A stretch of 64,000 bases of DNA from Selenomonas ruminantium AC2024 (GTDB lineage Bacteria > Bacillota > Negativicutes > Selenomonadales > Selenomonadaceae). Below the pieces are notes generated by a model, which was not told where the DNA came from, did not search any database, and saw only the letters and a program-made list of their open reading frames with translations. Shown one piece after another: positions 1-64,000 of the stretch. A program made the translations under genes and the position numbers. How positions within the stretch are numbered: the first letter of the stretch is position 1; each line of letters starts with the position of its first letter. The stretch lies in assembly GCF_000687995.1 (NCBI RefSeq), contig NZ_JIAC01000001.1:2232001-2296000 (forward strand), in the 5' to 3' direction.

Positions 1-537
1 GGCCTTGCTGTAGCGCTCCTCCTCACTGAAGATACATCCGCAGTAAGGCTGGCGGTAAAGCTCCAGCTCCTGGCTGATGTCAATGCCCTCCTGCCAACCG
101 GGACGGAAATCTTCATAGTAGAATTGCACGCCATACTGCGCGGCAAAACGCTCTGCCGTCCGCTTCATTAAATCATGCTGCTGGTAAATGCTGTAAAAGA
201 GCGTCGATGTAAAGGCATCAAAGCCATGCTCCGCCGCAAACCGCGCCGCTTCCTCCAACCGCCAAGTATAGCACATGGTACAGCGGCCATTGGGCATGGC
301 TTCTGCCGGCAGGGCCCGCTTCAGAAAATCCCGCAGGAGGTAATTTTCGTCCGCGAAAAATTCCATCTGGACCTTTTCCGCAAACTCCCGCGCGGTATTG
401 AGACGCATCTCCCACTCTTTGTACGGGTGGATGTTGGGATTGAAAAAATACCCAACCGGCTCAATGCCATCGGCCCGCAGTTTTTTCACCGGATAACAGG
501 AACACGGCCCGCAGCACATATGTAATAGTAACTTCAT
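1..537 (-). CDS. queH: Epoxyqueuosine reductase QueH, 3' end outside window
   Basis: QueH reduces epoxyqueuosine to queuosine in tRNA anticodons (the non-QueG type). The frame is open from ATG at 537 to base 1, giving 179 codons with no stop, so the C-terminus lies outside the window. Visible signatures are the N-terminal MCCGPCSCYP motif, a second RCTMCYTWRL motif near residue 95 and a third PYCGC motif near residue 170. These are the cysteine clusters expected to bind the iron-sulfur and metal centres. It lies 12 bp downstream of ruvB on the same strand, so it is probably the last gene of a ruvA-ruvB-queH operon. The family call is firm; the exact end is unseen. Confidence 0.9.
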   Translation of the reverse strand, partial: MKLLLHMCCGPCSCYPVKKLRADGIEPVGYFFNPNIHPYKEWEMRLNTAREFAEKVQMEFFADENYLLRDFLKRALPAEAMPNGRCTMCYTWRLEEAARFAAEHGFDAFTSTLFYSIYQQHDLMKRTAERFAAQYGVQFYYEDFRPGWQEGIDISQELELYRQPYCGCIFSEEERYSKA

Positions 538-549
538 AACCACAAACTC

Positions 550-1578
550 CTATTCCGGATAAGCAATGCCCAGATGCTCGTAGCCCGCCTTCGTCACCAC
601 GCGGCCGCGGGGCGTACGGTTGATAAAACCGAGCTGAATGAGGAATGGCTCAAACACATCCTCCACAGTATCCGTACTCTCGCTGATTGCCGCCGCCAAC
701 GTGTCGAGTCCTACCGGGCCGCCGCCAAACTTCTTAATCATGGTCAAAAGCATGCGCCTGTCCGTATGGTCAAGGCCTGCCTTATCCACTTCAAGCAGAG
801 ACAATGCCTTATCGGCAATCTCGTCGGTGATGACGTCCTTGCCCTCATACTGCGCCACATCCCGCACACGCTTCAAGAGACGGTTGGCAATACGTGGGGT
901 TCCCCGGGAACGGCGCGCAATTTCCATAGCCCCTTTATCCTCAATGGGGATTTCCAAAATCTCTGCCGCACGCTTGACAATCGTCACCAATGCCTCCGGC
1001 GTATAATACTCCAGACGGGAAATGATGCCGAAACGGTCACGCAAAGGCGCCGCCAGCGAGCCCGCTTTCGTCGTAGCGCCAATCAGCGTAAAGGGCGCAA
1101 TATCGAGCCGGATGGAGCGGGCACTTGGCCCCTTGCCGATAATAATATCCAGCGCAAAATCCTCCATGGCCGAGTACAGCACTTCCTCCACGCTGCGAGA
1201 CAAGCGGTGAATTTCATCAATAAAGAGTACATCATGCTCCTGCAGATTCGTGAGCAGCGCCGCCAAATCCCCCTGCCGTTCAATAGCCGGGCCGGAGGTC
1301 TGCCGGAAATTTACACCCATTTCATTGGCAATGATTCCCGCCAGCGTGGTCTTCCCCAGCCCCGGCGGGCCGTAGAGCAGAACATGGTCCAGCGAATCGC
1401 CGCGGTTCATCGCCGCCTGAATGAAAATCTCCAGATTCTTTTTGGCCTTGTCCTGGCCAATGTATTCACTTAACTTGCGGGGGCGCAGGCTGTACTGCCA
1501 ATCATCCGTCCGCTGCTCGTCCATGGCCACAATGCGGCCATCATCAATATCCATATCGTAAAAATCTTCTTCAGCCAA
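550..1578 (-). CDS. ruvB: Holliday junction branch migration helicase RuvB
   Basis: RuvB is the hexameric AAA+ motor that drives branch migration with RuvA. The 342-residue product has full family length: Walker [12 protein letters not shown] near residue 70, Walker [10 protein letters not shown] near 120, sensor motif GATTKAG near 165, an arginine-finger region, and the C-terminal winged helix ending in [17 protein letters not shown]. The start is a TTG at 1578, chosen because AGGAGG lies nine bases upstream and no ATG fits. It follows ruvA by 15 bp on the same strand, so translation is probably coupled. Confidence 0.96.
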
Positions 1579-1593
1579 GCCTCAACCCTCCTG

Positions 1594-2196
1594 TTAAAAT
1601 TTATTCAACTGCTTAAGCGCCAGCTTGATGACTTCTTCCGTCGTCTTGCACTTGGTCGCCTTCTTGAGCACCGGCGCGATTTCGGCCTGACTATAACCCA
1701 GAGCCACCAAAGCCGCCTGCGCTTCACTCATCATATCGTCGCCAGTCGGCCCTTCCAAATCCAACGTCAGAATTTCTTCCACATCATCAGCCGCCGCAAA
1801 AGCAACCTTGTCCTTCAGTTCCAAAATCAGCCGCTCCGCCGACTTCTTGCCAATGCCCGGCAGTTTCGTCAGCACCGTGGCCTGCTTGTTCTGAATCGCC
1901 TTGCAGAGACTTTCCACCGTAATGGCCGACAAAATCCCCAGCGCCACCTTGGGCCCGATACCCGAAACACCAATGAGCAGCTGAAAGATATCGTACTCTT
2001 CCTCACTGGCAAAGCCATAAAGGGTAATGCCGTCCTGATAAACATTCATATAGGTAAAGAGCTGGGCTTCTTCCTTGAGCCGTAATTTATTCCGGGTGGA
2101 ACCGGCCACGAATACCCGATAGCCCACGCCATTCACATCCAAAAGGCAGTAGTCAGCTTTCAGCGCCGCCACCTGTCCCCGCAAAAATCCAATCAT
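1594..2196 (-). CDS. ruvA: Holliday junction branch migration protein RuvA
   Basis: RuvA tetramers bind four-way junctions and load RuvB. The 200-residue product shows the N-terminal OB fold (MIGFLRGQVAAL...), the tandem helix-hairpin-helix motifs (LIGVSGIGPKVALGILS near residue 80 and LTKLPGIGKKSAERLILELK near 115), and a C-terminal RuvB-binding domain (EAQAALVALGYS). It opens the ruvA-ruvB-queH unit. The upstream neighbour is separated by a strong hairpin, so transcription probably starts in the 120-bp gap. RuvC is not adjacent but about 9 kb away. Confidence 0.96.
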   Translation of the reverse strand: MIGFLRGQVAALKADYCLLDVNGVGYRVFVAGSTRNKLRLKEEAQLFTYMNVYQDGITLYGFASEEEYDIFQLLIGVSGIGPKVALGILSAITVESLCKAIQNKQATVLTKLPGIGKKSAERLILELKDKVAFAAADDVEEILTLDLEGPTGDDMMSEAQAALVALGYSQAEIAPVLKKATKCKTTEEVIKLALKQLNKF

Positions 2197-2261
2197 CTGG
2201 TACCTTCACTCCAATAATCAATCGATAACCTGTAACCTTATTAGTATAGCACGAATGACAA

Positions 2262-2295
2262 GGGGCTGACCAGTCAAAATTGACCGGTCAGCCCC
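2262..2295. terminator. Hairpin of two TTGAC-N2-GTCAA units, likely terminator of the CYTH gene
   Basis: GGGGCTGACCAGTCAA and TTGACCGGTCAGCCCC face each other across two bases, making a 16-bp stem with one mismatch. The core of each arm is a 12-bp palindrome unit (2266-2277 and 2280-2291) of the repeat family described in the findings; the GGGG/CCCC clamp is extra. It lies 25 bp past the CYTH stop on the minus strand, but the T-run after it is weak (TTGTCATT). Confidence 0.6.
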
Positions 2296-2319
2296 ACGCT
2301 CGCCACGACCTCACCATTA

Positions 2320-2805
2320 TCATTCACACTGCAAAATTTCCCGCACAATGTCCACGCCCCTTGCCTGCGCCAATGTGCCATAGGAAAACCGGACATCATC
2401 CGTAACTTCCCGGCCGAACCAGGTAGGTGGCACAAACTTTTTAGCCCCTTCCACATCCGAAAATTCGACTTCCACATAATTGAAGCCTTTCAGATGGCCT
2501 GCATGTACATGCAGCTCGGCCACCAAACTATCCGCCAAAGGGATTTTATAGCGCCGTTTCTCAATCATACAGGTTCCGGGACACAGCCGCTCCGACAGAC
2601 TAGCAAATTCCTGCCGGGAAACTTCCGTCTCCCATTCCTCCCGTACCAACCCGGCACCGCGCTTGACCGTAAGCCAAAAATGACTGTCCCCAATCTGCCG
2701 AATCCGGATTTCCGGCAGCAACGCCACATACCCCTGACGCAGCAGCTCATATTCTTCGGGCAGCTGCGGAAGCCTGTCTACTAAAAATTGCCGCTCTATT
2801 TCCAT
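2320..2805 (-). CDS. CYTH-domain protein (adenylate cyclase/triphosphatase-like fold)
   Basis: The 161-residue protein begins MEIERQFLVDRLP, the N-terminus of CYTH proteins, which use a beta-tunnel to bind triphosphate substrates (inorganic triphosphatase, thiamine triphosphatase or class IV cyclase). Further charged strands fit the fold: EIRIRQIGDSHFWLTVKRG near residue 35, IEKRRYKIPL near 100 and YVEVEFSD near 130. The family signature is ExExK; here the lysine is Q6, read from a clear CAA codon. Substrate cannot be deduced. It stands alone between two repeat hairpins. Confidence 0.8.
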   Translation of the reverse strand: MEIERQFLVDRLPQLPEEYELLRQGYVALLPEIRIRQIGDSHFWLTVKRGAGLVREEWETEVSRQEFASLSERLCPGTCMIEKRRYKIPLADSLVAELHVHAGHLKGFNYVEVEFSDVEGAKKFVPPTWFGREVTDDVRFSYGTLAQARGVDIVREILQCE

Positions 2806-2898
2806 ATAGCTTATCCTGCTCCTTTATAAAGGCTCCAGTAAATCCCTCATTAGTATATCGCTATAGCGATACACAATCAAGAAAATCCCACCATAAAA

Positions 2899-2965
2899 GG
2901 CTGACAGGTCAAAATTTGACTTGTCAGCCCCCCTGAAATTGACTTGTCAATTTTTGACATGTCAA
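2899..2965. repeat. Cluster of four TTGAC-N2-GTCAA palindromes
   Basis: Units lie at 2901-2912, 2916-2927, 2939-2950 and 2954-2965; the last two are exact and the first two have one end mismatch. The first pair folds as GGCTGACAGGTCAAA against TTTGACTTGTCAGCC, a hairpin suited to ending transcription of the upstream small gene. The fourth unit contains the TGA stop codon of the 76-residue ORF next to it. Confidence 0.85.
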
Positions 2966-3192
2966 TTTGACAAAAACTTGTTAGGTTCCGTTTCTTCCAG
3001 TATCTGCACCAAAACTCGATAGTCCAAATACTGAATTCCCTCCATGCCATTATGAATTTTATCAGCCAACTCACTGCCATAATATATGTGCATGGCTTTT
3101 TCCAGTGGTATTGCCTTCTCCTTAGCCAGCTGCGCAATAATACGTTCTTCCAGTTTTTCCTGATAGACCTGTTCCAAAACATTTTCGTCCAT
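2962..3192 (-). CDS. Small hypothetical protein, third gene of a DUF3791/DUF3990 module
   Basis: This is a 76-residue, highly charged, probably all-helical protein (MDENVLEQVYQEKLEERI...). I do not recognise a function. It starts three bases past the stop of the broken DUF3990 gene and ends inside a TTGAC repeat unit, whose TGA it uses as stop. Proteins of this general type (ending in a GIQYLDYRVLVQIL-like segment) commonly sit next to DUF3990 genes, from general knowledge of such loci. It may be the partner of a now inactive gene. Confidence 0.6.
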   Translation of the reverse strand: MDENVLEQVYQEKLEERIIAQLAKEKAIPLEKAMHIYYGSELADKIHNGMEGIQYLDYRVLVQILEETEPNKFLSN

Positions 3193-3195
3193 GCC

Positions 3196-3387
3196 TTACA
3201 CCTCAAAGTATGAATCGTAAATCAGTAGTTTATCAATGGCTTTCTGCGTTATGAATGGAATGCTATCTGGTCGTAATTGGGATAGGCTTTTATTTCCTTT
3301 AATGCTCTATCCTTCTCCCAAATGCCTGTACGAATGCAAAACATCCGGCTTTTTGATTATCTCTGTCGAGCCGTGATAGACTATCAT
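3196..3387 (-). pseudogene. Decayed DUF3990 gene (ADP-ribosyltransferase-like)
   Basis: An ATG at 3387 overlaps the DUF3791 stop as ATGA and opens MIVYHGSTEIIKKPDVLHSY, the typical start of DUF3990 proteins, but meets TAG after 26 codons. A second frame then reads DRALKEIKAYPNYDQIAFHS up to a TAA, and a third reads TQKAIDKLLIYDSYFEV to a TAA at 3196, which together look like the family C-terminus. About 190 bp remain of a gene normally near 450-500 bp, so there was a large internal deletion plus frameshifts. The HGS motif resembles that of ADP-ribosyltransferase folds; this is inference. Confidence 0.75.
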
Positions 3388-3599
3388 ATCTTCACACCTC
3401 TTATCCGCAAATATTCTCTAATATCGTCCACTAAATAAGCACTGCCCTGCGTATGGAGTATATCATAATTAGGTACGAGATATTCATCAATACAACCAGT
3501 CTCCTGCAATTTACCATATACCTGCTTAGGAGAAAGCTTCCATTTATTGGCGCAAGCGTGAATCATGTAGACTACAAATTCCATGCTGTCCTGATTCAT
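3384..3599 (-). CDS. DUF3791 domain protein
   Basis: The 71-residue protein (MNQDSMEFVVYMIHACANKW...) matches the small DUF3791 family: EFVVYMIH at the start, LSPKQVYGKLQETG in the middle and a YLVPNYDILHTQG segment. ATG at 3599 is preferred over an in-frame TTG at 3605 because GAGGGG lies six bases before it. DUF3791 genes are usually coupled to DUF3990 genes, as the ATGA overlap here shows. With DUF3990 broken, this gene is an orphan, possibly the remaining half of a toxin-antitoxin-like pair. Biochemical role unknown. Confidence 0.7.
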   Translation of the reverse strand: MNQDSMEFVVYMIHACANKWKLSPKQVYGKLQETGCIDEYLVPNYDILHTQGSAYLVDDIREYLRIRGVKI

Positions 3600-3655
3600 A
3601 GTCAACCCCTCATTTCCCTTTGACTCTCATTATAATAAGTATATAACAACAGTTG

Positions 3656-3667
3656 TTGACCGGTCAA
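3656..3667. repeat. Single exact TTGAC-N2-GTCAA unit
   Basis: One exact 12-bp unit with centre CG, followed at 3670-3680 by a half unit (GTCATGTCAA). It lies between the DUF3791 start and the chemoreceptor terminator. The site is close enough to the DUF3791 start to act as an operator, though nothing shows that it does. Confidence 0.7.
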
Positions 3668-3696
3668 ACCGTCATGTCAATCAACAGATGCAATAC

Positions 3697-3731
3697 AAAA
3701 GACCATCCTACCATGTCAAAGTGGGATAGTC
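3697..3731 (-). terminator. Terminator of the FIST/chemoreceptor pair
   Basis: On the minus strand GACTATCC pairs with GGATGGTC (one G-U) and is followed by TTTTG, 28 bp after the chemoreceptor stop codon. Confidence 0.6.
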
Positions 3732-3759
3732 TCATGCATTAAGCTATACTTTTGGTTAT

Positions 3760-4758
3760 TTACCTTTGTTTCCCCAACAGCCATTTGACCTGCCGCAGGA
3801 AGTCAATCATGCTGCAGGCAATTACGTTCTTTTCACTCATCAGCTCTTTTAAGCCGTGAATGTTCTGGCGCATCGTGGTGACCAAACCGCCCACGGAGCC
3901 TGCGCCTTCGGCTACTTCGTCCATCATACTACTGGTTTTATGGATGCCATCCACAATGCGATGACTGTAATCGCCTACACTTTCTGTACTCTTGGTCACA
4001 TCGGCAAAACTCTCCTGTACCTTGCCCACAAAAGTGGCATTTTCCAAGGTTTTTTGCCTGGTCTGTTCAATGGCCTGACTCATTTCACCGATGGATTGAT
4101 AGAGCGCATTGATATTCGTGTCAATCCCTTCCACCAATTCTTTGGTCGAAGCGGCCAGCTCGCGGATATTTTCGGCCACGATACTGAAGCCGCGGCCTGC
4201 CTCACCAGCTCGCGCAGCTTCAATCGAAGCATTCAGGGACAGCAGATTCGTACGGGTCGCGATGCCTTCGATGCCTTCCGACATCTTTTTAATATTGGCA
4301 AATTTTCCTTCCACTTCCTGAAATACTGCGTTAATCTCGTCAAGATTTCCTTCTATCTCCTGCATTTTTTCCGACAGTGCACCGATATCATTGCCCGCAC
4401 CACTGACCACGGTTCTAGAGGTGTCCATTATATTGGAAATGTTTTGGGCATATTCTTCCAGATTATTAAAATGTTCATTCAGGTACGTAAAGTCCTTATT
4501 TACCTGACCGATTCCCGCATAGGTTTCCTGCATCTTCTGCACGTATTCTGCAATACCGGTTTCAGCCTGCGTGAGTTCATTCATGCGTTCATCAAGATAA
4601 TCGATGCCATAGGCAATCTGACGGTTCACATTCGCCTGCGTTTCCGGCACCGGTGCTGACGGTGTCGGCCTCGGTACCGCCGTATTCATCGCCTGTTTTT
4701 CTGCGGCTCTTTGGTTATAAAAAGGCTCTTTTTTTCTGCCGAAATCAAAGATTCCCAT
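3760..4758 (-). CDS. Soluble methyl-accepting chemotaxis protein
   Basis: The 332-residue protein has no transmembrane segment or periplasmic sensor. After a proline-rich N-terminus it is a long helical MCP signalling domain, with the kinase-binding hairpin tip ATRTNLLSLNASIEAARAGE near residue 190 followed by GRGFSIVAENIRELA. It should sit in the cytoplasm and act on CheA/CheW or a paralogue. ATG at 4758 is chosen because AAGAGGTG precedes it; the in-frame GTG upstream overlaps that site. It lies 12 bp after the FIST gene, so the FIST protein is the likely ligand-sensing partner. Confidence 0.88.
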   Translation of the reverse strand: MGIFDFGRKKEPFYNQRAAEKQAMNTAVPRPTPSAPVPETQANVNRQIAYGIDYLDERMNELTQAETGIAEYVQKMQETYAGIGQVNKDFTYLNEHFNNLEEYAQNISNIMDTSRTVVSGAGNDIGALSEKMQEIEGNLDEINAVFQEVEGKFANIKKMSEGIEGIATRTNLLSLNASIEAARAGEAGRGFSIVAENIRELAASTKELVEGIDTNINALYQSIGEMSQAIEQTRQKTLENATFVGKVQESFADVTKSTESVGDYSHRIVDGIHKTSSMMDEVAEGAGSVGGLVTTMRQNIHGLKELMSEKNVIACSMIDFLRQVKWLLGKQR

Positions 4759-4770
4759 AACACGCACCTC

Positions 4771-5883
4771 TTATTCAAAAACAGCGGCAATCATGGTCTG
4801 ATTGAAATGCTGCTCGTAAATCTGCTCACCATATCCGCCCCAGCCGATATAATTGCCGAGTACGGTTCCCATGCTGCGGAAGAATTCATCTGCATACCCC
4901 TCACTTTCAAAGAGCAGGGTACGCGCCAGACAATTCACCATGATGGACAGAGCAGGACGGGGCACGTCCTGTTTAATTCTTTGCATGGTCTCCCGATTGA
5001 CCTGACGGTAATCGTCCGGCTGCAGCATGACAATCTGGTCATTTTCATAAATACGGGCATGGTACTTCATCGTCTGCCGGTCGGTATCCATATCGTCATT
5101 GGCAATGATGTACATATCCTTGCCAATGATACGCCCCACCGGATTGCTGTCCAAAAATGAACGGTCCATCTGTGAAGTAGTAAGACCGTGCATCTTTGCT
5201 TCCATTTCCGAAGCGGGCCTGCCATCATAGGCCATGACCTTACGCGTAAAAGCATCTACCTTCGTAGCCGTCAAGGGCTCGCAGATGGGCTTGTAGATAT
5301 TTTCGCGATAAAGATGGATACTGCCGCCCAGATTGCGCAGCAGCACAAATACACTAGCCTTGTCGTAAACTTTGCCATTCAAGGAAACCAAAGTCTTTTC
5401 CGCTAAGCCACGGTCGCCTGCCGTCCCGCCAAAGACAGGAATATGTTCTTTTCGCAGTACGGAATTCAGCACAGCAAGCACCGATTCTTCGCAGGAAATC
5501 AAACCATTTGTCGCGGTCAGACAAATGGTATCGTCTGCGCGATGGGTGCCGAGCTGGCGCACGGCTTCCTGCACGCGCTCTACATACTTGAGTGGGCAGC
5601 AGTCTGCTTCCTCCAATACATTTCCCACACATTCAATGCCGCTTGCAATCGCCAGCACTTCCAAGGTATCGTGGAAGATGCCCTCATTGGAAAAAGCCGC
5701 AATCGAAGTTGTCCCCATGACAATGCTATGTGGAAACCGTGCCTGCATCTTTTGACTGGTCTCAGCAAAAGCGGCCACCATCGTCGTAAACCAAACAAAC
5801 TTTGCCTGCGTCATGGTCCGGCAAGCCTGGCTTATGGCATTGTCCACCGGCGTTGCCTGACTGCGTCCAATTTTGTATTCCAT
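4771..5883 (-). CDS. FIST domain sensory protein
   Basis: The 370-residue protein fits the FIST family (N-terminal and C-terminal FIST domains), proposed to bind small ligands and coupled to signalling genes. Visible features are the FGGTAGDRG glycine-rich turn in the N-terminal half and the C-terminal stretch around GNYIGWGGYGEQIYEQHFNQTM. No signal peptide or membrane segment is present. ATG at 5883 is chosen over an upstream start because AGGAG sits six bases before it. It precedes the soluble chemoreceptor by 12 bp: sensor then receiver. The ligand is unknown. Confidence 0.82.
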   Translation of the reverse strand: MEYKIGRSQATPVDNAISQACRTMTQAKFVWFTTMVAAFAETSQKMQARFPHSIVMGTTSIAAFSNEGIFHDTLEVLAIASGIECVGNVLEEADCCPLKYVERVQEAVRQLGTHRADDTICLTATNGLISCEESVLAVLNSVLRKEHIPVFGGTAGDRGLAEKTLVSLNGKVYDKASVFVLLRNLGGSIHLYRENIYKPICEPLTATKVDAFTRKVMAYDGRPASEMEAKMHGLTTSQMDRSFLDSNPVGRIIGKDMYIIANDDMDTDRQTMKYHARIYENDQIVMLQPDDYRQVNRETMQRIKQDVPRPALSIMVNCLARTLLFESEGYADEFFRSMGTVLGNYIGWGGYGEQIYEQHFNQTMIAAVFE

Positions 5884-6072
5884 AACATTCTCCTCTATCC
5901 CACACAACTATATGGGAATATTTCGCGTATCTGCGTGTTTTTTCCTGCTGCCTGCCAGCTTGTTTTCCATACAATCCGCAAAATTTTTACCCAAAGCCCA
6001 ACTTTTCCCTGTGAAGATGCTCGGAAATATGCTATACTTTGTCTCTGATCAGATTATGGAAGGAGCATTCCC

Positions 6073-7209
6073 ATGTTTCTATACCAAAAACTGCGCCAGA
6101 ATCCGGATTTGACCGTGGCGCTTGTTTTTGCCCTGCTTACCAGTTTTATCGCGCCGCCCAGCCTCACAGAAATCGGGGTACGGCTCAATGTCCCCCTGCT
6201 GGGGCTCTTGCTATTCTTGATGTGCATTGTGGCAGGCCTGCGGCTCAGCGGTTTCTTCGCCGCGATTTTTCAGCGGCTGTTCAAAGACAATGCCTCCGGC
6301 CGTTCCTTAGGGCGATTCTTTATCTTCAGCTGTTATTTCAGCTCCATGTTCATCACCAATGATGTGGCCCTGATTATCTTTGTGCCGCTGGCCATTATGG
6401 TCTTTACCGAGGCCCGGCGCATCCGGCTTATCGTGCCCACCGTCTGTTGGCAGACCATTGCGGCGAACTTAGGCAGCATGCTCACGCCGATTGGCAATCC
6501 GCAGAATCTCTTTATCTACTCCTATTACGGGCTGGAACCGCTGGAATTTCTAGCCATCACCGCTCCCATCGTCCTGCTCAGCGGCGCGGCCATCTACCTT
6601 GCCACGTATACGCTGACGGACTGTGATGTGCATCTGCCGGCAGCGCAGGAAGCCAGACTCCCTTGGAAAAAGATTCTGCCCCTGCTATTGCTGTTCAGCC
6701 TCTGCCTGCTCCATGTGGTGCATCTGTTGGATTTTGCCCTGCTGGCCGTTATCGTCGTGCCTGCCCTGGCCCTGCTGAATTACCGTCTTTATAAGGAGGC
6801 AGATTACAAACTACTGCTGCTCTTTTCCCTCTTGTTTATCGGCGTGGGAAACCTTAGTCATATCGAAGTGTTCCAAAGCTGGCCTGCCAAGATGTTAAAC
6901 GGCCACGAGTTTTGGGTATCTTTGCTGCTGAGCCAGCTCCTCAGCAACGTCCCCGCCACGGTGCTCTTAGCCAACTACACGACCGCTTACACGCCCCTGC
7001 TGTTGGGTGTCAACATCGGCGGTCTGGGTACGATTATCGCCTCCATGGCCAGCGTGATTTCCTTCAAGGCGTACCTGCAGACCCGCTTCAGTAAGCCCGG
7101 CTATTATCTGCTGACCTTCACGGGCAGCAATCTGGCGGTATTGGCCTTGCTTCTGCTTTATTATCATATCTACATGACCTATGGCGATATGCTGGCACAA
7201 CTCCTATAA
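6073..7209 (+). CDS. ArsB/NhaD-type (SLC13-like) anion permease
   Basis: This 378-residue membrane protein has about ten hydrophobic segments and the general plan of the ion transporter superfamily that includes ArsB, NhaD and citrate/sodium symporters. The FITNDVALIIFVPLA segment near residue 95 and LGSMLTPIGNPQNLFIYSYYG near residue 135 are the re-entrant substrate-binding motifs of that group; LLSNVPATVLLANY is the second repeat. Substrate is not clear. The ATG has AGGAG eight bases upstream and a TATACT -10-like box at 6033. It stands alone, divergent from the FIST gene, with its own terminator. Confidence 0.8.
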   Translation: MFLYQKLRQNPDLTVALVFALLTSFIAPPSLTEIGVRLNVPLLGLLLFLMCIVAGLRLSGFFAAIFQRLFKDNASGRSLGRFFIFSCYFSSMFITNDVALIIFVPLAIMVFTEARRIRLIVPTVCWQTIAANLGSMLTPIGNPQNLFIYSYYGLEPLEFLAITAPIVLLSGAAIYLATYTLTDCDVHLPAAQEARLPWKKILPLLLLFSLCLLHVVHLLDFALLAVIVVPALALLNYRLYKEADYKLLLLFSLLFIGVGNLSHIEVFQSWPAKMLNGHEFWVSLLLSQLLSNVPATVLLANYTTAYTPLLLGVNIGGLGTIIASMASVISFKAYLQTRFSKPGYYLLTFTGSNLAVLALLLLYYHIYMTYGDMLAQLL

Positions 7210-7213
7210 CGTG

Positions 7214-7250
7214 AAAACGACAAGCCTTTTGTAATGACTTGTCGTTTTTT
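7214..7250 (+). terminator. Rho-independent terminator of the permease gene
   Basis: AAAACGACAAG and CTTGTCGTTTT form an 11-bp stem ending in TTTTTT, directly after the stop codon. Confidence 0.9.
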
Positions 7251-7335
7251 CTATTTCTTATGGAATTTTAACCTTGCCATGCTACCATGTTTTCCGGTTA
7301 CTAATCATTTTACAAGCACGAGGAAAGGATGTTTT

Positions 7336-7599
7336 ATGATGACAAAGGCGGAAAACCGTACCAACTGGGCGGCAGCTCTGGAATCGGCTGAGGATAGCTC
7401 CACGCTGAGCGCTGCGATTGGCTTTGGCTTTACCAAAGATGACCTAAGAGAACTGGTGGCCCTGCATCAGGCCGGTAAATATCAGGAAAAAATTGAGGCG
7501 CTGCTGGTGGAATGCAATTTCATCTCCTTTTGCTGCTGCCTGATGAATAAGGAATATGCAGAAGCCATAGAAATAGAAGAACTTAACGAAGCAGACTGA
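7336..7599 (+). CDS. Small hypothetical protein
   Basis: An 87-residue soluble protein that I do not recognise (MMTKAENRTNWAAALESAED...). It is acidic, probably helical, and has a cysteine run NFISFCCCLMN near residue 70. The start is placed at the double ATG at 7336 because AGGAAAGGA lies just upstream; the longer frame back to 7234 has no such site. Its last 17 bases overlap convergently with the 3' end of nudC. Confidence 0.6.
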   Translation: MMTKAENRTNWAAALESAEDSSTLSAAIGFGFTKDDLRELVALHQAGKYQEKIEALLVECNFISFCCCLMNKEYAEAIEIEELNEAD

Positions 7600-8428
7600 T
7601 ATCTCCTTCCTTGAACTTCATCATCATTTGATTGGTCAAACTCCAATCATCCGTCTGGCCCTGGATGTCTTCGCGCTTCATCCACAGGGCCTCTTTTAAT
7701 TCGCTTTTATCCATGCGGATGGTGGTATCGCCATCCACCTCACAGTAAAAACCTACAATCAAATCCTGCACGCTGCCCCAGGGCTGGGATTTATAGTAGC
7801 GGATATTTTTGACCTTGAGGCCCGTTTCCTCCATGACCTCACGGGCTACACATTCTTCCAGCGTCTCGCCAATTTCCACAAAACCTGCCACCAAGGCATA
7901 GAAACTCATGCTGCGGTTGGCATATTTCGTCAGCAAAATGCTGTCGCCATTGATGACGCCGACCACCACCGCCGGATTGATGCGGGGATAAATCACATGA
8001 CCACAGTCATCGCATTCCAAGGCCCGCTCATCAGCCGCATAAGCCATCAGATGACCGCAGCGGCCGCAAAAATGATTATCCTCATACCAGCGAATGAGGT
8101 GCCACGCTGTGTAAGCCGCATACATAAGCTCCTGCGGCCCCTGCAGCTCATAGCGGATTTCTCGCAGCGTCTTATAGGCATAGCCCTCCAACGGCTCTAC
8201 ATGACTTCCCACCCCATGGTACACGTCATGGCCATCCAGCGAAAACAAATACTGATACATGTACTTATTCGAGCGGATTTCCTGACGCTTGGGAAAACGC
8301 ATTTTTCCCGGCTCCCCTGATACCATCAAGCCATCCCGATTCGCAAAAATGATAATATCATCCTTCCAGGGCTCGGCATCGGGCAAAAACGCATTATCCA
8401 ATTTATGCGGCGTAATTTCATGAATCAC
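7583..8428 (-). CDS. nudC: NADH pyrophosphatase NudC (Nudix hydrolase)
   Basis: NudC splits NAD(H) into NMN(H) and AMP and can remove NAD caps from RNA. The 281-residue protein has the four-cysteine zinc ribbon (CGRCG near residue 112 and CDDCG near 130), the Nudix box GFVEIGETLEECVAREV followed by MEETGLKV near residue 180, and an SQPW motif behind it as in NudC rather than generic Nudix enzymes. The start is GTG at 8428 with GAAGGAAG upstream. Confidence 0.9.
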   Translation of the reverse strand: MIHEITPHKLDNAFLPDAEPWKDDIIIFANRDGLMVSGEPGKMRFPKRQEIRSNKYMYQYLFSLDGHDVYHGVGSHVEPLEGYAYKTLREIRYELQGPQELMYAAYTAWHLIRWYEDNHFCGRCGHLMAYAADERALECDDCGHVIYPRINPAVVVGVINGDSILLTKYANRSMSFYALVAGFVEIGETLEECVAREVMEETGLKVKNIRYYKSQPWGSVQDLIVGFYCEVDGDTTIRMDKSELKEALWMKREDIQGQTDDWSLTNQMMMKFKEGDISLLR

Positions 8429-8539
8429 AGCTGTACACTTCCTTCTTTCGCTTTATTAAGTTTCACGCTACTTCCATCACCTATTATACGCTTAATCGGC
8501 CCGCAAGTAAAAAATTACTGTCAAGCTGTAAACATACAT

Positions 8540-8569
8540 TTGACAATTCCGCACGATATTCACTATACT
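8540..8569 (+). promoter_or_regulatory. Sigma-70 type promoter of the NhaC-family gene
   Basis: TTGACA (8540-8545) and TATACT (8564-8569) are separated by 18 bp, 40 bp ahead of the start codon. The TTGACA is not part of a TTGAC-N2-GTCAA palindrome. Confidence 0.75.
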
Positions 8570-8608
8570 AGTTAAGTTAGTTATTTCTTGACAAAGGATG
8601 ATGAATAT

Positions 8609-9928
8609 ATGGAACAAAACGCAACGCAGCCTAAGCCGCGTGCTCTCGCGCTGCTGCCCATACTGGTCTTTCTCGTGCTCTATCTGGGCGCAGGCATCTG
8701 GTATGAATACATCGCACCTGTAGAAGGACAGATGGGCTTTTATGTCATGTCCGTGGTGGTGGCCTTCGGTCTGGCCTTGATTGTGGCCTTTATGCAGAAC
8801 CGCAAGCGCCTCTTTGTGGATAATATACAGCTCTGCGCCAAGAGTATCGGCGATGTGAATATCACCATCATGCTCTTTATCTTCCTGATGGCCGGTGCCT
8901 TCAGCGGTATCGCCAAAGCCGCCGGCGGCGTGGAAAGCACCGCCCATCTGCTGCTAAATTTCATACCGGGGACCTTTGCCATCCCTGGTCTTTTCCTCAT
9001 CGCCTGCCTAATCTCCATGGCCATGGGCACCAGCGTCGGCACCATTACCGTTCTTGTGCCTATCGCCACCTCGGTGGCCCAGAATGCCGACTTGGGCCTG
9101 CCGCTGACGGTGGCTTCTGTGGTAGGTGGCGCCATGTTCGGCGACAACCTCTCCTTTATCTCGGACACGACCATTGCCGCCACGCGCACGCAGGGCACAC
9201 GCATGCAGGACAAGTTCTATGCCAACCTTAAGCTGGCCCTGCCCGCAGCCTTGGTCACGCTGGTCGTGCTCATTTACCTGGCACTTTCCGGCGGTACGGC
9301 GGACTTAGGCCATTTTGACTACTCCCTGCTGCTGGCTCTGCCCTATTTTCTCGTGCTGATTATGGCCCTTATGGGACGCAATGTGTTTCTGGTTTTAGGC
9401 ACGGGCATTGTGCTGTTCTTTGGCCTTGGACTTGCCACCGGCACCACTGACCTGTCCAAGGCATTTTCCGCCATGGGCACCGGAACCAACGGCATGTTTG
9501 AAACCATGATTGTCACCATCCTGGCCGCATCCATCAGCGCCCTCATGCGGGACGGCGGCGGCTTTGAAGCACTGCTCGCCTTTATCCGTAATCACTTCAA
9601 GGGCAAAGGCGGCGGCCGTCTGGGCATCGGCCTCTTAACCATCCTGATGGATGTAGCTACCGCCAACAACACCGTAGCCATTGTGGTGGCCGGCCCCATT
9701 GCCAAGAACATCAGCGAGGAATACGGCATTGCCCCGCGTGAAAGTGCCTCTCTCCTCGATACCTGTTCCTGTATCGCCCAGGGCATCATCCCTTACGGCG
9801 CACAGCTCCTGATTGCCTCGGCCATCGCCGGCATCACCAGCCTCAGCATCATTCCCTATCTCTTCTATCCCTTCTTTTTAGCTCTGGCCGTCCTCCTCTG
9901 GATTGCCTTGGATGCACGAAAAAAATAA
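8609..9928 (+). CDS. NhaC-family sodium/proton antiporter-like permease
   Basis: A 439-residue integral membrane protein with about eleven hydrophobic segments. The motif MGTSVGTITVLVPIATSVAQ near residue 140, GAMFGDNLSFISDTTIAATR near 175 and the late segments TANNTVAIVVAGPIAKNI and CIAQGIIPYGAQLL are characteristic of the NhaC family, which exchanges Na+ (or organic substrates) for protons. ATG at 8609 is preferred over a TTG 21 bp upstream because AAAGGA lies 11 bases before the ATG. Monocistronic, with its own promoter and terminator. Confidence 0.85.
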   Translation: MEQNATQPKPRALALLPILVFLVLYLGAGIWYEYIAPVEGQMGFYVMSVVVAFGLALIVAFMQNRKRLFVDNIQLCAKSIGDVNITIMLFIFLMAGAFSGIAKAAGGVESTAHLLLNFIPGTFAIPGLFLIACLISMAMGTSVGTITVLVPIATSVAQNADLGLPLTVASVVGGAMFGDNLSFISDTTIAATRTQGTRMQDKFYANLKLALPAALVTLVVLIYLALSGGTADLGHFDYSLLLALPYFLVLIMALMGRNVFLVLGTGIVLFFGLGLATGTTDLSKAFSAMGTGTNGMFETMIVTILAASISALMRDGGGFEALLAFIRNHFKGKGGGRLGIGLLTILMDVATANNTVAIVVAGPIAKNISEEYGIAPRESASLLDTCSCIAQGIIPYGAQLLIASAIAGITSLSIIPYLFYPFFLALAVLLWIALDARKK

Positions 9929-9947
9929 GCATTTGTTCGCATAAAAT

Positions 9948-9987
9948 GTCCCCCATAAGCTGATTCCACATCAGCCTTATGGGGGAC
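9948..9987. terminator. Bidirectional terminator between convergent genes
   Basis: GTCCCCCATAAGCTGAT pairs with ATCAGCCTTATGGGGGAC, a stem of about 17 bp with one bulge between the convergent NhaC and LysE genes. T-runs are short. Confidence 0.75.
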
Positions 9988-9996
9988 GTTCCTTAT

Positions 9997-10614
9997 TCAG
10001 GTCAGTAAGATGGCCAGAGCGATAGCCGTCAGGACCACGCCCTGAACAATACCCAGAATACGATTTATGTTTTTGCAGCCCAGAATGAAACTGCGCACTT
10101 TCCCTGCGCAAAGGGCAATGAGCGAAAAGATAGCAAAGGCCTGCAAGGCAAATACTGCTCCCAGCATGGCGATATGCCAGCCTACCTGCTCACTTGCCGT
10201 ATCCACGAACTGCGGCAGAAAAGCCAAAAAGAACAGCAAAACCTTGGGATTCAAAACATTCATCAGCACGCCACGGCGATAGATGGCAAGATAGGGCGCG
10301 CCTTCCCCGGCCTCGCCCAGCTGCAGTTCGCCGTGCTCGCAGAAAGCCTTCCCCGCCAGATACAGAAGATAGGCTGCCCCCACAAATTTCAACACCGTAA
10401 AAGCCAGCGGTGAACTTTGCAGCAGCGCCGCCACCCCCAAAATGACCAGAGTGGTATGAAAGACTATGCCGCTGGCGAGTCCTGCACTTAAAGCCACACC
10501 ACTTCTGGCACCGCTGGCAAGGCTCTTGGCCAGCAGGTACATATTGTCCGGCCCGGGCGCCAGAGTCAGTATCACGGAAGCGGTCAAAAAATAAAACAGC
10601 GTATTTATTTCCAT
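9997..10614 (-). CDS. LysE/RhtB-family amino acid exporter
   Basis: The 205-residue membrane protein has six predicted transmembrane segments and the RhtB signature near the N-terminus, LTLAPGPDNMYLLAKSLASG, followed by GLASGIVFHTTLVILG. Members export amino acids such as threonine, homoserine, lysine or cysteine; the substrate cannot be read here. GAGGGAG lies upstream of the ATG. It diverges from the DUF441 gene. Confidence 0.85.
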   Translation of the reverse strand: MEINTLFYFLTASVILTLAPGPDNMYLLAKSLASGARSGVALSAGLASGIVFHTTLVILGVAALLQSSPLAFTVLKFVGAAYLLYLAGKAFCEHGELQLGEAGEGAPYLAIYRRGVLMNVLNPKVLLFFLAFLPQFVDTASEQVGWHIAMLGAVFALQAFAIFSLIALCAGKVRSFILGCKNINRILGIVQGVVLTAIALAILLT

Positions 10615-10671
10615 AAGTTCTCCCTCTCGTGTATAATAGTAAGGTGTGTTTTAACAAAGGAGCTGATTGAT

Positions 10672-11127
10672 TTGTATATCGAATATATTACCTTAGGTGC
10701 GGTACTGCTGCTCAGTTATCTGGGCCATAATATGACCGTTGTCTATGCCACCGCCATTGTACTCGGGCTGAAAATACTCGGGCTGACTACGGCCCTCAAT
10801 GCCCTGGGTTCTCAGGGCCTCAACTGGGGCATCATCATTTTGACCGCCGCCATTCTCGTGCCCATTGCCAACGGCACCATCACCATCCAGACCATGCTCG
10901 ATGCCTTCCGCACCCATGCAGGCATCATCGCCATTGTTGCGGGACTCTTGGCCGCCATTGCCGGTGGCGGCGGTGTTGAGCTGTTGAAAAACACGCCGGA
11001 TGTGATTCCTGCCCTGATTATCGGCACCATGGCAGGCGTCCTGCTTTTCCATGGCGTGGCCGTAGGCCCGCTGATTGCCGGCGGCCTGACCTATTTCATT
11101 CTCTGGCTCATGAAAGCCTTTACCTGA
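10672..11127 (+). CDS. DUF441 family membrane protein
   Basis: A 151-residue four-segment membrane protein of the DUF441 (YeaL/YtwI) family: LSYLGHNMTVVYATAIVLGLK at the start, GLNWGIIILTAAILVPIA in the middle and GTMAGVLLFHGVAVGPLIAGG at the end. Function unknown. The start is a TTG at 10672 with AAAGGAG nine bases upstream, and a TATAAT box lies at 10632. The last 8 bp overlap convergently with ruvC. Confidence 0.85.
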   Translation: MYIEYITLGAVLLLSYLGHNMTVVYATAIVLGLKILGLTTALNALGSQGLNWGIIILTAAILVPIANGTITIQTMLDAFRTHAGIIAIVAGLLAAIAGGGGVELLKNTPDVIPALIIGTMAGVLLFHGVAVGPLIAGGLTYFILWLMKAFT

Positions 11128-11617
11128 GGCTGTTGCGGAATGCGGCATTCCCCATGCAGTAAGTCGTGCAGATAGCCACGGCCAAAGCATCGGCAGTATC
11201 GTCAGGCTTGGGCGGCTCGGGCAGATGCAAAAGTTTCGTCACCATGTAGATGACCTGCTTTTTATCCGCCTTGCCATAGCCCGTCACATCCTGCTTAATC
11301 TGCATCGGCGTGCGCTCCACAATGGGAATATTGTTTTTTGCCGCCGCCAGCAGCACGACACCGCGGGCCTGCCCTACTGGAATGGCCGTCGTGACATTGC
11401 GGTTGAAGAAAAGTTTTTCAATGCCCATAATATCGGGCTTGTACTCCTTCATCAGCGCATCGAGTTCGTCGTAAATCTTGACCAGCCGGTCTTCCATGCG
11501 CATCTTGGGCGAGGTGAATACGGAACCGTATTTTATCGGGATAAGACGGCTGCCGCGGGATTCTACCAAGCCAAAACCGCAGATGGCCGTACCGGGGTCA
11601 ATTCCTAGTGCTAACAT
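11120..11617 (-). CDS. ruvC: Crossover junction endodeoxyribonuclease RuvC
   Basis: RuvC resolves Holliday junctions as a dimer. The 165-residue protein carries the four acidic active-site positions in their usual motifs: GIDPGT at residue 5, GIEKLFFNRN near 66, and KPDDTADALAVAIC near 140. It lies just downstream of yebC on the same strand, as in many bacteria, but a terminator hairpin stands between them and ruvA/ruvB are 9 kb away. Confidence 0.96.
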   Translation of the reverse strand: MLALGIDPGTAICGFGLVESRGSRLIPIKYGSVFTSPKMRMEDRLVKIYDELDALMKEYKPDIMGIEKLFFNRNVTTAIPVGQARGVVLLAAAKNNIPIVERTPMQIKQDVTGYGKADKKQVIYMVTKLLHLPEPPKPDDTADALAVAICTTYCMGNAAFRNSLR

Positions 11618-11639
11618 TGATATCCTTTCCTTGATACAG

Positions 11640-11669
11640 AAAATGGGCTCTTACGAGCCCATTTTTTTA
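11640..11669 (-). terminator. Terminator between yebC and ruvC
   Basis: ATGGGCTC and GAGCCCAT form an eight-bp stem with a four-base loop; runs of T on either strand (TTTTTTT on plus, TTTT on minus) let it act both ways. It would reduce read-through from yebC into ruvC. Confidence 0.8.
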
Positions 11670-11673
11670 TGCT

Positions 11674-12405
11674 TTAGTCTTCGTCCGTTTCGTAGTTGCT
11701 GTATACGTTCTGTACGTCGTCGTTGTCTTCCAGAGCGTCTTCGAGCTTCTGCATCTTTTCGGCATCTTCACCGGACAGTTTTACAGTGTTTTCCGGAACC
11801 ATCGTGATTTCAGCGGAAGCCGTTTCGATACCCTTTTCTGCCAGAGCAGCTTCGATAGCGTCAAAAGCATCCGGTTCAGCGGTGATTTCGAATACATCGC
11901 CTTCGTCCTTCATGTCATCTGCGCCAGCTTCGAGCACGATTTCCATGAGTTCGTCTTCGTTGTCGAACACTTCTTTTTCCACAACAAAGATGGCCTTCTT
12001 GTTGAACATCCAACCTACGCAGCCGTCCTGACCGAGGTTGCCGCCGAACTTAGAGAACAGGTGGCGCACATCAGCAGCCGTACGGTTGCGGTTATCCGTG
12101 AGGATGTCGAGCATAACAGCCGTACCAGCCGGGCCGTAACCTTCGTAAGTGAGTTCTTCGTAGTTGCTGCCTTCAGAAGCGCCGAGGCCCTTCTGGATAG
12201 CGCGGTTGATGTTGTCCTTCGGAATGTTGTTGGCCTTGGCCTTGGAAAGAGCCAGTTTCAAACGCATATTACCCGTGGGGTCACCGCCGCCCATGCGTAC
12301 GGCAATGGTGATTTCACGGCCGATTTTCGTGGTGATACGACCGCGGATGGCGTCGTTGGCGCCTTTTTTACGTTTAATGTTGGCCCATTTGGAATGTCCT
12401 GACAT
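11674..12405 (-). CDS. yebC: YebC/PmpR family translation or transcription regulator
   Basis: The 243-residue protein is a full-length YebC family member, beginning MSGHSKWANIKRKKGANDA with the later signature YEGYGPAGTAVMLDILTDNR near residue 85. Family members bind DNA as regulators or help ribosomes at proline stretches, depending on the clade. Its place upstream of ruvC is conserved. Confidence 0.95.
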   Translation of the reverse strand: MSGHSKWANIKRKKGANDAIRGRITTKIGREITIAVRMGGGDPTGNMRLKLALSKAKANNIPKDNINRAIQKGLGASEGSNYEELTYEGYGPAGTAVMLDILTDNRNRTAADVRHLFSKFGGNLGQDGCVGWMFNKKAIFVVEKEVFDNEDELMEIVLEAGADDMKDEGDVFEITAEPDAFDAIEAALAEKGIETASAEITMVPENTVKLSGEDAEKMQKLEDALEDNDDVQNVYSNYETDED

Positions 12406-12536
12406 GCAAAATTCGCTCCTTTTGCTTATTTACCCTCTTATGAGGAAAAATTCGTTAATAACTCTAACAGTATACTACGATTCGGCTTCATCGTCAAATC
12501 AGCCTACTCGATAGTGACGGATTTATAGCCTCATAT

Positions 12537-13733
12537 TTATTTCTGCCGGGAGCAAATGAAAAACCGGCACCAAAGGGCATTGCACAGCAGCAAAGCCGCC
12601 ACCAGCAGAAAGAGATTGCGGATACCGATGCTGGCAGCTAACTGCCCGCCCAAGAAACCACCGGTGAACATCCCGATAAACTGCGCCGACTGATTGATGC
12701 CGAAAATCCGTCCCATCAGCGCCGGCGGGGTTAACTGCCGAATTAGGTTATTGGTGGATGGCATAAGACCAGCAATGGCTATGCCATGTAAGAACCGCAA
12801 AATTCCCAACTGCCAGGGAGCGGTTACCATGCCCTGCGGGATGGAAACCAAGCCTGAAAGAAGCAGGCAGGAAAACAAAATGCGGGCCGAACCGATGCGG
12901 TCAGCCAGTCGACCAAGCTTTGAGGCAAATATCATGCTGGCCAAACCTGTGGCCGAGAATATCGCCCCCGAGATAATGGCCAGATGTTCGACGGTTCCCG
13001 CAATCTCCTGCACATAAACCGTGAGAATCGGTGCAGCACAGGACAGGGAGAAGTGCAGCAATACGGTCGTCAGGAAAACGCCGAGAATGATGTTATACTG
13101 TGGCAGCTCCCGAAAGGATGGCAACTCGCCATCCACAGCTTTTTCGCCTGCAGGCTGTCTTGTTTCGCTGAGCTGCGTCAATGCCAAAAATCCCAACAGG
13201 CAGCATGAGCCAATCAGCAGAAAGGAATTGCGGAAGCCAATTATTTCACTGAGCCAGCCGCCAAAGATGGGCCCCATGAGCCCGCCGGATACCTGGGCGG
13301 TAAAGAACATGCCCATGGCCCAGCCGGACCGGTCCTTCGGGGTCTCCTGTGCCAGCAGCGGAATAACCGCCGCCTGAAAGCCGCTCAAACAGCCCTGCAG
13401 CAAACGCAATGCCACCAGATGCCATACGCTTTGTGCAAAGCCCATACCAATCATGATGAGCCCCAGCCAGCCGGAGGCACGCAGAATCATCGGCTTTCTC
13501 CCCCAGCGGTCCGAAAGCCTGCCCCATATGGGCGAAAAGATGGCCAGGCTGATAAAATTACAGCCAAAGACAATACCGGACCAACGGGCCACATCCGCAG
13601 GATTATCGACGCCGAGCTCAGCAATATACAGCGGCAAAATCGGAGCCATCTGACTCATGCCGATGGATACGATGAAGGATGCAATACAACATATATAAAG
13701 ATTTTTCTTCCAGAGTGGAATGGTCGCTGCCAT
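12537..13733 (-). CDS. MFS transporter, multidrug-efflux type (MdtG/TetA-like)
   Basis: A 398-residue protein with twelve hydrophobic segments. The MFS motif A loop is present between segments 2 and 3 (GRLSDRWGRKPMILRA), with the related half-loop GRLADRIGSARILF in the second half, which marks the DHA1 drug-proton antiporter group. ATG at 13733 is preferred because GTGAGG lies nine bases upstream; it begins 10 bp after the hsdR stop, so it may be read as the last gene of the restriction operon. The physiological substrate is unknown. Confidence 0.85.
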   Translation of the reverse strand: MAATIPLWKKNLYICCIASFIVSIGMSQMAPILPLYIAELGVDNPADVARWSGIVFGCNFISLAIFSPIWGRLSDRWGRKPMILRASGWLGLIMIGMGFAQSVWHLVALRLLQGCLSGFQAAVIPLLAQETPKDRSGWAMGMFFTAQVSGGLMGPIFGGWLSEIIGFRNSFLLIGSCCLLGFLALTQLSETRQPAGEKAVDGELPSFRELPQYNIILGVFLTTVLLHFSLSCAAPILTVYVQEIAGTVEHLAIISGAIFSATGLASMIFASKLGRLADRIGSARILFSCLLLSGLVSIPQGMVTAPWQLGILRFLHGIAIAGLMPSTNNLIRQLTPPALMGRIFGINQSAQFIGMFTGGFLGGQLAASIGIRNLFLLVAALLLCNALWCRFFICSRQK

Positions 13734-13743
13734 GAAAAGCGCC

Positions 13744-16700
13744 TCACTTCTCCCGCAATGGCCGGATTTTTTCAATCAGCTCGATAACTGCATCTTTGGC
13801 CTTGCGATTGTATTTTAACTTGCTGACACCCTCGTGGTTTTGCTTATAGGCTTCGTAGTCGGTGACAAGAGATATTTTGTCGCCTTTCCTAAATGTGTTC
13901 AATATGGCCAGCACATCTTTTTTCTGTGCGCACCATTCTTGGGTAAAGGTGTTTATCTGCTGCGCGATAATTTCCTCGATACGGGTTTCAATCACCGTCA
14001 TGGCATCAAGGCCCTTATATTTCAGTGGGTCTTTCTTCATATCTTCCCAGAAGCCGCCAATGACATCAGCCAGCGCCGGATTCGTTTCGCGGAGTTTGTC
14101 GATATGCCCGTCAATGGCGGTATCTTCGATGGGTTCCACGATGAGCTCATCTTCCCTGGGCATATAATTCTGAATCAACGACACGATATAACGATAGTCA
14201 ATGGTCACGCTGCGGATATTTTCTATCTCATAGCCGATATCCACCACCACAGGCTCCTCATCACTCGTCGGCGTTTTCAGTTCTTCAATGACATTATGAT
14301 ACTTACCGCCGTATTCCGTCAGGCTCTCCTTCACAATGCCGTAATCGCTGAACTCCTTGTCCTCCCATTCCTGATAAACCTGAATCTCACCGCTAAGACG
14401 GTCAACTTTCTGAAAGGCCTTGGCAAATTTCTGCATGGCACTGCGGTCGCCCATAATCGTTTCCACAGCTTCGGGCGTTGCCGCAATGCTTTTGAGCTCT
14501 GCCAGTGCTTCCATAAAATCCTTTTCGATTTCCGCAAAGGTCGGAGCACTGACTTCCTTTGTGCCGCCGTTGCTATACAGGAGCAAAGCACCATCCACAG
14601 CAGTCTGATACTGCGCCGACCGCTGAAAAATCACCACCATGCCATAACGTTTGCTCTTGTCAAAAATACGATTGGTGCGGCTGAAAGCCTGAATGATATT
14701 CTGCGGGGCCATCGGCGGGCGGTCTACAAAGAGAATCGCGCAGGGCGGCGCATCAAAGCCGGTCAGCAGGCGGTCAACCACAATGACAATATCCAACTGT
14801 TCTTTCCGCTGTTTATAACGCCCCTTCTTCCGAGCCAAACGGTCATTTAGGTTGGTATTGTACGCCTGCAAGCTGTCCAGCGCGAATTTCGTGCCAAACA
14901 TTTCGTTGTAATCAGCCAAAGATTCCTTCATCGCCTGCTGATTGGCTAGTGAATCTTCATCATTTTCCGTCACCGTATAGGTAATGGCAATCTTGGGGAA
15001 GTCCACACACTTCTCCCGAATGGCGGACGACACATTCCCGCCCGCAATGAATTCCTTGAACAGTTGATAGTACCGCTGGGCAATCTCAATGGAAGGCACA
15101 GTAAGAATCGCCTCATAAGCCTCCCCTTGAGGAGCATTCAGTCGGAACTTTCCTGCCGCCTTGTTGATGATGTACTTCACTACACCACGGCGATGGTTGT
15201 CATTGTCATAAATATCCGTGCCCACATTCTTGTAATAAGCGGCGAAAACCTTTTCCTCCAGCTTGTCCGGCTCCATATTGGCCAGTTCATCAGCACTGGC
15301 CACCTGCAATTTCTCGCCAAGTTCCAGCAGCTGGTCATGGGACACAGAATCCTTGTAATCAATCTGGAACCCCAGAACGGCATTATTATGCAAGGCCTCC
15401 TTGATGGTGTAATTGTGCAGACAGGGGCCATACAGCGCTTCCGTGGTGCGGGCCAAATCCCCTTTGCGCTGGCGCTTGTTCTCGTCAAAAATCGGCGTAC
15501 CGGTAAAACCATACCACAGGGAATTGCTAAAGAACTTCTGTAACTCCCGCTGGGTTTCCGGCGTGACCGTGCGGTGACATTCATCCACCACAAAGGCAAT
15601 GCACATGCCATGGAGACGCTTGGCCGTAGCGGAATCCTTCTTCGCTTCGCTATTGTAGCGCTTCATGATAATCTGCATCTTTTGGATGGTGGTGACAATC
15701 ACCACGCGGTCTTTGTTTTTGAGCTTTTGCAGCAGGTCATGGACATTATCGGTTTCGTCCACATCAATGATGTCATTTTCCGCATAAGCCTTGAAAGAAA
15801 TCGAAGTCTGCTGATCGAGGTCTTTGCGGTCAATCAGGAAAATGGTCTTGTCAATCCCCGGAATCAAAATGAGATTCTTGGCGACCGTGTAGGAGGTTAA
15901 CGTCTTGCCGGAACCCGTCGTATGCCAGACAAAGCCCGACTCCTGCCGCTGGGAGGACTGCTTGACGGCTTCAATGGCATGCACCTGATAGGGCCGCAGC
16001 AAAATCAGCTTATGCCGCTCCGCATCCACCACACTGTAATGCCCCACCATCTCATGGGCTTCGGGAATCCGCAAAACTTCCTTGGCAAATTCCAGATAAT
16101 TTTCCACCGGCTCATTGTTCTTGTTGACCCACGAAGTCAAAAAACGCTCATTGAGGTTTGAGCCGGTATCGGCGGCAATATAGCGGGTGTTGCTGCCATT
16201 GCTGATGACAAACATCTGCACCATGCCAAACAGCCCGCGGAATTTTCCTTCCAGACTGTATTTCTTTATCTGACGGAAAGCATCCATATAGGGATGGTCC
16301 TGGTTCTTGAGTTCAATATGAATCATGGGCAGGCCGTTAATCAGCAAAGTCACATCAAAGCGGCGCTCACGGTCATCCTCGTCCTGCTTATCGGAAACAA
16401 ACTGGTTGATGACTTCATAAGACGACCTGCCCCCGGCGATTTCCCGATTGCTAACCGCCATGAGGTGGATTGTGCCTTTGGCCGCATCTTCACGCGTCAA
16501 AGGAATAACCGCCTCGCCATTCTCCCCCGCCAGCCACAAAGCCGCCTTGTAAGGAGTCTTGGCCACATCCAGCATATATTCCCGAATCTGATGAAACTCG
16601 GCATCCGTTACAGGCTCACCATCAAGCACAGCAAGATTGTTCTGATTCAGCTTCGCCCGGAAATTTGCCCAAAGGGATTCCTCGTCTACAATATCCTTAC

Positions 16701-16776
16701 GATAAGTCCATTGGGAAACATCCCCCGTGAGCTGCTTAATCAGCGCCCATTCCATCGACACTTCACTTTGTGCCAT
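13744..16776 (-). CDS. hsdR: Type I restriction enzyme R subunit
   Basis: HsdR is the translocase-nuclease of a type I restriction system. The 1010-residue product has an N-terminal PD-(D/E)XK nuclease (D141, then IHIELKNQ with E155 and K157), helicase motif I HTTGSGKT near residue 286, motif II DECHRT near 400, motif III GFTGTPIF, and motif VI-like AFSRTNRIF near 710. The ATG at 16776 is chosen over a TTG six bases upstream because AGGAGG is correctly spaced only for the ATG. It is the last hsd gene, 20 bp after the YhcG nuclease gene, and looks intact. Confidence 0.95.
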   Translation of the reverse strand: MAQSEVSMEWALIKQLTGDVSQWTYRKDIVDEESLWANFRAKLNQNNLAVLDGEPVTDAEFHQIREYMLDVAKTPYKAALWLAGENGEAVIPLTREDAAKGTIHLMAVSNREIAGGRSSYEVINQFVSDKQDEDDRERRFDVTLLINGLPMIHIELKNQDHPYMDAFRQIKKYSLEGKFRGLFGMVQMFVISNGSNTRYIAADTGSNLNERFLTSWVNKNNEPVENYLEFAKEVLRIPEAHEMVGHYSVVDAERHKLILLRPYQVHAIEAVKQSSQRQESGFVWHTTGSGKTLTSYTVAKNLILIPGIDKTIFLIDRKDLDQQTSISFKAYAENDIIDVDETDNVHDLLQKLKNKDRVVIVTTIQKMQIIMKRYNSEAKKDSATAKRLHGMCIAFVVDECHRTVTPETQRELQKFFSNSLWYGFTGTPIFDENKRQRKGDLARTTEALYGPCLHNYTIKEALHNNAVLGFQIDYKDSVSHDQLLELGEKLQVASADELANMEPDKLEEKVFAAYYKNVGTDIYDNDNHRRGVVKYIINKAAGKFRLNAPQGEAYEAILTVPSIEIAQRYYQLFKEFIAGGNVSSAIREKCVDFPKIAITYTVTENDEDSLANQQAMKESLADYNEMFGTKFALDSLQAYNTNLNDRLARKKGRYKQRKEQLDIVIVVDRLLTGFDAPPCAILFVDRPPMAPQNIIQAFSRTNRIFDKSKRYGMVVIFQRSAQYQTAVDGALLLYSNGGTKEVSAPTFAEIEKDFMEALAELKSIAATPEAVETIMGDRSAMQKFAKAFQKVDRLSGEIQVYQEWEDKEFSDYGIVKESLTEYGGKYHNVIEELKTPTSDEEPVVVDIGYEIENIRSVTIDYRYIVSLIQNYMPREDELIVEPIEDTAIDGHIDKLRETNPALADVIGGFWEDMKKDPLKYKGLDAMTVIETRIEEIIAQQINTFTQEWCAQKKDVLAILNTFRKGDKISLVTDYEAYKQNHEGVSKLKYNRKAKDAVIELIEKIRPLREK

Positions 16777-16796
16777 GCTCAATTCCTCCTGCTATG

Positions 16797-17810
16797 TTAT
16801 TCTTCTTTCGCCAGAGGAAGCTCCTGCAAGCGCAGTTCCTTTTTGAGTTCTTCCTCCGTGGGCATATAAGGCATATATTTTGACGCATAAATATGGGTGC
16901 TGTTGTCGCTCCCCATCGTATACTTCACTACGGCCTCATTCTTCTCCGCGCAAAGGACAATCCCAATAGGCTCATTGTCGCCTTCATTGCGCATATTGGC
17001 CTTGTAATAATTCACATACATCTGCATCTGACCAATATCCTGATGTTTAACCTTGCCTAGCTTCAAATCAATAAGAACAAAGCATTTGAGAATGTAGTTA
17101 TAGAACACAAGGTCAATATAGAAATCATCGCCGTCAAGCGAAATACGCTTCTGTCTGGCCACAAAGGAAAAGCCACGCCCCAGCTCCAGTAGGAACTGTT
17201 GCAAATGCTCAATAATCCCCTGTTCAATATCCCGCTCATAGAACTCTGGTGAAGGCTTCAGTTCCAGAAACTCCAACACATAAGGGTCACGAATAAAATC
17301 GCGATAAGGTGCCATTCCCTTATCCGTCGCTGTCTGTGGTATTCTTTCGGTTGTCTTTTGCTGAGAAACCGTGCGCTGATAGGCAAAAGTCGTAATCTGT
17401 CGTTCCAGTTCCCGACTGCTCCACCCCGCCGCAGCACATTCCTCGGCATAAAACTCCCTAGCCTTGGAATCCGCTACCCGCATTAGCATACGATAATGTG
17501 TCCAGCTCAATTCGCTCCGCAGTGCGGAGCGAATTGGAAAGCTTTGATAAAACTGCCGCATATTCCTCAAGCCCTGCACAGAATAACCCTTGCCAAACTC
17601 TGCTGTTAATCGTTCAGAAAGAGCTTTTAGCAATCCCTTGCCATATTCAGCTCTCTTGCCATCACAGGCTTCATCCAGCCTTTGCCCAACTTCCCAATAT
17701 ATCTGCACCATGCCAGTATTTACGGCCTGTTGTACCTTATACTGTACATGGATTATGCTTTGTCTGATTTCGCCGTAAATATCCTGCGATACCTTCTCGA
17801 TTTCATTCAT
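16797..17810 (-). CDS. YhcG-type PD-(D/E)XK nuclease domain protein (DUF1016)
   Basis: The 337-residue protein matches YhcG/DUF1016: an N-terminal helical domain (QVGQRLDE-like segment around YWEVGQRLDEACDGKRAEYG and SVQGLRNMRQFYQSFP) and a C-terminal PD-(D/E)XK nuclease core DDFYIDLVFYN then FVLIDLKLGKVKHQDIGQM near residues 225-255. Such proteins are often found between hsdS and hsdR; some appear linked to DNA processing or defence. Gaps of about 20 bp on both sides indicate one operon. Exact role in restriction is unknown. Confidence 0.85.
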   Translation of the reverse strand: MNEIEKVSQDIYGEIRQSIIHVQYKVQQAVNTGMVQIYWEVGQRLDEACDGKRAEYGKGLLKALSERLTAEFGKGYSVQGLRNMRQFYQSFPIRSALRSELSWTHYRMLMRVADSKAREFYAEECAAAGWSSRELERQITTFAYQRTVSQQKTTERIPQTATDKGMAPYRDFIRDPYVLEFLELKPSPEFYERDIEQGIIEHLQQFLLELGRGFSFVARQKRISLDGDDFYIDLVFYNYILKCFVLIDLKLGKVKHQDIGQMQMYVNYYKANMRNEGDNEPIGIVLCAEKNEAVVKYTMGSDNSTHIYASKYMPYMPTEEELKKELRLQELPLAKEE

Positions 17811-17831
17811 ACCGATTCACCCCCAATGCCT

Positions 17832-19004
17832 TTATTTCTTTGGAAACATATTTTGCAACATATATTTCTTGATTTCTTTAAGAGCCTCATGCTTGCGTTG
17901 GTGAAGAGTGATAAGGGTATCGATATTGTTAAAGTGTTTTCCAACTTTTGCCTGTTCTTCAATCGAATTAGGAACTAGAAATTCTAGGTTGGAAATCAGT
18001 TTCCAATCGGCCCTAGGCATTTTTGTTCCAGACGATTGATTGGCAGCATCATCAAACTGAGAGGTTTGAAACAATCGATAAAGGAAATTCTTATCCATCT
18101 CTTTAGGCTTTAGAACCCACCAATCGCCTGTAGCTACTCCTTTGAAGTCAGGGTTTAACCAATTATGAAGATATGGACGTAATTTTCCATAGAGCACATC
18201 TTCTTCAGAGAAAGCAATCCCTGTCTTGTTAATCTCCTTGTTGCGTATATCCTTATTAAGAAGTCCTTGTTCTGCTATGACATCTTCATATTCTACACAA
18301 GGAATATCACTGTCTGACATTCTTGTTTCCGACTGTCTTTGTGCAAATTCACCGAACTTCCGCTGTTCCCAATCGCCAGTAAATCCAGCAAAGCGAATCT
18401 CTGGAACTTTTTCTCCTTTTTTCGGAAACATTTTTTGAAGCATATACTGCTTTACTTTTTGCAGTTCATCACACTTTCGCTGATGAAGGATAATAAGGTT
18501 GTCCATGTTCTCAAAATATTTCCCTATCATATTTTGTTCATCATATCTAGGATAATACTCCTCAAAATTCATTACATCCGACACAGATAGATTCGTTTGT
18601 TTCACACCATCATCAAATGCAAGAAAATACTTATTTCTATTCATTAGAATATGCAAGAAATACGGATATGTATTATCAAGAGGAGATATACCTGCAATGC
18701 GCTGATTAAGAGTGTATTTATTAGATTTATCAACCAAAAATGTTTTTGCTATAGCACGGCCATTAGGAACATCACTGAGTACAAATGCTATTTCATTCTT
18801 TACTAATGGTTCTAGCTGATAATGTGAATATTTCTTTATCTTACCATCTGTAGATACAAATTTTGAATTAACAACGATGAATTCACCATTCTCATCAATA
18901 TCACTTTCATGAGCCTTTCCATTTCTATATTTTGCTACTTTCCCCAGCTTCCGTTGTTCCCAAGCATCCGTAAATTCCCTAAATCTAATTTTAGGAGTGC
19001 TCAT
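17832..19004 (-). CDS. hsdS: Type I restriction enzyme specificity subunit S
   Basis: HsdS gives the DNA specificity of the HsdMS methylase and HsdR nuclease. The 390-residue product has two target recognition domains, each opened by a similar segment (FREFTDAWEQRKLG at the start, FAGFTGDWEQRKFG near residue 205) and each closed by a conserved helix (HQRKCDELQKVKQYMLQKMF and HQRKHEALKEIKKYMLQNMF). ATG at 19004 has AGGGGG upstream and overlaps the hsdM stop region. Base composition drops compared with hsdM, as is common for exchangeable hsdS genes. The target sequence cannot be predicted. Confidence 0.93.
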   Translation of the reverse strand: MSTPKIRFREFTDAWEQRKLGKVAKYRNGKAHESDIDENGEFIVVNSKFVSTDGKIKKYSHYQLEPLVKNEIAFVLSDVPNGRAIAKTFLVDKSNKYTLNQRIAGISPLDNTYPYFLHILMNRNKYFLAFDDGVKQTNLSVSDVMNFEEYYPRYDEQNMIGKYFENMDNLIILHQRKCDELQKVKQYMLQKMFPKKGEKVPEIRFAGFTGDWEQRKFGEFAQRQSETRMSDSDIPCVEYEDVIAEQGLLNKDIRNKEINKTGIAFSEEDVLYGKLRPYLHNWLNPDFKGVATGDWWVLKPKEMDKNFLYRLFQTSQFDDAANQSSGTKMPRADWKLISNLEFLVPNSIEEQAKVGKHFNNIDTLITLHQRKHEALKEIKKYMLQNMFPKK

Positions 19005-19006
19005 AT

Positions 19007-20620
19007 TCACACCCCCTGTATGATTTTGCCCAGTTCTGCCAAGGCCGTTTTTGCTTCTTCATCATCACTGGCCAAATCATCCAGCATGGCCAACAGTTCA
19101 TTATTAGCTGCTTTGATTTCCACGTCAATCCCCTGCAAATTGGCGCAAACAGCTTTGAGGTCAACTTCCGGCTCGGGTTCACTGGTATCCACATAGCGGG
19201 GAATATTGAGGTTGTAGTCATTTTCCTTGATTTCTTCAAAGGTGGCCAGATGGGCGAACTTGTCCACATCCTTCCGCTCATCATAAGCCGCCATAATCTT
19301 GTCGATATGCTCCGCATCCATAAAGTTCTGCGCCTTTTCCTTGCGGAACTCTTTTGACGCGTCAATAAAGAGCACATCACGGCTCACATGGTCTTTTTTC
19401 AGCACGATAATGCAGGTCGGTATGCCCGTATTGAAGAAAATCCCCGCAGGCAGACCGATAACCGCATAGATATTGCCATCTTCCAGCAGGTGTTTGCGGA
19501 TTGTCCCCTCTGCAGCCCCGCGGAACAGAACTCCATGCGGCAGGATAATGCCCATGGTGCCGTTTTCTTTCAGATGATAGAAGCCATGAAGCAGGAAGGC
19601 AAAATCAGCCTTTGACTTCGGCGCCAGCTTTTCATAACGATGGAAACGCGGGTCAGTCAAGAAACCTGCCGCCGCGCTCCAATGCTGACTGTATGGAGGA
19701 TTCATCACAGTAGCATCATAGTTCGTCGGCTCCTCCGTGGGCCAGTCAGCCCCCAAGGTATCGCCATTGCGGAAATGCTGATACTGGAAAGGCACATTAT
19801 GCAGAATCATATTCATACGGGCCAAGTTGTAGGTGGTATGCGAAATTTCCTGCCCGAAGAACTGAATGCCATTGCGGCAGTCCTCGTTGATAAACGCGCG
19901 GGCATGCAAAAGCAGGGAACCTGAACCCATGCACGGGTCATAAATGGAAAAAGCCGCTTCCCCCTCTTTGCCTTTGGTCACAATGCGGGTGATTAGTTCT
20001 GAAACAGCCTGCGGGGTATAGAACTCCCCGGCCTTTTTCCCGGACCCCGCCGCAAACTGACCAATCAGATATTCATAAGCATCACCGAGCGCATCCGCGC
20101 CATACTGCGTAAAGTCAATATGGGCCAGCTCCTTCATCACATCCGAAAGCATAGCATTGCGCTTTGCCGGAGTCGTGCCAAGGCTTTTGGAGTCAATATC
20201 AAAATCCTCGAACAAATCCTCATAGAGCTTCTGCCCACGAATAGCCTCGCCGCCCTGCTCAATATCCCGCATGGCCTGACGCAGATGGTCGGTGGTAAAA
20301 GTCTTGTTGTTGATTTCATTGTACAGCGCCGTGAAGGTATACTGTGGCTCAATCGCAAAACTGTAATTTTCCTCCAGCTCGGCCTTCAAATCATCCCAAT
20401 CCTCGCCTTGACGCGCTTCCTCATACAACTGCTGCGCCTCATCAAGACTTTCCGGCTGGCGGTCTTCCAACAAGTCAACCACCGTATAAAGCTGACGGTC
20501 AGACAGATATTTGTAGAAAATCATGCCGAGAAGATAATCCTTATATTCGTCCGCGCTCATTGTACTGCGCATAACATTAGCGGCGTTCCAAAGCGCCTGA
20601 TTCAATTCCTGTGATGCCAT
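19007..20620 (-). CDS. hsdM: Type I restriction enzyme methylase subunit M
   Basis: HsdM is the N6-adenine methyltransferase of the system. In 537 residues it shows the N-terminal HsdM domain (LWNAANVMRSTMSADEYKDY), SAM-binding motif I DPCMGSGSLLLHA near residue 230, the catalytic NPPYSQHW near 310, and a C-terminal coiled region. It is the first hsd gene, 57 bp after the reverse transcriptase gene on the same strand. Confidence 0.95.
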   Translation of the reverse strand: MASQELNQALWNAANVMRSTMSADEYKDYLLGMIFYKYLSDRQLYTVVDLLEDRQPESLDEAQQLYEEARQGEDWDDLKAELEENYSFAIEPQYTFTALYNEINNKTFTTDHLRQAMRDIEQGGEAIRGQKLYEDLFEDFDIDSKSLGTTPAKRNAMLSDVMKELAHIDFTQYGADALGDAYEYLIGQFAAGSGKKAGEFYTPQAVSELITRIVTKGKEGEAAFSIYDPCMGSGSLLLHARAFINEDCRNGIQFFGQEISHTTYNLARMNMILHNVPFQYQHFRNGDTLGADWPTEEPTNYDATVMNPPYSQHWSAAAGFLTDPRFHRYEKLAPKSKADFAFLLHGFYHLKENGTMGIILPHGVLFRGAAEGTIRKHLLEDGNIYAVIGLPAGIFFNTGIPTCIIVLKKDHVSRDVLFIDASKEFRKEKAQNFMDAEHIDKIMAAYDERKDVDKFAHLATFEEIKENDYNLNIPRYVDTSEPEPEVDLKAVCANLQGIDVEIKAANNELLAMLDDLASDDEEAKTALAELGKIIQGV

Positions 20621-20677
20621 TTGTTATATCTCCCTCTTGTTTTGTATTTTAATCATCCGCTGAATTTATATCTCTAT

Positions 20678-22297
20678 CTACTTTTTGTATTCCTTTCTTA
20701 TGAACGAAACACCATGTTTTTTTAACGAACACCAATCGCTACCACAAGCACCAACGTTTCTCAACTCATCTTTCGATAAACACTCATATACAAAAATCCA
20801 ATTTCTTTCCATCTCTGTTACCGTTGATGATAATTGCAACGCTTTATTTTTTAAATTTTCCTTAAATTGTTTATCTCTTTTCTTTCTCGCATATAACCAA
20901 GACAATAAATATAATAAGCAATCATCACTATCCATAACCCATTCCATATCAAAATTTATATCATAACCATACTTTATTGCCGCACATATTGCATAATAGG
21001 CACTTTCTAAATTTCCTGTTTTTGTAGCATTACACAAAGCAGATTCCGATAATCTCTTTTTTATATTCGTCTCATTTATTTCATCAAAAATATTTTCATA
21101 TACCACATGCCATAAATATGGGTATATACCCACTAAATATAAGCACGTTTTATATAAAAATATCTTTGCATTTCGCGATAATATATATTTATCTTTATTG
21201 GTTAATACTTTTATAGCATATGTTACAACCGCAATATCTAGTGGTTCTCGTTCCGATAAAGAAATCGATAAATCTAAATAATTTTTAACTTCGTTATAGT
21301 GTAATTTTATATATTCTTTTCCATCCGTACACTTAACATTTTGACTGTTCCCGTTTATCAAAACAGTACTTATAGCCCTTTTTATTATATTGAATCTATC
21401 TTCGGCTTCATTAATAGGTAATTTCTCTATTATACTTTTATTATTATTCAAAGTCAAATCATATTCATGAAGATTTCTTTGTAATTCTAGCAAAAACAAT
21501 TTCGCTTCATCGTTACTGTTAACATAACACGTATAATCATCAACATGTCTTGTATACTTCCAGTTATTATTTGATTGGTTAAGTCTTTGGTCTACTTTTG
21601 TTAAAATAATCTCAGATATGAGATTCGATGCATGCGGGCCAATCAACAATCCATGTGTTTCTCTATTCTTCAAATTCATCGCAAAATCATCAATATCTTT
21701 CGACCATTTTTCTATTTTCATATTAGATTCTATTTTCGCAGTTTCTTTTCCGTCTATAGCCCAGGTTAACGCATGTGTATAGATACTAGGAAAACAATTA
21801 GAAATATCTGCTTTTACAACATAATTTTTTCCAATCCTCCAATCAATATGTGGCTCACCATCAACTTTCCAACTATCATAATTCATCTTAAATAAAGATT
21901 TTCTATCTTTACATTTTCTTATATGTACTCGACTTATCTTATCACTCTGATAACTAGTTGTTGCGTCAAAATATTCTATTATATCATCCCATTTCTCACT
22001 CAAAAACTCACACATAAAGTGATACGCCATAGGATTAGGTATTCCCATCACTCTTATTTTATTATTGTTCCTTGTGATATTTACAGAAATATAATCATGC
22101 TCTATCTGATAAAATGATATAGGTCTACTTTTGCAGTATTTGAGAAACGCTTCCGAAGTAAAGATAGGAGGTAATTTTTCAGCGAACATGCCATATCCTA
22201 ACAAGCCATCATATAATTCATCTGACGAAATCTCTCTCAAACATTCTATATACGATTTTTTCTCTTCTTTTATATCATCAAATGATATTACTGCCAT
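20678..22297 (-). CDS. Reverse transcriptase, defence-associated (UG/DRT-like)
   Basis: The 539-residue protein is an RT that is neither a retron nor a group II intron maturase by context. Motif A is ADISNCFPSIYTHALTWA (D164), motif B is HGLLIGPHASNLISE (215-229), and motif C is RHVDDY (D253, D254), so the catalytic aspartates are intact although the usual Y/F before DD is V. The YTHxxxWAxxGK extension after motif A is typical of the unknown-group/abortive-infection RTs. About 240 C-terminal helical residues replace an X/maturase domain. It is strikingly AT-rich against its neighbours, suggesting recent acquisition. It lies 42 bp after the AlbA_2 gene and 57 bp before hsdM. The DRT subgroup could not be settled. 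Confidence 0.87.
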   Translation of the reverse strand: MAVISFDDIKEEKKSYIECLREISSDELYDGLLGYGMFAEKLPPIFTSEAFLKYCKSRPISFYQIEHDYISVNITRNNNKIRVMGIPNPMAYHFMCEFLSEKWDDIIEYFDATTSYQSDKISRVHIRKCKDRKSLFKMNYDSWKVDGEPHIDWRIGKNYVVKADISNCFPSIYTHALTWAIDGKETAKIESNMKIEKWSKDIDDFAMNLKNRETHGLLIGPHASNLISEIILTKVDQRLNQSNNNWKYTRHVDDYTCYVNSNDEAKLFLLELQRNLHEYDLTLNNNKSIIEKLPINEAEDRFNIIKRAISTVLINGNSQNVKCTDGKEYIKLHYNEVKNYLDLSISLSEREPLDIAVVTYAIKVLTNKDKYILSRNAKIFLYKTCLYLVGIYPYLWHVVYENIFDEINETNIKKRLSESALCNATKTGNLESAYYAICAAIKYGYDINFDMEWVMDSDDCLLYLLSWLYARKKRDKQFKENLKNKALQLSSTVTEMERNWIFVYECLSKDELRNVGACGSDWCSLKKHGVSFIRKEYKK

Positions 22298-22339
22298 AAT
22301 TAAAAATCTCCTACCTCAATGCATATAACACATGCTTTA

Positions 22340-23767
22340 TCAAAATCCCTTTGTCTCCCAATATCCCCCACGAGCAGCACCACACCTAACTAGAATCCCA
22401 TGCTCTCGCAAGCTCTTAATATTCTTTTCCACCGCTCTTTGCGTAATATTCAACCGCTCAGCCATCATTGACGCTGAAACACTTTTATCCTCTTTTATCA
22501 ATCTTAATATAGACTTTTGGGTTTCACTCAACGAATTTTCTCCGAACTTCTCCGAACTTTCTCCGAACTTCTCCGAACTTCCATCGACAATATTGGCCTT
22601 ATCTTGTCCCTCACCATAATTCAAATTATACAGCGTCAACAGGAAATCCTTATGCTCTGCCATGAATTTCGGCATCAATGCGGCTGTCGTATGCTCTTGG
22701 AAATCGTAGTCTTCCAGTATTTTCTTGAAGCCGCTGCCTCTGCGCTCCATGAGTTGCAATCTGCTGAAAACATCTGCCAGCACCGGATTTCGTCGCTGTG
22801 ACGAGATATTCCGCAGGTCACGGCCTTCCAACGACGAGCCATCAACCATACCGCCGGGGGAATAAATCTCCAAGCGGTCATCAAAGATGTCAATGTGAAC
22901 TTCACTGCCAACTATCAGGTAATCCCGGTGAATCAGGGCGTTGACCAGCCCCTCCATCACTGCACGCTGGGGATAATCTGGATATTCAATCCTGTGAGTA
23001 GGTGTTTTCCGCCACGCCTTTCGGTTATGGCGCATGATGAAACTAAGTCCATCCTGATAAAGGGAAATAAGACCGCCTGAATATTCCTCATCATCAATGG
23101 CATCCATCAAACCAGCGGCTTTGGTCAATCCATTCCATCTGGTACAGAATACCCGAGAATGTCTTACCGGCGATTCATCGGCTAGAAGTGCACCAGCATT
23201 GGTCAAATTACCATTATGGTCAACCAGCCCAAAGGATTCAAAATCTGTTTCCTCAAAAGATTTTCCCGTTCTTTGCTTATATACGGAACGCAGCTTCGTA
23301 AAGGCCATATCTTCAAACTTGAACCGGGAAGGCAGACTGTCATAACTCTGCCCACTTCCCCTAATCACCAAATCACGCAGCTGCATGGGATTTGCAGGTA
23401 CACTCTCATTTCCCAAACGCACGAAGGCCACCAGTTGCCCTTCGCCAGAGTAATAATACGGTGTCTCCTCACCGGTCATAACTTCAACAATTATCAGTTC
23501 TTTACCTTCCACGGCTTCAAACGACAATTTGAATTTTGGAATGGGATTCATGCGATTCTTAATCGTCTCACTGATTATTTCCGCATCTGCCCTGGCATTT
23601 TCCAGCCCAATTATCATATCATCATCACGAATACCAAAAATCAGCTTACCGCCAAAGGTATTGGCAAATGCACTGATGCTTTTCAGCCAGCTCTTTGGCT
23701 TCTTCACTTCCAAAGACTGTTTCTTATCGTATTCTGTTGCTTCGCCAATTAAATCTCTAATATTCAT
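22340..23767 (-). CDS. AlbA_2/HATPase_c_4 ATP-binding regulator with C-terminal winged helix
   Basis: The 475-residue protein has an N-terminal AlbA_2 (Schlafen-like) domain (FANTFGGKLIFGIRDDDMII near residue 35), a GHKL-type region in the middle (VMEGLVNALIHRDYLIVGSE near residue 270, then FDDRLEIYSPGG), a charged linker with a tandem repeat, and a winged helix at the end (ETQKSILRLIKEDKSVSASM...). Proteins of this architecture are annotated as transcriptional regulators and are frequent beside type I restriction genes. It is the first gene of the operon here and could control it. Confidence 0.82.
   Translation of the reverse strand: MNIRDLIGEATEYDKKQSLEVKKPKSWLKSISAFANTFGGKLIFGIRDDDMIIGLENARADAEIISETIKNRMNPIPKFKLSFEAVEGKELIIVEVMTGEETPYYYSGEGQLVAFVRLGNESVPANPMQLRDLVIRGSGQSYDSLPSRFKFEDMAFTKLRSVYKQRTGKSFEETDFESFGLVDHNGNLTNAGALLADESPVRHSRVFCTRWNGLTKAAGLMDAIDDEEYSGGLISLYQDGLSFIMRHNRKAWRKTPTHRIEYPDYPQRAVMEGLVNALIHRDYLIVGSEVHIDIFDDRLEIYSPGGMVDGSSLEGRDLRNISSQRRNPVLADVFSRLQLMERRGSGFKKILEDYDFQEHTTAALMPKFMAEHKDFLLTLYNLNYGEGQDKANIVDGSSEKFGESSEKFGENSLSETQKSILRLIKEDKSVSASMMAERLNITQRAVEKNIKSLREHGILVRCGAARGGYWETKGF
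22540..22580 (-). repeat. 21-bp tandem repeat in the regulator linker
   Basis: Four copies of TCCGAACTT occur in alternating 10- and 11-bp steps, that is two copies of a 21-bp unit encoding SSEKFGE twice. Loss or gain of one sub-unit would shift frame and remove the winged helix; change of a full 21-bp unit would keep it. Confidence 0.75.
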
Positions 23768-23966
23768 AAAGCCTATCCCTTGCCCTTTATCCTACCCATT
23801 TTTCCATACTGCAGGTAATCCACGCATATAAGGAGTCGGCCATATTGAAATAGCCAACTCCATATTTTTAACTGCTTTCTCAGCACTTATTATTTTATCA
23901 CATTTCAACGTAATATAACACCTCACACTCTATGCTGGTAAAAAGTCGTCAATACGTGACAGTAGA

Positions 23967-24019
23967 CAAAGAGGGATTATTCCTGCGCGTGTAAGTTGCT
24001 TAGGAATAATCCCTCTTTG
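23967..24019. terminator. Perfect 18-bp inverted repeat after the polyamine operon
   Basis: The intergenic stretch 23768-24058 holds two hairpins and no gene. The larger has perfect 18-base arms (CAAAGAGGGATTATTCCT at 23967-23984 and its complement at 24002-24019) with a 17-base loop, 40 bp after the aguB stop. It has no T-run, so it may stabilise an mRNA end rather than terminate alone. The smaller, at 23832-23861 (GGAGTCGGC...AGCCAACTCC), lies upstream of the regulator gene. Confidence 0.6.
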
Positions 24020-24058
24020 CCTGCCGAAGTTACAACAGCACTATTTTCTTAGATAATT

Positions 24059-24934
24059 TCACTTTACAATATCCCGATACATCTCTGGCCGCCGGTCGCG
24101 GAAAAGGCCCCAACTCATGCGGTCTTTGGCGTATTGGTCGAGGTCAAAAGAAGCGGTCAAAACCTGTTCGTCCGTGCGGCTTGCTTCAGCGATAATCTCC
24201 CCCGTGTTATCCGTGATAAAGGAAGAACCATAGAAGTTAAGCGACGAGGACTGGCCACCGTTTTCTGCACAGGGTTCCACGCGTTCCACGCCAATGCGGT
24301 TAGCCGCCATTACCGGCACGAGGTTGCTGCCCGCGTGCCCCTGCATACAGCGTCGCCAATGGGGCATGCTGTCGGTTTCGAGGATTGGTTCGGAGCCAAT
24401 CGCTGTGGGATAGAGCAGGATTTCTGCCCCCTGCAGGGCCATGGCACGGGCAGCTTCGGGGAACCACTGGTCCCAGCAGATACCTACGCCCACCTTGCCA
24501 TAGCGGGTATCCCAAACCTTGAACCCCGTATTGCCCGGCGTGAAGTAAAATTTTTCCTGATAGTAATGGTCATCGGGAATATGGGTCTTGCGGTAAACGC
24601 CCAGAACCTCACCATCCGCATCGAGCATAGCAATGCTGTTAAAGAGCCGCGTGCCATCCTTTTCATAGAAGCTGATGGGCATAGCCACGGCCAGTTCTTT
24701 GGCAAGGGGCTGGAAATGGCGAACCGCCGGATTTTCCTCTACGGATGTGGCATAATCATAGAAATCATACTGCCGCTGCTGACAGAAATAGGGCCGTTCA
24801 AAGAGCTCCGGCAGCAGGATTATCTGTGCGCCCTGCTCCGCGGCTTTTCGTACCAGTTGTTCAGCCTTGTTTATATTCTCACTTACACCTGCCACCATCT
24901 GCATTTGAATGGCGGCAACGGTTACTTTGCGCAT
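24059..24934 (-). CDS. aguB: N-carbamoylputrescine amidase AguB
   Basis: AguB hydrolyses N-carbamoylputrescine to putrescine, CO2 and ammonia. The 291-residue nitrilase-fold protein shows the Glu-Lys-Cys triad in LLPELFERPYF (E), YRKTHIPDDHYY (K) and VGICWDQWFPEAAR (C). The start at 24934 is set by a TAATG overlap with the aguA stop and by GAGGTG five bases upstream; the longer frame is an out-of-frame shadow of aguA. Last gene of the polyamine operon. Confidence 0.95.
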   Translation of the reverse strand: MRKVTVAAIQMQMVAGVSENINKAEQLVRKAAEQGAQIILLPELFERPYFCQQRQYDFYDYATSVEENPAVRHFQPLAKELAVAMPISFYEKDGTRLFNSIAMLDADGEVLGVYRKTHIPDDHYYQEKFYFTPGNTGFKVWDTRYGKVGVGICWDQWFPEAARAMALQGAEILLYPTAIGSEPILETDSMPHWRRCMQGHAGSNLVPVMAANRIGVERVEPCAENGGQSSSLNFYGSSFITDNTGEIIAEASRTDEQVLTASFDLDQYAKDRMSWGLFRDRRPEMYRDIVK

Positions 24935-26064
24935 TATCTCACCTCGTGTCTCTGCGTGATGGAAGGAATCTGCTGGGTCAGGCAATGGAAGTTGCCGCCG
25001 CCCACGATTACGGCTCTGGCGGGCAAGGGCACAACTTGGCGCTCCGGGAAACATTCTCCTAAGATACGCCGTGCCTCCTTGTCCATTTCATCACCGAACT
25101 GCGGCAGAATGACCTTGCCGTTGCAGAGATAGAAATTCACATAGCTGGCCGCCAGCCGTTCCCCCGGCTCCCGCCTGTCCTCACCGTCCTCGAAGGTAAA
25201 GCTGTTTGCTTCTTCCGCGGTGATGCAGACAGGCTTCTTAGGAATGGGCAGTTTATGAATGATAAACTTACGCCCCTTGGCGTCCGTAGCCGCCTCCAGC
25301 ACCTCTAAATCTGCCTGACTCAGCGCAAACTGCGGGTCAGATTTATCTTCCGTCCAGGCCAACAGGACTTCACCGGGCTTTACAAAGGCAAAGACATTAT
25401 CCACATGCTCGTTGGTTTCATCGTTGTAGATGCCCCGTGGCAGCCAAATGACTTTTTCCGCGCCGAGATATTGCAGCAGCTTTGCTTCAATCTGCTCTTT
25501 TGACCAGTCAGGGTTGCGCCCTTTGGACAGCAGGCAAGCTTCGGTCACAACGCCCGTACCTTCACCATCCACATGGATGGAGCCGCCTTCGAGCACAAAA
25601 TCTCCGGCATCATAAATATCATCATGCAGGGCCGCGCACATCTTCTCCGCCGCCGCATCATCCTGCGCGTAATCCGGGTAAAGGCCGTCAAAATCGCCGC
25701 CCCAGGCATTGAAGCGCCAGTTGATGCCCCGGCGCTGCCCCTTGCCATCAACAACATAGGTTGGCCCCATATCTCTGGCCCAAGCATCGTCCGTGGGAAT
25801 GGCCAAATAATGGATATGCTCCTGTGGCAGGTTCTTAAGCATTGCTTCTGCCTGCGCGCGGTGCGCTTCATCCACCAGCAGATAAAGCTCCTCCACCGCC
25901 GAAATCTCGCGAATCAGCTCCACAAACACTGGCTGCACATCCGCACCATTGTTCGTCCACGAGCCGGGCCGGGTGGGCCAAATCAGGAATGTTCCTGCAT
26001 GGGGTGCAAACTCGGCAGGCATATAGAAGCCGTCGGCTTTTGGTGTACTATCCTTTATCCTCAT
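24934..26064 (-). CDS. aguA: Agmatine deiminase AguA
   Basis: AguA converts agmatine to N-carbamoylputrescine and ammonia. The 376-residue product carries the pentein-fold motifs: WPTRPGSWTNNG near residue 30, WARDMGPTYVV near 94, the EGGSIHVDGEG segment near 160, and the catalytic cysteine in VGGGNFHCLTQQIP near residue 358. It overlaps nspC by 4 bp and aguB by one base. With the decarboxylase at the head of the operon it gives the arginine-agmatine-putrescine route. Confidence 0.95.
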   Translation of the reverse strand: MRIKDSTPKADGFYMPAEFAPHAGTFLIWPTRPGSWTNNGADVQPVFVELIREISAVEELYLLVDEAHRAQAEAMLKNLPQEHIHYLAIPTDDAWARDMGPTYVVDGKGQRRGINWRFNAWGGDFDGLYPDYAQDDAAAEKMCAALHDDIYDAGDFVLEGGSIHVDGEGTGVVTEACLLSKGRNPDWSKEQIEAKLLQYLGAEKVIWLPRGIYNDETNEHVDNVFAFVKPGEVLLAWTEDKSDPQFALSQADLEVLEAATDAKGRKFIIHKLPIPKKPVCITAEEANSFTFEDGEDRREPGERLAASYVNFYLCNGKVILPQFGDEMDKEARRILGECFPERQVVPLPARAVIVGGGNFHCLTQQIPSITQRHEVR

Positions 26065-27236
26065 GACAATCGTTCCTTAAAGTCCTGATAACCAAACTTT
26101 TTGACCAATGTACAGTCACCACTGGCATCCATCTTCCAAATGGAAGGCAGGGCCATGCCGTTGAAGGTGTTGTTCTTGACCATGGAATAGATGGCCATAT
26201 CCTCAAAATAGAGCCTGTCTCCCGGCAGGATTTCCCGGTCAAATGAATAATCGCCGATAATATCCCCCGCCAAGCAGGTGCAGGAGGAAAGTTTATAGGT
26301 ATGTGCTTTCTCCCCTGCCTCGCCGGAATCTTTAAGCGGCGGCCGATAAGGCATTTCCAAAACATCGGGCATATGGCAGGCGGCTGACGCGTCAAGGAGC
26401 AGGATATTTACGCCATGATTTTTGACGGTATCCAGCACTTCCGTAACGAGATACCCCGCATTGAGCGCCACGGCTTCGCCGGGTTCCAAGTAAACTTCCA
26501 CCGCATATTTTTCTCTGACAGCTTTGACTAAATCAATCAGCATCTGGCGGTCATAATCCGCCCGCGTGATATGATGGCCGCCGCCCATATTGAGCCAATG
26601 AATGTTGTCCTTTTGCAGCCAACAGCCAAACTTCTGCTCTACGGCCTGCAAAGTCTTAGCCAAAGCATCACTGTTCTGTTCGCAAAGGGTATGAAAGTGC
26701 AAGCCGTCCAGCAAAGCCCAAAGCTGCGGTTCGGCTTCTACCGCCCGGGCAAAATCCTCCGCCGTAACGCCTAAGCGCGAACCGGGTGCACAGGGGTCAT
26801 AGATATCATGCTCCTGCGTCGAACATTCGGGATTGATGCGCAGGCCAATGCCATGCGTTATGCCCCGCGCCTGCTGAATTTCCTTAACCTTGGCGCCAAA
26901 GCGGCGCAGCTGGGAAAAGGAATTGAAGATTACATGGTCGCAGATAGCGGCAATCTCCTCGATTTCCTCAGGCCGATAGGCAGGGGAAAACACATGGTTC
27001 TCCCCTGCCATTTCCTCATGGCCCAAGCGTGCCTCATAAAGGCCGCTGGCGGTAGCACCGTCAAGGTACCTGCCAATCAGCGGGTACTCGGCAAACATCG
27101 AAAAGCATTTCTGCGCCAGCAGGATTTTGCAACCTGCCGCTTCTTTGACCTGCTGCAAAATCCGCAGGTTATTCTCTAAAGCCTGCTCATCCACCACATA
27201 GGCGGGCGTGGGCACTTTGTCGATTTTCATGCGCAT
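26061..27236 (-). CDS. nspC: Carboxynorspermidine/carboxyspermidine decarboxylase
   Basis: NspC is a PLP enzyme of the alanine racemase fold that decarboxylates carboxynorspermidine or carboxyspermidine. In 391 residues it shows the N-terminal PTPAYVVDE, the PLP-lysine segment LLAQKCFSMFAEYP near residue 42, LDGLHFHTLCEQNSDAL near 180, NMGGGHHIT near 225 and a late LAGDIIGDYSF motif. It overlaps aguA by 4 bp and is 3 bp from the dehydrogenase gene, its usual partner. The start could also be the ATG two codons later. Confidence 0.93.
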   Translation of the reverse strand: MRMKIDKVPTPAYVVDEQALENNLRILQQVKEAAGCKILLAQKCFSMFAEYPLIGRYLDGATASGLYEARLGHEEMAGENHVFSPAYRPEEIEEIAAICDHVIFNSFSQLRRFGAKVKEIQQARGITHGIGLRINPECSTQEHDIYDPCAPGSRLGVTAEDFARAVEAEPQLWALLDGLHFHTLCEQNSDALAKTLQAVEQKFGCWLQKDNIHWLNMGGGHHITRADYDRQMLIDLVKAVREKYAVEVYLEPGEAVALNAGYLVTEVLDTVKNHGVNILLLDASAACHMPDVLEMPYRPPLKDSGEAGEKAHTYKLSSCTCLAGDIIGDYSFDREILPGDRLYFEDMAIYSMVKNNTFNGMALPSIWKMDASGDCTLVKKFGYQDFKERLS

Positions 27237-27239
27237 GCC

Positions 27240-28499
27240 TTAGTCCACCAGCACCGGATTTTCTTCGACCTTCCAGGGCAGGCCCCATTTGTTGAGGGCT
27301 TCCATATACGGGTCCGGGTCGAACTCGTCCGTGGTGAATACGCCGGGCTTTTTCCACTGGCCCGTGGCTACGAGCATGGCACCAATCATCGCGGGAACGC
27401 CGGTCGTATAGGAGATGGCCTGCGAGCCGACTTCCTTATAGCATTCCTGATGGTCGCAGACATTGTAAATGTAGATGGAGCGCTCCTTGCCATCCTTCTT
27501 GCCCGTAAAGATGCAGCCGATATTCGTCTTGCCCTTCGTGCGCGGGCCAAGGGATGCCGGGTCGGGCAGCAGGGCTTTGAGGAACTGAATCGGCACGATT
27601 TCCTGACCGTTGTAGTTAATCGGTGTCGTGGAGAGCATGCCCACATTTTCCAGGCAGCGCATATGGTCGAGATAGCTCTGGCCAAAGGTCATAAAGAAGC
27701 GAATGCGCTTGACCTCGGGCATATTGCGGCCCAAAGCCTCGATTTCCTCATGGTGCAGCAGGTACATATCCTTCTTGCCCACACCCTCGAAATCATACTC
27801 GCGCTTGATGCTCATGGCCGGAATCTCAATCCACTTGCCGTTTTCCATATAGGAGCCGGGGGCGGAAACCTCGCGCAGGTTGATTTCGGGGTTGAAGTTC
27901 GTGGCAAAGGGATAACCATGGTCGCCGCCATTGCAATCGAGGATATCAATGGTGTCGATGGTATCGAAGTAATGTTTCTTGGCATAAGCGGCAAATACGG
28001 AGGTTACGCCCGGGTCAAAACCTGTGCCCAAAAGCGCCGTCAGGCCCGCATTCTTGAACTTATCCTCATAAGCCCACTGCCAGGAATAGTCAAAGTAGGC
28101 GGAAAAGCCCAAATCCTTACAGCGCTTTTCGTAAATCTTACGCCATTCCGGGTCTTCCGTATCTTCCGGCTCGTAGTTTGCCGTGTCGATATAATCCACG
28201 CCGGCAGCCAGGCAGGCATCCATAATGGTCAAATCCTGATAGGGCAGGGCTACGTTGAGCACAGCATCCGGCTTATATTCTTTAATCAGCTTGGTCAGAG
28301 CCTCCACATCATCGGCGTCAATCTGCGCCGTGGTGATTTTCGTCTTCGTCTGGCCCTGCAGTTTTTCCTTCAAGGCATCGCACTTGGAAACCGTGCGGCT
28401 GGCAATCATAAGTTCGTCGAATACCTCATCATTCTGACATACCTTATGGATGGCTACACTGGCAACGCCGCCGCAGCCGATAATCATTAATCTGCTCAT
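27240..28499 (-). CDS. Carboxynorspermidine/carboxyspermidine dehydrogenase (saccharopine dehydrogenase family)
   Basis: The enzyme condenses aspartate semialdehyde with a diamine (diaminopropane or putrescine) using NADPH. The 419-residue product has the N-terminal nucleotide-binding loop IIGCGGVASVAIHKV, the segment VLNVALPYQDLTIMDACLAA near residue 85, DYIDTANYE near 107 and GTGFDPGVTSVFAAY near 155, all as in the family. It overlaps speE by 4 bp (ATGA). Because the operon makes putrescine, carboxyspermidine is the likelier product. Confidence 0.93.
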   Translation of the reverse strand: MSRLMIIGCGGVASVAIHKVCQNDEVFDELMIASRTVSKCDALKEKLQGQTKTKITTAQIDADDVEALTKLIKEYKPDAVLNVALPYQDLTIMDACLAAGVDYIDTANYEPEDTEDPEWRKIYEKRCKDLGFSAYFDYSWQWAYEDKFKNAGLTALLGTGFDPGVTSVFAAYAKKHYFDTIDTIDILDCNGGDHGYPFATNFNPEINLREVSAPGSYMENGKWIEIPAMSIKREYDFEGVGKKDMYLLHHEEIEALGRNMPEVKRIRFFMTFGQSYLDHMRCLENVGMLSTTPINYNGQEIVPIQFLKALLPDPASLGPRTKGKTNIGCIFTGKKDGKERSIYIYNVCDHQECYKEVGSQAISYTTGVPAMIGAMLVATGQWKKPGVFTTDEFDPDPYMEALNKWGLPWKVEENPVLVD

Positions 28500-29356
28500 T
28501 TTCTTACTTCCTCCTCTGAAAGAATATCCTCAACATATTTGGGCAGCATAAAAGCACCCTTATGCAGATGGGTCGTATAATACCAGGTTTTGAGTCCGCG
28601 CGCGTTCCACCGCTTGTCATCAAAATCCTTCAACGGATGATATTTCTTGGACGCAAAACCAAACATCCAAAGCCCCGCGGGGCAGGTCGGGATTCCCGCC
28701 TGATAAACGCGGCTCACAGGAAAGCTCTGATAAGCCTTGCGGTGCATGGCGCGGAACGCCGCCTCATCCTCATCATAAAACGGGCTGCCATGCTGATAGA
28801 CCATAATACCGTCATCATGCAGGGCACGATAACAGTTGCCATAAAACTCGCGCGTAAACAGCCCTTCCGTATGGCCAAAGGGGTCTGTCGAATCGTTGAT
28901 GATGAGGTCGTACTTATCCCGGCAGCGCCGCAAAAAGCGCAGGCCGTCCATGTTCGTAATCTTCACCCGGTCATCATCAAAGCCCTTGGCCGTCTCGGGG
29001 AAAAACTCCCGCGAAACCTCGATGAACATTTCGTCCGGCTCCACCACATCAATGGACTCAATCTCGGGGTACTGGGTCAGGACTTTGGCTACACCGCCGT
29101 CGCCGCCGCCGATAATCAGCACATTTTTTACGTTGGGATGAACGGCCATCGGCACATGCACCACCATTTCGTTGTAGATGAATTCATCTGCCTCCGAAAA
29201 GATAATTTCGCCATCGAGCACAATCATCCTGCCAAATTCACGCGATTCAAACACATCAATACGCTGATATTCACTCTGCTTGGAAAAAAGCTGTTTATCC
29301 ACCCGCACAGAGGTTTTGACATTTTCCGTATCCATCTGGGAAAACCATATTTCCAT
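28496..29356 (-). CDS. speE: Spermidine synthase-like aminopropyltransferase SpeE
   Basis: SpeE transfers an aminopropyl group from decarboxylated AdoMet to putrescine or a related amine. The 286-residue protein has the family plan: DEFIYNEMVVHVPM near residue 55, the nucleotide loop IIGGGDGGVAKVL near 80 and INDSTDPFGHTEGLF near 155 with the catalytic aspartate kept. Two positions differ: the strand usually reading like GVIQTTERDE is GEIIFSEADE, and the following GPAEG is GHTEG. No AdoMet decarboxylase (speD) lies in the operon. The start at 29356 follows AAGGAGG by seven bases. Donor and acceptor are therefore uncertain. Confidence 0.85.
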   Translation of the reverse strand: MEIWFSQMDTENVKTSVRVDKQLFSKQSEYQRIDVFESREFGRMIVLDGEIIFSEADEFIYNEMVVHVPMAVHPNVKNVLIIGGGDGGVAKVLTQYPEIESIDVVEPDEMFIEVSREFFPETAKGFDDDRVKITNMDGLRFLRRCRDKYDLIINDSTDPFGHTEGLFTREFYGNCYRALHDDGIMVYQHGSPFYDEDEAAFRAMHRKAYQSFPVSRVYQAGIPTCPAGLWMFGFASKKYHPLKDFDDKRWNARGLKTWYYTTHLHKGAFMLPKYVEDILSEEEVRK

Positions 29357-29370
29357 GTATCTGCCTCCTT

Positions 29371-29408
29371 TTGACCAGTCAATCTGACCGGTCAAGTTGA
29401 CTGGTCAA
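29371..29408. repeat. Three TTGAC-N2-GTCAA units between the decarboxylase and speE
   Basis: Units lie at 29371-29382 (exact), 29384-29395 (one mismatch) and 29397-29408 (exact), separated by single bases. They fill the gap between the speE ribosome binding site and the decarboxylase gene, and the last unit supplies that gene's TGA stop codon. Confidence 0.9.
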
Positions 29409-30862
29409 ATTTCCGTCAAAATGCGCATTTCCCGGCATTCCAAGTCCTGCGTTCCCTGCAGGGAGCAGCCCTTTTCCCGGGCGTATTCGATATAGTCGAG
29501 AATCTCCTGGGTAATGCGCTCGCCCGGTGTCAGAATGGGTATTCCCGGCGGATAACACATAAGCATTTCTCCAGCAATCCGTCCTACGGTTTTCTCCAGA
29601 GGCATGCGTTCTCCCTGAGCATAAAAGGCATCCCGCGGGCTCATCACGAGTTCAGGCGCAATGAATTCCCCGCAGTAAAGTTCCTTCCGGTTCGCGGCCG
29701 CCGAACGATCCGCAATATCTTCCAAAGCACCCACCAGCCGCTCGATATCGCGGATGCGGTCACCGATGGAAATATAGGCTAAAATATTGCCGATATCGCC
29801 GAATTCAATCTGAATATCGTACTCGTCACGCAGCATATCGTAGACTTCAATGCCCGTCATGCCAATGCCCTGGGTGAAAACGGATAGCTTCGTCACATCA
29901 AAGTCGAATACGCTGTCCCCGTCGATAAGTTCCCGGCCATAGGCATAAAAGCCGCCAATCTCATTGATTTCCGCACGGGCATACTCCGCCATCGAGCTGA
30001 CCTTCTCAAAGGACTCGCGGCCATGCAGGGCCAGATTGCGGCGTGACAAATCAAGGCTGGAAATCAGCAGATACGAAGCACTCGTCGTCTGGGTCAGATT
30101 GATAATCTGCTGCACGTATTCGGCGTCCACGCCCTTGCCACAGAGCATAATGGAACTCTGCGTCAGGCTGCCGCCGGATTTATGCATGGAAACTGCCGCC
30201 AAATCCGCTCCGGCCGCCATGCCCGAAATCGGCAGATTATCGCCAAAGTACAGATGGGTACCATGCGCCTCGTCCACGAGCACTTTCATGCCGGCCTTAT
30301 GGGCAATATCCACAATGCCCTTTAGGTCGGAAGCGATGCCATAATAAGTGGGATTGTTGACAAAGATGGCCTTGGCCTGGGGATGCTCGCGAATGGCCCG
30401 CTCCACATCCGACAGCGCCATGCCCGTGGCAATGCCAATCTGATGATTGACCCGTACCGGCACATAAACCGGAATGCCGCCGCAGAGCACCAGCGCATTG
30501 ATGACGCTCTTATGCACATTGCGCGGCAACAGGATTTCCTCCCCCGCCCGCACCGTCGCAAGCACCATCGCCTGCACAGCCGAGGTGGTGCCATGCACCA
30601 TAAAAAACGCTTTCTGCGCGCCAAAGGCATCGGCAGTCAGTTCCTCCGCTTCCTTGATTACCGAAACCGGATGACTTAAATTATCCAGCATCTTCATGGA
30701 ATTGACATCGACACCCACGCATTTTTCGCCCAGAAAATCCACGAGTTCCGGGTTGCCCCGCCCCCGCTTATGCCCAGGCACATCAAAGGGCACCACGCGC
30801 CGCTTGCGCAGTTCTAACATTGCTTCATATACAGGGGCCGTATGTTGACTGATTCTATCCAT
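29405..30862 (-). CDS. Orn/Lys/Arg decarboxylase, probably arginine decarboxylase
   Basis: A 485-residue fold-type I PLP decarboxylase of the short, SpeA/CadA-related form common in Firmicutes. Visible are FDVPGHKRGRG near residue 26, VHGTTSAVQAMVLA near 90, VDEAHGTHLYF near 198 and the PLP-lysine in SMHKSGGSLTQ near 228. Start at 30862 with GGGAGGGG upstream. Sequence alone does not separate Arg, Lys and Orn specificity, but aguA and aguB downstream require agmatine, so arginine is the likely substrate. First gene of the operon. Confidence 0.88.
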   Translation of the reverse strand: MDRISQHTAPVYEAMLELRKRRVVPFDVPGHKRGRGNPELVDFLGEKCVGVDVNSMKMLDNLSHPVSVIKEAEELTADAFGAQKAFFMVHGTTSAVQAMVLATVRAGEEILLPRNVHKSVINALVLCGGIPVYVPVRVNHQIGIATGMALSDVERAIREHPQAKAIFVNNPTYYGIASDLKGIVDIAHKAGMKVLVDEAHGTHLYFGDNLPISGMAAGADLAAVSMHKSGGSLTQSSIMLCGKGVDAEYVQQIINLTQTTSASYLLISSLDLSRRNLALHGRESFEKVSSMAEYARAEINEIGGFYAYGRELIDGDSVFDFDVTKLSVFTQGIGMTGIEVYDMLRDEYDIQIEFGDIGNILAYISIGDRIRDIERLVGALEDIADRSAAANRKELYCGEFIAPELVMSPRDAFYAQGERMPLEKTVGRIAGEMLMCYPPGIPILTPGERITQEILDYIEYAREKGCSLQGTQDLECREMRILTEI

Positions 30863-31021
30863 TTTCCCCTCCCAGATAAAGATTCCGACAATTATCACTA
30901 ATGTCGTTACTTCTAAAATTTTACAGTTTCTTAAAAGATTAAGCAAGTAAAATTATTTTATGGATTATAAGAATTGGATTGCTATTTGCTACAGCTCAGT
31001 TTGGAGCGGAAATGAGAATAT

Positions 31022-31061
31022 ACAAAAACCGTTTGGACAAAGTTTCTTCTTCCAAACGGTT
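31022..31061 (-). terminator. Terminator of the OFA-family transporter gene
   Basis: On the minus strand AACCGTTTGG pairs with CCAAACGGTT followed by a TTTTT run, 36 bp after the stop codon. The remaining gap 30863-31021 is the AT-rich leader of the decarboxylase gene and shows no other feature. Confidence 0.85.
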
Positions 31062-31097
31062 CGTATGTTAGTCAAAAGCAGATAGACAATTATGTTT

Positions 31098-32312
31098 TTA
31101 ATGAACCTGCGGCGTCTGCACCGGCACTGCCGCCGTATTGCCATAGAATTTCAACGCCGTGGCAATCAAAAGATTCAGCACAAAGCAAGCGCCAAAGAAG
31201 TACAAGGTATCTGCATAACTATGGGTGTGTTCCCAAAACCACGCTACGATGGTCGGCCCCACTACACCAGCTACGCCCCAGGCGGTGAGCACGCGGCCGT
31301 GGATGGCGCTGAGTTCTTTCGTGCCAAAGATATCGGAAAGATACGCCGGCATGCAGGAAAAGCCGCCGCCGTAGCAGCTGATAATCAGAAACACCAGCAT
31401 TTGGAACAGCATAGCATCACGGGTGCCTGCCAACAGCCAGAACGCAGCTGTTTCCAGCGCAAAGAACACCATATAAGTAAGCCCGCGGCCCAGATAATCC
31501 GAAAGTGTTGACCAAAGGATGCGCCCGCCGCCATTTAAGAGACCGATAATACCCACCATCGAAGCTGCCTGTGCCGCATCCATGCCCGTGACCTGCTGGG
31601 CCATCGGCGAAGCCACCGCCAACAGGCCAATGCCGCAGGTAATGTTGACAAAGAATATCCACCAAAGCGCACCGAACTGCCAGGTCTTAATGGCTTCGGC
31701 CGCCGTTGCACCATGCTGCAGTTTCTTGACTACAGAACTTCCTTCCGGCAGTACCGGCGGCTGCAGATACATAGCCGACGCGCCAATCAGCACCATATAG
31801 ACCGTGCCCAGAATCAAGAAATTTTCCACCAGACCAAACTGCGCCGTCAGATACTGCATCACCGGCCCGGCAATGAGTGCCGCAAAGCCAAAGCCCATAA
31901 TGGCCAGCCCCGTGGCAAAACCGCGGTGATTGGGGAAATACTTAACCAAAGTCGATACCGGCGTAATGTAGCCCACGCCCAAACCGATGCCGCCAATCAC
32001 ACCATAGAAAAGATAGAGCAGCGGCAGGCTGTGAAGATAAAAAGCCAGCGCCGTGCCGAACATCCCTGTCCCAAAGAAAGACATGGACAAAAGACCGCTT
32101 TTCTTCGGACCATGTTTTTCCACAAACCGCCCCAAGAAACCTGCGGACATGCCCAAAAACAGAATAGCCAAAGAAAACGTCCAAGTCGTCTCCGACAGAC
32201 TAAAGCCCATTTCCGCCATAATCGGACGGGTCAGTACACTCCAGGCATAGACGCTGCCGATGGAAATATGAATTCCCACTGCAGCCAGAGCAATCAACCA
32301 ACGATTCCGCAT
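31098..32312 (-). CDS. MFS transporter, oxalate/formate antiporter (OFA) type
   Basis: The 404-residue protein has twelve hydrophobic segments and starts MRNRWLIALAAVGIHISIGS followed by VYAWSVLTRPI, the OFA family N-terminus. GFLGRFVEKHGPKKSGLLSM is the motif A loop; IGLGVGYITPVSTLVKYFPNHRGFATGLA near residue 115 is typical of OFA carriers. ATG at 32312 is preferred because AAAGGA lies eight bases upstream. Members move oxalate, formate or other carboxylates; the substrate here is open. Hairpins of similar sequence flank the gene on both sides. Confidence 0.85.
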   Translation of the reverse strand: MRNRWLIALAAVGIHISIGSVYAWSVLTRPIMAEMGFSLSETTWTFSLAILFLGMSAGFLGRFVEKHGPKKSGLLSMSFFGTGMFGTALAFYLHSLPLLYLFYGVIGGIGLGVGYITPVSTLVKYFPNHRGFATGLAIMGFGFAALIAGPVMQYLTAQFGLVENFLILGTVYMVLIGASAMYLQPPVLPEGSSVVKKLQHGATAAEAIKTWQFGALWWIFFVNITCGIGLLAVASPMAQQVTGMDAAQAASMVGIIGLLNGGGRILWSTLSDYLGRGLTYMVFFALETAAFWLLAGTRDAMLFQMLVFLIISCYGGGFSCMPAYLSDIFGTKELSAIHGRVLTAWGVAGVVGPTIVAWFWEHTHSYADTLYFFGACFVLNLLIATALKFYGNTAAVPVQTPQVH

Positions 32313-32370
32313 GAAAACCATCCTTTCTGCTGTATAAACAGCAACCGAAAAGAGATTTCCCCCGCGGCAA

Positions 32371-32408
32371 AACAAAAACCGCCTGGACAAAATCTCTGCC
32401 CAGACGGT
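32371..32408 (-). terminator. Hairpin with T-run in the transporter leader (possible attenuator)
   Basis: On the minus strand ACCGTCTGG pairs with CCAGGCGGT (one mismatch) and runs into TTTTTGTTTTG about 60 bp before the transporter start. It resembles the terminator after the gene. It either ends transcription of the small upstream gene or attenuates the transporter. The rest of 32409-32630 shows no gene. Confidence 0.6.
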
Positions 32409-32630
32409 CGGCTTATCTTAACCATACAGTGCATGTGGTCATTTCCACTAATCCGTCAGCCCTGCATGGCCTGTTTACTTTTGCAATTAGTATATCAGCA
32501 TCCATAGGATTATGTCAATGGATTTTCTTCTCTTGTCAAAGCGACTGTATAATTGGGAACTATCAGCAAACAAGTAAGCACTACGTAAAACCATATTTTT
32601 TTCATGACATGCCCCTTCTTGCTATTCGAC

Positions 32631-32888
32631 CTACTGGCTTTTAAAACAACGATCTAATAATCGACCCAGCAAAATGCAAACTCTTTCACCCCAGGCCACG
32701 ACCACCACGATAACGACCGACCCAATTACCAGCATTTGCTCCAGATGCGCAAGCTCCACCTTCTGCTCTGGTGTTAGCTTCAATAACATACTGCCCCATT
32801 CCAGTCTCCACAGTCCCATACTGTTCACATAGACAAACAAAAGATACTCCAAGACCAGAATCACTACGAGTTTCTTTAGAACAGACAC
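32631..32888 (-). CDS. Small two-segment membrane protein
   Basis: An 85-residue protein with a hydrophobic N-terminal segment (LVVILVLEYLLFVYV) and a second one (MLVIGSVVIVVVVAWG) joined by a charged loop. I do not recognise the family. The start is GTG at 32888 with AAGGAGG eight bases upstream, which supports it as a real gene. The flanking gaps hold nothing else that I can identify. Confidence 0.55.
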   Translation of the reverse strand: MSVLKKLVVILVLEYLLFVYVNSMGLWRLEWGSMLLKLTPEQKVELAHLEQMLVIGSVVIVVVVAWGERVCILLGRLLDRCFKSQ

Positions 32889-33034
32889 GGCTTTTCCTCC
32901 TTTTCATCTTTCCCCTTTGACAGACCAAACAGGAAATGAGTCACAAAAGCAGGGATACTGACATCATAGCCAAGATAAAGCAAATCCCGCACGTATTGTA
33001 CCATATTTTTCGAACAACTTCCACTATTCGCCCA

Positions 33035-34240
33035 TCAGGGCCGCGCCGCCATCTCCTCCACCACCTGATAGAGATAGCCCAGGGCGGAATGCATTTTTTC
33101 CAAGGACAAGTCCACGCCATAGCGCTGTTCAAGCTGGCCTATCCCCTGCTCCATGCCGCTCGCCTGTTTCTTGTCCTGCAAATCGGCAAACGAGAGCTGG
33201 CGGATATAGTCCTTGCTGAGATTCTGCATGCCCAGACCTATGAGGCGCACCGGCTGGCGTTTTACCTTTCGCAGCAATTCCACCGCAATTTTGTAAATCT
33301 CATAGCCGTCATCGGTACTTTCGCAGGCCTGGGAACGGGTAATGGATTTCATATCCCCATAGGTAATCTTGAGCGTTACCGTCCGGCCGTAAAGTCCCCG
33401 CTTCTTGAGCCGCTCGTCCACATTGCGGGCAAAAATCAGCAGCACATCCTGCAAAAAGGCGAAATTCCGCTGGTCCTTCTGAAAGGTCATTTCCCGGCTC
33501 AATGACTTGGCATCGGCGGCATCATAATGAACCACCGGCCGTTCATCCATGCCTAACGCAGAATTGAGGATAAAGCTGCCGTGTTTTGGCCCCAACATTT
33601 CCAGCACCTGTTTTGACTTGGCGATGATGTCTTTGACCTTATAAATGCCATAGCTATTTAATTTTTCTGCCGTGCGCCTGCCAATGCCAAAAATCACACG
33701 GATATCCCGCTCGCTAATCAGCTCGCAATACGACTCCCGGTCAGGAATCACAAAAAAGCCGTCCGGCTTTTTCTCCTCACTGGCCATCTTCGCCGCCGAC
33801 TTGGAATAGCCAATCCCCACAGAGCAGGTCAGTCCCGTCTCAGCTTTTACCCGGGCTTTTATCAAAAGGCCCAGTTCCTCGGGACTATGAAAATTCTTTA
33901 CGGAACGGGTAACATCCAGATAACCTTCATCACAGGCAATATACTCCGTGACATCTGCGTAGGTTTCCCAGATGTGATGAAGTTCCTCGGATATTCGGCG
34001 GTATTTTTCATAGTCGCCGTGCATAAAGACCGCCTGCGGGCAAAGCCGGTATGCCTCCTTGATATTCATAGCCGAGTGGACGCCAAACTTTCGGGCAATG
34101 TAATTGCAGGTGGAGACAACACCGCGTTCATGGGGCATAGCGCCGATAACAACCGGCCTGTTCTTCAGTTTGGGATTGTCCCGGATTTCCACAGAAGCAA
34201 AAAATGCATCCATATCCACATGTATGATGACCCGCTTCAT
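33035..34240 (-). CDS. dinB: DNA polymerase IV (DinB)
   Basis: A 401-residue Y-family translesion polymerase. It starts MKRVIIHVDMDAFFASVE (first catalytic Asp at residue 8), has ACDEGYLDVTRS near residue 103 with the second acidic pair, the helix-hairpin-helix part FGIGRRTAEKLNSYGI near 180, and the little-finger domain. The usual SIDEAYLD motif reads ACDEGYLD, but the acids are kept. ATG at 34240 is chosen for AGAGGA upstream; the longer frame lacks a site. Confidence 0.93.
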   Translation of the reverse strand: MKRVIIHVDMDAFFASVEIRDNPKLKNRPVVIGAMPHERGVVSTCNYIARKFGVHSAMNIKEAYRLCPQAVFMHGDYEKYRRISEELHHIWETYADVTEYIACDEGYLDVTRSVKNFHSPEELGLLIKARVKAETGLTCSVGIGYSKSAAKMASEEKKPDGFFVIPDRESYCELISERDIRVIFGIGRRTAEKLNSYGIYKVKDIIAKSKQVLEMLGPKHGSFILNSALGMDERPVVHYDAADAKSLSREMTFQKDQRNFAFLQDVLLIFARNVDERLKKRGLYGRTVTLKITYGDMKSITRSQACESTDDGYEIYKIAVELLRKVKRQPVRLIGLGMQNLSKDYIRQLSFADLQDKKQASGMEQGIGQLEQRYGVDLSLEKMHSALGYLYQVVEEMAARP

Positions 34241-34364
34241 AATGTCCTCTTTCTGCGCGCGTAAGTAACTTACACAAAGTGTAACACGAAAGCGCGATTC
34301 AGGCAAGGATAATTACACACTGCAACCGTCTCTTTGCAACAATTTCCCCTGCGTAAGCAAGTGA

Positions 34365-34490
34365 TATGCTCACAGAAAATTTTGCTTGTCGGCAGGAAAT
34401 CCCAAAGACAGCGACGAATGGTACGACGTCGATGTGCGCAATGTGAGCACCATCATTCTGAACAAGAATGGAACCAACGAATACTATTGA
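34365..34490 (+). pseudogene. 3' remnant of an unidentified plus-strand gene
   Basis: An open frame without a credible start runs from 34365 to a TGA at 34488-34490 and ends with a protein-like segment (KDSDEWYDVDVRNVST then IILNKNGTNEYY). It is followed 37 bp later by a strong terminator, the arrangement of an intact gene end. The upstream part is missing, so this looks like the tail of a gene cut off near 34.35 kb. I cannot name the family. Confidence 0.5.
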
Positions 34491-34526
34491 TTCGCTTTCG
34501 TAAGGAACAACAAGCAGGCAGAAAAG

Positions 34527-34566
34527 CGGGGCTATGCATACACTTATGCATAGCCCCGTTTAGTTT
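34527..34566 (+). terminator. Strong hairpin after the gene remnant
   Basis: CGGGGCTATGCATA pairs perfectly with TATGCATAGCCCCG across a four-base loop and is followed by TTTAGTTT. Confidence 0.8.
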
Positions 34567-34612
34567 AGCCCGTTGTCACTACGAGCTTTTTCTTATTTGT
34601 TACAACTCAGCT

Positions 34613-34808
34613 GGGTGGAGGTGGTAATACTTTTCGCCGTTGCACTAAATGACCCTCAAGCAAATGTATGGGCTTTTTAGTTACCTGCGCCGGGCAAGAC
34701 CGGCGGCGCGTATGTTCAGCCCAATGTTTTAGTTTGTGCCTTTTATGGGCCAGTCCTCACTTCGTTCGGACAGTCGTTCCACGCCGAAAAGCATCACCAC
34801 CTCCGCCC
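34613..34808 (-). repeat. Structured ~195-bp element, copy 1
   Basis: The element has long complementary ends: GGGTGGAGGTGGTAATAC at 34613 and the complement of GGGCGGAGGTGGTGATGC at the far end, continuing for about 33 bases with few mismatches. Internal blocks (AGTTACCTGCGCCGGGCA at 34679 and CCTCACTTCGTTC at 34755) recur in copy 2 in the opposite orientation. No reading frame of note lies inside. Strand is assigned by the direction in which arm differences become G-U pairs. It could be a structured RNA or a palindromic mobile element. Confidence 0.7.
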
Positions 34809-34917
34809 TAAGCAATGTCCGTACCAACTATCATTTTCGTGGTGATAAGGAGCTAAAACATCGATGTTCTTGTTACGGGAGCAACGAGTTCTCGCCGATT
34901 GTATAATTCATCGCTAT

Positions 34918-35110
34918 GGGTTCACGGGGGAGTGATTTTTCTGTCAGGAGCAACTGCCTGAACGAAGTGAAGGCCGGCCCCTGCAGGAATCAGCTAAGCA
35001 AATACGCTGAAAGAAGCGCCGTTGGCCTGCCCGGCGCAGGTAACTGGACATCGCTCTTTTTCGAAGGGGTCGTTTAGCGGAAAACAGAAAAAATACTCCC
35101 CCGTGAACCC
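34918..35110 (+). repeat. Structured ~195-bp element, copy 2 (inverted)
   Basis: Ends GGGTTCACGGGGGAGTGAT and ACTCCCCCGTGAACCC pair over about 27 bases (through ATTTTTTCTGT) with a single difference. These ends are unrelated to those of copy 1, yet the length (193 against 196) and the internal blocks (CCTGCGCCGGGCA, TTCACTTCGTTC, CTAAACGACCC on the minus strand) match copy 1 reversed. The 109 bp between the copies and the 62 bp after copy 2 show no gene. Confidence 0.7.
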
Positions 35111-35172
35111 TGAACAACATATGAGCGGGATACCTTTAGCACAAACTGACAAGCAGCACTTTATATGTTATT

Positions 35173-35970
35173 TCACCGCAGCCGCATGACGCCGTACTGT
35201 ACTTTGCTGTATCGGCCGCCTGCCCGTTCCGTAAATCCCAGTCGGGCAAATTCGCGGCTCTTGCTGGATTCTTTGAGTACAATGCGGTGCCTTGCCACTC
35301 TGCGGGCTTCGGCGATTGTCTCTAAGGTCAGCGGATTTTTATTGGCCACGGGGCGCAAAGGCGCAATGTTCTTGCTTTCCGCGAAGGGATGGCGGAACAT
35401 GGGGTCAAAGTAGATGACATCCACGGAGTTGTCCGGCTGGGCTTTGAGATAATCGTAAGCCTCGGTGCAGACGGTCTTTACCCGGCGCATGGCGGCAATC
35501 ACTGTGTCCGTATCGTTAGTGTAGTTAGCCAAACCATAACCCACCACCGCTTCAATGAGCGGCTGGGATTCAAGGCCCGTAACGCTGCCGCTGTCGCCAA
35601 CCACGGAGCTGGCCACAATGGCATCGGCGCCGAACCCCAATGTACAGTCGAGCACATCCATGCCCGGCTTTAAGTCCATGGCTTCGGCCATGCGGTCGCC
35701 ATCACCGAAGCGCAGGTTTTTCAAGCGCAGATGGGCCATATTTGGATGAAAGAAAAGTTCTGCTTCCGGCGTCACGAGCGTCAGCAGGCCTTTTTTCGCC
35801 ACCAATGCAAACTTGGCGTCATAACTCTGGCAAAGCTCGGGTATATTCGTGCGCCCGCGTTCGGCGTAGGGAATATGCAGCCGCTCTGCCATTTCCCGGG
35901 CCAGTTTTTCACTGGGGCGGTTCCATTTGCGGCCAGTGGTCGCTATGGCCGGCAATTTATTTTCGTTCAA
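35173..35970 (-). CDS. Class I SAM-dependent methyltransferase (RsmJ/DUF548-like)
   Basis: The 265-residue protein has a Rossmann methyltransferase core: motif I VLDCTLGFGADAIVASSVVG near residue 110, an acidic loop GLESQPLIEAVVGYG, and the catalytic-type DVIYFDPMFRHPF near 195. The order and DPMF motif resemble RsmJ, the 16S rRNA m2G1516 methyltransferase, though the Firmicutes homologues may act elsewhere. The start is a TTG at 35970 with only GGATAG upstream. It lies 17 bp after mutL on the same strand. Confidence 0.75.
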   Translation of the reverse strand: MNENKLPAIATTGRKWNRPSEKLAREMAERLHIPYAERGRTNIPELCQSYDAKFALVAKKGLLTLVTPEAELFFHPNMAHLRLKNLRFGDGDRMAEAMDLKPGMDVLDCTLGFGADAIVASSVVGDSGSVTGLESQPLIEAVVGYGLANYTNDTDTVIAAMRRVKTVCTEAYDYLKAQPDNSVDVIYFDPMFRHPFAESKNIAPLRPVANKNPLTLETIAEARRVARHRIVLKESSKSREFARLGFTERAGGRYSKVQYGVMRLR

Positions 35971-35987
35971 TATCTATCCACACTTTC

Positions 35988-37931
35988 TCAAAAGCCAAAG
36001 CCTGTCCGCTTGAACATCTTGGCTAAATCTTCACTGCTGAATTTCAAAATCGTAGGGCGTCCATGGGGGCAGGTATAGGGAAAGGCCGTTGTAGAAAGCT
36101 CATCGAGCAAAATCTCCATCTGCCGCATATTGAGTTCCTCGCCGGCCTTAATCGCCGCCCGGCAGGCAGTTGTCGCGAGGCACGCCTGACGGATTTCCTT
36201 GGCCGTTGTCTCATGCATATTGCCCAAATCCGTGAGGATTTCCCGGATAATATCCTCGGCCTCTCCCACGGGTACATCGGCAGGCACTTCCATCAGGCGG
36301 TAGTCAAAGTCGCCTGCCGCCTCCAAATGGAATCCCAATTTGGCAAAGAGTTCCTTGTTGTCCTCCACCAAGGCCGCTTCTTTGCGGTCAAAGGTCAAAA
36401 GCTGATGCACCAAAAGCTGCTGGGATGGAATGCCATCGGCCATAGCCGAGAGCTTATCAAAGAGAATGCGCTCATGAGCGGCGTGCTGGTCGATAATGTA
36501 TAGCCCTTTCAAATCCTGCGCGATGATATAGGTCAAGTCCACCTGCCCAATGGGAATCATGCGCCCCGTATTTTCCATAGGCTGCTCTACCGTTGACGGG
36601 TCAGCAGTTGACATGTCAATTTTTGACGGGTCATTTGACATGTCAGAATTTGACTTGTCAATATTTTGACCATCTGCCACCTCGTTATGGCGCTCGGCCT
36701 GCTGATAATGTACCTGCCGTTCCTGCTGCAGCTTTGCCTGTGCTTCGGCAAAGCTTACCGCAGGCTTCACGGCTGGACGGCTGACTGCTTCATAAATGGT
36801 CTTGGGCTGGTAACTTCCCTGTGCAGGTCGTGACGTGCTCACCTGCGGTGCCGGGGAACTGGCGGGTACAAACTGCATGGGTTCCATCGAGTATTTCACT
36901 TTGGGCTTTTCCACGACTGCCGCCACTTCCGTCAGATTGCCGGAACTTGGACGAATGGCATCTAAGACCGACTTATAAACAGCCTTAAAGATACGGCTCT
37001 CGTCCTCGAACTTCATCTCGCTTTTCTGCGGATGGACGTTGACATCAATCGTGCGCTGCGGCACTTCGATTTTGAGCACCGTGAAGGGGAAGCCGCTTTT
37101 CGGAATCAGCGAGCGGTAGGCGTTGTCAATCGCCTTGGCAATGGCGCGGTTCTGAATGATACGGCCATTGACGATAAAGGTCTGCCAGGTGCGGGAACTT
37201 TTGAGCATCGAGGGCTTGGTGATAAAACCCGAAATTTTCAGGTCTTCGTCCTCCAGGTTAAGGGTCAGCAAAGAGTCCGCCACCTGCCCGCCGTAAATCG
37301 CCTGGACGGTATCGTAGAGATTGCCGTTGCCCGGCGTCACCACCGAGGTCTTATTGTTGTTGATAAACTGAAAGGCTATATCGGGACGGGACAGCGCCAG
37401 CTTGATGATGAAATCGTTGATTTTGCCGCCCTCGGTATGGTTGGTCTTGAGGAATTTCTTGCGGGCGGGCGTATTGAAGAACAAATCCTCCACCTTGATG
37501 CTCGTGCCCACATTGCAGCCCATTTCGATAATATCCGGCGCCTTGCCGCCGCTGATTTCCACTTTCGTCCCCAAATCACTGCCCGGCTCACGGGTCAGCA
37601 TGGTAAAACGGGACACGGAAGCAATCGTCGGCAGGGCCTCGCCACGGAAGCCCATGGTGGAAATGCTGTTGAGGTCCGACACTTCCTGAATCTTGCTCGT
37701 AGCGTGGCGCAGGATGGCCACGGAGGCATCTTCTTTACTCATGCCCTTGCCGTTATCCGTCACCCGCATAAAGGATGTGCCGCCTGCCATGATTTCGACT
37801 TCGATGCGGGTTGCCCCTGCATCCATGGCGTTTTCTATAAGTTCTTTGATAACCGATGCCGGACGCTCCACCACTTCGCCGGCGGCGATTTTGTTGATGG
37901 TGTTATCGTCAAGCACATGAATTTTCGTCAT
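35988..37931 (-). CDS. mutL: DNA mismatch repair protein MutL
   Basis: The 647-residue protein couples MutS to strand incision. The GHKL ATPase motifs are IKELIENAMDAGATRIEVEI near residue 28, TDNGKGMSKEDA near 57 and GFRGEALPTI near 93; the C-terminal endonuclease carries DQHAAHERILF near 490 and the metal site CPHGRPT near the end. The linker between them contains five TTGAC-N2-GTCAA units in frame. The gene overlaps mutS by 4 bp (ATGA), so the two are co-translated. Confidence 0.95.
   Translation of the reverse strand: MTKIHVLDDNTINKIAAGEVVERPASVIKELIENAMDAGATRIEVEIMAGGTSFMRVTDNGKGMSKEDASVAILRHATSKIQEVSDLNSISTMGFRGEALPTIASVSRFTMLTREPGSDLGTKVEISGGKAPDIIEMGCNVGTSIKVEDLFFNTPARKKFLKTNHTEGGKINDFIIKLALSRPDIAFQFINNNKTSVVTPGNGNLYDTVQAIYGGQVADSLLTLNLEDEDLKISGFITKPSMLKSSRTWQTFIVNGRIIQNRAIAKAIDNAYRSLIPKSGFPFTVLKIEVPQRTIDVNVHPQKSEMKFEDESRIFKAVYKSVLDAIRPSSGNLTEVAAVVEKPKVKYSMEPMQFVPASSPAPQVSTSRPAQGSYQPKTIYEAVSRPAVKPAVSFAEAQAKLQQERQVHYQQAERHNEVADGQNIDKSNSDMSNDPSKIDMSTADPSTVEQPMENTGRMIPIGQVDLTYIIAQDLKGLYIIDQHAAHERILFDKLSAMADGIPSQQLLVHQLLTFDRKEAALVEDNKELFAKLGFHLEAAGDFDYRLMEVPADVPVGEAEDIIREILTDLGNMHETTAKEIRQACLATTACRAAIKAGEELNMRQMEILLDELSTTAFPYTCPHGRPTILKFSSEDLAKMFKRTGFGF
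36593..36661 (-). repeat. Five TTGAC-N2-GTCAA units inside mutL
   Basis: Units start at 36593, 36608, 36623, 36635 and 36650, that is steps of 15, 15, 12 and 15 bp, all multiples of three. Two are exact and three have one mismatch in the last base. They encode NIDKSNSDMSNDPSKIDMST in the low-complexity linker between the ATPase and the endonuclease domains. Confidence 0.9.
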
Positions 37932-40522
37932 GCCTGTCCTGCCTCCCTTTTCGCCTGCTCCTGCAGTTTATAGAGTTCATTCATGGCCTCGAGCGGGGTC
38001 ATGGTCATTACATCGAGTGCGAGCAGTTTGTCGCTCAGGCTGTTCGCAAAGAGCGAGCCCATCATATCCATGGAAGCTGGAGCCTGCTTTTCTGCCGGCT
38101 TGACACTTTCCGCTGCGGGCACAGCGGCTACCGCTTCCGACTCGAGTTCAGCGAGAATATCCTCCGCCCGCTTGGTCACGCTCTTAGGCAGACCTGCGAG
38201 CCGCGCCACATGGATACCATAGGATTTATCGGCCGCCCCGGGCACAATGCGCCGCAGGAAGGCCACCTGCGTGCCACGCTCTTTTACGGCCACGCAGTAA
38301 TTCTTCACGATATCGTCTTCTAAATCCGTAAGTTCATGATAATGCGTCGCAAAGAGCGTCTTGGCATGAACCTTCTGCTCGATATGTTCAATCACGGCGC
38401 GGGCAATGCTCATACCGTCAAAGGTACTCGTGCCGCGGCCGATTTCATCGAGGATGACGAGACTGTTCTTCGTAGCGTATTTGAGAATCTGCGCCACCTC
38501 GTTCATTTCCACCATAAAGGTACTCTGCCCGCTGACGAGGTCATCGCTGGCGCCGATACGGGTAAAGATTCTATCCACCGGCGAAATCGTGGCTTCCCGC
38601 GCCGGAATAAAGCTGCCAATCTGCGCCATCAGCGTAAGGAGCGCGGTCTGCCGCATATAGGTCGATTTACCTGCCATGTTCGGACCGGTAATCAGCATGA
38701 TTTCACAGGTGCTATGGTTGAGTTTCGTATCATTGGGCACAAAGAGGTCGCGCGTCAGAATCCGTTCCACGAGCGGATGGCGGCCATCCTTGATATCAAT
38801 TTCGCCGTTATTTGCCATGCGAGGCCGCACATAGTTATAGGCGACAGCGGCTTCGGCGAGACTCGTGAGCACATCGACGATGGCGATTTCATGGGCCGTG
38901 CCCTGAATCTCCGTCAGGCGGCTCTTGATGACCTCGCGTACTTCGGTAAAGAGATTGTACTCAATGCTGACAATCTTTTCCTGTGCGCCGAGAATCTTGG
39001 TTTCAAACTCCTTGAGTTCTTCCGTGATATAACGCTCGGCGTTGGCCAAGGTCTGCTTGCGGATATATCTATCCGGCACCAAATCCGCGCCGCTGTGGCG
39101 CACTTCGATATAGTAGCCAAAGACCTTGTTATAGCCGATTTTGAGCGACTTGATGCCCGTCGCTTCCTTCTCGCGCTCCTCGATTTCCTGCAGCATGGAC
39201 TTGCTGTCATGGGCAATGCGCCGGTATTCGTCGAGGTCTGCATTGTAACCGTCCTTGATGATGCCACCATCACGCAGGGAAATGCCTGGTTCTTCCACGA
39301 TGGAACGCTGGAGTAAATCCACCAAATCGTCAAATACATGGATATTTTGCTGGCAATTCATCAGCACATTGGCCTCTACACTTGCCATCTTATTCTTAAT
39401 GGCAGGCAGGCTCATCAAGGAGATTTTAAGGGCGATAAGGTCGCGGGCGTTAGCCGTGCCCACCTCAATGCGTGTAAGCAAACGCTCAAAGTCGTGAATA
39501 TCCTTGCAGGCTTCCCTAAGCCCCCCGCGCAGGGCAAAGTCCTTCGTGAGTTCGTCCACTGCATCCAAACGCTGATTGATGGGCAGGATGTTTAAGAGCG
39601 GATATTCGAGCCATTTTTTCAGGAGGCGACTGCCCATGGCGGTGTTGGTGAAATCGAGCACATCGAGCAGGGTATCCTTCTTGCCTCCGTCCCGCAGATT
39701 GCGCGTGATTTCGAGATTCCGCAGGGTATAGGTGTCAATGACGAGATTTTCCGAAGCATCAAGAAAGCTCAGCTGATTAAGATGCGTCAAATCCGTCATC
39801 ACCGTATCATGGAGGTAATCGAGAAGGGTTGCCACCGCTTCCTTGGCCCCCTCGTCACTTGGCCGCACATCAGCGACGAAATGCTCGATAATCCGGTCCT
39901 CCACCGCCGGCGAGATTTCGTCAATCATGGTATAGGAGGTTGCGGGCAGGCGCAAATCCGTAAATTCCTTGAGACTCGCCATAAAGGAGGGCTTGCCCAC
40001 CACCAGAAGCTCCGGCATAGCCAGACGGTAAAGCTCATCGTAGAGCATCTGCTCCCGGCTGCCACCGCCATAGATACCATAGAAACATTCCCCGGTGGAA
40101 ATATCGGCGCCGGCTAAGATAATCTGTTCCTCCCGCTCGTAAACCAGCGCGATATAGTTGTTGGCCGAATCCTTGAGCGCGGATTCAGACAGTACCGTGC
40201 CCGGCGTGATAACCTTGATGATTTCGCGCTTAGTCAGCCCCTTGGCCTTGGGGTCGCCAATCTGCTCGGCAATGGCGACCTTGTAGCCGCGGCTCACGAG
40301 TTTATTGATATAGCCTTCGGCCGCATGATAGGGCACGCCGCACATGGGCGCCTTATCCGTATTGCCATTGCGGCTTGTAAGCGTCAGGCTCAGTTCCTTG
40401 GACACAATGCGGGCATCATCAAAGAACATTTCGTAAAAATCACCCAAACGGAAAAAGAGAATGGCCTCGGGATGCTGTTCCTTGGTGGCCAGATATTGCT
40501 GCATCATGGGTGTTAATTCCAT
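37928..40522 (-). CDS. mutS: DNA mismatch recognition ATPase MutS
   Basis: An 864-residue MutS1 protein. The mismatch-binding Phe-X-Glu lies in LGDFYEMFFDDA near residue 30; the ABC-type ATPase has Walker A GPNMAGKSTYMRQ near 620, the signature region GQSTFMVEMNEVA near 670, Walker B VILDEIGRGTSTFDG near 690 and the LFATHYHELTDL switch. The C-terminus has the short helical clamp-binding tail. GGAGGTG precedes the ATG. It follows miaB on the same strand across a palindrome. Confidence 0.96.
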   Translation of the reverse strand: MELTPMMQQYLATKEQHPEAILFFRLGDFYEMFFDDARIVSKELSLTLTSRNGNTDKAPMCGVPYHAAEGYINKLVSRGYKVAIAEQIGDPKAKGLTKREIIKVITPGTVLSESALKDSANNYIALVYEREEQIILAGADISTGECFYGIYGGGSREQMLYDELYRLAMPELLVVGKPSFMASLKEFTDLRLPATSYTMIDEISPAVEDRIIEHFVADVRPSDEGAKEAVATLLDYLHDTVMTDLTHLNQLSFLDASENLVIDTYTLRNLEITRNLRDGGKKDTLLDVLDFTNTAMGSRLLKKWLEYPLLNILPINQRLDAVDELTKDFALRGGLREACKDIHDFERLLTRIEVGTANARDLIALKISLMSLPAIKNKMASVEANVLMNCQQNIHVFDDLVDLLQRSIVEEPGISLRDGGIIKDGYNADLDEYRRIAHDSKSMLQEIEEREKEATGIKSLKIGYNKVFGYYIEVRHSGADLVPDRYIRKQTLANAERYITEELKEFETKILGAQEKIVSIEYNLFTEVREVIKSRLTEIQGTAHEIAIVDVLTSLAEAAVAYNYVRPRMANNGEIDIKDGRHPLVERILTRDLFVPNDTKLNHSTCEIMLITGPNMAGKSTYMRQTALLTLMAQIGSFIPAREATISPVDRIFTRIGASDDLVSGQSTFMVEMNEVAQILKYATKNSLVILDEIGRGTSTFDGMSIARAVIEHIEQKVHAKTLFATHYHELTDLEDDIVKNYCVAVKERGTQVAFLRRIVPGAADKSYGIHVARLAGLPKSVTKRAEDILAELESEAVAAVPAAESVKPAEKQAPASMDMMGSLFANSLSDKLLALDVMTMTPLEAMNELYKLQEQAKREAGQA

Positions 40523-40565
40523 GTAAGCACTGCACCTCCACTAAAATTGATAAAATAACGGCAGA

Positions 40566-40587
40566 AGCTCCCTCGCCTGAGGGAGCT
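40566..40587 (-). terminator. Hairpin between miaB and mutS
   Basis: AGCTCCCTC and GAGGGAGCT form a perfect nine-bp stem with a four-base loop, 14 bp after the miaB stop. No T-run follows, so it may only weaken read-through or protect a processed 3' end. Confidence 0.5.
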
Positions 40588-40600
40588 CTCCTAATCTATA

Positions 40601-41950
40601 TTACACACGAATACCTTTTAACACCCAGGTCTGCGGGTGCGTAATCTTCACATTGATAAAATCACCGGGCTGCTCATCCTGATGATTGAAAAGCACGATT
40701 TTATTCGTTCTCGTATGGCCTGTCCAGACGGATTCATCATTCTTGCTGGGGCCTTCGACCATAACTTCCATAACCGAATCGAGTAACGCCTGATTCTTCT
40801 CGAGGCTAATCTGATTCTGCACGGCCATCAAGGCGTTGAGCCGTTCCTTCTTCACATCATCATCCACCTGATTGTCCATGGTGGCTGCTGGCGTGCCGCT
40901 GCGCTTGGAGTAGATAAAGGTATAGGCCGAATCGTAACGGATTTCCTTTAAGAAATCCAGCATCTGCGCAAAATCGTCTTCCGTTTCGCCCGGGAAGCCC
41001 ACAATAAGGTCCGTTGTAAGTGATGCCTGCGGCAAGCGGGCGCGGATTTTGCGCACGAGTTCCTTGTAACTTTCCACCGTATAAACACGGTTCATCGCCT
41101 TCAAGAGATGGTTGCTGCCATACTGTACCGGCAGATGGATATGCTCGCAAAGGTGCTCGCCCGTGGCAATGGCCTCAATCACTTCGTCGCTCAAATCCTT
41201 GGGATGAGAGGTCATAAAGCGCACCCGCTTAATGCCTTCCACCTTGTCCACCATCTTTAAGAGTTCGGCAAAGGTCGCAAGCTTATGGTCCTTGCCGTAA
41301 GAGTTGACGTTCTGGCCTAGCAAGGTGACTTCCTTATAGCCCTGTGCCACAGCCTGCTCGACTTCCTTCACCACATCTTCGGGACGGCGGCTACGCTCAC
41401 GGCCGCGCACATAGGGCACAATGCAGTAGGTGCAGAAGTTGTTGCAGCCATACATGATGGGAATCCAGGCCGACAGCTTGCCATCACGGGCTACGCGGAG
41501 GTCTTCGGCGATAGCCGGTGCCGTCTTGGCATCCAGTTCCGTATTGACCACATGACCGTGTTCGCGTTCAATTTCCTGCACGACTGAGTTGAGTTCATGC
41601 ACCTTGCCCGTACCGAGCACAAAGTCGATATGCGGTGCCCGCTTGATGAGCTTATCGCTCTCCTTTTGGGCCATGCAGCCGGTGATACCGAAAATCAGCT
41701 GCGGATTCTTGCGCTTGATGTTCTTGATTTCCCCGATTTTGCCATAGACCTTGTCCTCCGCCGTTTCACGCACGGCACAGGTATTGATGATGAGAAGGTC
41801 CGCATCTTCCATCGGCGCATCATCGGCGAGGCGCTCATAGCCGATATCAGCCAGCTGTCCTGCCATGCGTTCGGCGTCAGCCACGTTCATCTGGCAGCCA
41901 TAAACCAAAAATTTGACATAGCGCTGGGCTTTGCCATTTATTATCTTCAT
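40601..41950 (-). CDS. miaB: tRNA-2-methylthio-N6-dimethylallyladenosine synthase MiaB
   Basis: MiaB adds the methylthio group at A37 of tRNAs. The 449-residue protein has the N-terminal cluster-binding domain (FLVYGCQMNVADAERMAGQL near residue 15, INTCAVRETAEDKVYGKIG near 55, GITGCMAQKE near 90), the radical SAM motif CNNFCTYCIVPYVRGRERS near 170, and a C-terminal TRAM domain. The ATG at 41950 has a weak ribosome site, so the true start could differ by a few codons. Confidence 0.95.
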   Translation of the reverse strand: MKIINGKAQRYVKFLVYGCQMNVADAERMAGQLADIGYERLADDAPMEDADLLIINTCAVRETAEDKVYGKIGEIKNIKRKNPQLIFGITGCMAQKESDKLIKRAPHIDFVLGTGKVHELNSVVQEIEREHGHVVNTELDAKTAPAIAEDLRVARDGKLSAWIPIMYGCNNFCTYCIVPYVRGRERSRRPEDVVKEVEQAVAQGYKEVTLLGQNVNSYGKDHKLATFAELLKMVDKVEGIKRVRFMTSHPKDLSDEVIEAIATGEHLCEHIHLPVQYGSNHLLKAMNRVYTVESYKELVRKIRARLPQASLTTDLIVGFPGETEDDFAQMLDFLKEIRYDSAYTFIYSKRSGTPAATMDNQVDDDVKKERLNALMAVQNQISLEKNQALLDSVMEVMVEGPSKNDESVWTGHTRTNKIVLFNHQDEQPGDFINVKITHPQTWVLKGIRV

Positions 41951-42030
41951 ACTTCTATGTTCATTCCTTTTGCAAAATATAACTCGATATATTATTGTAG
42001 CAAAAGCAGGTCAATTTGTCCATGGAGGAT

Positions 42031-42059
42031 TTGACCCTCTATTTCCGCAATGCTATAAT
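42031..42059 (+). promoter_or_regulatory. Sigma-70 type promoter of rqcH
   Basis: TTGACC (42031-42036) and TATAAT (42054-42059) with a 17-bp spacer, 41 bp ahead of the ATG. Near-consensus. Confidence 0.8.
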
Positions 42060-42100
42060 AGATTTTATTCTATTCTTGCAAATTTTAAGGAGCTATAACT

Positions 42101-43861
42101 ATGAGTCTTGACGGCTTTTCCATGCGCCCTTTGGTTCAGGAGCTCAACAACGCCCTGGCCGGCGGCCGCATTGACAAGATAACCCAGCCCAACAAGCAGT
42201 CCATCGTGCTGTCCATCCGTCAGCCGGGACATAATCAGCAGCTGCATATCAGCATCAATTCCCAGAATCCTGCCGCCCATCTCATGGCTAAGACTTTAGA
42301 AAATCCGCCGGAACCGCCGGTGTTCTGCATGGTGCTCAGAAAACAGCTCGAAACGGGCCGCATTGCCGGTTTCCGCCAGCACGGCCTCGACCGCATCATT
42401 CTGATGGATGTGGACTCCATCGCCGCCGGTGGCCGGATTGTCACCAAGACATTGGTCATGGAGCTTATGGGCAAGTACAGCAACATCATCCTCGTTCAGG
42501 ACGGCACCATCATCGACGCCCTGCGCAAAATCGGCACCAACAGCAGCCGGGTGCGCACGGTGCTGCCCGGTGATAAATATGAACTCCCGCCGGGACAGGA
42601 CAAGCTGGACTTATTCACGAGCCCCCTGCCGGAGGTCATGGAGCGCATCCGCAATACCGACAGCGAGGAACGGCTCGACAAGGCCATCTTGGGCGCCTGC
42701 ATGGGCTTTGGCCCGGTTTCGGCCAAGGAAACCTGCTTCGGTGCAGGCCTTGCGCCGAGCACCCGCCTGCACGAGCTCGAAGATGTGGACTATGAATCCC
42801 TGTCTGCAGCTTTAGCCGAAATCCGGGATGCCGCCCAGGAGGAACATCCCCAGCCCGTCATCCTGATGGACCAGAACCAGAAAATCCTCGCCATGGCCTC
42901 CTTCCCCCTGCACTATCTGCCGCAGGCCGTCACGTTGGAATTTCCCACCGTCAGCGCCATGCTCGAAAAGGCCAGTGCCCTCTCCGGCAGCTATGTGCTG
43001 CCGGACAAGGACCGCTTCAAGAAACTCGTGAAAAACGAACTGCACCGGGCCGAAAACAAGCTCGTGAAACTGGATGAGGAAATCGCCGCCGCCGAAAATG
43101 CCGAGGAATACAAAATCCGCGGCGATAACCTCATGACCTATCAGTATCAGTACAACGACCACGAGGATGCCGCCATCACGGTAGTCAACATTTACAGCGA
43201 AACCGGGGAGGAAATCACCATTCCGCTCGACCAGCGCTTCACCATCATTCAGAACATGCAGCTCTGCTACAAGAAGTACGACAAGCTCAAGCGGGCGCAG
43301 GAACTCTTGCAGGTACAGCGTCAAGAATGTGAGGCGGCCATCGCCTATCTCGAAAGCATTGAAGCATCGCTTTTGGCCTCCTCCAGCCTTGGAGAAATCG
43401 CCGAAATCCATAACGAGCTCGTAGAAGGCGGCTACCTGCGGGAGAAGCTCAAGCGCAAGAACAACGACAAGCCCTCCCATCCCTTCCGCTTCACGGCGCC
43501 CGACGGCACGCAGATTCTCGTGGGCAAGAACAACTACCAGAACGACAAGCTCACCTGCAAGACCGCCAGCTTTAACGACACCTGGTTCCATACGCAGAAC
43601 ATTCCCGGCTCCCATGTCATCCTGCGCAATGGCGGCGAAGAAATCAGCGAAGAGACCCTGCTGCTCACCGCCCAGATAGCGGCGCATTTCAGCAAGGCCC
43701 AGGGTTCGTCCAAAGTTCCCGTGGACTACACGGAAATCCGCTACGTGAAAAAGCCCTCCGGCAGCAAGCCCGGCTTCGTCATCTTCACCAATCAAAAAAC
43801 CCTGTACATCACACCGGACGAGCAGGAGCTGGCGCCGATTTTAGCACAGGATTCTCAATAA
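42101..43861 (+). CDS. rqcH: Ribosome-associated quality control protein RqcH (NFACT)
   Basis: RqcH (Rqc2/NEMF homologue, formerly fibronectin-binding protein FbpA) adds C-terminal alanine tails to nascent chains on obstructed large ribosomal subunits. The 586-residue protein has the NFACT-N domain (MSLDGFSMRPLVQELNNALA at the start, KTLVMELMGKYSNIILV near residue 115), the helix-hairpin-helix and long coiled coil around residues 300-440, and the NFACT-R domain (DGTQILVGKNNYQNDKLT near 470, THTQNIPGSHV-like segment FHTQNIPGSHVIL near 500). AAGGAG precedes the ATG. Confidence 0.93.
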   Translation: MSLDGFSMRPLVQELNNALAGGRIDKITQPNKQSIVLSIRQPGHNQQLHISINSQNPAAHLMAKTLENPPEPPVFCMVLRKQLETGRIAGFRQHGLDRIILMDVDSIAAGGRIVTKTLVMELMGKYSNIILVQDGTIIDALRKIGTNSSRVRTVLPGDKYELPPGQDKLDLFTSPLPEVMERIRNTDSEERLDKAILGACMGFGPVSAKETCFGAGLAPSTRLHELEDVDYESLSAALAEIRDAAQEEHPQPVILMDQNQKILAMASFPLHYLPQAVTLEFPTVSAMLEKASALSGSYVLPDKDRFKKLVKNELHRAENKLVKLDEEIAAAENAEEYKIRGDNLMTYQYQYNDHEDAAITVVNIYSETGEEITIPLDQRFTIIQNMQLCYKKYDKLKRAQELLQVQRQECEAAIAYLESIEASLLASSSLGEIAEIHNELVEGGYLREKLKRKNNDKPSHPFRFTAPDGTQILVGKNNYQNDKLTCKTASFNDTWFHTQNIPGSHVILRNGGEEISEETLLLTAQIAAHFSKAQGSSKVPVDYTEIRYVKKPSGSKPGFVIFTNQKTLYITPDEQELAPILAQDSQ

Positions 43862-43872
43862 TCTCTAATAAA

Positions 43873-43906
43873 ATGTCCCCGAAAAAAAGGATTTTTCCGG
43901 GGACAT
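43873..43906 (+). terminator. Terminator of rqcH
   Basis: TGTCCCCGAAAAA and TTTTTCCGGGGACA form a 13-14 bp stem just after the stop codon; the T-run is the inner part of the 3' arm. Confidence 0.75.
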
Positions 43907-43940
43907 CGCGAATAATACATCTTAGGTTACCAATCAATGT

Positions 43941-44038
43941 GCGCTTAAGGAACTTCCCCTTTATGCAGTTAGTTCCCCAAAGCGCAAGGCGTTCCCCTTC
44001 TGCAAGCGATGTGGCATTTGCCACATCGCCTTTTTTAT
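43941..44038 (+). ncRNA. Candidate small structured RNA with terminator
   Basis: Between the rqcH terminator and the transporter permease gene lie two hairpins in series. The first pairs GCGCTT-A-AGGAACT with AGTTCC-CCA-AAGCGC (43941-43985). The second, GCGATGTGGC against GCCACATCGC (44006-44029), is followed by CTTTTTT on the plus strand, although no plus-strand gene other than the already terminated rqcH lies upstream. A short transcript ending at the second hairpin would explain this. No promoter is obvious. Confidence 0.35.
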
Positions 44039-44042
44039 GCTC

Positions 44043-44888
44043 TTAACGGGCAAAGCGGGACTTTAAGAGCAGGGTCACAAAGAAAATCAGCGCGGAGAGC
44101 ACCACGATGGTAGCACCGGCAGCCATATTGCAGTAGTAGGCCAGGAGCAGCCCGCTGATGCCGGCCGTCAGGGCAATGGCCACCGACAGGAGCTGATAGC
44201 TTTTCACCGTATTGGTCACATTGCGGGCCGCTGCCGCGGGCAAGACCAGCAGGGCATTGATAATCAGAATGCCCACCCACTGGATACTCACGGAAACCAC
44301 CACGGCCAGCAGTGCCGCAAAGAGACTCTCGACCCAGAAGGTGCTGATGCCCCGGCTGCGGGCAAAAGCGGAGTTAATGGAAAGCACCAGCAGACGGTTA
44401 AAGAGTACCGCCCAGCCAAGGAGCACGACGGCCACCACGACGAGCAGCCCCTGCAAATCCTCCACGGTGATGCTCAGCACATCGCCAATCAGAAAGGACG
44501 AAAACTTATTAAAGCCCCCGCCCCGGCTCATAATCATAAGGCCCAAGGCAATGGCCGTGGACGAAAAGACGCCAATAATCGTATCCGTGGAAGCTGTGCT
44601 CTTGTTCTTGATATAGGTGATGAACACCGCAAAGGCCACGGAAAAAATAATCAGAGAAAACAGCGGCGACACCGAACCGAGCAGCACGCCGATGGCAATA
44701 CCGGTAAAGGCACCATGTCCCAAGGAATCGGAAAAGAAGGCCATGCGGTTTGAAACCACCATGGTACTCAACAGGCCAAAGAGCGGCGTAATGCACAAAA
44801 TGGCTAGAAAGGCATGCTTCATAAAGGTATAGGCCGCCCAATCAAAGGGCAAGAGCGTATCCATCAGACTGTAAATCATTTCCATCAT
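44043..44888 (-). CDS. Metal ABC transporter permease (ZnuB/MntB type)
   Basis: The 281-residue integral membrane protein belongs to the ABC-3 family for zinc, manganese or iron import: eight or nine hydrophobic segments, FSDSLGHGAFTGIAIGVLLG near residue 55, STDTIIGVFSSTAIALGLM near 100, and WVGILIINALLVLPAAAARN near 205. It overlaps its ATPase gene by 4 bp. No substrate-binding lipoprotein gene is in the window. Confidence 0.9.
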   Translation of the reverse strand: MMEMIYSLMDTLLPFDWAAYTFMKHAFLAILCITPLFGLLSTMVVSNRMAFFSDSLGHGAFTGIAIGVLLGSVSPLFSLIIFSVAFAVFITYIKNKSTASTDTIIGVFSSTAIALGLMIMSRGGGFNKFSSFLIGDVLSITVEDLQGLLVVVAVVLLGWAVLFNRLLVLSINSAFARSRGISTFWVESLFAALLAVVVSVSIQWVGILIINALLVLPAAAARNVTNTVKSYQLLSVAIALTAGISGLLLAYYCNMAAGATIVVLSALIFFVTLLLKSRFAR

Positions 44889-45673
44889 TTATCCGCCTCC
44901 TGGTTAAATCCTGCCAGCAGGCCAAAAATCTGCCGCGTCCGCGCATCGGCAAATACTTCCTCCGGCGTGCCGCTGTTGACAATACCCTTGTTCAACAGCA
45001 CGACCTGGTCGGCGTGTTTGGCCACCATATTGAGGTCATGGGAGATGAGCAGGATGGCCATGTCCTCCTGCTCCCGCAGTTCCGCCAGTATCTCATAGAA
45101 AAGTTCCAAACCATTCTGGTCCACGCCGGACACCGGCTCATCAAGCAGCAATAAATCCGGCAGCGGGTCAAGCGCCAATGCCAGCAGCACCCGCTGCAAT
45201 TCCCCGCCGGACAGAGCACCTAAGCGCCGGTCAATCAGATGTTCCGCCCGGACCCGCGCCAGATTTTTGAGCACCCGGGGCCGCAGTTTCCGGCCGGAGG
45301 TCAGCCACACGGGCTTATCCGTCAGACAGGCCAGAAAGATATCCATGACGCTGATGGGCGCGCTCACATCAAAATTCAGATACTGGGGCACATAGCCGAT
45401 AATCGGCTGCCCTGTGCGCCGCCCGTCAGCCGCCGCATAATGGAGATTTCCCTTATGGGGAATCTCACCCAAGATGGCCTTAAGCAGGGTGCTCTTGCCG
45501 GCACCATTAGGGCCAATCAAAGCCGTCAGCTGGCCGCAATGCAGATGCAGATTCACATCCTCAAAAATGGTCAGGCTGCCCACCTTGACACTGAAATTTT
45601 CGATTTTCGTGCAGCAGAGCTTGGCACAGTCGCTGCATGAACTTGCTTTATGGTGCATGATATTTCGAAACAC
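44885..45673 (-). CDS. Metal ABC transporter ATP-binding protein (ZnuC type)
   Basis: The 262-residue ATPase has Walker A IGPNGAGKSTLLKAILGE near residue 60, signature LSGGELQRVLLALAL near 155 and Walker B LLLDEPVSGVDQNG near 180. Before the domain is a short Cys/His-rich leader (MHHKASSCSDCAKLCC) that could bind metal. The start is GTG at 45673 with GGAG upstream; an ATG five codons later lacks a site. It starts 2 bp after modC, so the metal and molybdate transporter genes appear to form one transcript. Confidence 0.9.
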   Translation of the reverse strand: MFRNIMHHKASSCSDCAKLCCTKIENFSVKVGSLTIFEDVNLHLHCGQLTALIGPNGAGKSTLLKAILGEIPHKGNLHYAAADGRRTGQPIIGYVPQYLNFDVSAPISVMDIFLACLTDKPVWLTSGRKLRPRVLKNLARVRAEHLIDRRLGALSGGELQRVLLALALDPLPDLLLLDEPVSGVDQNGLELFYEILAELREQEDMAILLISHDLNMVAKHADQVVLLNKGIVNSGTPEEVFADARTRQIFGLLAGFNQEADK

Positions 45674-45675
45674 TT

Positions 45676-46722
45676 TTATCGCTCCATTAACATAATCTTC
45701 TCCGGCGGGAAATAAAGATAGAGTACCGCCGGTTCCTTAAGGCGGCGCCATTCCTCCTTGGAAAGCTCCCAGCGCAAAGGGCGCGCCTCGGTTCCCTGAC
45801 GCCGCAGCATCACAAGATAGGAAAACACATCTTCGACCACATTGACCACGTCCATCGCAAAGGTATTTTCCTGCATCTTCGGCTTAATTTCCATAAAATG
45901 GGCCCGGATTGCGGCGTAGCGGAGATTTTCCGGCACCTGACCTGCCACCTGCAGTTCCAGCTGCCAGTCCTCCGCATAAATTCTATCCGCTGCCAGCCTG
46001 CGGGCTGCCGATACATTCTTGCAGCCCGTAAGGAGAGTTGCCGCTAAAGTGTCCGGACTTTGGAACAGCCCCTGCTTGGTATGCACCGCCTCCATCTTTC
46101 CCTGATTGATGACGGCAATTCTATTAGCCAGGCGGTAGACCTCTCCGCGGTCATGGGACACCAATAGCGCCGCGCCATGGTAGTCCTGCAGCACAGCCGT
46201 AAGTTCCATTTCCAGCTGCCATTTCAGATAGCTATCCAGCGCCGAAAAGGGCTCATCGAGCAGCAGCAGTTCATTGTCCGCTGCCAGAATTCTGGCCAGG
46301 GCTGCCCGCTGCTGCTGGCCCCCGGAAAGCTCATGGGGATAAGCTCCCGCCAGGCCCCCCAGCTTAAACCGGGCCAGATTCTCTGCCGTCCTGCGCTGTT
46401 TTTCCGCACGGCTGCCGCCAGCCACAAAGGCGATATTTTCCGCCACGGTCATGTTGGGAAAGAGCGCATAATTCTGGAAGAGATAGCCCACCCTGCGCTG
46501 CTGTGGTTTTAAGTTTATGCCCGCTTCGCTGTCGTAGAGTACGCGGCCGTTGAGCACAATCCTGCCCTTGTCCGGTTTTTCCAAACCCGCAATACATTTC
46601 AGCGTCATGCTCTTGCCGCAGCCCGAAGCCCCCAGCAGGGCGAACACCTCATCACGCAGGGAAAAATCGGCCTGCAGGGTGAAATTGCGCAGCTGTTTTT
46701 CGATATTCACCGTCAGCTCCAT
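45676..46722 (-). CDS. modC: Molybdate ABC transporter ATP-binding protein ModC
   Basis: The 348-residue protein has Walker A LGASGCGKSMTLKCIAGLE near residue 35, Q-loop VGYLFQNYALFPNMTV, signature ELSGGQQQRAALARIL near 130 and Walker B LLLLDEPFSALDSYLK. The C-terminal part is a TOBE/Mop-like regulatory domain. ATG at 46722 follows GGAGGGG and overlaps modB by 10 bp, which excludes the longer frame. Confidence 0.9.
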   Translation of the reverse strand: MELTVNIEKQLRNFTLQADFSLRDEVFALLGASGCGKSMTLKCIAGLEKPDKGRIVLNGRVLYDSEAGINLKPQQRRVGYLFQNYALFPNMTVAENIAFVAGGSRAEKQRRTAENLARFKLGGLAGAYPHELSGGQQQRAALARILAADNELLLLDEPFSALDSYLKWQLEMELTAVLQDYHGAALLVSHDRGEVYRLANRIAVINQGKMEAVHTKQGLFQSPDTLAATLLTGCKNVSAARRLAADRIYAEDWQLELQVAGQVPENLRYAAIRAHFMEIKPKMQENTFAMDVVNVVEDVFSYLVMLRRQGTEARPLRWELSKEEWRRLKEPAVLYLYFPPEKIMLMER

Positions 46723-47384
46723 AAGGCCCCTCCCTTCGTCTGCCGAGCCAGCCACCAGTTCAGCAGCAGGACAAAGAACAGCGAAAAGGCCACGATAATC
46801 ACAGCCCACTGTCCGGCCAAATCGTAGTCATTGGCCTGCACAGCAGCATAGATGGCCGTGCTCATGGTCTGGGTTACGCCGGGAATATTGCCGGCAAACA
46901 TAATGGTGGCCCCAAATTCCCCTAAGGCGCGGGTAAAGGATAGTACCAGCCCGGCCAGAATTCCGCCCCGGGCATTGGGCAGCAGGATATGCCAGAAGAT
47001 GCGCCAGTCAGATACGCCAAGGGTGCGGGCCGCACTGATGATATTGGGGTCGAGCTGTTCAAACGCACCTCTGGCCGTGCGGTACATCAGCGGCAAAGAC
47101 ACCACAATGGCCGCAATAACCGCCGCCTTCCAGGTAAAGACCAGATTGATATCGAACTGCAATAAAAACTTCCCAATGACACTGCGCTTGCCTAACAGCA
47201 GCAGCAGGAAAAAGCCCACCACGGTAGGCGGCAGCACCATAGGCAACGTAATAACGGCATCAGCCAGCCCCTGAAAACGGCGCATACGCACCACCAGCAG
47301 GGCCAGGCCAATGCCGAGAAAGAACGTTGCCACCGTTGCCGCCCCTGCCGTCTGCAAGGTGATAATCAGCGGTGACCATTCCAT
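46713..47384 (-). CDS. modB: Molybdate ABC transporter permease ModB
   Basis: A 223-residue permease with five hydrophobic segments, LPMVLPPTVVGFFLLLLLGK near residue 45 and the EAA-loop AARTLGVSDWRIFWHILLPNARGG near 120, followed by SFTRALGEFGATIMFAGNIPG, a ModB/CysT hallmark. It begins right after the modA stop (TAAATG) and overlaps modC. Confidence 0.94.
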   Translation of the reverse strand: MEWSPLIITLQTAGAATVATFFLGIGLALLVVRMRRFQGLADAVITLPMVLPPTVVGFFLLLLLGKRSVIGKFLLQFDINLVFTWKAAVIAAIVVSLPLMYRTARGAFEQLDPNIISAARTLGVSDWRIFWHILLPNARGGILAGLVLSFTRALGEFGATIMFAGNIPGVTQTMSTAIYAAVQANDYDLAGQWAVIIVAFSLFFVLLLNWWLARQTKGGALWS

Positions 47385-48170
47385 TTATTTTACCTCAAAA
47401 CCATATTTTGCAAATAACTTCTTATTATCATCATTGCCCACAAAGTTCAAAAAATCTTTGGCTGCCTCCGGATGCTTGCTGTCCTTCAGCATGGCAGCCG
47501 GATAAACAATGGGCTTATGACTGCCTGCCGGGGCCTTCGCTGCCACCCTGACTTTTTTCGACACCGCTGCATCCGTAGCATAGACCACGCCGCAGTCCGC
47601 ATCACCGGTTTCCACCCAGGAAAGCACCTGGCGCACATCGGAACCATAGACGGCCCGCCCCTTTATGGCCTCAAGTATGCCCAGTGAGGTAAATACTTCC
47701 TCCGCATACTGGCCCACAGGCACACCCTTAGGTTCTCCTAAGGCAATATGCTGAATATCCGCCCGGGTCAGCTCCTTAAAATCCTGCAAGGACTTGCCGC
47801 CCTCTGCAGGCACAATCAGCACCACTTCATTGATGAGCAAATCCCTGCGGGTTCCCTCGGCCAGCAGCCCATCCTTTTCCAAGGCATTCATCTGCTTCTG
47901 GGCCGCCGAGAAGAATAAATCCGTTTGACCGCCGTTCTGGATGGCCTGCTGCAGGGCACCGGAACTGCCAAAGTTAAAGACCACTTTGACATGGGGATGT
48001 TCCTTTTCGTAAGCAGCCGCTATCTCCTGCATTACATCGGTAAGACTGGCTGCCGCTGCCACATGCAATTCCACATTCCTGTCTTTCTGCTCCGGCCGGG
48101 CCTGCTCACTACCGCAGCCCACAGTTAGCAGGGATAGTGCTGCCACTATCCAGACCAAAACTTTTTTCAT
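47385..48170 (-). CDS. modA: Molybdate-binding lipoprotein ModA
   Basis: The 261-residue substrate-binding protein has a lipoprotein signal (ALSLLTVGCGSEQ, cysteine at residue 19), then VAAAASLTDVMQEIAAAYE and FNFGSSGALQQAIQNGGQTDLFFSA, the oxyanion-binding motifs of ModA. It opens the modABC unit and is preceded by a structured leader. Confidence 0.94.
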   Translation of the reverse strand: MKKVLVWIVAALSLLTVGCGSEQARPEQKDRNVELHVAAAASLTDVMQEIAAAYEKEHPHVKVVFNFGSSGALQQAIQNGGQTDLFFSAAQKQMNALEKDGLLAEGTRRDLLINEVVLIVPAEGGKSLQDFKELTRADIQHIALGEPKGVPVGQYAEEVFTSLGILEAIKGRAVYGSDVRQVLSWVETGDADCGVVYATDAAVSKKVRVAAKAPAGSHKPIVYPAAMLKDSKHPEAAKDFLNFVGNDDNKKLFAKYGFEVK

Positions 48171-48179
48171 TTGTCTTCA

Positions 48180-48298
48180 GCTCCTTTTCAAATGAGGAAG
48201 GTGCGGCAATTTCTCGCCACGCCCTGAGAACGCTCTGCGTTCTGGCTCAATATCATAGCCCAAAGGCCTTAGATATTTTTGCTCGGAAACTACAGACA
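48180..48298 (-). promoter_or_regulatory. Structured leader of modABC, possible Moco/Tuco riboswitch
   Basis: The 130-bp modA leader folds into nested stems: ATATCTAAGGCC against GGGCTATGATAT, GAACGC-AGA-GCGTTC, and GTGGC against GCCGCAC just before the CCTTCC region and the ribosome site AAAGGAG. The molybdenum cofactor riboswitch is known upstream of modABC and Moco genes, so position and structure fit, but I could not match the consensus base by base. Confidence 0.4.
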
Positions 48299-48314
48299 TT
48301 ATAGCAGAAAAAAA

Positions 48315-48340
48315 TTGACAGGTCAAAATTGACCTGTCAA
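48315..48340 (-). terminator. Terminator of sigH built from two TTGAC-N2-GTCAA units
   Basis: TTGACAGGTCAA (48315-48326) and TTGACCTGTCAA (48329-48340) are exact repeat units whose centres (AG and CT) are complementary, giving a perfect 12-bp stem over a two-base loop. On the minus strand it runs into TTTTTTT, 21 bp after the sigH stop: a complete intrinsic terminator. Confidence 0.88.
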
Positions 48341-48361
48341 TTCTTATTACTTATGATGATT

Positions 48362-49111
48362 TCAGCGTAGATAATCGTCTTCGTCCACGCCCCGCAAGCG
48401 GCGGTTAATGGAACTCAATCCACGGTAGATGGTGGTAACATCGAGCTCATCGCCCCGTTTTTCCATGTACTTCTCCAGCTTGCGCTTCACACGCTGCAAA
48501 GCGTTATCGATGGATTTGACATGGCGGTGCAAGTCCTCAGCAATCTCCTGGTAGCTCTTGCCATCCAGATAACTCATAAGCACCTTCCACTCCAAATCGG
48601 AGAGGATTTCTTCCATCTTCTTTTCAATGTCCACGAATTCTTCCCGGCTGATAACGAGTTCCTCCGGGTCTGTTACCTTCACCCCCGACAGCACATCCAG
48701 CAGGGTTCTGTCCGAATCCTCATCATAGATGGGCTTGTTGAGAGAGATATACGAATTCAGTGGAATATGCTTCTGCCGGGTGGCCGTCTTGATGGCAGTG
48801 ATAATCTGCCGGGTCACACACAGCTCTGCAAATGCCCGGAAGGACGACAGCTTGTCATTGCGAAAATCCCGAATCGCTTTGTAAAAGCCAATCATGCCCT
48901 CCTGAATGATGTCCTCACGGTCTGCCCCAATCAAAAAATACGAACGAGCCTTAGCGCGCACGAAATTACGATACTTGTTAATCAAGTAATCGAGTGCCGC
49001 CTTGTCGTTGTTGTCTTTGATTGCGAGCAGAATATCTTCATCCGTTAGTTTGGCGAATTCACTGTAGATTTCTTCGACGAATAAATCTTCGGTAGTTTGT
49101 TCTGCTTCCAT
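48362..49111 (-). CDS. sigH: RNA polymerase sigma-H factor
   Basis: The 249-residue protein is a SigH-type sigma factor (transition-state sigma of Firmicutes): region 2 YLINKYRNFVRAKARSYFL then GADREDIIQEGMIGFYKAIR near residue 60, and region 4 LSDLEWKVLMSYLDGKSYQE near 185 with a helix-turn-helix. A 30-residue C-terminal tail follows. ATG at 49111 has AAGGGG eight bases upstream; the GTG upstream does not. Last gene of the rlmB/thyX/cysS cluster, as is usual in Firmicutes. Confidence 0.92.
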   Translation of the reverse strand: MEAEQTTEDLFVEEIYSEFAKLTDEDILLAIKDNNDKAALDYLINKYRNFVRAKARSYFLIGADREDIIQEGMIGFYKAIRDFRNDKLSSFRAFAELCVTRQIITAIKTATRQKHIPLNSYISLNKPIYDEDSDRTLLDVLSGVKVTDPEELVISREEFVDIEKKMEEILSDLEWKVLMSYLDGKSYQEIAEDLHRHVKSIDNALQRVKRKLEKYMEKRGDELDVTTIYRGLSSINRRLRGVDEDDYLR

Positions 49112-49257
49112 CGCACGTTCCCCTTTACTGAAAACTTCCCCAGTTTTCACTTTCTTACAATCCCCTAATACGACTTGATTATAACTCTATTCCCTTGCCA
49201 AAGTCAAGAAAGGTTTCGGGACTCAAGTCCCTATAATACATATTCCCCAATATGTAT

Positions 49258-50196
49258 TCAATTTTTCTTGGCTAAACGCTGACGCATGGATTCATACATC
49301 AGAATAGAGCCTGCCACCGAAGCATTGAGGGAGTTAATTTTGCCGACCATGGGCATCTTGACGATAAAATCGCACTGTTCCTTGGTAAGACGGCCCATGC
49401 CCTTGCCTTCGCTGCCCACCACGAGAACCAGCGGTCCCGTAAGGTCAGCCTCATAATAATTCTGGCTGCCGTCCATATCGGCACCGGCCACCCAAAAGCC
49501 TTTTTCCTTCAACGCTTTCAGCGTCTGGGAGATGTTGCCGATACGGGCCACTGGCACGTATTCTACGGCCCCGGCCGAAGTCTTGGCCACCGTGGCCGTA
49601 AGTGGCACACTGCGGCGTTTGGGAATCAGCACACCATGAACGCCTGTTGCGTCAGCTGTACGCAGCAGGGCGCCAAGATTATGCGGGTCTTCGAGTTCAT
49701 CGAGCAAGAGCAGGAAGGGCGGCTCCCCAGCAGCCTCTGCCTTGGCTAAGATATCTTCAAGTTCGGCATAGGCCACAGGTGCTACATAGGCCAGTACACC
49801 CTGGTGGCGCAAACCGCCAGCGATGGATTCAATCTTGCTGCGTTCCACAAACTGCAGAATGATGCCGCGCTCCTTGGCCAGAGCTGTGATTTCACTGACC
49901 TGACCTTCGCGGTCGCCGTCAGCCAGCAGAATCTTGTTGATGCCACGGCCAGCGCGCAGGGCTTCGGTCACGGCATTGCGGCCAATCAGCACATCTTCGG
50001 GCAGTTCCCGCTGGTTTTGGCCGTCCTGATTTTTGCGGGCTTCCTGGGCTAGTACCTGACTGGTCAATTTTTGACGGGTCAAATTTTCCCGATTTGCCCG
50101 CTCTGTGTAAGCATTTTTCCGGGTTCCTTCGCGCCCCGTTTTCTTGTTGTCGCGTTTTTTATTGCGCGTTACATCTTTTTTGTTATCGTTTTTCAT
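49258..50196 (-). CDS. rlmB: 23S rRNA (guanosine-2'-O-)-methyltransferase RlmB
   Basis: The 312-residue SpoU/TrmH-family enzyme has the substrate-binding domain starting VLIGRNAVTEALRAGRGINK near residue 70 and the knotted SPOUT motifs LDELEDPHNLGALLRTADAT near 170, GSEGKGM near 270 and INSLNASVAGSILMYESMRQ near 290. The first 65 residues are a basic low-complexity extension containing a TTGAC repeat pair. It lies 4 bp after thyX. Confidence 0.93.
   Translation of the reverse strand: MKNDNKKDVTRNKKRDNKKTGREGTRKNAYTERANRENLTRQKLTSQVLAQEARKNQDGQNQRELPEDVLIGRNAVTEALRAGRGINKILLADGDREGQVSEITALAKERGIILQFVERSKIESIAGGLRHQGVLAYVAPVAYAELEDILAKAEAAGEPPFLLLLDELEDPHNLGALLRTADATGVHGVLIPKRRSVPLTATVAKTSAGAVEYVPVARIGNISQTLKALKEKGFWVAGADMDGSQNYYEADLTGPLVLVVGSEGKGMGRLTKEQCDFIVKMPMVGKINSLNASVAGSILMYESMRQRLAKKN
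50056..50082 (-). repeat. Two TTGAC-N2-GTCAA units inside rlmB
   Basis: Units at 50056-50067 (one mismatch) and 50071-50082 (exact) are 15 bp apart. They encode LTRQKLTSQV in the N-terminal extension, a different reading frame of the repeat from that used in mutL and aroC. Confidence 0.88.
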
Positions 50197-50200
50197 TGTT

Positions 50201-50893
50201 TTATTCTTTCTCCCGCAGTTTCAGCATTTCACTGAGCTTGCCGCAGGTCATGGCCCCTTCCGGGCAGCGGCCGGTGTTGACACAGCTGGCCCCGGCATTG
50301 AAGAACAGGGTCGGTGCCACCTTCTTGGCTTCGGCCAACATCTTGTAAGCCATGTCCCGAATTTCCCACTGGGCCCGGTTGCAGCAGCGCAGATTGAAAA
50401 AGTGCATGAGGCTGCGGGCATTCATGGTCACGAGAATCTTCGTCTCCGTGGCATTGGCCAGCACATAGCGGGCATCTTCCTTGGGCACGCCCATTTCCGT
50501 CAGTTCGTCATAGGTCTTGCGGATTTCCTCGAGCAATGCTTCATATTTAGCCAAAGCTTCCGGCTTTTCCGCAATGGAGGGCGGCGTGATGTACTGGAAG
50601 CCATGCGCAGCCACATAGCGCTGGGACTGCTGGTCATAGGAAGCGATGCGGTGACGCACGAGCTGATGGGTCAGCACACGGCTCACACCTTCAATGCCGA
50701 AGGTGAAGCTGGCGTGTTCGAGGGTGGAGCCATGGCCCAAAGCCACCATGCGGCGCACCATTTCCTTAACCTTCTCATCGCTTAATTTTTCCGCCAGTTC
50801 CTCTGCACCGCTGGCGGAATAACAGAGGCGGGCAGCCATAGCCACCGCCCGCTCCGGCTCCGGCGTATAATTTAAGAGTTTTACTTTAATCAT
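50201..50893 (-). CDS. thyX: Flavin-dependent thymidylate synthase ThyX
   Basis: ThyX makes dTMP from dUMP with FAD and methylenetetrahydrofolate. The 230-residue protein has the diagnostic motif [14 protein letters not shown] near residue 80 and [20 protein letters not shown] just before it. The 3' part ([20 protein letters not shown]) is a cysteine-containing tail seen in Firmicutes homologues. It overlaps mrnC by 4 bp. Confidence 0.94.
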
Positions 50894-51381
50894 GATTTCT
50901 TCTCCCGAATTTCCTTCATCATAGCCTGGGATATAATCTGGAAAGACATTTCCGCAATCTCATAGAGCCGTTCATTCTGCTCCGAAAGATAGAGACTGCC
51001 CAGCAGGGCCTCAAAACCGGTACTGGCATGGTACTCAGCAACAGAGGCACTGCGCGGAGCATGGCTCTTGGCATTGCGGCCCCGGCGATAAATGGCCTTC
51101 TCCTCCTCGGTCAGCTTGTCCTCGATACCCTGATAGGCTTTGGCCTGCCAGACCGCCGAAACCATCTGGGCGCTGAAGGAGTGCAGGGCCTGTACCTTGG
51201 CCTGCTCGTAGGACAGCAGGCGGGTACGCATATAGAGATGGAAGTAAGCATCCCCCACATAGGCAAGCACCAACGGGTGAAGCTGCTTTACATCCACATC
51301 TTTGTAACGCTGGAGTATGCCCCCGTCGCCGTCCGGCTGGAACATCATTTCCACCAGCATCTTAAAATGGTCAAACTTCAT
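50890..51381 (-). CDS. mrnC: Mini-ribonuclease III (MrnC)
   Basis: A 163-residue RNase III catalytic domain without the dsRNA-binding part, used in 23S rRNA maturation. [20 protein letters not shown] near residue 35 holds the first catalytic acid, and [19 protein letters not shown] near 125 the second cluster. ATG at 51381 overlaps the cysS stop as ATGA; an in-frame GTG at 51393 is an alternative start. Confidence 0.93.
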
Positions 51382-52805
51382 GCCTTTTTCCACCGTACTC
51401 CATTGGGGGTATCTTCGAGGATTACCCCAGCTTCTTTGAGCTCATCGCGAATCTTGTCCGCTAAAGCCCAGTTCTTTTCCTTGCGGGCATCCTGACGGAT
51501 GTTGATGATTAAGTCCATGAGCTTATTTGCCAGTTCATCATCAGCGGCTTCATCCTGCTCGAAGATGCCGATAATGCCCGTCATGAGCTTGTAACTTTCT
51601 GCCACCTTGGCAAAGTTTTCGCTGTCGAAAGCTATGCCCTTGTTCATGACATCCTGATAGTAGATGTTGATGTCCTTGGACAGGGCAAAAATCTGGCTGA
51701 TAGCCAGAGCCGTGTTGAAGTCATCATCCATGGCCTCATGGAATTCCTTGACGTAACCGGCAGCCTTTTCCGCCAAATCCTTAGCCGTATCGCTAGAACC
51801 GGTCTTGGCCAGCAGTTCGTCCATAAAGCCCTTGGACTGCGCCAGACGATTGAGGCTGGTCTGTGCTTCCTTGAGGCGCTCGTCGCTGAAATCCAGTGGG
51901 CTTCTGTAATGGGTCTGCAGGATGAAGAAACGCACGACTTCGCCCGGATATTCGGCGAGGATATCCTTAACCGTGAAGAAGTTATTCTTGGACTTGGACA
52001 TCTTCTCGTTGTGAATCGTGATAAAGCCGTTGTGGAGCCAATACTGGGCAAAACTGTGTTCATCCCCAATGCAGGCTTGGCTCTGGGCAATCTCATTTTC
52101 ATGATGCGGGAAGATAAGGTCGCTGCCGCCGCCATGGAAGTCAAACTTCTCACCGAGGTATTTCAAAGACATCGTGGAGCACTCGATATGCCAGCCCGGA
52201 CGGCCTTTTCCCCAGGGGCTGTCCCAGCTCGGTTCGCCGGGCTTGGCTGCCTTCCAGAGGGCGAAGTCCATGGGATGTTCCTTGCGCTCGTCCACATCAA
52301 TACGGGCACCAGCCTGCATATCCTCGAGCTTGCGGCCGCTCAGCTTGCCATAACCGGCAAATTTTTCCACGCGATAGAACACATCCCCATTATCCACAGC
52401 ATAGGCATAACCCTTGTCCACGAGTTTCTGCACCATAGCGATGATGTCGGGAATGGTTTCGCTGACGCGCGGATAAATATCCGCACGCTTGACATTAAGC
52501 GCATCCATAGCCTTGAAATAGGCGTCAATATAGCGGCCGGAAATGTCGCTCCACTTCACACCTTCTTCATTGGCCGTACGAATAATCTTGTCATCCACAT
52601 CCGTGAAGTTCTGGATATAACGCACCTTATAGCCTTTATGGGCCAGATAGCGGCGAATCACGTCCCAGGTCACAAAGGGACGGGCATTGCCGATATGGGG
52701 ATGGTTATAGGGCGTAACACCGCAGCAGTAAATGCTGGCCTCGCCCTCTTTCAAGGGTTTGAACTCTTCCTTACTGCGGCTCATGGTATTGTAAACTTTT
52801 AACAT
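51378..52805 (-). CDS. cysS: Cysteinyl-tRNA synthetase
   Basis: The 475-residue class I synthetase shows the zinc cysteine in IYCCGVTPYNHPHIGNARPF near residue 28 together with the HIGH motif, the ECSTMSLKYLG region near 208, HGGGSDLIFPHHENEIAQS near 225 and KMSKSKNNF near 268. It lies 17 bp after ispF and overlaps mrnC, the standard Firmicutes order. Confidence 0.96.
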   Translation of the reverse strand: MLKVYNTMSRSKEEFKPLKEGEASIYCCGVTPYNHPHIGNARPFVTWDVIRRYLAHKGYKVRYIQNFTDVDDKIIRTANEEGVKWSDISGRYIDAYFKAMDALNVKRADIYPRVSETIPDIIAMVQKLVDKGYAYAVDNGDVFYRVEKFAGYGKLSGRKLEDMQAGARIDVDERKEHPMDFALWKAAKPGEPSWDSPWGKGRPGWHIECSTMSLKYLGEKFDFHGGGSDLIFPHHENEIAQSQACIGDEHSFAQYWLHNGFITIHNEKMSKSKNNFFTVKDILAEYPGEVVRFFILQTHYRSPLDFSDERLKEAQTSLNRLAQSKGFMDELLAKTGSSDTAKDLAEKAAGYVKEFHEAMDDDFNTALAISQIFALSKDINIYYQDVMNKGIAFDSENFAKVAESYKLMTGIIGIFEQDEAADDELANKLMDLIINIRQDARKEKNWALADKIRDELKEAGVILEDTPNGVRWKKA

Positions 52806-52822
52806 TGAGATTCTCCTTTAGT

Positions 52823-53299
52823 TCAGGCCTTTTCGATACCTGCCACCGCATAGGCGGAGATACCTTCCTCACTGCCGGTAAAGCCCAGCTTTTCCTCAGT
52901 GGTGGCCTTCACGTTCACCTGGTCTAATTCAATCCCCAGCACACGGGCGATATTCTCGTTCATCTGGGGAATAAAATCCTTCATCTTGGGCTTCTGGGCT
53001 ACAATCGTAGCATCCACATTGCCGGTGACATAACCTTTTTCCTTGATGAGCTCTGCCACATGGGCCAGAAGCTTCATGCTGTCAGCCCCCTTGAATCTGG
53101 GGTCCGTATCGGGGAAATGACGGCCAATATCACCTAAAGCCGCCGCCCCGAGCAGCGCATCTGCCACCGCATGGAGCAGTACATCTGCATCGGAATGGCC
53201 CAGCAGGCCCAATGTATGGGGAATTTCCACCCCGCCGATAATGAGCTTACGGCCTTCCACCAGACGGTGAACATCGTAGCCCATACCAAATCTAGTCAT
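52823..53299 (-). CDS. ispF: 2-C-methyl-D-erythritol 2,4-cyclodiphosphate synthase
   Basis: IspF acts in the MEP isoprenoid pathway. In 158 residues: [19 protein letters not shown] at the start with the zinc-binding Asp-His, [20 protein letters not shown] near 37, [13 protein letters not shown] near 62 and the ending [23 protein letters not shown] at 53299 overlaps the ispD stop (TAATG) and has AAAGGAGG upstream. Confidence 0.96.
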
Positions 53300-54051
53300 T
53301 ATTCTGCCTCCTTTAGCCAAGCCTCACGCGCAGTCTTAGCCGCAGCCTGCAGGCTGCGGGCCTCGTCCTCTGCCGTACACTTCAGGAACGCTTCTGCCAC
53401 CAGCAAATCCTCCGGGGTGGTCACTTTGATGTTGCGGTAATCGCTCTGCACCACCGCCACAGGAGCACCGATACGCTCCACGAGGCTGGCGTCATCCGTC
53501 CCCAAGAAGTTATCGGCCACAGCCGCTTCATTGGCCTTTATCAGAATGTCCTTGCGGAACCCCTGCGGCGTCTGCACTTCCCAAAGGGTGCTGCGCGGCG
53601 GTGTATCCACTACGAGACCTTCCGCATCCACCACCTTGATGGTGTTCTTCGCCGGCACCGCGGCAATGGCCCCGCCCTTAGCGCGAGCCGTATCAATCAC
53701 AGCCTGAATGGTCTTGACGGTCACCAACGGCCGGGCCGCATCATGCACCAGTACCACATCAGCAGCCGCTGCAACCTGCTGCAGGCCGTTGTAGATGGAA
53801 TACTGCCGTTCACTGCCGCCAGCCACTACCTGAAAAGGCTTTAAGCCGCTGACCTTTTGCAGCTGCCCTTCCACTGCCGTGACTTCATCAGCTGCCACCA
53901 CGACGATAAGCTCGCCCACTTCTTCCACTGCGGAGAAGATCTTTAAGGTGCGCACTAAGATAGGCTCTCCCCCTAAGGTCAAGAGCACTTTATTTATACC
54001 AGCCTGCATTCGTTTTCCCTGCCCGGCGGCGGGGAAAATAACACTGACCAT
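53299..54051 (-). CDS. ispD: 2-C-methyl-D-erythritol 4-phosphate cytidylyltransferase
   Basis: A 250-residue IspD with [19 protein letters not shown] at the start (nucleotide-binding loop with lysine), [16 protein letters not shown] near 103 and [16 protein letters not shown] near 155. AGGAG precedes the ATG. Fused translation with ispF through TAATG makes two consecutive MEP steps from one mRNA. Confidence 0.96.
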
Positions 54052-54071
54052 GCAATCACTCCTAAGAAATT

Positions 54072-54096
54072 AAGCCTTCCCTCCGAGGGGAAGGCT
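54072..54096 (-). terminator. Hairpin between yacL and ispD
   Basis: AGCCTTCCC pairs with GGGGAAGGCT. On the minus strand it is followed only by TTAATTTC, so termination is probably partial. The stem resembles the dapA terminator at 58651. Confidence 0.55.
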
Positions 54097-54103
54097 CTGT
54101 TCA

Positions 54104-55255
54104 TTAATTTTTCGGCTTGGCAAAAATCATTCTGCCTGCCGCCGTCTGCAGGGCAGAGGTCACTTCCACTTCGATGTTTTCGCCCATATAGCGATTGCCG
54201 TTTTCCACGACAATCATGGTGCCATCTTCGAGATAGGCAACCCCCTGGCCTGCCTCCTTGCCGGATTTCACGATGCTTACCTGCATATTCTCACCCGGAA
54301 TAACCACGGGCTTCACCGCATTGGACAGGGCGTTGATATTGAGTACCTCCACGCCTCTGAGCTGAGCCACTTTGTTGAGGTTGAAATCATTGGTGATGAT
54401 TTTGCCCCCGACCTGTTGGGCCAGCTGCACCAGTTTGGAATCCACTTCGGGGATATCCTCGAAATCTTCCTCGGTGATTTTTACCTTCATGCGGCTTTCC
54501 TGACGGATTTTCTGCAGGATATCCAGCCCGCGCCGTCCGCGTACCCGCTTCAAGGCATCTGCCGAATCGGCAATATGCTGCAATTCCTCCAGCACAAACA
54601 CCGGAATCAACAGCGTGCCTTCCAAAAAGCCCGTTTCACAGATGTCGGCAATGCGGCCATCGATAATCACGCTGGTATCCAGCAGCTTATAGCTGGGCTG
54701 TTCGTTTTTTTCCACTGCCGGCGCCTTTGGCGCTGCTGCCTGCTTAGCTTCCCGGATTTTGACCATTTCCTTCATGAATTTCGGGATAAAGTCAAAAATG
54801 CCCACCAGTTCCGAGCGCTTTTTAATCATGATATGAATACCAAGGTAGCCCAGCACAATGCTGAACACAACGGGGATATACTCGCCCACCACGGGAATCT
54901 TGGAGAAAGCATACCCCAGCAAATTTGCAATAATGAGTCCGATAAGTAAACCAATAGCACCAGCCACCACATCATGCGTAGGCATTTTGTTGAGCTGGGC
55001 CTCCACAAACACGGCAAAGCCTTTGAGCTTGCGGATAAAGAAGGGAGATAACAGGAACCCCAGAACGGCACCGGCTCCGGCACCAAAGAGTATGCTCAAA
55101 AAACCTGCCAGTGACAGTTTGAAAATCCCCATCTCCGTTTTCAGTATCTCCGTACTGATGAAAGAGGTCAATAGCGGCGTGGCCATATTGAGAAGTGCCC
55201 CACCGGCAATAGCCAGCAAAAGGATAATGAAAAAACGTAAAACACGGTCTAACAT
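54104..55255 (-). CDS. yacL: PIN/TRAM domain membrane protein YacL
   Basis: The 383-residue protein has four N-terminal transmembrane segments (to about residue 150), a PIN nuclease-like domain starting KLLDTSVIIDGRIADI near 190 with further acids at FVLEELQHIADS, and a C-terminal TRAM RNA-binding domain. The exact role of YacL is poorly known; PIN and TRAM suggest RNA contact at the membrane. ATG at 55255 follows GGGGGTG; the longer frame has no site. Partner of carD upstream, as in Bacillus. Confidence 0.88.
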   Translation of the reverse strand: MLDRVLRFFIILLLAIAGGALLNMATPLLTSFISTEILKTEMGIFKLSLAGFLSILFGAGAGAVLGFLLSPFFIRKLKGFAVFVEAQLNKMPTHDVVAGAIGLLIGLIIANLLGYAFSKIPVVGEYIPVVFSIVLGYLGIHIMIKKRSELVGIFDFIPKFMKEMVKIREAKQAAAPKAPAVEKNEQPSYKLLDTSVIIDGRIADICETGFLEGTLLIPVFVLEELQHIADSADALKRVRGRRGLDILQKIRQESRMKVKITEEDFEDIPEVDSKLVQLAQQVGGKIITNDFNLNKVAQLRGVEVLNINALSNAVKPVVIPGENMQVSIVKSGKEAGQGVAYLEDGTMIVVENGNRYMGENIEVEVTSALQTAAGRMIFAKPKN

Positions 55256-55361
55256 ACATTCACCCCCTTTCTTAATGATATACTTGCATAACTTTAAGTA
55301 TAGTAAATTTTCCCCGCCTATGTCAACGCTAAAGGGGTCACGAGCACAAAGATTTCCTCGT

Positions 55362-55397
55362 AAAAAAAGAAGGACAGCCAACGAACATCAGCCATCC
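55362..55397 (-). terminator. Terminator after carD
   Basis: On the minus strand GGATGGCTGA pairs with TTGGCTGTCC using several G-U pairs and is followed by TTCTTTTTTT. Confidence 0.7.
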
Positions 55398-55409
55398 GAG
55401 AATTTAATT

Positions 55410-55898
55410 TTAGGAATTATTGGCCGCCAGGATGTCATCCATCCAGACTTCCACTTCCGCCGGACTCTTGTCACAAGCGTAAACGAGTTCGCTGACCACT
55501 ATCTGCCGGGCCAAATCGAGCAGCCTGCGCTCACCTGCTGAAATGCGCCGCTCCCGTTCCTGCACAACCAAGTTGCGCGTCACTGCCGCCGCATCACAGA
55601 TATCGCCGGACTTCAACCGTTCCAGATTCGTATGATACCGCCGGTTCCAGGTGCCCATCAGCCGCTCAGGCTCGTCCTCAAGCACATCACGCACCTCGTC
55701 CACCCGGGCTTCCGGAATCACATCCCGCAGTCCAATATTTTCTGCCTTGTCTGCGGGAATCATCACCTTCATATCCCCCAACGGCATCTGCAGAACATAA
55801 TAGGACCTGCCTTCACCTAGTACCTCGCATTTTTCGATACCGGATATTACCCCGGCACCATGCATTGGATAGACCACCTTATCACCAATTTGTAACAA
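55410..55898 (-). CDS. CarD family transcription factor
   Basis: The 162-residue protein has the CarD/TRCF RNA-polymerase-interacting domain: LQIGDKVVYPMHGAGVISGI at the start, YYVLQMPLGDMKVMIPADKA near 37, then a helical DNA-binding part (ERLMGTWNRRYHTNLERLKS). Such proteins stabilise the open promoter complex. The start is a TTG at 55898 next to GGGGGTGGG; the longer frame has a hydrophobic N-terminus foreign to the family. Confidence 0.88.
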   Translation of the reverse strand: MLQIGDKVVYPMHGAGVISGIEKCEVLGEGRSYYVLQMPLGDMKVMIPADKAENIGLRDVIPEARVDEVRDVLEDEPERLMGTWNRRYHTNLERLKSGDICDAAAVTRNLVVQERERRISAGERRLLDLARQIVVSELVYACDKSPAEVEVWMDDILAANNS

Positions 55899-56028
55899 GC
55901 ACCCACCCCCTAAGCAATAACGAATAATAGGAAGACCGTAGCACACTATTATCATTTTAGCACAAAATAATAATTTTTTCAAAAATTATTACAGGGGGGC
56001 TTGACTTGCTGGATGCACCCCTGTTATC

Positions 56029-56970
56029 TCATTTCTTCGTCTTCTTATCTTTGGACTTATCGCCGATGATATCCTTGGAGAGAACAGCTTTCTCTTTCAC
56101 ATCCTTGGGCACCATCAGTTTGGATTTAGCCTTCGGCGTCAGGAATACGGTATACTCTTTCAAATCGCTGTAATAAGCAACGGTCTGCAGAATATCTTCG
56201 AGCAGCGGATTACCCTGAACCGCATTGTCTTCGAGAACTGCTTTGGCGGTTTCCTGAACCACACCCGTGAGATTCGTGCTCTCGGTCACAGTCTGCCAGG
56301 TGGTCTTGTCCACCGTCCACATGTAGCTGATTTCTGCGCGGCGAATGCCCTTGTCCAGATACTTCATCACATTCTTCTGGAATTCTGCATCATCGGCCGT
56401 GCCCTTGTCTGCAGGATTGGCCTTATTATAGGCGGCCACTGCATCTGCTACCTTATTGCTGTCCAATTTCACGAACATGGTGCGCTCGGTGTTGGACTCC
56501 CGCACCACCTTCACGTCCTTCACCATGGCAATCGTCTCAGCAATTTCCTTGCTGTTTGGCGTGGCAATCGCATCGGTAAGAACAGCGGCCAGACTCGGTG
56601 CCTCAAATTTTTCCCACTTCTTGCCCATCTTGTAATAGATGGTCATATTCTTCTTGTCCTGTTCGATGAAGAAGGGGACCTTTTCCGTCAGGGTGCCGCC
56701 ATCTGCATCATGGAACAGTACATCAAAAGCACCGGCCATACACCAGCCATTTTTTTGATGCTGCGCCATGACATCGAGCTTGGCCTGCCCGGAAGGCACA
56801 AAGAAGCTGATGTTCTCACGCATGATGCGGGTATCCTGCGTGACCGGTTTGGTCAGCGCCTCCCGAAAGGCTGCCATATCATCAGCGGCGGCCGCCGGGG
56901 CAAAATAGGAACAGCCACAGACCATGGCGCCCAGCAAGGCCCGGGAACCGATTTTGAAGAGTTTGTTCAT
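56029..56970 (-). CDS. Exported protein of unknown function
   Basis: A 313-residue protein with a signal peptide (positively charged start, hydrophobic core to about residue 25, then APAAAADD, a likely signal peptidase I site; a cysteine pair CGC in the core leaves a lipoprotein reading possible). The mature part is mixed and ends in a lysine-rich tail (DIIGDKSKDKKTKK). I do not recognise a domain. It stands alone between carD and the serine dehydratase genes. Confidence 0.7.
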   Translation of the reverse strand: MNKLFKIGSRALLGAMVCGCSYFAPAAAADDMAAFREALTKPVTQDTRIMRENISFFVPSGQAKLDVMAQHQKNGWCMAGAFDVLFHDADGGTLTEKVPFFIEQDKKNMTIYYKMGKKWEKFEAPSLAAVLTDAIATPNSKEIAETIAMVKDVKVVRESNTERTMFVKLDSNKVADAVAAYNKANPADKGTADDAEFQKNVMKYLDKGIRRAEISYMWTVDKTTWQTVTESTNLTGVVQETAKAVLEDNAVQGNPLLEDILQTVAYYSDLKEYTVFLTPKAKSKLMVPKDVKEKAVLSKDIIGDKSKDKKTKK

Positions 56971-57075
56971 AATCTTCCCTCTTTCCTTAAACGACTTTCA
57001 CATTGTCCATGGCTATTTAATTCTACTTTTTTTGCCAAAAACCTTTATATTTTTCTGCCGTCAGCCTGCAAAGGC

Positions 57076-57945
57076 TTATTTATAGATGCGCTTTTCGATG
57101 GCTTGGGCCGTTGCCGTAGTGGCCAGGCCCCCTTCACTCGTCTCGCGCAGGCTCTTGGGCAGCGCCTTGCCGATACGATTCATTGCATCGATGACCTCAT
57201 CCACCGGGATGACGGATTCAATCCCTGCCAGCGTCATATCCGCCGCCAGCATAGCTTCAATAGCGGCAAAGCCGTTGCGCTTCACGCAGGGAACTTCCAC
57301 CAGCCCGGCCACCGGGTCGCAGACCAATCCCAAAAGATTCTTGATGGACAGGGCCACGGCGTTGCCGATTTGCGCAGGCGTTCCTCCGGCAAGTTCCACC
57401 AGAGCACCAGCGGCCATGCCTGCGGCTGTGCCGCATTCTGCCTGACAGCCACCCGCTGCCCCGGCAATGCTGGCGTTCTGGTCAACCACCATGCCAATGC
57501 CTGCCGCAGTGAAAAGCGCCTTGACAATATCTTCATCCGCCAGCTTTCGCTCCATTTTCGCCGCGTAGAGCGCCGCCGGCACAATGCCGCAGGAACCTGC
57601 CGTCGGACAGGCCACAATCCGGCCCATTACGGCGTTGACCTCACTGATGCCCACAGCGTAAGCGGCGGCTTTGAGCACCTCATCCCCCATATAGCCTTTA
57701 CCGGCATAATGGTAGAGTTTCTTGGCATCACCGCCCGTAAGACCGCTAAGGGATTTTTCCGTATTGCTGATGCCCCGCTCAATGGAGGCCTGCATGACCT
57801 GCCAATTAGCCTCCATCGCCGCAATGATTTCGACCCTTGTCTTTTGACTGTCATGAATTTCCCGCTGAATCACGATTTCATGAAGGGGACAGTGCTGCTC
57901 CTCCGCTCTGTCCACCATTTCCTGTATGGTATTGAAGTTTAACAT
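57076..57945 (-). CDS. sdaAA: L-serine dehydratase, iron-sulfur-dependent, alpha subunit
   Basis: SdaAA with SdaAB deaminates serine to pyruvate using a [4Fe-4S] cluster. The 289-residue subunit has the cysteine motifs CPTAGSCGIVPAALYA near residue 135, CQAECGTAAGMAAGALVEL near 185 and GLVCDPVAGLVEVPCVKRN near 222. AGGAAG precedes the ATG; the gap to sdaAB is 22 bp. Confidence 0.95.
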   Translation of the reverse strand: MLNFNTIQEMVDRAEEQHCPLHEIVIQREIHDSQKTRVEIIAAMEANWQVMQASIERGISNTEKSLSGLTGGDAKKLYHYAGKGYMGDEVLKAAAYAVGISEVNAVMGRIVACPTAGSCGIVPAALYAAKMERKLADEDIVKALFTAAGIGMVVDQNASIAGAAGGCQAECGTAAGMAAGALVELAGGTPAQIGNAVALSIKNLLGLVCDPVAGLVEVPCVKRNGFAAIEAMLAADMTLAGIESVIPVDEVIDAMNRIGKALPKSLRETSEGGLATTATAQAIEKRIYK

Positions 57946-57967
57946 AGCTTCCTAACTCTCCTAAGAC

Positions 57968-58630
57968 TCAAATGGCCGGAATGGCAAAAGCGTATTGCAC
58001 ATTAGCCGCCTGCTGGCATTCGTTGATGACTTCCGGCGTGGGTTCCTCATCCAATTCCATAATCATCATGGCGGTTTCGCCTCGGTTCTGGCGGGACACA
58101 CGCATAAAGGCGATGTTCACGGCCGCATGGGCCAGAATCTGCGTGACCTTGGTGATAACCCCCGGACAGTCATGGTGAATTGTAATCAACGCCGGATATT
58201 GACCGGTCAGTTCCACGTTATAGCCATCGATATTGGAAATCATGATGTTGCCGCCGCCTACCGAAGCACCGCGCACTCTGGCCATGCGGCCGGACTTGCC
58301 CACCAGATAGATGACCGCCGTATTGGGATGGGCTTCCTCCAAATTCACTGTCTGGAAGCTGAATTCCAGGCCTGTGCCAGATGCGATATTCAGAGCATCC
58401 CGGATGCGCTCATCCTCCGGAGCAAAGCCTAAGATGCCCGCAATCAGGGCCTTATCCGTACCATGACCCCGATAGGTGCGGGCAAAGGAGCCATGCAGAT
58501 TGATTTCCGCCCGCACGGCTTCCTCGCCTAAAATCTTCCGGGCCATTAGCCCCAAGCGCACCGCTCCTGCCGTATGGGAGCTGGAAGGGCCAATCATCAC
58601 CGGCCCGACGATATCAAATACTCCGTGCAT
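57968..58630 (-). CDS. sdaAB: L-serine dehydratase, iron-sulfur-dependent, beta subunit
   Basis: The 220-residue subunit begins with the SdaAB domain (VFDIVGPVMIGPSSSHTAGA, with GSFARTYRGHGTDKALIAGI near 48) and ends with an ACT domain (LITIHHDCPGVITKVTQILA near 150) that may sense serine. AAGGAAGG precedes the ATG. A single one-mismatch TTGAC palindrome at 58199-58210 encodes ELTGQ here and may be chance. Confidence 0.94.
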   Translation of the reverse strand: MHGVFDIVGPVMIGPSSSHTAGAVRLGLMARKILGEEAVRAEINLHGSFARTYRGHGTDKALIAGILGFAPEDERIRDALNIASGTGLEFSFQTVNLEEAHPNTAVIYLVGKSGRMARVRGASVGGGNIMISNIDGYNVELTGQYPALITIHHDCPGVITKVTQILAHAAVNIAFMRVSRQNRGETAMMIMELDEEPTPEVINECQQAANVQYAFAIPAI

Positions 58631-58650
58631 AATGTTTCCTTCCTTACGTG

Positions 58651-58680
58651 AAAAAAAGCCTTCCCTTCTGGGGAAGGCTT
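58651..58680 (-). terminator. Terminator of dapA
   Basis: On the minus strand AAGCCTTCCC pairs with GGGAAGGCTT and runs into TTTTTTT, 7 bp after the dapA stop. Confidence 0.9.
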
Positions 58681-58687
58681 AATGTTT

Positions 58688-59575
58688 TTACTGAATCAGC
58701 CCATGGTTGCGCAGGGCATCTTCCAGCTGTTTTTCGTGCTGGGGTTCCATTTCTGAGAGAGGCATGCGCAGGGGGCCGGCGTTATAGCCCAACTTGCGCA
58801 TCGCGACCTTAACGGGAATGGGGTTGACCTCGCAGAACAGTGCGTCGATGAGGTCTGCGTATTCCACCTGCAGCTTTTCTGCTTTCTTGGTGTCACCGTC
58901 AAAGAAGGCCTGGCACATATCATGGGTCTGCTGCGGTGCCACATTGGAAAGCACGGAGATTACGCCCTGACCGCCCAGAGAAAGAATCGGCACAATCTGG
59001 TCGTCGTTGCCGGAATAAATCACCAGGTCGTTGCCCACAGCGGCGCGCAGGCGCAGAATCTTGGACAGGTCACCATTGGCTTCCTTCACAGCCACGATGT
59101 TGGGATGCTTAGCCAGTTCCACATAAGTAGAAGTAGCAATGGCAACCCCGGTACGGGAAGGTACATCATAGAGGATGATGGGGATATTCACCGCATCGGC
59201 AATAGCCGTGTAATGAGCAATCAGCCCCTTCTGGGTGCATTTGTTGTAATACGGCGTTACCACCAGCAGGGCATCCGCGCCCACACTTTCCGCGTATTTC
59301 GAAAGCTCCACTGCATAGCTGGTTTCGTTGGAGCCAGTACCTGCGATGACAGGAATCCGTCCCTTCACATGGTCTACGGCAAACTTAATGGCAGCACGGT
59401 GTTCCTCGTCGCTCATGGTAGCGGATTCACCAGTGGTACCCGTAATGATGATGGCATCCGTATGCTTCTCTATCTGGTCATCAATAATCCGGCCCAGTTC
59501 TTCAAAGTTAATGCCATCTTCCGTATACGGAGTGATGATTGCTACACCTGCGCCACGAAAAATCGGTTTTTTCAT
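58688..59575 (-). CDS. dapA: 4-hydroxy-tetrahydrodipicolinate synthase
   Basis: DapA condenses pyruvate and aspartate semialdehyde for lysine and diaminopimelate. The 295-residue TIM barrel has GTTGESATMSDEEHRAAI near 45, the tyrosine region VVTPYYNKCTQKGLIAHY near 105, YDVPSRTGVAI near 135 and the Schiff-base lysine in IVAVKEANGDLSK near 162. ATG at 59575 follows GGGGAGG. Aspartate semialdehyde is also used by the polyamine dehydrogenase in this window. Confidence 0.95.
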   Translation of the reverse strand: MKKPIFRGAGVAIITPYTEDGINFEELGRIIDDQIEKHTDAIIITGTTGESATMSDEEHRAAIKFAVDHVKGRIPVIAGTGSNETSYAVELSKYAESVGADALLVVTPYYNKCTQKGLIAHYTAIADAVNIPIILYDVPSRTGVAIATSTYVELAKHPNIVAVKEANGDLSKILRLRAAVGNDLVIYSGNDDQIVPILSLGGQGVISVLSNVAPQQTHDMCQAFFDGDTKKAEKLQVEYADLIDALFCEVNPIPVKVAMRKLGYNAGPLRMPLSEMEPQHEKQLEDALRNHGLIQ

Positions 59576-59695
59576 GAAAAAGCCTCCCCTGCGAGTCATA
59601 TAACCCGTTCATTGCTCATCTAATTTTAACTGTCTTTAATTATCACATTAAACCGTGGTAAAGTCAACGCCCCTGATACACTTCCTGCAAAATCA

Positions 59696-60781
59696 TCAGG
59701 CGCTGACAGCAGCCATAGCCTGCTTCACCACATCAGCCGGCACATCATTGCGGCAGATGACCTGACCGATTTTCTTCATCAGCACCCAGGTCACCTTGCC
59801 CCCGACCGTTTTTTTGTCGTGGAAAATATCACCGTACATGCCATCCACTGTTACACCACCGGCCTGCAAGGGCAGCTTGTAGGCGGCCACGAGCTTTTTG
59901 ACACGTTCAAAGGCTTCGTCATCAATGAGTCCCAGCTGGCGGCTGATATGGACAGCGCCAATCATGCCGGTGGCTACAGCTTCGCCATGATTGTAGCGCA
60001 CATACTCCGTCTCCTTCTCAATGGCGTGGCCAATGGTATGTCCAAAGTTCAAAATGCGGCGCAGGCCTGCTTCCTTCTCGTCCTCACTGACCACGGCCGC
60101 CTTGATTTCACAGGAGCGCGCAATCATATGCACCAGGGCTTTCGGCTCCAGGGAGAGTACCTGTTCCTTGTTCTCCTCCAAAAATGCAAAGAAATCCGCA
60201 TCATAAATGATGCCGTATTTGATGATTTCCCCAAGCCCCGTATAAATTTCCCGCGGGGGCAGCGTCTTCATGCAGTTGAGTTCCATAAAGACCGCCTGCG
60301 GCTGGTAGAAGGCCCCGATGAGGTTCTTGCCCAATTCGTGGTTCACCGCCACCTTGCCGCCTACGCTGGAATCCACCTGCGCGAGCAAACTTGTCGGCAG
60401 CTGTACAAAGGGCACGCCCCGCATGTAGGTGGCCGCCACAAAACCGGCCAAGTCACCGACCACACCGCCGCCTAAAGCAAAGATGGGCGACTTGCGGTCC
60501 AGCCCCAATTCAATGGCGCGGGTGAACACCTCATTGGCCACCGTGAGATTCTTGGAGCTTTCCCCGGCAGGAATCTGCACCATGGTCACCGTAAGGCCTG
60601 TCTCGCTCAAAAGTTCCTGCACCTTTTTGCCGTAGAGAGGCCCCACATGCGTATCGGTGATGAGCAATGCCTTGGAACTATAACCAGCGCTCGTGACAAA
60701 ATCCTTTATCTCCTGTTCAATGCCGTAACCGATGACGATATCGTAACTCTTTTCTCCTAAATCAACACGCACCTTACGCAT
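59696..60781 (-). CDS. aroB: 3-dehydroquinate synthase
   Basis: A 361-residue AroB, second step of the shikimate pathway. ALGGGVVGDLAGFVAATYMRG near residue 100 binds NAD, TSLLAQVDSSVGGKVAVNH near 128 and RRILNFGHTIGHAIEKE near 240 hold metal and substrate contacts. ATG at 60781 overlaps the aroK end by 8 bp and has AGAGGTG upstream. Confidence 0.95.
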   Translation of the reverse strand: MRKVRVDLGEKSYDIVIGYGIEQEIKDFVTSAGYSSKALLITDTHVGPLYGKKVQELLSETGLTVTMVQIPAGESSKNLTVANEVFTRAIELGLDRKSPIFALGGGVVGDLAGFVAATYMRGVPFVQLPTSLLAQVDSSVGGKVAVNHELGKNLIGAFYQPQAVFMELNCMKTLPPREIYTGLGEIIKYGIIYDADFFAFLEENKEQVLSLEPKALVHMIARSCEIKAAVVSEDEKEAGLRRILNFGHTIGHAIEKETEYVRYNHGEAVATGMIGAVHISRQLGLIDDEAFERVKKLVAAYKLPLQAGGVTVDGMYGDIFHDKKTVGGKVTWVLMKKIGQVICRNDVPADVVKQAMAAVSA

Positions 60782-61304
60782 GAAGTACACCTCTTGTCTT
60801 TAATGTCTTGGCGATGATTTCCACCACCTGCAGGGGAGACAGTTCACTCGTGTCCACGGCAAAATCCGCCTGCTTGTATAGTTCCGCCCGCTCGGCCAAA
60901 AGTTTTTCCACAGCCTGACGGCGGTCGCCCTTATCCTCTTTGTCCAGCACAGGACGGGTGCCCCGGTTCTGGGTCCGTTCCAGCACCGTGTCCGCATTGG
61001 CTTTTAGGCAGACCATGACGCCGCTCTTCTTCAAAGCCTCCACGTTGGCAGGATTTTTCACCGTACCGCCGCCCGTCGAAATCACCGCATTGCGGCGAGC
61101 TGAAAGTTTGAGTGCCAGCTCATGCTCCAACTTGCGGAAATGTTCTTCGCCGAACTTAGCAAAAATCTCCGGGATGCTCATGCCTGCTTCCTCTTCGATT
61201 TTCACATCCATATCAATAAAGGCACAGCCAAGCTTCTGGGCCAGCATCTTGCCGGTGCTGGTCTTGCCGGTGCCCATGAAGCCAATCAAAATGACATTAC
61301 GCAT
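60774..61304 (-). CDS. aroK: Shikimate kinase
   Basis: The 176-residue kinase starts MRNVILIGFMGTGKTSTGKM (Walker A), with FIDMDVKIEEEAGMSIPEIF near 32, STGGGTVKNPANVEAL near 78 and the lid region RTQNRGTRPVLD near 110. The ATG at 61304 overlaps the aroC end by 8 bp, so the three aro genes are read as aroC-aroK-aroB. Confidence 0.95.
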   Translation of the reverse strand: MRNVILIGFMGTGKTSTGKMLAQKLGCAFIDMDVKIEEEAGMSIPEIFAKFGEEHFRKLEHELALKLSARRNAVISTGGGTVKNPANVEALKKSGVMVCLKANADTVLERTQNRGTRPVLDKEDKGDRRQAVEKLLAERAELYKQADFAVDTSELSPLQVVEIIAKTLKTRGVLHA

Positions 61305-62466
61305 GCGCGCACCAATCCTTTCCAATGCGCTTGTTGTAAGCAGCCATGGCCGCCTTCACATCCGTCAAGGCATCCCCGCCAAACTTTTCGCAGATGGCCT
61401 GCGCCACGACAAAAGCGGTCATGGCTTCCCCGACCACGGAAGCGGCAGACACGGCACAGGTATCGCTGCGCTCCTTGCAGGCCAGCACCGCCTCACGGCT
61501 TTCAATGTCAATGGACTTGAGCGGCGTCATCAGCGTGGGAATGGGCTTCATTGCCGCCCGCAGGACGATGTTCTCGCCATTGGTCATGCCGCCTTCGAGT
61601 CCGCCTGCGCGGTTGGTCTTTCTCTGCACGCGGCCATCCGCCAAAAAGATTTCATCATGAATTTGACTGCCGGGAAGGACGGCACATTCAAAACCTGCGC
61701 CAATCTCTACACCCTTGATAGCCTGAATGGACATCATCGCCGCAGACAAGCGCGCATCGAGTCTTCTATCCCATTGGATATGACTGCCGAGCCCCACAGG
61801 CGCACCCTGAACGATGACTTCAAAGATGCCCCCCAAGGTATCCCCGGCGGCCTTGGCCTCGTCAATGCGGGCCTTCATCTTAACTTCGGCCTCGCTGTCA
61901 TAACAATTGAGCTCTGAGCCCACATCCTCACCAATTTTTGACATGTCAATTTTTGACATGTCAACTGCAACGCCGCCAATATTTACCACATGGGATACGA
62001 CCTTAATGCCCAATTCCTGCAAAAAGGCCTTGCACACAGCGCCTACCGCCACCCGCATGGTGGTTTCCCGGGCACTGGAGCGCTCCAATATATCCCGCAC
62101 ATCCTGACGGTCGTATTTCAATATCCCCGTCAAATCCGCATGACCGGGACGGGCCGCCGTAACCTTTTCCCCTTCGGGCTCACCAAAAGCCGCCATGCGG
62201 CCATTCCAGTTGGCAAAATCCTTATTGATGACCTGCAGGGTCAGCGGGCCGCCCAGGGTTTCATTAAAACGCATCCCCGAGAGCACTTCCACCTTGTCCG
62301 TCTCTATCTTCATGCGGCCGCCCCGGCCATAGCCCTGCTGACGGCGGGCCAGTTCCTTATCGATGTCTTCCTTCTCCAGTTTCAGCCCTGCCGGCAGCCC
62401 TTCCAAAATCGCTGTCAGCCTTGGCCCATGGGATTCCCCCGCCGTCATAAAACGCAGTTCGCTCAT
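61297..62466 (-). CDS. aroC: Chorismate synthase
   Basis: A 389-residue AroC of normal Firmicutes length: TAGESHGPRLTAILEGLPAG near the start, RPGHADLTGILKYDRQDVRD near 105, RSSARETTMRVAVGAV near 128, and RAAMKPIPTLMTPLKS near 305. A variable loop near residue 170 reads VDMSKIDMSKIGED because two TTGAC repeat units fill it. ATG at 62466 follows GAGGTG; the longer frame has no site. Confidence 0.95.
   Translation of the reverse strand: MSELRFMTAGESHGPRLTAILEGLPAGLKLEKEDIDKELARRQQGYGRGGRMKIETDKVEVLSGMRFNETLGGPLTLQVINKDFANWNGRMAAFGEPEGEKVTAARPGHADLTGILKYDRQDVRDILERSSARETTMRVAVGAVCKAFLQELGIKVVSHVVNIGGVAVDMSKIDMSKIGEDVGSELNCYDSEAEVKMKARIDEAKAAGDTLGGIFEVIVQGAPVGLGSHIQWDRRLDARLSAAMMSIQAIKGVEIGAGFECAVLPGSQIHDEIFLADGRVQRKTNRAGGLEGGMTNGENIVLRAAMKPIPTLMTPLKSIDIESREAVLACKERSDTCAVSAASVVGEAMTAFVVAQAICEKFGGDALTDVKAAMAAYNKRIGKDWCAHA
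61938..61964 (-). repeat. Two exact TTGAC-N2-GTCAA units inside aroC
   Basis: TTGACATGTCAA occurs at 61938-61949 and 61953-61964, 15 bp apart, and encodes DMSKIDMS in a surface loop where AroC homologues vary. The units appear to occupy rather than lengthen the loop, since total length stays near 390 residues. Confidence 0.9.
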
Positions 62467-62557
62467 ACTATACACCTCATCGTAGCAAATTTTCACATTA
62501 ATTTACATTTTAATGTATCATTATGTATAATGCAAGTTCTCTGCGCGGTATTTTTGT

Positions 62558-63133
62558 CTATTCATCAGGTACAGAAAAGATACTAAGTCCCAATTCTGCC
62601 GTCAAAGCATCTTCCCTGTCCTTCCCTTGCTTGACCGTAAGGCTGTTTATGACCACCAGACGTTCTCCCTGCTGGAGCCCCTGCAGGAAATGCAGCAAGG
62701 AAAAGTAATTGCCTGCCAGTTGTAATTTGACTGGCAGACAGTGCCTGCCTTCATCAGCGGCGGCTTTTCCCGGCACCACGGACAATATTCGCAAATGGCT
62801 CCGCACCGCCAGCCTGTCCAGCGCCACCAGAAACTCACCCTGTTCCATACTTCCCGGCAGGGCCTGCCGTGCCCGCCTTTCCCGCCTGCCAAGTTCCCTT
62901 TGATAATCATGCAAAGGCAAATGGGCATTCTGGAAATTGGCAATCGCTGTCACCGTTTTTTCTGCATGCGCCCCCTGCTGACGGAAGTCCGCCGCCGCCA
63001 TCTGCAGGGGACGATGCAGCACAATATAAAAACACAGCGGCAAAAGCAGGGTTCCTGCCAGAGCCAAAACGAAAAACCGCTGCCCGCGGCTACCGGGAAT
63101 TTTCAATTTTCCCCCGAGCTTTTCCATGTTCAT
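62558..63133 (-). CDS. PilO-like type IV pilus/secretion assembly protein
   Basis: A small inner-membrane protein (about 191 residues) with one N-terminal transmembrane segment (FFVLALAGTLLLPLCFYIVL), a coiled part (FRQQGAHAEKTVTAIAN) and a C-terminal ferredoxin-like domain (LKLQLAGNYFSLLHFLQGLQ-like segment near 140), the layout of PilO/GspM. It overlaps the PilN/GspL-like gene by 44 bp. The start is uncertain among three nearby ATGs; 63133 has GGGGAG upstream. Confidence 0.65.
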   Translation of the reverse strand: MNMEKLGGKLKIPGSRGQRFFVLALAGTLLLPLCFYIVLHRPLQMAAADFRQQGAHAEKTVTAIANFQNAHLPLHDYQRELGRRERRARQALPGSMEQGEFLVALDRLAVRSHLRILSVVPGKAAADEGRHCLPVKLQLAGNYFSLLHFLQGLQQGERLVVINSLTVKQGKDREDALTAELGLSIFSVPDE

Positions 63134-64000
63134 CCGACTCCCCATTTATCCGCAGGGAAAACTGAATTCTATCCGCTTCCCCTGACTTTCCCTTGGCCAG
63201 CGAAGAATTATCGAGGTTCACCGCAGAAAAATAGTCCTGGTCTGCCTCCAGCCGTCCCATAAAATCCATCAGACAATCATAATTTACTGCCTGACCTTCC
63301 AGCAAAATTCCCTCGCCTTCAACACCTGTATGTATCCGGGTAAGACAGACACCCTCCCCGATGCTCGTTCCCAAATGCACCAGCAGACTGTAGCCGGATA
63401 TTCCCTGTTGGCCCAGCTGCTGCCAAAGACCTTCCCGCCGTTCAACAGCGGCACGTTTAGCTGTCAATTCAGCCATCTGCTTGCGCTCCTGCTCCATAAG
63501 CACCAGTTCCGCCTGTCTTTCTGCCGCAAAACTTTTGGCCTGCTGATACGCAAAAACATCCCAAGCGGCAAGGCAGGTACAGATGAGCAGCAATAAGGCC
63601 AGCCAGATAGACAATAATCGCCCATAAGCAAGTTCAGAACCATTCCGTCCGCAAAAGCCCGCCCCTTCCCGCTGCGGATTTTGCAGATAGTTAAGCAGCC
63701 CCTGCAGTTCTTCCCCACCGGCAGGAATTATATCCACAAGCTTCAATTCCGCCTGGGCAAAAGCCTGTCTCACCGCCTGCAAATACCCCTTGCGTACGGC
63801 GGTTACCAGACACTTGCCATCCATTTCCTTGCCTGGCTGGCAAAGACAGGCAAAATCCTCACCGCTAAGCCCCCTGGCCAGCAATTTATCATCAAGTTCC
63901 CAATACGCGGCCTCCCGCTGTTCCTCTCTTGACAGGTCAGGCGGCAGCTGCAGGGCATAGCGGATAAGTTCCGCCTCCGGCACCACATAAACCACAGGCA
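63090..64000 (-). CDS. PilM/PilN (GspL)-like pilus assembly protein, 5' end outside window
   Basis: The frame is still open at base 64000, so the N-terminus lies beyond the window. The visible 303 codons contain a cytoplasmic part of the PilM/GspL kind (WELDDKLLARGL...), one transmembrane segment (LLSIWLALLLLICTCLAAWD near visible residue 135), a coiled coil (QQAKSFAAERQAELVLMEQE) and a PilN-like periplasmic domain. It fits a GspL-like fusion of the PilM end with PilN, followed by PilO. Confidence 0.65.
   Translation of the reverse strand, partial: PVVYVVPEAELIRYALQLPPDLSREEQREAAYWELDDKLLARGLSGEDFACLCQPGKEMDGKCLVTAVRKGYLQAVRQAFAQAELKLVDIIPAGGEELQGLLNYLQNPQREGAGFCGRNGSELAYGRLLSIWLALLLLICTCLAAWDVFAYQQAKSFAAERQAELVLMEQERKQMAELTAKRAAVERREGLWQQLGQQGISGYSLLVHLGTSIGEGVCLTRIHTGVEGEGILLEGQAVNYDCLMDFMGRLEADQDYFSAVNLDNSSLAKGKSGEADRIQFSLRINGESDEHGKARGKIENSR

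What the first reader, a model, noticed from the sequence alone, without database searches (positions are those of the whole stretch)
34613..35110. Twin ~195-bp elements with covarying ends: candidate new structured RNA or mobile palindrome
Element 1 (34613-34808) and element 2 (34918-35110) lie in opposite orientation. Inner blocks are shared (AGTTACCTGCGCCGGGCA, CTAAAYGACCC, TCACTTCGTTC). The roughly 27-33-base termini are unrelated between the two elements, yet within each element the two ends are complementary. Different sequence with kept pairing is the hallmark of selected base pairing. Read as element 1 minus and element 2 plus, most arm differences become G-U pairs. No ORF is present, and the region does not look like tmRNA, RNase P RNA or rRNA.
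Basis: partly seen in the sequence, partly recalled or inferred. Interest (0 to 1): 0.85.

Follow-up and report, generated by a model that had tools for sequence, protein, structure and literature searches.

The report
Invertible twin hairpin repeats of Selenomonas
The two odd hairpins are halves of one 0.6-kb repeat that sits between genes about 30 times in this genome and in relatives from the same genus; its folded shape is kept while its letters change, copies flip and swap sequence in place, and the same fold occurs in related genera, so it looks like an undescribed kind of small mobile structured element.

Summary
Elements 1 and 2 are halves of one ~0.6-kb intergenic unit: outer inverted repeat, module E1 (folds on minus), conserved centre, module E2 (folds on plus), outer repeat. 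The genome holds 31 paired units; the window copy has decayed ends. A covariance model of the module matches 18 of 22 genus genomes and 26 of 380 class genomes in 7 of 102 genera; no Rfam match. Covariation is strong and wobble pairs favour the outward strand. Sites are shared between species, yet at 10 of 22 orthologous sites the unit is flipped, and copies are mosaics. An IS1182-like IS sits five times at the hairpin foot. There is no coding signal, no common neighbour gene in 19 scanned, and no Y1 or IS110 transposase in this genome. Best reading: a REPIN-like non-autonomous element whose folded strand is recognised by an unknown factor. Expression, mobiliser and host benefit are untested.

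The parts
34565..35162 (.). whole repeat unit (this copy with decayed outer ends); boundaries approximate
   Evidence: alignment of 31 copies of this genome; blastn of copies in this genome and relatives covers about 34571-35150
34613..34808 (-). module E1, folds on the minus strand: P1 28 bp, P1b, P2 hairpin with tandem G-A, P3, P5
34781..34808 (-). 5' strand of E1 P1 (pairs with 34613-34640)
34613..34640 (-). 3' strand of E1 P1
34809..34917 (.). centre between modules, holding the conserved block of which 34857-34868 AACATCGATGTT is the palindrome
   Evidence: alignment of centres from 15 genomes
34857..34868 (.). central palindrome AACATCGATGTT (ACATCGATGT in nearly all copies shown)
   Evidence: the exact 24-mer around it finds 74 stretches in genome contigs, all titled Selenomonas
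34918..35110 (+). module E2, folds on the plus strand, same fold as E1
34918..34944 (+). 5' strand of E2 P1 (pairs with 35084-35110)
35084..35110 (+). 3' strand of E2 P1
35149..35162 (.). decayed right outer inverted repeat (ACAAGCAGCACTTT, against ACAAACTGCAATTT in other copies)
   Evidence: the left counterpart is not recognisable in this copy
34527..34558 (.). host terminator-like hairpin beside the left end; the same hairpin flanks the orthologous site in G011 (L093)

Best explanation
A non-autonomous, REPIN-like mobile element. One structured module of about 285 bp was duplicated in inverted orientation; the pair, bounded by a short outer inverted repeat (TAAATTGCAGTTTGT), spreads as a unit into intergenic DNA of Selenomonas ruminantium and close relatives. 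The outward strand of each module (E1 minus, E2 plus) folds into a closed three-way-junction structure, and that fold, not the letters, is under selection because a trans-acting factor of the host recognises it. Because both ends are alike, copies are exchanged, converted and re-seated in either orientation at the same site. Shown: copy number, fold conservation, strand bias, shared sites, flips, mosaics, sites occupied in one species and not in another, wider spread of the module. Inferred: mobility in trans, the recognising factor, and that the folded form acts at the DNA or RNA level during copying.
For: 31 paired units in this genome. Covariation: on E1 (52 sequences, 51 pairs) 94.0% of cells paired, 17 pairs with both sides changed, score 0.215 against 0.111 shuffled and at most 0.062 slid; on mixed E1+E2 (31 sequences, 37 pairs) 0.296 against 0.136 and at most 0.084. 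G.U over A.C bias; consensus fold better on the outward strand, -139.0 against -124.4 and -156.2 against -143.4. The module recurs outside the genus, singly or in same-strand tandem, and the flanks outside the model pair with each other in 15 of 29 copies (helix of 9 or more) against 12.2% of swapped flanks. Sites are shared with G011 (both flanks match), yet 10 of 22 are flipped and E1 or E2 is the best match of its ortholog in only 4 and 6 of 22; flips also against the single-contig chromosome of G017 (2 of 3). Two of five searched G011 sites lack the unit in G000. An IS sits five times at the foot of P1, in E1 and in E2, whose letters differ there, as reported for the structure-targeting IS1272 (passages of PMC5678879).
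Against: No mobiliser was found: Y1 transposase is absent in G000, G011 and G017 and IS110 in G000 and 7 other of 14 genomes. No clear target duplication: TA on both sides in only 21 of 72 copies, and TA cannot be told from a longer inverted repeat. Sequence exchange and flips could come from ordinary recombination between copies. 'Further pair types' does not exceed shuffles in A1 (36 against 40.3) or A3 (36 against 37.8). The centre is more conserved than a passive spacer should be, which fits a promoter or operator.
Confidence: 0.5

Rival explanations
1. Host-functional structured RNAs: two ~200-nt RNAs are transcribed outward from divergent promoters in the conserved centre; many copies give dosage, and gene conversion keeps them alike, as with rRNA genes.
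For: Fold on the outward strands with G.U bias, RNA-like tandem G-A in P2 and strong covariation, very conserved centre with a palindrome, presence in 18 of 22 genus genomes and vertical persistence of sites.
Against: No sigma-70 type match in 34500-35200 (0 found, 0.7 in shuffles; one copy scanned); -10-like letters in the centre vary between species (by eye); copies lie in tandem, convergent and divergent gene contexts alike, 16, 10 and 5 of 31 by crude ORF calls; some genus genomes have none (G010, G018, G019, G021).
Confidence: 0.25
2. An ordinary IS-derived MITE moved by a DDE transposase at TA targets; the fold is incidental.
For: Outer inverted repeats, size, intergenic place, no coding signal, TA next to many ends (46 of 72 left, 32 of 72 right).
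Against: In this genome 33 of 34 sites with at most 1 mismatch to the outer repeat belong to these units (assigned by position), so no longer relative with the same ends was seen; inner modules are conserved across genera where no such outer repeat was noticed; compensatory changes argue against an incidental fold.
Confidence: 0.12
3. A DNA inversion switch: a site-specific recombinase inverts the unit at its outer repeats to change expression of neighbours.
For: 10 of 22 orthologous sites flipped with boundaries at the outer repeats, for example L013/L106; one flip, L004/L107, keeps the ortholog as best match.
Against: Most flipped units are also replaced by another copy's sequence; the window copy and its G011 ortholog differ in orientation though their outer repeats are decayed or missing; the unit is near-symmetric, so inversion would change little.
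Confidence: 0.08
4. An RNA-guided element of the IS110 bridge-RNA or TnpB/IscB omega-RNA type acting in trans, with the hypervariable loops as guides.
For: Structured RNA-like module with loops that differ between copies of one genome; an IS110 gene lies about 0.3 kb from one module in G005.
Against: IS110 is absent in G000 and in 7 other of 14 genomes tested; loops share no excess of 8-mers with their own flanks on the same strand (10 against 10.2, sd 3.6) and only a weak one on the other (23 against 15.9, sd 4.0); no HEARO or other Rfam match. TnpB and IscB were not searched genome-wide.
Confidence: 0.05

Closest known systems
REPINs (REP doublets with RAYT transposases)
   Same: Two structured modules in inverted orientation make one intergenic unit; singlets occur too; compensatory changes; populations persist for long (passages of PMC3116915; abstract of PMC8049555).
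   Different: Module ~200-285 bp with a three-way junction instead of a short REP; no Y1/RAYT transposase in G000, G011 or G017; a conserved centre instead of a length-conserved spacer; flips and mosaics in place.
MITEs, BOX, RUP and ERIC repeats
   Same: Small, non-coding, intergenic, inverted ends that pair, RNA-like folds; BOX is modular (passages of PMC10969869 and PMC3049150).
   Different: No related autonomous IS seen, target duplication unclear, the module is kept across genera.
Large or multi-copy structured RNA families of Rfam
   Same: Complex fold supported by covariation.
   Different: No match at gathering threshold in the window or in 9 loci from other genomes and only chance-level matches in the unit.
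IS1272-type structure-targeting IS (as the visitor, not the thing itself)
   Same: An IS with DUF772 and DDE_Tnp_1 domains sits at the foot of P1; IS1272 is reported to target inverted repeats by structure (passages of PMC5678879).
   Different: Here a repeat of about 9 bp flanks the IS, whereas the paper reports replacement of the target repeat without duplication for the new insertions.

Membership tests
REPIN/RAYT | two palindromic modules in inverted orientation with a spacer | tested here: met
   31 of 31 E1 have an inverted E2 about 110 bp away
REPIN/RAYT | RAYT (Y1 transposase) in the genome | tested here: not met
   PF01797 absent in G000, G011, G017, G001, G002, G006; present in 13 of 22 genus genomes
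REPIN/RAYT | short REP core | tested here: not met
   module is ~195 bp with 28-bp P1 and internal helices
MITE | terminal inverted repeats, no coding sequence, many dispersed copies | tested here: met
MITE | target site duplication | tested here: inconclusive
   TA left 46, right 32, both 21 of 72
MITE | autonomous relative with the same ends | tested here: inconclusive
   none with at most 1 mismatch in G000; other genomes and more diverged ends not searched
Known Rfam family | covariance-model match at gathering score | tested here: not met
IS110 bridge RNA | IS110 recombinase available | tested here: not met
   absent in G000 and 7 other of 14 genomes
TnpB/IscB omega RNA | TnpB or IscB gene in the genome | not tested
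   no genome-wide search was made; four window neighbours are IMS polymerase, methyltransferase, MutL and MFS
Host small RNA | transcript of the folded strand | not testable with these tools
   no expression data; consensus promoter scan of the window copy negative

The most novel reading that the evidence does not exclude
A bacterial counterpart of SINEs: a family of mobile structured RNAs, spread through a whole bacterial family, in which the folded RNA itself is the copied or recognised form and paired copies act as homing units that are continually converted and flipped in place.
Probability: 0.15. Interest if true: 0.9.

Novelty: new variant of a known kind. Interest (0 to 1): 0.62.

Why it matters
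It adds a structured repeat family, apparently undescribed, that holds a complex fold across genera while its letters, orientation and neighbours change. It makes two questions testable in a culturable rumen bacterium: what recognises the fold, and why a population of about 30 copies is kept. It also warns that repeat copies flip and recombine in these genomes: the record of 'plasmid' pSR1 has exactly the length of the chromosomal segment between two direct copies.

Tried and rejected
Rfam with permissive threshold gave only chance-level matches. Loops as guides to the own flanks: no clear signal. Y1 and IS110 transposases as mobilisers: absent in G000. A longer relative with the same outer repeat in G000: none seen; the one stray site of 34 (46386-46399) holds no module. 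A common neighbour gene in other genera: 19 neighbour ORFs scanned, 11 with Pfam families, all ordinary, 8 without any (some may be wrong frames). An origin-proximal bias: KS p 0.012 in G000 (24 of 33 in the half near the contig ends) but 0.47 in G017 (16 of 25); the origin at the contig start is assumed. RNAalifold alone misplaced the inner helices, so the structure was written by hand with mutual information. One search ended with an error after printing its main results; nine loci were left out there, because duplicate module sequences had been dropped or no full pair was found; ranks use 32 G011 entries that include a few duplicate loci. First alignment of copies mixed orientations and was discarded. 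Paper searches listed nothing on such a repeat in Selenomonas; only the open part of the literature is held.

Full report
What is there. Blastn of E1 and E2 in the window's own genome (one contig, 2,831,713 bases) finds 31 full-length E1 places and 33 full-length E2 places. Comparing positions, every E1 has an E2 about 110 bp away in inverted orientation; two E2-type modules stand without E1 (near 297,700 and 2,696,900). The alignment of 31 copies shows a unit of roughly 0.6 kb: outer inverted repeat AAATTGCAGTTTGT ... ACAAACTGCAATTT, a short arm, E1, a centre, E2, a short arm. In the window copy the right outer repeat is decayed and the left one is not recognisable. Its neighbours are ordinary: an IMS-type DNA polymerase, a putative methyltransferase and MutL.

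The fold. Read outward from the centre (E1 on minus, E2 on plus), each module folds alike: P1 of 28 or 27 bp, P1b, the P2 hairpin with two G-A pairs, P3 and the P5 hairpin. On 52 E1 sequences from 15 genomes 94.0% of 2650 cells pair, 17 of 51 pairs change on both sides, and the covariation score is 0.215 against 0.111 in shuffles and at most 0.062 when partners are slid. On 31 mixed E1 and E2 sequences the values are 87.7%, 18 of 37 pairs, and 0.296 against 0.136 and at most 0.084. One of the five measures, further pair types, does not exceed the shuffles in either alignment. Shuffles do not keep relatedness, and A1 and A2 hold closely related rows. Wobble pairs strongly outnumber A.C cells on the outward strands in P1, P1b and P3, and the consensus energy is better on those strands. 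This fits a folded RNA or single DNA strand of that polarity; it does not tell the two apart.

Spread. A covariance model (R1, 166 positions, 37 pairs) matches 18 of 22 genomes of the genus at E <= 0.001 (75 matches in G000, 79 in G011, 50 in G017; none in G010, G018, G019, G021) and 26 of 380 genomes of the class at E <= 0.01, in 7 of 102 genera, with stricter filters. The three weakest genomes (G325, G326, G278) may be chance. In 20 fetched stretches from other genera and from far members of the genus the model finds 29 modules, all read from model position 1 to 166, some in tandem on one strand (L302, L303, L304). Counts on that alignment (30 of 37 pairs with both sides changed, 0.395 against 0.128) lean towards the structure because the model made the alignment. 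An unbiased check uses the flanks outside the model: they form a helix of 9 or more in 15 of 29 copies against 12.2% of swapped flanks (an earlier score gave 5.9 against 3.0). An exact 24-mer of the centre finds 74 stretches among public genomes, all titled Selenomonas ruminantium or Selenomonas sp. AE3005, none among viral contigs; blastn finds nothing in phages and one plasmid record.

Evolution in place. Most G000 units have a unit at the same site in G011, with both flanks matching; a few also in G017 (L001, L012, L027 with both flanks). At 22 such G000-G011 sites (three G000 loci that match one G011 locus were left out) the unit is flipped relative to its flanks in 10, with boundaries at the outer repeats where these are intact. 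Against the single-contig chromosome of G017 2 of 3 are flipped. G011 is a metagenome assembly, so its inner sequences could be partly chimeric; the boundaries are local and should be safer, and the G017 cases do not depend on it. Sequence exchange is strong: among 16 pairs the ortholog ranks first or second in 7 and tenth or lower in 9, and by halves E1 ranks first in 4 and E2 in 6 of 22, often not together. Mean identity is 0.970 within G017, 0.867 within G000 and 0.722 between them; G000 and G011 are not separated (0.868). Occupancy changes: of five G011 sites whose flanks were searched in G000 (one by one flank only), two have no unit there (L092, L097), one has an E2-type remnant (L111), one has its flanks 3 kb apart (L105).

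Visitors. In G017 five units are split by a 1.71-kb IS whose 491-aa transposase has DUF772 and DDE_Tnp_1 domains (the family name IS1182 is recalled). Four copies sit at the foot of E1 P1 and one at the foot of E2 P1, each between repeats of about 9 bp, in both IS orientations. Since E1 and E2 letters differ there, the IS seems to see the hairpin, as described for IS1272 (passages of PMC5678879). This supports hairpin formation by the DNA.

Mechanism. I favour a REPIN-like non-autonomous element whose fold is recognised by an unknown factor (0.5). The steps shown are copy number, fold, strand bias, shared sites, turnover, flips and mosaics. The mobiliser, the level (RNA or DNA) and any host benefit are inferred. 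Absence of a Y1 transposase in G000 means it cannot be filed as a REPIN; lack of a clear target duplication and of an autonomous relative leaves MITE membership open. A host RNA expressed from the conserved centre is the main rival (0.25); no promoter match was found in the one copy scanned and expression could not be tested. IS110 bridge RNA is made unlikely by its absence in G000 and 7 other of 14 genomes.

Novelty. No Rfam family matches and the paper searches listed no description of it (open papers only). As a small dispersed palindromic element it belongs to a known kind; the size and complexity of the conserved fold, its spread over genera and the flips in place make it a new variant.

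Noticed in passing
L265 (NC_002139.1) and L274 (G013:C49:8500-15800): The 4692-bp record 'plasmid pSR1' matches the G013 chromosome contig (100% over 184-4420), and its length equals the spacing of two direct copies of the unit there (1209 and 5901 in the reverse complement of L274): it looks like a circle or product of recombination between direct copies. That G013 is strain HD4 is inferred from a contig length.
   Followed up: partly
G000, for example 455701-456009, 2724127-2724234, 1262308-1262412: A second dispersed palindromic repeat of about 100 bp (…CCCGGTGGCTGATAATGC…GTATTATCAG…CACCGGG…) gives dozens of matches in this genome; not studied.
   Followed up: no
window 32391-32473 (-) and 48166-48300 (-): ZMP/ZTP and molybdenum-cofactor riboswitch matches above the Rfam gathering score; the ZTP one lies directly upstream of an MFS transporter (31098-32390).
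   Followed up: no
L094 left flank (G011:C3): By eye the left flank looks like the end of a group II intron next to the unit; together with the IS insertions this suggests the units attract other mobile elements. Not tested.
   Followed up: no
G005:C3:156879-157046 and 157332-157775: An IS110 gene lies about 0.3 kb from a module in G005.
   Followed up: no
G017:C1 near 1946390, 1247149, 1088133: Three internally deleted copies in G017 keep only the outer parts of the unit.
   Followed up: no
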